From IMG/VR virus record IMGVR_UViG_3300049479_000137, positions 1 through 20,141 of that record: DNA of 20,141 nt; one strand, 5' to 3'. The notes under the pieces are model-generated. The model ran no database searches. It had not been told where the DNA came from and saw only the letters and a program-made list of their open reading frames with translations. The stretch comes from a virus. The position numbers and the translations under genes are program-made. Below, piece by piece: positions 1 through 20,141 of this stretch; positions within the stretch are counted from its first letter, which is position 1, and each line of letters opens with the position of its first letter.

Positions 1-773
1 TCGGAGCTGTCCAGGCGCTGCTAAAGCTTGGGCTTCAGGTGGACCACTACTACGGGACATCGGTAGGGGCTCTCAACTCTCTGGGATTCGCTCTCCGTGG
101 GCATGAGTGGCTAGAAGAACAGTGGAGAGGGATCAAGCACTGGTCTGATATCCTGCACGAGAACTTCCCGGTGAAACAACTATGGAGCACCGGTATCTAC
201 AATATGAAGCCTCTTCGAAAGAAATTGGAAGAACTTGTTGATTCAGTTGGAGCGAGAGCCGCGGCAACCGTTTGCCTTGTCGATATGGTTGAGCAGGGAA
301 AGATCATCTACAAGTCCACAATGGACACGCCACGCAAGGATATGGCTAAGTGGACCGAGGCATCCGCTTGTATACCAGTGATCATGGAGCTCACCGATAA
401 CCGCTACGCTGACGGAGGGGTGAGGGAGCAAACGCCTCTAAAGAAAGCGATTAAGGACGGGGCAGAAAGCATCTGGGTTGTACTCGCCAGCCCTCTAACG
501 CAGGATCTGCCAGGGCCTGACTGGGAACTAAAGTGGCCCAGGAAACTAAACATCGCTCTTCGCACCGTGGATCTCATGTCGCATGAGGTATTCCTGAACG
601 ACATGGAGGTGTGCCGGAGGAAAAACGACATGGCGGGCTATCGATTCATTGATCTGCGTGTAATAGCGCCGGAAAGAACAATCGGGGATACACTAGATTT
701 TGACCCGGATACCATTAGTGCGAACATAGCTTATGGCGCGGCTATGGCGGCAAAGACTTTTAGAGGCGATTGA
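1..773 (+). CDS. Patatin-like phospholipase, 5' end missing
   Basis: The reading frame is open from base 3, before the first usable start codon, so the gene begins upstream of the window. About 256 residues are visible. The first visible residues (GAVQALLKLGL) match the stretch that follows the glycine-rich oxyanion-hole motif of patatins. They are followed by the nucleophile elbow GTSVG, whose Ser is the expected catalytic residue, and further on by YADGG, whose Asp completes the Ser-Asp dyad. Patatin-family enzymes are lipid acyl hydrolases that cleave phospholipids or acylglycerols. No membrane segment is visible. In a phage this could attack host membrane at lysis or entry, or act on host lipids; nothing here decides between these. 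The GTG at 39 lies inside the conserved domain and is not the real start. The gene ends just before a small unknown gene on the same strand. Family assignment is secure from motifs; the role is unknown. Confidence 0.85.
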   Translation, partial: GAVQALLKLGLQVDHYYGTSVGALNSLGFALRGHEWLEEQWRGIKHWSDILHENFPVKQLWSTGIYNMKPLRKKLEELVDSVGARAAATVCLVDMVEQGKIIYKSTMDTPRKDMAKWTEASACIPVIMELTDNRYADGGVREQTPLKKAIKDGAESIWVVLASPLTQDLPGPDWELKWPRKLNIALRTVDLMSHEVFLNDMEVCRRKNDMAGYRFIDLRVIAPERTIGDTLDFDPDTISANIAYGAAMAAKTFRGD

Positions 774-804
774 CTGCTCCGTTAGATCGCAACACAGTAG
801 CCTC

Positions 805-1011
805 ATGGACACAAGACCCATGGAGGCGGTGGTTGACGCTCTTGTTGATGAGCTGTATAGACTGATCGTCGCGTCAAAGGCCAAGGGCTTTGATAAGCAA
901 GAGAAGGAAGCAATGCGCACCTTCGCTCTGGCGTGCGTTGTAAGTTGGGATCGCAAAAGAGATGAGATAGAAAAGAAGGCAAACGTAAAATCGATCGGCA
1001 CGTTGAACTGA
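805..1011 (+). CDS. Small hypothetical protein (68 aa)
   Basis: I do not recognise this protein. From the ATG at 805 it reads as a 68-residue, charged, mostly helical protein, with a hydrophobic-heptad N-terminal half (MEAVVDALVDELYRLIVAS) and a basic C-terminal half rich in Lys and Arg. The frame is open further upstream to an ATG at 733, but that start would overlap the patatin gene by 41 bases and add an atypical N-terminus, so 805 is preferred. Neither start, nor the ATG at 820, has a good Shine-Dalgarno site. No signal peptide, membrane segment or cysteine motif is seen. Placement in a same-strand run of small genes is the main reason to call it. It could be a helical adaptor or regulatory protein, but no function is claimed. 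Confidence 0.5.
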   Translation: MDTRPMEAVVDALVDELYRLIVASKAKGFDKQEKEAMRTFALACVVSWDRKRDEIEKKANVKSIGTLN

Positions 1012-1037
1012 GAAGGGACATCCCGCACAATCTAGGG

Positions 1038-1265
1038 ATGCGGGCCATCGCTCTTGTCGCCGCCTGTTTGACTCTTCAAGATGTCCGTAACGCCGAGTGT
1101 CGCGTCTACTGCATGAGATCCGGCTATGACTCAGGGTCCTACAGGGGAGATAAATGCGTGTGCGAGGATCTAGTCCAATACGATAGGGCCACGGAAAAGA
1201 GACTGACCTTTGGTGCAAGGAAGCCACCGAAGGATAAGCCTATCGTTGTCCCATACGACTATTGA
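1038..1265 (+). CDS. Small cysteine-rich protein with lipobox-like N-terminus
   Basis: This is a 75-residue protein of unknown function. The N-terminus MRAIALVAAC looks like a very short secretion signal ending in a lipobox-like VAAC, so C10 could be lipidated. The hydrophobic stretch is only about nine residues, shorter than most signals. The middle holds a compact four-cysteine pattern, C-x3-C then, after a Gly/Tyr/Ser-rich turn, C-x-C (about residues 21-42), typical of a small disulfide-stabilised hairpin. The C-terminal tail is basic and proline-containing (ARKPPKDKPIVVPYDY). A small proline-rich lipoprotein could be an Rz1-type outer spanin, but no inner-spanin partner is visible next to it, so this is only a possibility. 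The start codon lies inside a potential hairpin. Confidence 0.6.
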   Translation: MRAIALVAACLTLQDVRNAECRVYCMRSGYDSGSYRGDKCVCEDLVQYDRATEKRLTFGARKPPKDKPIVVPYDY

Positions 1266-1296
1266 CGCCTTGTCAAAAGCGTAGGACTTTAGCGGC

Positions 1297-1635
1297 ATGA
1301 CTCCAGAGGGGCAGATCAAGAAGGCAATCTGCGAGTACCTGTCTACTAGGAGAGATTGCTTCTTCTGGGTCAATGAGTCCGTCGGTATATTCGACCCAAG
1401 GCGCGGGATCTATAGAAAAAAGAACTCCCCTTACCAGAAGAAGGGGGTGGCAGACATCCTTGGGATCTACGATGGTGTCCCTATCGCCATTGAGGTGAAG
1501 TCAAAAACTGGACGCCTTAGTCCGGATCAATCCAAGTTCCTAAGTGATTTTACTAATGCTGGTGGGATAGTCTGTGTCGCAAGATCGATAGACGACGTGA
1601 GGAGATGGCTTGAGCCACAAGGCAGCGTTGAATAA
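1297..1635 (+). CDS. VRR-NUC domain nuclease
   Basis: The 112-residue protein is a single PD-(D/E)XK nuclease domain of the VRR-NUC type common in phages. The visible motifs are an N-terminal helix with TPEGQIKKAICEYL (E4), then GVADILGI with D53, then IEVKS with E66 and K68, followed by Q78 in the next helix. These are the metal-binding and catalytic residues of the family. Relatives act on branched or flapped DNA, and stand-alone phage copies are often annotated as Holliday-junction-resolvase-like. A role in resolving replication intermediates before packaging is plausible but inferred. A possible Shine-Dalgarno (AGGA near 1283) precedes the ATG. The 3' end overlaps the following zinc-protein gene by 26 bases, suggesting translational coupling. 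Confidence 0.88.
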   Translation: MTPEGQIKKAICEYLSTRRDCFFWVNESVGIFDPRRGIYRKKNSPYQKKGVADILGIYDGVPIAIEVKSKTGRLSPDQSKFLSDFTNAGGIVCVARSIDDVRRWLEPQGSVE

Positions 1636-1822
1636 GCCGCCAAGATATTCAGAGCCATGCACACAATGCAAAGTCGGGTGGGCTCAGCACGCGTCAGGGA
1701 TCTGTGTCCAATGCCGGACAAGGGTCTGCGTATCCTGCGGGCAAACTTACACATGGGCTAGGCACGCAAGCGATGCCAAGGTAAGGTGCTCGGATTGTAG
1801 GAAGAAAAGGGCTAAGGGATAA
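1610..1822 (+). CDS. Small four-CxxC zinc-binding protein
   Basis: This 70-residue basic protein carries four CxxC knuckles (CTQC, CVQC, CVSC, CSDC), enough to bind two zinc ions. The two halves look duplicated: each has CxxC, then a WA[QR]HAS segment, then a closing CxxC. A TTG start at 1610 is chosen because GAGGAG at 1599-1604 sits five bases upstream; a second in-frame TTG at 1628 with weaker AAGG is an alternative. Its stop overlaps the next start (TAATG). Small zinc-ribbon proteins in phages often bind nucleic acid or modulate host polymerase, and it follows a nuclease gene, but the partner is unknown. Confidence 0.7.
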   Translation: MSHKAALNKPPRYSEPCTQCKVGWAQHASGICVQCRTRVCVSCGQTYTWARHASDAKVRCSDCRKKRAKG

Positions 1823-2298
1823 TGGCTGAGGTGGAAACAAACAGCGCCTTGATAATGGACCGAGGGCTACCCCTTGGTAACTCAGATGACACATTTGGGC
1901 GCAGAGCCCTACACGTCAAGGTCGGGAACAAAGCCACGGAGCCCATCCCCGTTACCGTTACCGGGGGAGTGGCAGGAACCCCGTTCTACGCAGATGCACA
2001 GACATCCTCCACCCCCGGGGTGGAGCAGACATTGATCACCGCAGCTACCCCGGCATCCCCGGCCAGGTCGTTAGATTCTGTAGTAGTTGCCTGTAGGACA
2101 GAGGGGCGGTTTACAATCTCCGATGGGGCTACGATAATCGGCTCAGGTAGAACAGGACCAGCAACTCCAAATGCCAGATTCTCTTTCTCGCCTAGAAGAA
2201 CCGTTACTGCTAGCGGTACGGTGACCGTGAAGTTCACGGCGAGATCAGGGGCTATGGCATCTGACGTTGAGGCGTACCTGCAAGCCGTCGACGGTTAA
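1822..2298 (+). CDS. Virion-associated beta-rich protein, paralog 1
   Basis: This is a 158-residue protein, Gly/Thr/Ser/Val-rich, with alternating hydrophobic residues and no signal or membrane segment, the composition of phage decoration or fibre proteins. After an extended N-terminal segment (about residues 1-50, ending KATEPIPVTVTGG) comes a beta domain starting near DSVVVACRTEGRFTIS and closing with ASDVEAYLQAVDG. The product of 2317-2847 has the same pattern (SVMVACRRGANFEIS, closing SDFYATIVAVES), so the two are judged tandem paralogs. The ATG overlaps the preceding stop codon. The gene is first in a run of five virion-like genes ahead of the terminase. A structural role is inferred from composition and placement, not from a recognised family. 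Confidence 0.7.
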   Translation: MAEVETNSALIMDRGLPLGNSDDTFGRRALHVKVGNKATEPIPVTVTGGVAGTPFYADAQTSSTPGVEQTLITAATPASPARSLDSVVVACRTEGRFTISDGATIIGSGRTGPATPNARFSFSPRRTVTASGTVTVKFTARSGAMASDVEAYLQAVDG

Positions 2299-2316
2299 CT
2301 CAAGGAGGATCCACAC

Positions 2317-2847
2317 ATGGCAGATATTAGAGAATCATTCCCAACGCTCGAGGACGCAACAGGCGTTGGAGCTCCACTCAGTAAATCCCAGGAAGGCGAT
2401 GCTGCATCTGGTAAAGTCGGGTCAGTCGGTTTCGCGTTCAAAGACAGCTCTGGAAACCTGATCCTCCCGCAGCTTGACGCTGCTGGTAAGGTCCCGGTTA
2501 CCTTCACGGCTGGAACACCGAAGAGAGCAAGGGGCACGGCCTCCGGTTCATTGACGCAAGTCACTGTTGCTACGCTGACCTTGACGACCAGCCTTAGCTA
2601 CTCTGACATCTCAGTGATGGTCGCTTGCCGAAGGGGAGCTAACTTCGAGATTAGTTGGAACGACAACGGGACGCCAACGATCCTTGGGAACATCATTGTT
2701 GACTCCGGGCAGTATAGCTTTGATATGTTCCTCGAGAACCTTCAGGTCACTGCTGGCGCTACTGGCACCCAGCAGATCTTGGTCAAGGCTCTGAACTTTG
2801 ATAAGGCATCTGACTTCTACGCCACTATCGTAGCGGTGGAAAGCTAA
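2317..2847 (+). CDS. Virion-associated beta-rich protein, paralog 2
   Basis: This 176-residue protein has a perfect AAGGAGG Shine-Dalgarno at 2302-2308, eight bases before the ATG, the strongest ribosome site in this part of the window, so abundant synthesis is expected. Residues ~1-75 form an extended segment containing GFAFKDSSGNLILPQLD and KVPVTFTAG. The C-terminal ~100 residues form a beta-sandwich-like domain that repeats the key pattern of the upstream paralog (VACR, then FEIS, closing with SDFYATIVAVES). The N-terminal part also resembles the start of the 3164 product (VNGVPYSSTNPVPVKL). It is likely a virion surface component such as a head fibre, decoration or tail-tip protein. The stop overlaps the next ATG. 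Confidence 0.7.
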   Translation: MADIRESFPTLEDATGVGAPLSKSQEGDAASGKVGSVGFAFKDSSGNLILPQLDAAGKVPVTFTAGTPKRARGTASGSLTQVTVATLTLTTSLSYSDISVMVACRRGANFEISWNDNGTPTILGNIIVDSGQYSFDMFLENLQVTAGATGTQQILVKALNFDKASDFYATIVAVES

Positions 2848-3164
2848 TGGCTGACGTTGCTCCTCAGTTTGAAGTACAAGATAACCTGGGGAGCACGTCG
2901 CACTTCAACGGGACGGTGGGGACTAGCTCAACGGCTATCCCCACTACTCCCGGATCCCCGATAGCGGACGTGATGATAAGTTGCTTGGTCTCGAATACTC
3001 CAACTAAGAATTTACTTGTGTCTTTCGACGGCGGGACGAACTTCTTTACTCTCACTCCAGGGACTGCGATGTCTTGGACGATGCGCGGGTCAGCAACACA
3101 GTTTCATATCAAGGGATCTGCTGCTAGCACGGCCTATGAGATCATAGTAAACAGGGAACCATAA
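2847..3164 (+). CDS. Small virion-associated beta-rich protein
   Basis: This 105-residue protein corresponds to a single beta domain of the sort seen in the two genes before it. After ~20 residues it has STAIPTTPGSPIADVMISCL, then NLLVSFDGGTNFFTL, then a closing strand STAYEIIVNRE. The SFDGGTNFFTL segment sits where the paralogs have FTISDGAT and FEISWNDNG, so a distant relationship is likely but less certain than between those two. It has no signal or membrane segment. The start overlaps the preceding stop (TAATG), and its own stop overlaps the next ATG, so the cluster is translationally coupled. It is probably a structural or decoration protein. Confidence 0.65.
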   Translation: MADVAPQFEVQDNLGSTSHFNGTVGTSSTAIPTTPGSPIADVMISCLVSNTPTKNLLVSFDGGTNFFTLTPGTAMSWTMRGSATQFHIKGSAASTAYEIIVNREP

Positions 3165-3736
3165 TGGGAGTAGCAGCCTACGGGACATCACCGCCGATCG
3201 GATTGGTAGACGTAAACGGTGTTCCGTATTCGTCAACTAACCCAGTTCCAGTGAAGCTATACGGGAACGGAAAGGTAGTCCCAACTCTGGGGAATAACCT
3301 TTTCTACGACGACATGAACGTAACTAACGGTGGGGTAGCTCGCGGGTCAACGATAGGATCTAGTTTCACCGATGTCTACAATAAGACACACGCGAATGGC
3401 GGAGTTGTAATTGGATTTACTATAAATTTAGAAAATATGTCAGACCCAGTAGGGCAAGCATGGTTCATTCGTCTGATTGTTGATGGGGTTGATTTGTTCA
3501 ATGGGTCTACTGGTCTATCTATCGGGGAAATGCTGGACCCAACTATATATGAATTTACGACAGATCCTACAAAAAATGCTGAATGGATCGGATTTAGCTT
3601 CAAGGATAAGAGCGTCCGATGGGAGGGGCCGATGGATCTTCCAATTACTTATGCAAGTAATATCACGATCAAGTTACGAAAGCAGTCATCGTCGAAGACT
3701 TTCTTTGCCGGGTTGGTCAATCTTACAAGAGAGTAG
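3164..3736 (+). CDS. Virion-associated protein, receptor- or fibre-like
   Basis: This 190-residue protein starts with a short segment shared in style with the upstream paralogs (GLVDVNGVPYSSTNPVPVKLY), followed by a longer beta-rich domain with GGVVIGFTINLENMSD, WFIRLIVDGVDLF and a closing NITIKLRKQSSSKTFFAGLVN. The shared N-terminal segment and different C-terminal domain suggest a common anchoring module with a variable outer module, as in decoration or fibre proteins. The gene is more AT-rich around 3400-3600 than its neighbours, which may point to a separately acquired C-terminal domain. The ATG overlaps the preceding stop. Function is inferred from context only. Confidence 0.65.
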   Translation: MGVAAYGTSPPIGLVDVNGVPYSSTNPVPVKLYGNGKVVPTLGNNLFYDDMNVTNGGVARGSTIGSSFTDVYNKTHANGGVVIGFTINLENMSDPVGQAWFIRLIVDGVDLFNGSTGLSIGEMLDPTIYEFTTDPTKNAEWIGFSFKDKSVRWEGPMDLPITYASNITIKLRKQSSSKTFFAGLVNLTRE

Positions 3737-3742
3737 GGCAAG

Positions 3743-4510
3743 GTGAGCAAGCAACTGATCGTTAATTCATGGGCGAACATCAAGCAATTCATAGATGCTC
3801 GTCCTGGGTTGTCCATTCAGTATGTCGAGGGTGATTCGACATGGGAACTTGTGGCGGATGACGGATATTTTAGCGTGCAGCATACTATGCTTAAGGCCCC
3901 GACAGACCCGACAGACCTGAACGAGTTTCTTAGTGTATATAAGCCGAACGGGAATAAAAAAAGCAACTTGGATGTTACGACATCGATGGAAAGGAACGAT
4001 AAGACGCTAAGATCATTCTGCGCGTTCACTTCTACAGACGTGAATGGCGTGGCGGAGTTCGCAGTACCTGTCCCACAGCCGGGAAGGTGGATCGCCTACG
4101 GTGACGTAGAGTTTGAAACAAGGTCCTTCGGTGACTACGTCGCTGCGATAGAAATTTCAGACTTAGACAGGATGATCGCATGGCAGATGGCTTTAGCACA
4201 GGATCCTAACGCAACGGCTCCGGTAGCTGATTCGGTAGTGCAAGCTAACGGGTATCCGCTCTATCCAGTGATCGGTTACTACTATGAACGAAGCTTCCCA
4301 AGTACGATGCCAAATAACGCGAAGGGGAATATCAAGTCAGGAATGACCATGACGTTCTCCGCAGGGCATGGGCCGCCTACTGAGGCTCAGCCAGTTGGTG
4401 GTTACGGGTTCCTTCCGGGAGGATTCTACCTGGTGGTAAAAGCGCAGAAGGCGTCATCTACACAAGGGGTCAATTGCCAGCTCTCGGTGGACTGGGCTGA
4501 GGAAGAATGA
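3743..4510 (+). CDS. Hypothetical phage structural protein (255 aa)
   Basis: I do not recognise a named family. The protein begins with a GTG at 3743 preceded by AGGGCAAG. Residues ~1-70 contain SIQYVEGDSTWELVADDGYF and PTDPTDLNEFLSVYKPNGNK; the latter recalls a DFEXXYKPXANK-like stretch seen in many phage virion proteins (from memory, not verified). Residues ~90-255 look beta-rich, with aromatic and glycine-rich loops (PVIGYYYERSFP, PVGGYGFLPGGFYLVVKAQ) and a final strand NCQLSVDWAEEE, like a lectin- or jelly-roll-type binding domain. No signal peptide is present. It is last in the virion-like run and overlaps the peptidase gene by four bases (ATGA). A tail-tip or receptor-binding role is a guess from composition and position. 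Confidence 0.65.
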   Translation: MSKQLIVNSWANIKQFIDARPGLSIQYVEGDSTWELVADDGYFSVQHTMLKAPTDPTDLNEFLSVYKPNGNKKSNLDVTTSMERNDKTLRSFCAFTSTDVNGVAEFAVPVPQPGRWIAYGDVEFETRSFGDYVAAIEISDLDRMIAWQMALAQDPNATAPVADSVVQANGYPLYPVIGYYYERSFPSTMPNNAKGNIKSGMTMTFSAGHGPPTEAQPVGGYGFLPGGFYLVVKAQKASSTQGVNCQLSVDWAEEE

Positions 4511-5049
4511 AGTTCCAGCCGGGCGATATATTCTTTGTGATGCACCATGAGAACAAGATGAGCAGGCTCATCGCTTGGTTCATGAATTCTATGTGGTCAC
4601 ACTCAGGGATCATCGCGCAACAGACAGAGACAAGATCCTACACGGTGGAAACTTCCGACTTCAATGTCACCTTATCGACGCTCGAGCAGTACACGAAGGA
4701 CCCGAGGACAAGCCTAGAGGTTTGGAGGCATAGGGGCATCTCAGACAAGACAAGGGCCGAGATCGTAGAGAACGCCCTGATGCTGGATGACAAGATATTC
4801 GGATACCCTCAGTTCATATCGTTTGCCATTAGAGCTCTCTTGGCAAAGATCGGGATCAAGATCTCCCACTTCATTACTTCAGGCTACGTCTGTTGCCAGG
4901 TCCCACTTACCGGCTATGCTACCGCCGGAGTTCCAGGGTTCACAAAGGAAGAGATCAAGGCAATACACACTGAGGAGCTGTATCAGAAGGTCTCGCAAAG
5001 CCCGGACTTTTACAGATGCCTGATCAAAGCACAGGGGCAAGTGATTTAG
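4507..5049 (+). CDS. Permuted papain-fold (YiiX/NlpC-P60-like) hydrolase
   Basis: This 180-residue protein opens with KFQPGDIFFV and then WSHSGIIA, the His-first signature of circularly permuted NlpC/P60 enzymes (YiiX/YaeF-like, formerly DUF830). The expected triad is H32, E48 in YTVETSD, and a late cysteine in YVCCQVPL (C129, with C130 next to it), which matches the family's C-S-E-L-V position with CCQ. Members cleave amide or ester bonds, including peptidoglycan peptides or lipid amides. There is no signal peptide, so if it reaches the cell wall it would need a holin or would be carried on the virion. It lies between virion-like genes and terminase. It could serve in cell-wall opening at entry or lysis, or act on host lipids together with the patatin upstream; this is inference. 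Confidence 0.8.
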   Translation: MKFQPGDIFFVMHHENKMSRLIAWFMNSMWSHSGIIAQQTETRSYTVETSDFNVTLSTLEQYTKDPRTSLEVWRHRGISDKTRAEIVENALMLDDKIFGYPQFISFAIRALLAKIGIKISHFITSGYVCCQVPLTGYATAGVPGFTKEEIKAIHTEELYQKVSQSPDFYRCLIKAQGQVI

Positions 5050-5066
5050 AATTTTATTGCTCGCAG

Positions 5067-5090
5067 GATCAAGTTGTAATCAACTGGATC
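5067..5090. repeat. 24-bp imperfect inverted repeat abutting terS
   Basis: The sequence reads GATC-A-AGTTG, spacer TAAT, CAACT-G-GATC: two 10-base arms with one mismatch (A opposite G) around a four-base loop. It fills the 42-base gap between the peptidase gene and the small-terminase-like gene and ends one base before the ATG at 5092. It could be an operator, a translational hairpin masking the weak GGAT ribosome site, or a terminase recognition site. Confidence 0.5.
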
Positions 5091-5091
5091 T

Positions 5092-5445
5092 ATGGCTAGG
5101 GGCAGACCACCGAAAGACATAGATCCTGATACCGTAGTAAAACTGGCGGCAATGAATTGCTCGTCTGAAGAGATCGCGGCTTGGTTCGACGTGAATAAAA
5201 AGACCATCGAGCGCAGATTTATGTCGCAGCTTATAAAAGGCAGGGCTAACGGAAGAATAAGCCTGAAAAGAAAAATGTTTGATATGGCGGTCAACGGTCA
5301 TTGCACTATGGCTATTTGGCTTTCAAAGCAGATGCTAGGATATACCGACAAAGTAGAGGAAAAGATCGATGCTTCCGTCGAAGAGAGAGTCGTTTATAAG
5401 TCCGAATGGGGGCAAGGATCCGATAGAGATAAGACCGATTCCTGA
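5092..5445 (+). CDS. Terminase small subunit-like HTH protein
   Basis: This 117-residue basic protein begins MARGRPPKD and carries a helix-turn-helix at about residues 24-43 (SSEEIAAWFDVNKKTIERRF), followed by a helical region with MFDMAVNGHCTMAIWLSKQMLGYTDK. That second block (repetitive-mass helix, then WLxKQMLGxxDK) is typical of small HTH proteins encoded immediately before a large terminase; they are thought to recognise packaging DNA and recruit the motor. The ribosome site is weak (GGAT) and lies in the inverted repeat at 5067-5090. The last residues after SEWG are read from DNA that also encodes the start of the HNH endonuclease, so the natural C-terminus may have been replaced. Its length is on the short side for TerS. 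The call rests on motif plus position. Confidence 0.78.
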   Translation: MARGRPPKDIDPDTVVKLAAMNCSSEEIAAWFDVNKKTIERRFMSQLIKGRANGRISLKRKMFDMAVNGHCTMAIWLSKQMLGYTDKVEEKIDASVEERVVYKSEWGQGSDRDKTDS

Positions 5446-5908
5446 TTGCCCAGGATATTTCGCAGCGAAGCATGGCGCTGTGCTCTCTATAAAGTCTGGG
5501 TTTGTAAAAGAGTTGTCAGCTAGATTGAACGAGGATGGGTATAAGAGAGCTACCCTCAGCGTGGATTCTGTCAGAGTAGAGTCATCGATTCATAGGCTAG
5601 TAGCTAAAACATGGCTTGGAATGCCTAAGCCCGGAGAACAGGTAAACCACAAGAACGGTATCAAGACAGACAACAGAGTAGAAAATTTAGAGTGGGTCTC
5701 TGTAAAAGAAAACAATATCCACGCTATCAATGTTCTAGGCAAGCGAAGGGGAGAAAATAACGCGCTAGCAAAACTGACTGAGGATCAAGTAAGGGCCATC
5801 AGAGCAGATACAAGAATATTGACAGAAATAGCGAAAGACTACGGCATCTACTTCAGTACAGTGCATAAAATCAAAAAACGTGAATCGTGGCGACACGTCA
5901 AAGATTAA
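5369..5908 (+). CDS. HNH homing endonuclease (NUMOD4-HNH-HTH)
   Basis: This is a 179-residue free-standing homing endonuclease. Residues ~17-36 (IEIRPIPDCPGYFAAKHGAV) are a NUMOD4-like DNA-binding segment. Residues ~72-116 hold the HNH core, with the conserved RLVAKTWLG, VNHKNGIKTDNRVENLEW and H94 as the leading histidine. Residues ~128-179 (NALAKLTEDQVRAIRAD, then DYGIYFSTVHKIKKRESW) are a C-terminal helix-turn-helix. Such enzymes cut intron- or insertion-less alleles and copy themselves into them. The ATG at 5369, eight bases after a GAGG, lies 77 bases inside the terS-like gene. The stop lies 22 bases inside the terminase gene. HNH genes beside terminase may also take part in packaging in some phages, but the NUMOD/HTH layout here fits a mobile homing gene best. 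Confidence 0.9.
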   Translation: MLPSKRESFISPNGGKDPIEIRPIPDCPGYFAAKHGAVLSIKSGFVKELSARLNEDGYKRATLSVDSVRVESSIHRLVAKTWLGMPKPGEQVNHKNGIKTDNRVENLEWVSVKENNIHAINVLGKRRGENNALAKLTEDQVRAIRADTRILTEIAKDYGIYFSTVHKIKKRESWRHVKD

Positions 5909-7209
5909 TCGAAAAAACTCTTTGCCTCTACTCTCCGCATAAGACTCAAAAGCTTTTCCATAACTCAAAGGCTAGGTACAGGGTTGTAGTTGCGGGCCGA
6001 CAGGTCGGGAAAAGCACAATGTGCAACAACGAGTTGATGTTCAAAGCATGGGAAAATCACTCGTGCAGGTATGGGTTCATTTCTCCGGTGTTCTCTCAAG
6101 GGAAAGAACAATATAGGCGAATGGTCTCGGCTATCCCAAGCGAAGTGATCAGAAAGAAACTAGATACGGAGCTAAGGATAGAACTCATAAATGGAAGCGT
6201 GATCGAGTACCTGTCCGGGGACAACCCCCACTCGTTGCGAGGTAAAACATTGAACGGGGTTGTAATAGACGAACTAAGAGATCAGGACCCTAGACTTTGG
6301 GAAATGGTCATCCGCCCTATGCTGACCACAACGACCGGATGGGCGGCGTTCGTTTCTACCCCGAATGGTTTTGACGCTTTGTATGACTTAGCCGAGCAAG
6401 CCAAGCTATGTACTGATGGGACATGGCAATTTTTCCATGCGCCATCTACTGACAACCCATCTTTCTCCATGCAAGAGTTCGAAGCCGCCAAGCAGTCTAT
6501 GTCTGAGGCAGTCTTCGCACAGGAGATACTAGCTGAGTTTAGAGATATCTCGGCTGGAAGGGCTTACATCTCAAACGGAACATGGAACCACAAGGATAGG
6601 TCCCCTTTTACTGCAGAAGGGCTTCTCTCTCCGCACCTACCAATTATAGTTGGTATGGACTTCAATGTAGGACATATGCGCTGGACTCTAGGCCAGAAGA
6701 AAGGCCCCTCTTGGTACTGGCACGATCAGATCATACTGAATGAGAGCAACACGCCAGAAGCGACACGGGCTCTGATAGAGAAGACAAAGGGCCACAAGGC
6801 AGGACTTGTCCTAATAGGCGATGCAACGGGTAACGCTAGGAAAACCGCGTCAGCCGGGGAAACTGACTACACGATTATCAGGCAGATGCTTACTGCCGCT
6901 GGGATCAGGCACGAAAATAGAACTCCTGATGTAAACCCGAGCGTCAAAGACAGAGTAAACACTGTCAATAGAAAGTTAAAGGCCGCAGATGGTTCTACGA
7001 CCATGTGGTATCACCCAGTTCAATGCCGGGATCTGAGGAGAGATCTCGAGCGCGTGGTGTGGAAAACATCAGCGGATAGCGCGATTCTGGATCAAACCGC
7101 AGACAGCTCCCTCACGCACAGCTCAGACAGCATTGGATACCCTATCATGGCGCTAGACGAAGAGGCACACCCAAGAGCCGGAGTAACCCGCGTCATCACC
7201 AGGTCTTGA
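5887..7209 (+). CDS. terL: Terminase large subunit
   Basis: This 440-residue ATPase-nuclease drives DNA into the prohead and cuts it. The N-terminal motor has a Walker A AGRQVGKST at residues 36-44 and a Walker B VVIDE ending in D128-E129. The C-terminal RNase H-like nuclease shows the three expected acidic positions: D258 in GMDFN, D312 in GDATGN and D414 in SSDSIGYP. The length is normal for a compact TerL. The GTG at 5887 lies within the HNH gene (the HNH frame there reads WRHVKD then stop), and no good ribosome site precedes it. The first nine or so residues are therefore probably derived from the HNH insertion, and the original start was lost. Translation may depend on termination of the HNH reading frame. 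It acts with the portal encoded downstream. Confidence 0.96.
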   Translation: MATRQRLIEKTLCLYSPHKTQKLFHNSKARYRVVVAGRQVGKSTMCNNELMFKAWENHSCRYGFISPVFSQGKEQYRRMVSAIPSEVIRKKLDTELRIELINGSVIEYLSGDNPHSLRGKTLNGVVIDELRDQDPRLWEMVIRPMLTTTTGWAAFVSTPNGFDALYDLAEQAKLCTDGTWQFFHAPSTDNPSFSMQEFEAAKQSMSEAVFAQEILAEFRDISAGRAYISNGTWNHKDRSPFTAEGLLSPHLPIIVGMDFNVGHMRWTLGQKKGPSWYWHDQIILNESNTPEATRALIEKTKGHKAGLVLIGDATGNARKTASAGETDYTIIRQMLTAAGIRHENRTPDVNPSVKDRVNTVNRKLKAADGSTTMWYHPVQCRDLRRDLERVVWKTSADSAILDQTADSSLTHSSDSIGYPIMALDEEAHPRAGVTRVITRS

Positions 7210-7240
7210 CCTAAGAATCTATAAGACGTTCAATAGTATC

Positions 7241-8179
7241 GTGCCAGCGCCATCGTGTACTGACGAAGAGTTCATAGAGCTGTTCCAGAACAAAGGTGCA
7301 ACGGAAACCGCTAGAACGCTCAATATTACAGTAAGGAATGTGCTCACGCGTAGAAGAAGAATAGAAAAGAGAATGGGTATTTCCTTACTTACTCCTGGCT
7401 CCGATAACGAAGCAAGAATCGCAAATTATAAAAGTAAAATAGATATAGAGGTTCTAAATGGCTCCGTGGTCATCGGATCAGATGCTCATTATTGGCCTGG
7501 CGCTCCTACTGTTGCTCATCTTGGATTCGTGAAGGTCATAAAGGAACTAAAGCCAGAAGTAGTGATATTGAACGGGGACATATTTGACGGACACGAGATT
7601 AGCAGACACCCAAAGATAATGTGGCAGGGTGGGCCAAAGCTTAAAGAAGAGATACAAGCCGTTGAAGAAAGAACGGATGAAATTAGGGAAGCAAGCAAAG
7701 CAAAACTATTTTGGACAATCGGGAACCACGACGCGAGATTTGAGACCTATCTTTCGAATAAAGCCCCTGCGATAGAGCAGATCCGAGGATCAAGGCTGTC
7801 AGACAACTTCCCTCACTGGACGATAGCTTGGTCTGTGTGGATCAATGATCAGGTCGTAGTTAAACACCGGTTTAAAGGTGGAATACACGCAACGCATAAC
7901 AACACACTTTGGGCTGGGAAGACGATGGTTACCGGCCATCTGCACAGCCTCAAGGTGACTCCGTTCAGTGACTACAATGGCACAAGGTTTGGAGTTGATA
8001 CCGGTACTCTGTCTGACCCGTATGGAGAACACACGGGCTATATGGAGTACAACCCAAGAAACCACAGATCAGGATTCGTGGTTTTGACATTCCATAATGG
8101 GGAACTACTCTGGCCTGAAGTCGCAGCGGTCGTTGGTGAGAATCGTATTCAGTTCAGAGGTAAGATCATCAATGTCTAG
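7241..8179 (+). CDS. Calcineurin-like metallophosphoesterase with N-terminal HTH
   Basis: This 312-residue protein has a C-terminal metallophosphoesterase domain with the full metal-ligand set: SDAH (D81, H83), GDIFD (D113), GNHD (N162, H163, D164), a histidine in GIHATH and GHLH (H233, H235). Residues ~6-55 look like a winged or simple helix-turn-helix (EEFIELFQNKGATETARTLN then a very basic RRRRIEKR), so it probably binds nucleic acid. The family includes phosphodiesterases, nucleases and phosphatases; the substrate here cannot be read from the sequence. It starts with GTG and has no clear Shine-Dalgarno. Lying between terminase and the head genes, it may process DNA ends or nucleotides during packaging, which is inference. 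It could equally be a cargo nuclease. Confidence 0.88.
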   Translation: MPAPSCTDEEFIELFQNKGATETARTLNITVRNVLTRRRRIEKRMGISLLTPGSDNEARIANYKSKIDIEVLNGSVVIGSDAHYWPGAPTVAHLGFVKVIKELKPEVVILNGDIFDGHEISRHPKIMWQGGPKLKEEIQAVEERTDEIREASKAKLFWTIGNHDARFETYLSNKAPAIEQIRGSRLSDNFPHWTIAWSVWINDQVVVKHRFKGGIHATHNNTLWAGKTMVTGHLHSLKVTPFSDYNGTRFGVDTGTLSDPYGEHTGYMEYNPRNHRSGFVVLTFHNGELLWPEVAAVVGENRIQFRGKIINV

Positions 8180-8219
8180 CTCTTGCTCGCTTTCTGTATC
8201 CGTGCTTTTATCGGTTTAG

Positions 8220-9299
8220 ATGATCAAGAGGCCCCTTTCAGGCCATGTGCGTTACACTAGGTTCATCGCATCACGCGACAGAGCCCTGGAAGTGATTCTC
8301 AGTAACGCTCTCTCGGAAATAGACGACATCACAAGGGAAGCTTTTACACAGGCTAAGGGTATAGTGGCCTCCCAGTATTCCGCTGTGGTAGCTCAGTTCT
8401 TCTTTACGAACGGGGCAAGGAATACGATCCAGTCCATAGATCATTCCATTGACCTAGTGTTCCATGGTGCTTCGATGAGGATCCTAGATCGTATTAAAAG
8501 GCTCAGGAGGAACTCATTCCTATTGTCCTGGGCCGGGGAAGTCGAGGCTGTAAGTAGAGCCAGGGGGGAGATGGCTAGAGCTGCACTGCCAAGGCATCGA
8601 CTGACAAAGGTAGCTGACTCAAAGACTAGAGACGGGGAGCAGATCCTGAATCGACTCCTGCTTGGCTTCAACCGGGTGAGGCGTGAAATCATAGACGCGG
8701 TGGAGCTCTCGCGAGTGATGGAGGACCCAATTGATCTAGCCCTATCCAGGGTAGACCGGGCCTTCCCGAAGAGAACAATCTCCGGGACCGCTGGGCAGTT
8801 AAGACGGGTCAAGGAGGCCGATAAGAAGCAAGGAGAGACTGACTTTTCCGATCTCTTCATTGACGACTCCGAATGGGAGGACATGCTCGATTCGTACAAG
8901 TCGCAGTATGTCCCCAAGTGGAGAGCACCAGGCGAGCAAGAAAAGCCAGATGACGATGAAAGGTACTCCTGGGAAGTAGAACAAGACATCAAGCAAGACT
9001 TCGTTTCCAAGGTACAGAATGGGCAACACTCCGCAGCTAAGCAGATGGGGATAGATGACTTTGTCTTTATCGCGGTGGTTGACGATAAGACCGATGAGTG
9101 TTGTCTATGGAGGGATGGGAAGCTACTCTCAGAGATCAAGGAAGAGATCGGCGAAGACTTTGAAGAGGAAGAGGACGAAGGATGCAAAGGCCTGGTCCCT
9201 CCGCTCCATTTTAACTGCCGTTGCCGCATTGCTCCGTATACGGACACAAAAGAAGAAGCGCCGACGCTAGGAGACTTTGACGAATGGCTGGCAAGCTAA
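8220..9299 (+). CDS. MuF/SPP1 gp7-like minor head protein
   Basis: This 359-residue protein has a long helical, charged N-terminal part and a C-terminal MuF-type domain. In the latter, DDKTDECCLWRDGK and PPLHFNCRCRIAPYT near the end are the standard conserved blocks (a cysteine pair, then the PPxHxNCRC signature). MuF proteins are minor capsid proteins that sit on or near the portal, are packaged in few copies, and in some phages enter the host with DNA. An acidic linker (~residues 305-325, IGEDFEEEEDEG) precedes the signature. The ATG at 8220 lacks a Shine-Dalgarno. The 3' end overlaps the portal gene by 16 bases. Unusually the gene precedes the portal; MuF genes more often follow it. No toxin domain is visible after the MuF block. 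Confidence 0.88.
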   Translation: MIKRPLSGHVRYTRFIASRDRALEVILSNALSEIDDITREAFTQAKGIVASQYSAVVAQFFFTNGARNTIQSIDHSIDLVFHGASMRILDRIKRLRRNSFLLSWAGEVEAVSRARGEMARAALPRHRLTKVADSKTRDGEQILNRLLLGFNRVRREIIDAVELSRVMEDPIDLALSRVDRAFPKRTISGTAGQLRRVKEADKKQGETDFSDLFIDDSEWEDMLDSYKSQYVPKWRAPGEQEKPDDDERYSWEVEQDIKQDFVSKVQNGQHSAAKQMGIDDFVFIAVVDDKTDECCLWRDGKLLSEIKEEIGEDFEEEEDEGCKGLVPPLHFNCRCRIAPYTDTKEEAPTLGDFDEWLAS

Positions 9300-10975
9300 A
9301 GCAATCCTCGAATCGGGTTATGAAACCTTCTTTTAACCCTGAGAAGTACGAGACGAACGAGGGTTACGTTGCAGGGGAGTTGACTCCTACTGGCGTACAT
9401 ACAGTCCAAGAGATGATCGCTCTGATGGAGAGGGATAAATCGATTGGTATTGACGCTATCGTCATTGGGTACTCGAAGGCTAACAAGCAGTACCAGATGA
9501 AGCGGATGGGAAGGCAAGAGTTCCTTGAGTCTTTCAAGACCGGGGAGAAGCACTGGTCAAAGTCTAGCCTTAGAGAAAGCATCGATGCATTTGCAACTGA
9601 CGCAGATATTGTAAGCCCCGGATCTGTAGGGCAGGACTTCATTCCGCTCCTTGGCGGCAACTTCTACAAGAACCTGTATTTCTACGACTATATCCGCATG
9701 GCAAACCAATGCTTCTGGGCAGCTCACCATGATCCGGTAGGTCGAGCCTATGTGAATCTCATGAGAGATTTCACGCTTGGTCGCGGTTTCAAGATTGATT
9801 GCAAGAACGAAGCGGCCCTTGCTGTCTGGGATGCCTTCGCTGAAGTGAATAACCTTGATCAGATGATGGATCATATCGCGAGAGAGCTCCCGGCTTACGG
9901 GGAAACTCTCGTGTGGTGGCTCCCAAACAAGCAAACGAACATCGTCTACAGGCCGGTACATGGTCAGGAAGTAAGTAAGGGTCTCTTGCCAAGAGTGAGG
10001 CTGATTGATCCCACGGTTATGTGGGAGATCGTAACTTGGCCAGAGGACATCACGAAGGTCCTTTACTACGTTTGGGTAGCTCCTACGGCCTGGCAGATGT
10101 ACACGGGAATCGGGGACAAGCCCCCAGTCCCTACGACGAAGTTCATTTTCCAAACGATCCCGGCTGAACAGATCAACCACTACACGGTGAATAACTTCGT
10201 AGGCGAGAAGAGGGGACGCTCTGACCTGTTTCCGGCCCTTGGGTACATGAAGAGGCTCAGAGATTCGGTCAACTACCAACTCATAGCGCTTCAAAAGCAA
10301 GCGTCATGGGGTATAGATGTCACCGTAAAAGGCTCTCAGGCTGACGTAGATGCCTATGTAGACGCGCAGGAAGCGATGGGCACCATTCCCCCTGCCGGGA
10401 GTGAGTTCGTTCATACAGAGGCGATACAGAGGCAATACCTATCCCCTGAAGGAAACGCTCGCGGAGTATCTCAGTCCTTCGAGTGGTGCCTGTCCATGAT
10501 CGCTACCGCCCTTGGGATACCTATCTCCTACCTGTCCACTCACCTATCGGGTGGACAGACTAGGGCTACCGCTGTTGTTGCGACGGAACCTGTAGCGAAG
10601 AAGTTTGAGATGAGGCAGGCCGTCTACGAGCGCATCATCAGGGATATGTGGGACCGCCTGATGCTCGAGTGTGGCCTTGGGAAAGTGCAGATGAACGTCA
10701 TCTTCCCCGATCTCATCAGTACAGATAGATCTCAAAAGCTAAAAGACCTAGCCCTTGCTGAGTCCCAAGGATGGATAAGTAAGCGCAGGGCGGCGGAGAT
10801 CTCTGCCAAAGAGTTCGGGATCATTGACTACGATTTCGACAAGGAAGAGGTTACCGCTGCACCTGCTATCCCGCCCCCTCCTCCTGGGCTTGGGAAGTCC
10901 CCGCTTACCGCTCCTCCGAAGTCAGGGATCCCGTCTAACGAGAGACAAAGCATCAAGGATCAGAATGGAAAGTAA
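9284..10975 (+). CDS. Portal protein
   Basis: This 563-residue protein forms the dodecameric ring at the capsid vertex through which DNA passes. It is recognised by the size, the place after terminase, and typical portal blocks: HHDPVGRAYVNLMRDFTLGRG, the wing region RLIDPTVMWEI, GRSDLFPALGYMKRLRDSVN in the stem/crown helices, and SFEWCLSMIATALGIPISYL near the C-terminal third. A proline-rich tail (PAIPPPPPGLG) ends the protein. AGGAG at 9269-9273 is ten bases upstream of the ATG. The gene overlaps its neighbours at both ends (16 and 11 bases). Arginine is mainly AGA/AGG (18 of 28), unlike the capsid gene downstream. Confidence 0.93.
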   Translation: MAGKLKQSSNRVMKPSFNPEKYETNEGYVAGELTPTGVHTVQEMIALMERDKSIGIDAIVIGYSKANKQYQMKRMGRQEFLESFKTGEKHWSKSSLRESIDAFATDADIVSPGSVGQDFIPLLGGNFYKNLYFYDYIRMANQCFWAAHHDPVGRAYVNLMRDFTLGRGFKIDCKNEAALAVWDAFAEVNNLDQMMDHIARELPAYGETLVWWLPNKQTNIVYRPVHGQEVSKGLLPRVRLIDPTVMWEIVTWPEDITKVLYYVWVAPTAWQMYTGIGDKPPVPTTKFIFQTIPAEQINHYTVNNFVGEKRGRSDLFPALGYMKRLRDSVNYQLIALQKQASWGIDVTVKGSQADVDAYVDAQEAMGTIPPAGSEFVHTEAIQRQYLSPEGNARGVSQSFEWCLSMIATALGIPISYLSTHLSGGQTRATAVVATEPVAKKFEMRQAVYERIIRDMWDRLMLECGLGKVQMNVIFPDLISTDRSQKLKDLALAESQGWISKRRAAEISAKEFGIIDYDFDKEEVTAAPAIPPPPPGLGKSPLTAPPKSGIPSNERQSIKDQNGK

Positions 10976-11348
10976 CCAGGCGGCACGCTTAGGACAGGCC
11001 GCAAGTGAAGGCGATGTACACCATCTCGAGAAGCATGGTTTCCCCACGTTTGACCAATTCCTAAAAAACCCTGAAAAATATCTAGGACACTCAGAGGAGA
11101 TACTTTCGAGCGCAGATGTTGGCTCGCACCTTCTGAGGCAGTCCAACTTAGTCAGGAAACACAAGTACGAGATTATGGGGTATCGAGTCAGCACGCTTAC
11201 AGAGGTTCAAAAGATCATGAAGGATCATGGGATCAACCCAAGGACCGTTGATCTGCGTCCTCAGATCCAGCCATTAGGCGGTGGGCAGTGTGATATCCTT
11301 GTGAAGTTCACGACCAGAGAGGAGCGCGAACATCGCGCGGGATGGTAG
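10965..11348 (+). CDS. Hypothetical protein between portal and protease
   Basis: I do not recognise this 127-residue protein. The frame is open upstream to 10824, but that part lies entirely inside the portal gene and encodes low-complexity Leu/Arg-rich sequence. The ATG at 10965, just after AAGGATCAGA, is therefore chosen; it overlaps the portal stop by 11 bases. The protein is helical and His-containing in its first half (GDVHHLEKHGFPTFDQFLKNPEKY) and ends in a small alpha/beta-like region (EVQKIMKDHGINPRTVDLRPQIQPLGGGQCDILVKF). No membrane segment or catalytic motif is apparent. The stop overlaps the protease start (ATGGTAG), so the three genes are coupled. A head-assembly accessory role fits the place only. 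Confidence 0.7.
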   Translation: MESNQAARLGQAASEGDVHHLEKHGFPTFDQFLKNPEKYLGHSEEILSSADVGSHLLRQSNLVRKHKYEIMGYRVSTLTEVQKIMKDHGINPRTVDLRPQIQPLGGGQCDILVKFTTREEREHRAGW

Positions 11349-13132
11349 CAATGCCAAGCTGGGTCAAGAATGAACCGAAGTGGGACAAGGCGAAGAAGGC
11401 CGCTGGTAAATCAGGGGCCGATGACTTCTATGCGCTTGTGACCCATATCTACAAGAAAATGGGCGGTAAGATCAAGAAGGCCGAAGCAGATGACTCCGGC
11501 ATTCGCGTGCCTGTTTGGTTTTGGGGTGCTGACTCCTTTCCGAAAGGATCCACTCCTGGGCCAGCGCAGAAGGCTAAGCCTTCCAAACCAGAGGGATCTG
11601 GTGATGCATACGAGCTGGCCCAATCTTACCTGCTCAAGACGCCTGAGATGTCTGGAGCTACCTTGCTGAACACATTGAAGGCAAACGGCATCGAGCTGAC
11701 GAAACGAGAGCTCGAGTCTGATTCATCGTCGTCTGTTGCAAAGGGTATCCTTGCATCTGAGAGCGAGAAAGTTAGGCCGTCAGGATCTATCCTCACCTAT
11801 AGCGCACATGCCAAGTTCTTCGAAGGGACCGGGGCTAGAGACAACGGGATTGGATTCACACGGTTTCGTGTCGCCCTGATCCAAGAAGGCATGGGCAATC
11901 TTAACGACGCTTATTACTACACTAGGCAGGCTCTCGAGAGCGCGGTCCCGGTCTTCGAAGGGAAGAAAGCTTACGCTGATCACCCTTCGGAGATCGATGA
12001 GCAGTCCAGGCCAGAGAGATCAATCCGTGACGTGGTAGGGCATTTCGAGAATCTCAAGATCGAAGAGGGGGATCAGGGCCAGGCGATGCTCTGCGGTGAT
12101 TTGGTCATCCTACCAGACAAGGACTACGAATGGGTCCGTGGACTTGCACGCCACGCAGTTGACTACGGGAAGAAATACCCAGACAAAGAATTCATTGGCT
12201 TGTCTATCAACGCGACGGGTGACGCTAACCCAATGCCTGTCGAGCAGTTCCTGAAGGAGCAGACGGTTCCTGAAGGGTCTAGGCCGAAGTTACTCAAGGC
12301 CATGGACGAAGGCATCCAAGAGTTGAAAGTGGTTAGCACGATTTCTGACGCAATAAGTTGTGACCTTGTTACTGAACCAGGTGCCAAGGGGAAGGTTCTC
12401 GAACTACTCGAAGGAGACGAAATGAAGAAGAAAGTTAAGGAAGCCGAAGAGAAGAAGGAAGCCGCCCCGGAAGGCCACGATGACGCTGCGGCTGACATGA
12501 AACTCATCATGGACATGCTGAAAAAGCATGGTCTAGTTGGAGAAGAGGCCGAGGAGGGAGAGTGCAAGGACCTCGGCGGCAAGATGAAGCAGGCGATCGA
12601 AGCCTACAAGGAGATGGGTTACTCAGAAGAGGAAGCCGAAGCTGCCGCTGGACACGCCATGAAGCTGGCTAAGCACATGGCTGGAAAGCAATCCGAAGGC
12701 GAGGAAAAGCCAGAGGACGAAGAGAAGGAAGAGAACGAAGAGAAAAAGGAAGCCGAAGAGGCTGAAGAAAAGAAAGAAGCCGAGGAGAAGAAGGAGTCTG
12801 AGTACAAGGCTCTTTACCTCAAGGCCAAGGGTGAGCTCGTTGCTCTGAAAGAAAAGGATGCTGCCAATAGTTTGGCGGCCCACATCGACGCGAAGCTTTC
12901 AGAGAGCAAGCTTCCGATGAAGGTTACCAAGCAGTTCAAGGAAAGCCTTGGGAAAGTGAAGACGGCTGAGGAATTCGACCGTGCCTTCGCTTTGTTCATG
13001 GAAGGATACAAGATGTCGGCCACTACGGGCGGTGAGGCCCATATGTCGCTTGTATTCGTGGAAACTGAGAAACACAGCGAGCCGAGCCAGAAGGGCCTCA
13101 ATCTCGCAGCGTGTCTCGCTAACGACGAATAA
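11342..13132 (+). CDS. Prohead maturation protease fused to scaffold
   Basis: This 596-residue protein has three parts. Residues ~1-45 (PSWVKNEPKWDKAKKAAGKS, then FYALVTHIYKKMGGKI) form a small helical domain often found at the start of phage head or structural proteins. Residues ~145-355 are the serine protease: H214 in YADHPSE, the block RPERSIRDVVGHFENL, and S288 in GLSINATG, the His and Ser positions of Mu I-like/U35 phage maturation proteases. Residues ~361-596 are a very acidic, Glu/Lys-rich coiled-coil scaffold with a structured C-terminal end. The protease would cleave scaffold and capsid N-termini once the prohead is complete. The ATG at 11342 and one at 11351 are both possible starts. 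An internal start at 12422 probably yields free scaffold. Confidence 0.88.
   Translation: MVAMPSWVKNEPKWDKAKKAAGKSGADDFYALVTHIYKKMGGKIKKAEADDSGIRVPVWFWGADSFPKGSTPGPAQKAKPSKPEGSGDAYELAQSYLLKTPEMSGATLLNTLKANGIELTKRELESDSSSSVAKGILASESEKVRPSGSILTYSAHAKFFEGTGARDNGIGFTRFRVALIQEGMGNLNDAYYYTRQALESAVPVFEGKKAYADHPSEIDEQSRPERSIRDVVGHFENLKIEEGDQGQAMLCGDLVILPDKDYEWVRGLARHAVDYGKKYPDKEFIGLSINATGDANPMPVEQFLKEQTVPEGSRPKLLKAMDEGIQELKVVSTISDAISCDLVTEPGAKGKVLELLEGDEMKKKVKEAEEKKEAAPEGHDDAAADMKLIMDMLKKHGLVGEEAEEGECKDLGGKMKQAIEAYKEMGYSEEEAEAAAGHAMKLAKHMAGKQSEGEEKPEDEEKEENEEKKEAEEAEEKKEAEEKKESEYKALYLKAKGELVALKEKDAANSLAAHIDAKLSESKLPMKVTKQFKESLGKVKTAEEFDRAFALFMEGYKMSATTGGEAHMSLVFVETEKHSEPSQKGLNLAACLANDE
12411..12416 (+). 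promoter_or_regulatory. Internal Shine-Dalgarno for free scaffold
   Basis: AAGGAG lies inside the protease-scaffold gene, five bases before an in-frame ATG at 12422. The match and spacing are as good as those of the decoration and capsid genes downstream (AAGGAG, seven-base spacers), and it falls exactly at the boundary between the protease and scaffold parts. It also encodes Glu-Gly, so chance cannot be excluded. Confidence 0.6.
12422..13132 (+). CDS. Predicted free scaffolding protein from internal start
   Basis: An in-frame ATG (codon 361 of the protease-scaffold gene) with AAGGAG five bases upstream would give a separate 236-residue protein. It would start MKKKVKEAEEKKEAAPEG and contain the whole acidic coiled-coil region, including the Glu/Lys-only stretch at about 12700-12800, and the C-terminal helix bundle (KLPMKVTKQFKESLGKVKTAEEFDRAF region). 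In lambda the scaffold Nu3 is made in just this way from within protease gene C, in the same frame and sharing its C-terminus. This allows many scaffolds per protease. The sequence shows the ribosome site and domain boundary; that it is used is inference. Confidence 0.62.
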   Translation: MKKKVKEAEEKKEAAPEGHDDAAADMKLIMDMLKKHGLVGEEAEEGECKDLGGKMKQAIEAYKEMGYSEEEAEAAAGHAMKLAKHMAGKQSEGEEKPEDEEKEENEEKKEAEEAEEKKEAEEKKESEYKALYLKAKGELVALKEKDAANSLAAHIDAKLSESKLPMKVTKQFKESLGKVKTAEEFDRAFALFMEGYKMSATTGGEAHMSLVFVETEKHSEPSQKGLNLAACLANDE

Positions 13133-13148
13133 CTGAAGGAGAACGAAT

Positions 13149-13637
13149 ATGGCTACTTCGCCAATGAATCGTATCGTCCGTTCGGTGCGTCCCTCTAGCT
13201 TGTTCGAGAGCGCGGCTGCTGTGATCAGCTCCGCTGTCTCGTTCAACCAGGGTGACCTCCTGTTCTTTGACGACACGAACAATCTGATCAAACCCGTTAC
13301 GGCTGACGCTGATGGCGCTACTTTCTGTGGCATCGCCAGGGTCACCATTTCGTCCGGAAAGCTTCTGTCCCCTTATCAGGGTACTGCGGTTGACGCGGCT
13401 GTCTCTTCTGTGGACATCCCAGGCCCGCAGTTTGGCGTTATCGCCAAGGTGAAGCTGAAGGTCGCTGACGTGTTCAATCCAGGGGATCTTGTCTACGCTA
13501 CTGCTGTTGATGCGCAGACCGTGTCTTCTGCCGGTGTGAACTCAATCGGCGTGTTCCAGGGCAAGGCTATCACCGCTGCGGCTGGTGATGAAGGCGAAGT
13601 CCTGTTGTTCAACAAGGCCAAGCTGGCGAGCCTGTAA
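13149..13637 (+). CDS. Head decoration protein
   Basis: This 162-residue Ala/Val/Gly-rich beta protein sits directly between the scaffold and major capsid genes, the usual place of head decoration (lambda D or DUF2190-like) proteins. Visible blocks are VSFNQGDLLFFDDTNNLIKP, FCGIARVTISSGKLLSPYQG, FNPGDLVYATAVDAQTV and the ending GEVLLFNKAKLASL. This pattern of GDL, GIA and V-G-D repeats is typical of capsid-stabilising trimer proteins. AAGGAG at 13136-13141, seven bases before the ATG, predicts strong translation. Arginine codons are mostly CGT here, as in the capsid gene. It would coat the expanded capsid after maturation. Confidence 0.75.
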   Translation: MATSPMNRIVRSVRPSSLFESAAAVISSAVSFNQGDLLFFDDTNNLIKPVTADADGATFCGIARVTISSGKLLSPYQGTAVDAAVSSVDIPGPQFGVIAKVKLKVADVFNPGDLVYATAVDAQTVSSAGVNSIGVFQGKAITAAAGDEGEVLLFNKAKLASL

Positions 13638-13648
13638 GGAGACAAGTC

Positions 13649-14836
13649 ATGAGTGATGCAATGAAGCTTGTCGGCAGGGCTACTGCCGAACAGAATCGCA
13701 AGACGATCTCCTCGCGGCTCTGGAAGTCGGAAGACGAAAGGGATCTTGTTGAGTCCATGAAGCGTCGGTTTGGCATCGATATCAAGGATGCCAAGTCCTT
13801 CCCGATCATGGAGTCGAACTTCTCTTGGAAGAAGGTCAAGCAGCAGCTCCGCGAAGCGGATTCTGCCAGCTCCTTCAACCAGGTTCTCCGCGCGGGAGTG
13901 CAGGCCGTTGTTAACAGCCTGTATGAGAGCGTGCCAACGACCTATGAGGACTGGACCCATGCGGTCGCTTCGAACAAGGACACGGAACTTTACGCTCCGC
14001 TCCATGGTCTGAAGTTCCCGAAGGAAGTGGGCCGTCAGGAGAAGTATCCCGAGGTTCGTGCTGCTGGCCTGGATCTGAAAATCCAGAACAAGAAGTACGG
14101 GACCATGTACCCGATCGAGAAGGAGCTTTTGGATGATGACCAGACTGGTCAGTTCCAAAAGCAAGCGGGCCTACTTGGCGAGTATGCCAAGCAGGTTCTC
14201 GAGGTTCTGTCGTATGCGAAGCTCGCCTCTGTGGCTGGCATGAAGTACGACGAACTCGAGATCCCGGTCACTGAGACCAAGCCTGCTGCGGAAACGACCT
14301 ACCCCTGGAACGCGACTGGGCTTGTCGGAGGCGGTAAGACCCGTCCTTCGGCTTACGCTGCGTTGAACCAGGCGAATATCCAGGCCGGATTGATTGCGCT
14401 GATGAATCAGCTCAATCTGCTCGGTCTCAAGATGTCGGTCGCTCCTGACCGGCTCCTGATCAGCCCGCACTATCGTTTTGATAGCGCGGTCCTTGCCCAT
14501 AGCTCGTACTACCCCTCGGGTGCTGCGGCTGCGGGTAACGTCGGCGGAGCGTTTGCGATCAACCCGCTTCAGGGTCTGTTCGACATCACTGTCAGCCGGT
14601 TCATGTTCGACAACAGCGGCAGCGTTAATGCTGACTCGAAAGCCTGGTACTTGGTTGACTCCAAGAAGCCGTGGTTCATCGTGCAGGTACGCGAGGCGGC
14701 GGTTGTGGAACAGGAAAACCCGATGTCTGGTGAGAGCTTCTCCGCAGACATCTATCGTTTTAAGGTCAGAACCCGCGCCAACGCGGACTTCATTGACCCG
14801 CGATTTGCGTGGCAGGGCTCTGACGGCAGCGTCTAA
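13649..14836 (+). CDS. Major capsid protein (HK97-type fold expected)
   Basis: This 395-residue protein is the expected major capsid subunit. It follows the protease/scaffold and decoration genes, has AAGGAG seven bases before the ATG and is followed by a terminator. The N-terminal ~90 residues are charged and helical (a delta-like domain that the protease may remove). The rest shows capsid-like blocks: NSLYESVPTTYEDWTHAV, the E-loop-like KKYGTMYPIEKELLDDD, LNLLGLKMSVAPDRLLIS, NPLQGLFDITVSRFMFD and a final RANADFIDPRFAWQG. Arginine is CGN in 16 of 19 cases, against 10 of 28 in the portal, as expected for the most highly expressed gene adapting to host tRNAs. The fold is inferred; the family motif is not a named one. 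Confidence 0.9.
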   Translation: MSDAMKLVGRATAEQNRKTISSRLWKSEDERDLVESMKRRFGIDIKDAKSFPIMESNFSWKKVKQQLREADSASSFNQVLRAGVQAVVNSLYESVPTTYEDWTHAVASNKDTELYAPLHGLKFPKEVGRQEKYPEVRAAGLDLKIQNKKYGTMYPIEKELLDDDQTGQFQKQAGLLGEYAKQVLEVLSYAKLASVAGMKYDELEIPVTETKPAAETTYPWNATGLVGGGKTRPSAYAALNQANIQAGLIALMNQLNLLGLKMSVAPDRLLISPHYRFDSAVLAHSSYYPSGAAAAGNVGGAFAINPLQGLFDITVSRFMFDNSGSVNADSKAWYLVDSKKPWFIVQVREAAVVEQENPMSGESFSADIYRFKVRTRANADFIDPRFAWQGSDGSV

Positions 14837-14855
14837 GCCACGGATGGTATGACCT

Positions 14856-14893
14856 GGGGCGGCGTGTGAGCTTTGCACGTCGCCCCTTGTTTT
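14856..14893 (+). terminator. Intrinsic terminator after the major capsid gene
   Basis: Left arm GGGGCGGCGTG (14856-14866), nine-base loop, right arm CACGTCGCCCC (14876-14886), then TTGTTTT. The stem has 11 pairs with a single G-U wobble and is followed directly by the U-rich tail, 20 bases after the capsid stop codon. It should cap the abundant capsid transcript while letting some polymerase read through to the tail genes. Confidence 0.88.
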
Positions 14894-14907
14894 ACTGGAC
14901 AATTGAA

Positions 14908-15297
14908 ATGAACCACGCATACGCTAGGACCGTGGCAAAGAAAAAAAAGTTTGATCCGTTCGTTACCGATAACGACGTGAAGCTTGATCGTGCCAAGCCA
15001 GTTCAAAGATTCACGAGCGTAGCTGAGAAAGTGGCTCGCAGCTCGATCTACACGACGAACTGGTACTACCCAGGCAGTCAAAAGGATTTCCCGTATCATG
15101 AGAGACTTAAGAGGATCGACAGGTACTTCCCGTATGCGGAGGGCGGTCCGCTCCTTGTCGATGAGCCAATGGATGAAGCGGAACTGGCGCTATGCGAGCG
15201 TAAGCGGCCTAAGCTCAAAGAACGCGGGTTTAGATACGTCATCCTTGGGCTTGGATCGACCTTTGAAGACGCACTCTTCCAGCTTGGAGAACTATAA
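14908..15297 (+). CDS. Hypothetical head-completion region protein (129 aa)
   Basis: The frame is open from a GTG at 14866, but that codon lies inside the terminator stem, so the ATG at 14908 is taken as the start; its ribosome site is weak. The product is basic at the N-terminus (TVAKKKKFDPF) and contains TNWYYPGSQKDFPYHERLKR and IDRYFPYAEGGPLLVDEP, then a short helical C-terminal part. No family is recognised. Its place between the capsid and the connector genes is where phages encode small head-completion or capsid-accessory proteins. The stop is directly followed by the next ATG (TAAATG), so translation is coupled. Confidence 0.7.
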   Translation: MNHAYARTVAKKKKFDPFVTDNDVKLDRAKPVQRFTSVAEKVARSSIYTTNWYYPGSQKDFPYHERLKRIDRYFPYAEGGPLLVDEPMDEAELALCERKRPKLKERGFRYVILGLGSTFEDALFQLGEL

Positions 15298-15957
15298 ATG
15301 GCGACCTGGACAACTGCCGTCGCTGATCTGAGGACGAAGCTTTCAGACGGACCTACAGATAAGCTGATGGCCTTCAAGCGTGTGTTTGGTAAGATCGACG
15401 GGACGAACACGCTTTTCAAGACATTCGAGTTCAGGAGACTGACGAATTTCACTACGGCAACAAGTCCCTTGGGGCTGTATGTGGATGGTGCCCTTACGCC
15501 TGCTGCTGCGGCTGATGACATTTCTACTGGTTATTTCACGGTAGCCTCTGCCCCTTCTGACGGTTCTGTACTCGAGGCGACCTACTACATTCAGTGGTTT
15601 CTGGATGCGGAGCTCGATGTGTTTCTCAAAACCTCGGCTCAGTGGATCCTCGGAGCAGACGACCCGGCTAACATCCCTGAAGGGCTAAGGCCGTCTGCGC
15701 TATCCTACTCTGCGGCTGAAGCTTACCAGAAGCTTGCCCTTCGTTGGGTGCAGAGGCAGAGCGAGACCTACCGGATGGAGGACGCTCCAGATCCGAAGAA
15801 TAGGGACATCGCAAAGCAGTATCAGGACGCCGCTGATGCTTTGAGAAAAACCGCTCTTGAGCAGCGGAACGACTACTACAGCAGGAAGGGCCAAGCCCTT
15901 GCTCCTACGTTTGGTATGGTCAGAGGGAACGTCAAGGACGTGCCGCCTAATCGATGA
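15298..15957 (+). CDS. Head-tail connector (adaptor) protein
   Basis: This 219-residue protein appears to be the adaptor that docks under the portal (lambda gpW/HK97 gp6-like role). It has a helical N-terminal start (TTAVADLRTKLSD). This is followed by an inserted beta domain (about residues 28-95: GKIDGTNTLFKTFEFRR, YVDGALTPAAAADD, TGYFTVASAPSDGS, ATYYIQWF). Then come the helices DAELDVFLKTSAQWILG and SALSYSAAEAYQKLALRW, which match the small helical adaptor layout. The gene follows the capsid region and precedes the tail-completion genes, the standard order. The ATG follows the previous stop directly, and the stop overlaps the next start by four bases. Confidence 0.72.
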   Translation: MATWTTAVADLRTKLSDGPTDKLMAFKRVFGKIDGTNTLFKTFEFRRLTNFTTATSPLGLYVDGALTPAAAADDISTGYFTVASAPSDGSVLEATYYIQWFLDAELDVFLKTSAQWILGADDPANIPEGLRPSALSYSAAEAYQKLALRWVQRQSETYRMEDAPDPKNRDIAKQYQDAADALRKTALEQRNDYYSRKGQALAPTFGMVRGNVKDVPPNR

Positions 15958-16448
15958 AAGCCACAATGAAAAAGGTTCATGACGGAGTGGGCAAGGAGAT
16001 TGACTCCATGTTCAACCGCGTGAAGCTGATCGACGGGTGGCTAAACCGAGTAGCTTACCCGGCTTATCAGACATACCAGATTGAAAGGATCGAGAAAAAG
16101 AACCCGAGAAATGGTGGGTGGGCTCCTCTCAATCCAGTCTACGCCAAGAGGAAGCTAACGAAGTACGCCAGCGCACCGGGCGGTGGGAGATTCATCGGTG
16201 TGGCGACTGGCAAGCTTGCCGGTAGCCTTGTCGGCAAGAGTTCCGAAGCCCCTGAGTTTGTTCCATCGAAATTCTCAGGGCATAGAAAGATCGTGTCAGG
16301 CGGTAGGCTTACAATCGCCACGACTGTGGAATATGCCAGGTACTTCGATGAGAACAGAACGATCACGAAGTTTGCCCCTGAGTTCTACGCTGCGTTAAAG
16401 CGTAAGCTTTCGTCCTATCTCCAGGGCAAAGGTCTAAGAGGCGTCTGA
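15954..16448 (+). CDS. Tail completion / virion morphogenesis protein (HK97 gp10-like)
   Basis: This 164-residue basic protein has the pattern of phage neck/tail-completion proteins: long N-terminal helices (VHDGVGKEIDSMFNRVKLID), then WAPLNPVYAKRKLTKYAS, then FIGVATGKLAGSLVG, and a late VEYARYFDENRTITKFAPEF. The W-x-PL-x-Y-x-x-K and TG-x-L-x-x-S-L motifs and the closing VxYAxxxxxG/E-like block are those of Mu gpG/HK97 gp10-type proteins, which help join the tail to the head. The ATG overlaps the upstream stop, and the stop overlaps the next ATG. Confidence 0.8.
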   Translation: MKATMKKVHDGVGKEIDSMFNRVKLIDGWLNRVAYPAYQTYQIERIEKKNPRNGGWAPLNPVYAKRKLTKYASAPGGGRFIGVATGKLAGSLVGKSSEAPEFVPSKFSGHRKIVSGGRLTIATTVEYARYFDENRTITKFAPEFYAALKRKLSSYLQGKGLRGV

Positions 16449-16957
16449 TGGCAAGGAACCTATTTGAGATTGCCTCCGAGCTCATAAGGGACAGGATCAA
16501 GGCTCAGATCCCATCGGCTCTTGCATCTATCAGGACTGATCGGGCTGACTCGATGGTCACAACCGAGCCTCCGGTTAACTACTTCTTCAGTGAACAGCCA
16601 GCAGGCTTCAGAGCCCCTTCGGTGTTCATCATCACAGAGGGCGGAGATTTCAACCTGACTACGAAGGCCGCGAACCACATAAACGCCTTGATCCGTATGA
16701 ACGTAAGCGTCGTGGTTGAGGACAGGGACACTTTCCGTCTAACCTATAAGTCATGGCGGTATCAGGCCGCTCTCCATCAGGTATTGGCCCAGGAGAGTTT
16801 GACTTCGGTGGATGGTGCGGTAACACTCAAAGTGAAAATTGCAAGCGCGTCGTTCTCGCCAGTGTATACGAACGCTCAGGCTGACGATGATCCACAAGGG
16901 ACCTTTCGAAAGGAAGTGGTCCTTGGCCTAGAGATCGAGCATTACGAGCAGCTATAA
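16448..16957 (+). CDS. Probable tail terminator protein
   Basis: This 169-residue alpha/beta protein starts with a helix (LFEIASELIRDRIKAQIPSAL), followed by strands NYFFSEQPAGFRAPSVFIIT and HINALIRMNVSVVVEDRD, a helix WRYQAALHQVLAQES, then a long hairpin (VTLKVKIASASFSPVYT) and a final FRKEVVLGLEIEHYEQL. This order, the size and the position just before the tail-tube gene match tail terminator proteins (lambda gpU-like), which cap the finished tube and join it to the head. No signature motif is conserved enough to be certain. The start overlaps the previous stop. Confidence 0.68.
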   Translation: MARNLFEIASELIRDRIKAQIPSALASIRTDRADSMVTTEPPVNYFFSEQPAGFRAPSVFIITEGGDFNLTTKAANHINALIRMNVSVVVEDRDTFRLTYKSWRYQAALHQVLAQESLTSVDGAVTLKVKIASASFSPVYTNAQADDDPQGTFRKEVVLGLEIEHYEQL

Positions 16958-16979
16958 AATTTCGCGAAGGAGCTAAAAG

Positions 16980-17816
16980 ATGCCTACAAGTTCAGCGGTC
17001 GTAACTACAAGCAGGATGGAGCTGACGCCGATGCGCGTCAACTTCAACGGGGTTGATCTTGGCGGTACGCTTGGAAACGTAGTCGTTTCGGCGAAATACT
17101 CCAAGGCTGAGATCAAGTCGGATCAGTCTGGCGAGACGGTCCGGGATCGAAGGACTACCGGGGTTGAGATCACGGTCACTACCGAGATCGCTGAGATCCA
17201 GCTCAAGGACAACTGGAAGGTTGTTTTCCCGCACGCGAACCTTGTGACCTCCGGGCTGAACAAGATGATCTACTGGACGCAGTCGGTTGGGGATTCTGAC
17301 CTGGCTCGGTCGGCTATCCTGATCCTGCATCCGCTTTCGAAGGCTGACGCGGATCTTTCCGGTGACTACAAATTTTTCAAGGCGTGCTCGATCGCTGAGT
17401 CTGAGATCACCTATGGTCCTGGGGACCAGGCCAGGCTCAAGATCGTGTGGAACATCCTCCCGGATGACTCTGTCAATCCGGAGAGGTTCATGATCCACGG
17501 TGACCCGACGATTGGTCTTGTGGCTGCTTCCGCTGCCGCTCCTGTGTACGTTGGAACCGGCAACGGCACTCTGACTGGTGTCAGCGTGTTCAGCGGTTTC
17601 ACGAAGACCGAGACGATCACTGCCACTGCGATTCACTCGGCTCTGAACGATGGTATCTTCCAGGTCTCTGGATCTCTCTCTGGTCCGCTTGGCAACGCCA
17701 CGGTCGGGGTGGGGTTCAGCTCCCCGGTGATTGCGTTTACGATCAACGATGGCTCTACGGACTTTGTGATCGGAGACCAGTTCACTATCGCAACCACGGC
17801 AGCGAACTACGTCTAA
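16980..17816 (+). CDS. Major tail tube protein with additional C-terminal beta domain
   Basis: This 278-residue protein is placed immediately before the frameshifting chaperones and has AAGGAG seven bases before its ATG, both typical of the major tail protein. Residues ~15-185 form the tube domain (VNFNGVDLGGTLGNVVVS, KSDQSGETVRDRRTTGVEIT, KVVFPHANLVTSG, and DQARLKIVWNILPD). Residues ~189-278 are a separate Gly/Thr/Ser-rich module with GTGNGTLTGV, DGIFQVSGSLSGPLG, ATVGVGFSSPVIAFTINDG and FVIGDQFTIAT. This resembles a beta-sandwich repeat attached to other phage structural proteins (from memory). It would project from the tail surface, much as the Ig-like domain of lambda gpV does. No sheath gene accompanies it. 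Confidence 0.82.
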   Translation: MPTSSAVVTTSRMELTPMRVNFNGVDLGGTLGNVVVSAKYSKAEIKSDQSGETVRDRRTTGVEITVTTEIAEIQLKDNWKVVFPHANLVTSGLNKMIYWTQSVGDSDLARSAILILHPLSKADADLSGDYKFFKACSIAESEITYGPGDQARLKIVWNILPDDSVNPERFMIHGDPTIGLVAASAAAPVYVGTGNGTLTGVSVFSGFTKTETITATAIHSALNDGIFQVSGSLSGPLGNATVGVGFSSPVIAFTINDGSTDFVIGDQFTIATTAANYV

Positions 17817-17826
17817 GGGATAAGGG

Positions 17827-18219
17827 ATGGGCCTTTTCAATACGAAACCTGCTAGAGAGGCGGCAACGAAGAACGTCGTTGCTGATCTCGATAAGCTTAT
17901 CGCTGAGCCGGTGGCGTTTCGTTTCAATGGGAAGGCCCATCTCATCAAGCCGATCACTACCGCAGAGTTCTTCAAGATCACAAGCGAGCTAGCCAAGATG
18001 GACGCCCTTCGAAAGAAGGACACGATCGATAACGTGGAGCTTATCGATGCCTACGTCGGACTTTTGACGGCAGCGTGTGATACCCTGAAGCGAGAAGACA
18101 TCGAGAACATGACCCAGGCTCAGGTTGGAGCTCTCTTCCAGCTTGTGCTCGATTGCGTGACCGGCAGGTCTTTCGGCGCTTCTGAAGAAAAAAAAAACAC
18201 GAGTCTAGCGCATCACTAG
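17827..18219 (+). CDS. Tail assembly chaperone, short form (gpG-like)
   Basis: This 130-residue protein is read without frameshift. It contains an N-terminal strand region (EPVAFRFNGKAHLIKPITTAE) and helices (FFKITSELAKMDAL, IDAYVGLLTAACDTL), ending VTGRSFGASEEKKNTSLAHH. It lies between the tail tube and the tape-measure genes, where nearly all long-tailed phages encode two chaperones joined by a frameshift. These proteins coat the tape measure and recruit tube subunits but are absent from the virion. The start is preceded by the direct repeat TAAGGGA-TAAGGGA, which supplies AAGGG as a ribosome site. A ten-A run near the 3' end is the recoding site. Confidence 0.87.
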   Translation: MGLFNTKPAREAATKNVVADLDKLIAEPVAFRFNGKAHLIKPITTAEFFKITSELAKMDALRKKDTIDNVELIDAYVGLLTAACDTLKREDIENMTQAQVGALFQLVLDCVTGRSFGASEEKKNTSLAHH

Positions 18220-18542
18220 CCGACATAAGTATCAACGCGCCGATGTGGTGCGCTGAGGTTTGCAGGGCTTATGGTTGGCGCTTAGACTATGTGCTGTCTA
18301 TGCCAGCCACACAGTTTTTCGCCATGAGGAAAGCCGCTAGCATCATGCAGGCGCACGACAGGATGGCGCTTTGTGACATTGCAGCTATCCCCCTTTGCAA
18401 GCCCGAGTGGCATGAGAAGCTGAAGGAGAGCTACCGAAGAATAGCGGGCATGTTCGAAGAAGTTGAAACTGTCCCTGCCTTTGCAGCAGAATCCGACGAC
18501 GCTAAGTATGGCGTTATGAGCATGATAGCCAGGAGACATTGA
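17827..18542 (+). CDS. Tail assembly chaperone, -1 frameshift fusion (gpGT-like)
   Basis: A -1 shift at A AAA AAC (18192-18198) joins the first 124 codons, through Asn, to the overlapping frame starting with CAC at 18198, giving about 238 residues. The second frame is open from just after a TGA at 18183-18185 to 18540. It reads HESSASLADISINAP across the junction, then WCAEVCRAYGWRLDYVLSMP and a helical domain with MALCDIAAIPLCKPEWHEKL. The ATG at 18243 in the second frame lacks a ribosome site, so independent initiation is unlikely. The fusion part is the T-domain that binds tail-tube subunits in lambda gpGT. A minor fraction of ribosomes would be expected to make it. Confidence 0.85.
18192..18281 (+). 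promoter_or_regulatory. Programmed -1 ribosomal frameshift signal
   Basis: The slippery heptamer A AAA AAC occupies 18192-18198 in the correct phase, at the end of a ten-A run (18188-18197). After an eight-base spacer, AGCGCATCAC (18207-18216) pairs with GTGGTGCGCT (18245-18254): ten pairs with one G-U. Loop bases 18237-18244 can also pair with 18274-18281 (GCGCCGAT with GTTGGCGC; eight pairs, two of them G-U), which would make an H-type pseudoknot. Heptamer and frames are seen directly; the structures are hand-paired. Confidence 0.85.
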
Positions 18543-18543
18543 C

Positions 18544-20141
18544 GTGGCTGGCGAGGGAGAAACAACTCTATTTAAACTGGATCTTGACGCCAAGGAGTTC
18601 ACTCAGAAACTCTTGGAAGGAAAGAACCTGATTGTCTCCCTTGGGGATTCTAAAAATCTTGAGGGCTTGATCGGTGGTCTTACTAAGGTAACCGCTGCTG
18701 TTGCGGTCATCGGAGCTGCTGTCTACGCCTTGAAAGCCACGTTCGGCGCTGTATTCGAAGCCGAGGACATCAAGCAAGTAAACGTAGCCTTTGACAACCT
18801 AGCGAGGTCGGCTGGACTGGCCGGGGATGAGATCAAAGCAAGCCTGGCGAAGTCTTCCAAAGGACTCGTTGAAGATACTGCGCTATTGTCCGCCGCGAAT
18901 AGAGCGATTGTCGAGCTAGGATCTAACGCCAGTAAGCTCGGCGAGCTTATGAGTGTGGCTAGGGCTCAAACAGCACTATTCGGTGGCGACCTTCTAGGAA
19001 ATTTCGAATCTATCACTCACGCGATAGCTGCTGAGAATGTCCGTGGTTTGAAAAATCTTGGGATCATTATTGATCGTGGTCGTGCGTATAGGGAATATGC
19101 CAACTCCATTGGGACAACGGTCACCGCCCTTACTCAGCAAGAAAGACAACAGGCCCTTTTAGAAGCTGTTCTGAACAAGTCAAAAACTGCTCAGGATTCA
19201 GTAGGCGCAGGCGTTAAAGAAGCGACATACCTTTGGAAACAGCTTGGCGTCACGATGGCGCAAGTCAAAGAGACCGCGGTACTTGCTTTTGAAAAGGTAG
19301 CTGGTCCTGTAGTTAAAAACTACCTCTCCGGTATCTCGGAGATGGCGTCGAATCTTAAGAGATTCGTTATCTCAAAGTGGGGAGAAGGCGCAGAGAAAGC
19401 TACGGCTCAGTCTGAGAGACTTCGTGACAAGATCATGGAGATCAAGGGTGCCTTGATCGACATTGAGCAGGAACAGCTAAAGAGCAAGAAAACCGGCCTT
19501 GCTCTTGCTGATCAGGTTCTTCGTGTTGACCAGCTTAAGACGAAACTAAAAGAATACGAATCACAGCTAAAGTCGGTAGACGCAACAAAGACCGCCATAG
19601 AGGAGAAGGAAAAAGCCAAGCCCGCTCCTGCGGCTGTGGCTGACCCAGAGAAGGCACTCAAGAGACAACAGGCTGAGTTGAAGTTCAACAAGGATCTGAT
19701 GTCTCTGCGTGAGGCTAGAATTGCCTCGGAGATACAGGCCGCCAACACCATCGAAGCGGCTGAGTTTGGTCTCGGGGAGAAACGGGTACTGCTGAGGCAG
19801 CAAGCCGAGCAACGGATAGCCGAGATCAAGCTGCAAAGGCAGATGGGCGAGATCGCTACCGATCAACAGATGAATCTGATGATCGAGGAGATCGAAGCCA
19901 CGAAGTACGCAAGGCTTCAGGCCATGGAGCAGGAACTCTACAACCAGAGGGTCCGTGCTCTTGACCAGTATGTGATGGCCTCACAAACGGCATCAGATGG
20001 CGTGGCTAGGGCGTTTGAAGCCGGTAGCAGGAAAGCTGCTCTTGATCTGAAACAGTTTGGAACTCTCGGGAAGGCCACATACCAGTCTTTTCAGAATCAC
20101 GCTGTCAGTGCCTTCATGGCGATTGGTCAGGGTCAAAAGAC
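18544..20141 (+). CDS. Tail tape-measure protein, 3' end beyond window
   Basis: A GTG at 18544, eight bases after AGGAG (18531-18535), opens a frame that stays open for 532 codons to the window end, so the gene is incomplete. After a short N-terminal segment there is a hydrophobic stretch (about residues 45-65, VTAAVAVIGAAVYALKATFG) and a conserved tape-measure block: VNVAFDNLARSAGLAG, ANRAIVELGSNASKLGELMS, FESITHAIAAENVRGLKNLG and TALTQQERQQALLEAVLNKS. From about residue 290 it is dominated by Gln/Glu/Lys/Ala-rich coiled coil with a Pro/Ala break (AKPAPAAVADPEK). These proteins set tail length, fill the tube and help DNA enter the cell. Position directly after the frameshifting chaperones supports the call. 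The true length, and any C-terminal peptidase domain, cannot be seen. Confidence 0.92.
   Translation, partial: MAGEGETTLFKLDLDAKEFTQKLLEGKNLIVSLGDSKNLEGLIGGLTKVTAAVAVIGAAVYALKATFGAVFEAEDIKQVNVAFDNLARSAGLAGDEIKASLAKSSKGLVEDTALLSAANRAIVELGSNASKLGELMSVARAQTALFGGDLLGNFESITHAIAAENVRGLKNLGIIIDRGRAYREYANSIGTTVTALTQQERQQALLEAVLNKSKTAQDSVGAGVKEATYLWKQLGVTMAQVKETAVLAFEKVAGPVVKNYLSGISEMASNLKRFVISKWGEGAEKATAQSERLRDKIMEIKGALIDIEQEQLKSKKTGLALADQVLRVDQLKTKLKEYESQLKSVDATKTAIEEKEKAKPAPAAVADPEKALKRQQAELKFNKDLMSLREARIASEIQAANTIEAAEFGLGEKRVLLRQQAEQRIAEIKLQRQMGEIATDQQMNLMIEEIEATKYARLQAMEQELYNQRVRALDQYVMASQTASDGVARAFEAGSRKAALDLKQFGTLGKATYQSFQNHAVSAFMAIGQGQK

Follow-up and report, generated by a model that had tools for sequence, protein, structure and literature searches.

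An HNH homing endonuclease gene that probably replaced the stop/start pair of the terS-terL junction in an uncultured virus

The junction between the two terminase genes of an uncultured virus (IMG/VR record IMGVR_UViG_3300049479_000137) has probably been entered by a free-standing, I-HmuI-like HNH homing endonuclease gene, which would have replaced the stop/start pair of the junction. The window, meaning the whole stretch of DNA analysed, is 20,141 bases long and is identical with the record; it holds a head and packaging module of terS, HNH and terL genes followed by genes for a metallophosphoesterase, a Mu-F-like head protein (with a weak Pfam score), a portal protein and a Mu gpT-like capsid protein. 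The endonuclease gene is proposed to have entered a terS-terL junction of the kind found in most relatives, a tight or overlapping stop/start of the ATGA type, and we infer that the insertion broke this old pair and replaced both of its members.

Layout of the locus and family of the HNH gene

The features of the terS-HNH-terL region described here lie on the plus strand. The terS-like gene (5092..5445, 117 aa) is conserved through a W-G motif at 5407-5412 and its profile support is weak (phrog_309, E 0.001), while its relatives abut terL and immediately precede it in 27/36 junctions. The HNH gene (5369..5908, 179 aa) has a homologous part of about 5426-5905, and terL (5887..7209, 440 aa), which matches PF03237 and phrog_2 (E 8e-36), carries a conserved LxLYxPH motif from 5920. 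A preliminary description of the sequence had placed the start of the HNH frame 77 bases inside terS and its end 22 bases inside terL, and the open-reading-frame list confirms these coordinates exactly, with overlaps at 5369-5445 and 5887-5908. Judged by homology, the overlaps are not chance frames, because HNH homology begins before terS ends and continues as far as the HNH stop. Elsewhere in the window, a patatin-like phospholipase fragment or gene (39-773) and a YiiX/C92 amidase-like protein (4507-5049) are encoded near the packaging genes, and short tandem repeats at 12712-12801 encode a Glu/Lys-rich stretch of a protein at 11342-13132 for which no Pfam match was found.

The encoded endonuclease belongs to PF13392, HNH_3 (E 3e-11, 43.2 bits against a curated cut-off of 24.8), with the domain at residues 74-116 (5588..5716), and to phrog_59 (E 6e-39). 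Its core residues (HRLV, VNH.xG.K.xN and N), some of which have catalytic roles, are invariant across the window, two loci with related HNH genes at the same junction (L094 and L101) and a fourth locus from another terminase lineage (L307). The only solved relative found is 1u3e (E 4.4e-17, profile positions 6-126), a match labelled HNH homing endonuclease that we take to be I-HmuI. I-HmuI is likewise an HNH homing endonuclease, homologous to the one in the window, but it is intron-encoded, whereas the window gene matches no intron family. A group I intron or other RNA element was considered and rejected, as no Rfam family matched. The gene thus lies outside any intron, and together with the occupied and empty alleles and the lateral movement set out below this marks it as a probable free-standing homing endonuclease gene. 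Homing activity itself is inferred from family and distribution; the enzyme is predicted to spread by cutting HNH-less terS-terL junctions, into which repair would then copy the gene.

Replaced signals at terL, terS and the HNH gene

The start of terL is the GTG at 5887..5889, formed by the last base of a Ser codon and the TG of HNH Trp174 (TGG, 5888-5890). A TGA at 5881..5883 closes the terL frame upstream, and this GTG is the sole ATG, GTG or TTG ahead of the ATP-binding core of TerL. The first seven TerL codons (MATRQRL, 5887-5907) lie wholly within the HNH gene. The C-terminal end of the endonuclease over this stretch, SWRHVKD, fits the family profile, and its TAA stop (5906..5908) aligns with the position at which native TerL proteins start. 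In the window, L094 and L101, TerL starts 33, 27 and 21 nt, respectively, before the LxLYxPH anchor, in every case inside the HNH gene and at the same place, where any base followed by TGG at the conserved HNH Trp codon gives an NTG start (tcGTGGcga, agATGGgct and tcTTGGcac). It is the only ATG, GTG or TTG before the conserved part of TerL in all three, the next in-frame start being 132, 126 and 120 nt downstream. Among 27 empty junctions of relatives, the TerL start lies exactly 12 nt before the anchor in 18 and at another distance in nine, mostly through longer TerL N-termini (in L255 the start codon tallied is the anchor itself and the likely start is 30 nt before it), and for this reason an extended TerL N-terminus is not diagnostic by itself. 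With a sole available start in the window and the same Trp-codon start in L094 and L101, the case that the TerL start was rewritten from HNH DNA is strong, and TerL would now start at the NTG of the conserved C-terminal Trp codon of the endonuclease.

The GTG at 5887 has no Shine-Dalgarno-like sequence (duplex +0.6), and the column of the native start is now the ATC at 5908. Both points would fit a terL that starts at a non-canonical codon, such as the ATC at 5884 or 5908, with the GTG incidental. ATC is not among the usual start codons, however, and an NTG at the same Trp codon recurs in L094, L101 and L307, where it is preceded by a Shine-Dalgarno-like match better than 87-92% of HNH-gene positions; we regard a non-canonical start as very unlikely. 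Translation of the window's TerL from the Trp-codon GTG probably depends on ribosomes that terminate at the HNH stop and then reinitiate.

On the terS side, profile confidence for TerS drops beyond W-G and confidence for the HNH family begins at about 5426, and the border between native terS DNA and HNH DNA is accordingly placed, from profile posteriors and the I-HmuI alignment, in the uncertain interval 5413..5425. The conserved part of the endonuclease had been put near 5417; it does begin inside terS, though slightly later. Three PHROG profiles begin at HNH residue 20-21, a profile of 71 further HNHs extends back to 5414 but is confident only from about 5426, and residue 2 of I-HmuI aligns with the codon at 5426. 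With HNH homology from about 5426, the terS stop (TGA, 5443..5445) lies inside HNH-homologous DNA, and there is good sequence evidence that this stop and the last ~6 TerS residues (RDKTDS) are HNH DNA read out of frame. TerS would therefore end ~6 residues into endonuclease DNA, rather than the ~10 first described, since the QGSD before RDKTDS falls in the uncertain border zone and may be native. That the insertion supplied both a stop codon and a new GTG start, as had been proposed, is supported by the position of the terS stop and by the sole start at 5887.

A different reading is that both termini are native, and that the HNH gene was inserted without replacing anything and its N-terminus merely overprinted terS. 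After W-G, TerS has a variable tail in every relative, and the 10 residues of the window are of normal length (7-16 in measurable empty junctions); the window tail WGQGSDRDKTDS resembles the native WGNAQEPDKKDS of the HNH-less locus L237 in length and end, so it could be partly native. In L101, moreover, the TerS tail is common to the HNH-less relative L104 (NGATVE.KEEGH), and the match runs through TGATG, which indicates that in L101 the HNH gene entered after an intact, retained stop and that rewriting of TerS is not obligatory. Native ends are nevertheless improbable for the window, as homology to the HNH family and I-HmuI crosses the terS stop, TerL begins with seven codons inside a gene whose own SWRHVKD end is that of its family, and neither terminus is common to any relative: GSDRDKTDS and ATRQRLIE were absent from all 310 other loci, though no close relative of the window is among these. 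Since no relative has a fixed tail, either in length or in sequence, the piece of TerS that we think was rewritten is dispensable.

The exchange with terS appears to have been mutual, because the first ~18 residues of the endonuclease are terS DNA in another frame and its ATG is borrowed. The ATA at 5423..5425 occupies the column of the family's start Met, by a one-residue extrapolation from Met1 of I-HmuI, and may be the lost ATG start. No ATG, GTG or TTG lies between it and the ATG at 5369..5371, which is the sole such codon upstream of the conserved core and belongs to native terS DNA in a different frame, so the HNH gene must start inside terS. An AGAGGA at 5355..5360, also inside terS and 8 nt upstream of this ATG, is Shine-Dalgarno-like (duplex -6.0, equalled or bettered at 7.9% of terS positions). 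Having apparently lost its own start (ATA for ATG), the endonuclease would thus use an ATG and a ribosome-binding site that belong to terS.

The junction among relatives and the history of the insertion

Window proteins had no close relative among GenBank phages or plasmids; in these sets TerL relatives reached only about 35% identity or less, which made them useless for junction comparison, and HNH searches returned general HNHs only. Single-sequence scans of viral_contigs gave no TerL, two TerS and three HNH relatives, a yield so small that profile scans were required. Those of IMG/VR recovered a TerL family at about 45-60% identity, while the genome_contigs scan gave TerLs at 39% or less only. 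The collections searched contained no HNH-less locus closely related to the window, and since the nearest HNH-less TerLs are only ~47-60% identical to that of the window at the protein level, its own exact empty site was not found.

The junction was surveyed in 44 loci, one per contig with duplicates of a contig dropped (L259-L295, at 33% or less, L106-L125 and L126-L137 were omitted), and it was counted in the 36 with a readable terS stop and TerL anchor. It was empty in 27/36, held an HNH gene of the same clade in 3/36 (the window, L094 and L101) and held other cargo in 6/36. HNH-less relatives of the kind that the preliminary description had called for were thus available; in the empty ones TerS continues past W-G into a different tail and TerL starts a few residues before LxLYxPH. 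In the empty junctions terS and terL abut or overlap, and the distance between terS stop and TerL anchor is -5 to +22 nt in 26 of the 27; in the exception, L242, it is 61 nt, owing to a longer TerL N-terminus.

The other cargo consisted of DNA methyltransferases in L239 and L252, a 196-aa phrog_12600 protein in L100 and small ORFs in L104 and L235/L236. Of these, L100, L104 and L239 keep the usual TerL start and L252 keeps the start of its relative L238, which argues that replacement of the start is typical of HNH insertions and not of any insertion. Several of these loci have features of their own. The methyltransferase genes (L239 1779-3017; L252 1704-2999) occupy a junction that is empty in L237 and in L238/L255, respectively; terL DNA of L239 and L237 is 95.7% identical, and in L239 the old terL ATGA was kept and the terS stop rebuilt. 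The small hydrophobic ORF between terS and terL of L104 (3345-3510) is bounded by two copies of GGGACATTGA, one of which supplies the terS stop and the other the TTG start of terL, and the phrog_12600 gene of L100 (2914-3504) has GTGA and ATGA overlaps with terS and terL. Separately, TerS of L225 (2607-3023) has an N-terminal part unlike the others and keeps the C-terminal motif IVYIAEWGS, which suggests that this motif may be a contact site and that a DNA-binding domain was swapped.

The same survey bears on whether the HNH protein could be a packaging accessory nuclease of the HK97 gp74 or GVE2 type, needed with TerS and TerL and not a homing enzyme. Its place between terS and terL, with which it is probably co-translated, would suit such a role, and HK97-type HNHs act with terminase (as described in the text available of PMC10448857). 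A packaging HNH was, however, rejected on presence/absence, as constant presence at the terS-terL junction was not found: this junction has no HNH in 33/36 loci, whereas a GVE2-like HNH is reported in 89/89 Skunavirus genomes, between terL and portal (accessible portion of PMC12724721). The family, HNH_3 and I-HmuI-like, also points elsewhere, and there is very little chance that this role is the right one. HK97 gp74 and the GVE2 HNH resemble the window gene in adjoining the terminase genes; the available portions of the literature present them as constant components of the packaging module, and the window HNH differs in its patchy occurrence and I-HmuI-like family.

In a tree of 74 of the 83 HNH loci among the matches listed (L138 repeats the contig of L101), the HNHs of the window, L094 and L101 formed one clade (98/93), within which the window and L101 grouped together (95/86), again among the matches listed. 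The scan was seeded with these three HNHs, so that the clade test, among the matches listed, is not fully independent. The TerL tree (27 rows, after removal of five near-identical rows and short ones) rejected one clade for the three HNH hosts (AU p 3.4e-6) and placed L101 beside the empty L228 (100/100). A TerL clade of the window and L094 was not rejected (p 0.067), and the window has a long TerL branch of unsure position. A single HNH clade, hosts that do not form one clade, and an occupied locus beside an empty one together indicate lateral movement into the same site. A single ancient insertion, passed on by descent and since lost from most lineages, with the Trp-codon start fixed once, would account for the single clade of HNHs (among the matches listed) and for their common start position. 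This history is unlikely, although it is the least so of the alternatives weighed here: TerL rejects the clade it calls for, the sister of L101 is empty, L307 repeats this start in a separate terminase lineage, and many precise losses would be required.

Comparison with known systems and the generality of the Trp-codon start

A terS-HNH-terL layout is of a known kind, because an insertion hotspot at this junction, overlaps between homing endonuclease genes and their neighbours, and homing genes near terminases have each been documented in the available parts of PMC4190342, PMC2988022 and PMC10448857. The terS-terL region of lactococcal 936 phages is a hotspot that holds an HNH gene in phi15 and methyltransferases in others (PMC4190342, in the part available). 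In phi15 (Skunavirus, KM091442), as in the window, the HNH gene lies directly between terS and terL and its start overlaps the terS stop (753 v. 756; same source, same part). Unlike that of the window, the phi15 HNH lacks the Trp motif at its C-terminus, and the annotated terL begins at an ATG of its own 10 nt beyond the HNH gene, from which it follows that start donation is not universal. According to the accessible text of PMC2988022, the free-standing T4 homing genes mobE, mobA, mobC and segC have ORFs that overlap with the gene before them (UAAUGA; 20-24 bp), and an insertion of mobE in Aeh1 splits the essential nrdA, which still works. The window is similar in that the homing ORF overlaps its upstream gene and the insertion affects essential genes that would still work; it differs in using a two-gene junction and in drawing the downstream start from a conserved codon of the endonuclease. 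Homing genes have been described as clustering by terminase genes (PMC10448857, in part), and in a cryoconite phage methyltransferases vary in the DNA packaging module, as far as the portion of that report available goes. Other cargo at the terS-terL junction beyond lactococcal phages was not found in the accessible parts of the open-access literature searched, and neither were Trp-codon start donation by a homing gene and mutual borrowing of signals between such a gene and its neighbours in the open-access literature searched.

A scan for the HNH tail recovered L307 (965-3462), a terS-HNH-terL arrangement in another terminase lineage. Its TerS is of a different family (phrog_4102, E 4e-33), its TerL is distant, with phage matches at only about 26-30% identity, and its HNH gene begins directly after the terS TAA; the only early start of TerL is again GTGG at the HNH Trp codon. 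Among 72 distinct HNH ORFs recognised in 95 loci, the tail Trp was present in 58, an ATG, GTG or TTG was formed there in 47 of the 58, and the resulting frame stayed open for at least 60 codons past the HNH stop in 12 of the 47. Only four of the 12 lacked an alternative start within 100 nt, and each of these is a terS-HNH-terL locus (the window, L094, L101 and L307). In the remaining eight the true start is likely one that lies closer to the HNH stop, and with such nearer alternatives elsewhere no general claim of Trp-start use by HNH genes is made. A narrower proposal is that the (K/R/G)x(S/T/R)WxH tail of these HNHs might serve as a built-in start for any downstream gene, as N followed by TGG yields NTG and the basic or Gly codons often make a purine run like a ribosome-binding site. 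Such a tail might allow entry between terS and terL without silencing terL, and might have arisen more than once, in the window, L094 and L101 and independently in L307. We put this forward tentatively, with more doubt than confidence.

If the proposed history is right, a selfish endonuclease has entered the tightest kind of gene junction, the stop/start overlap of two genes essential for packaging, and the phage has survived. It would be tolerated there through a set of loans: the HNH gene provides one neighbour with a stop and the other with a start, and takes its own start from the first. Should the Trp-codon start prove general in this class of HNH, it would help to explain how such genes are tolerated beside essential genes, and it would bear on the calling of gene starts in phage genomes.
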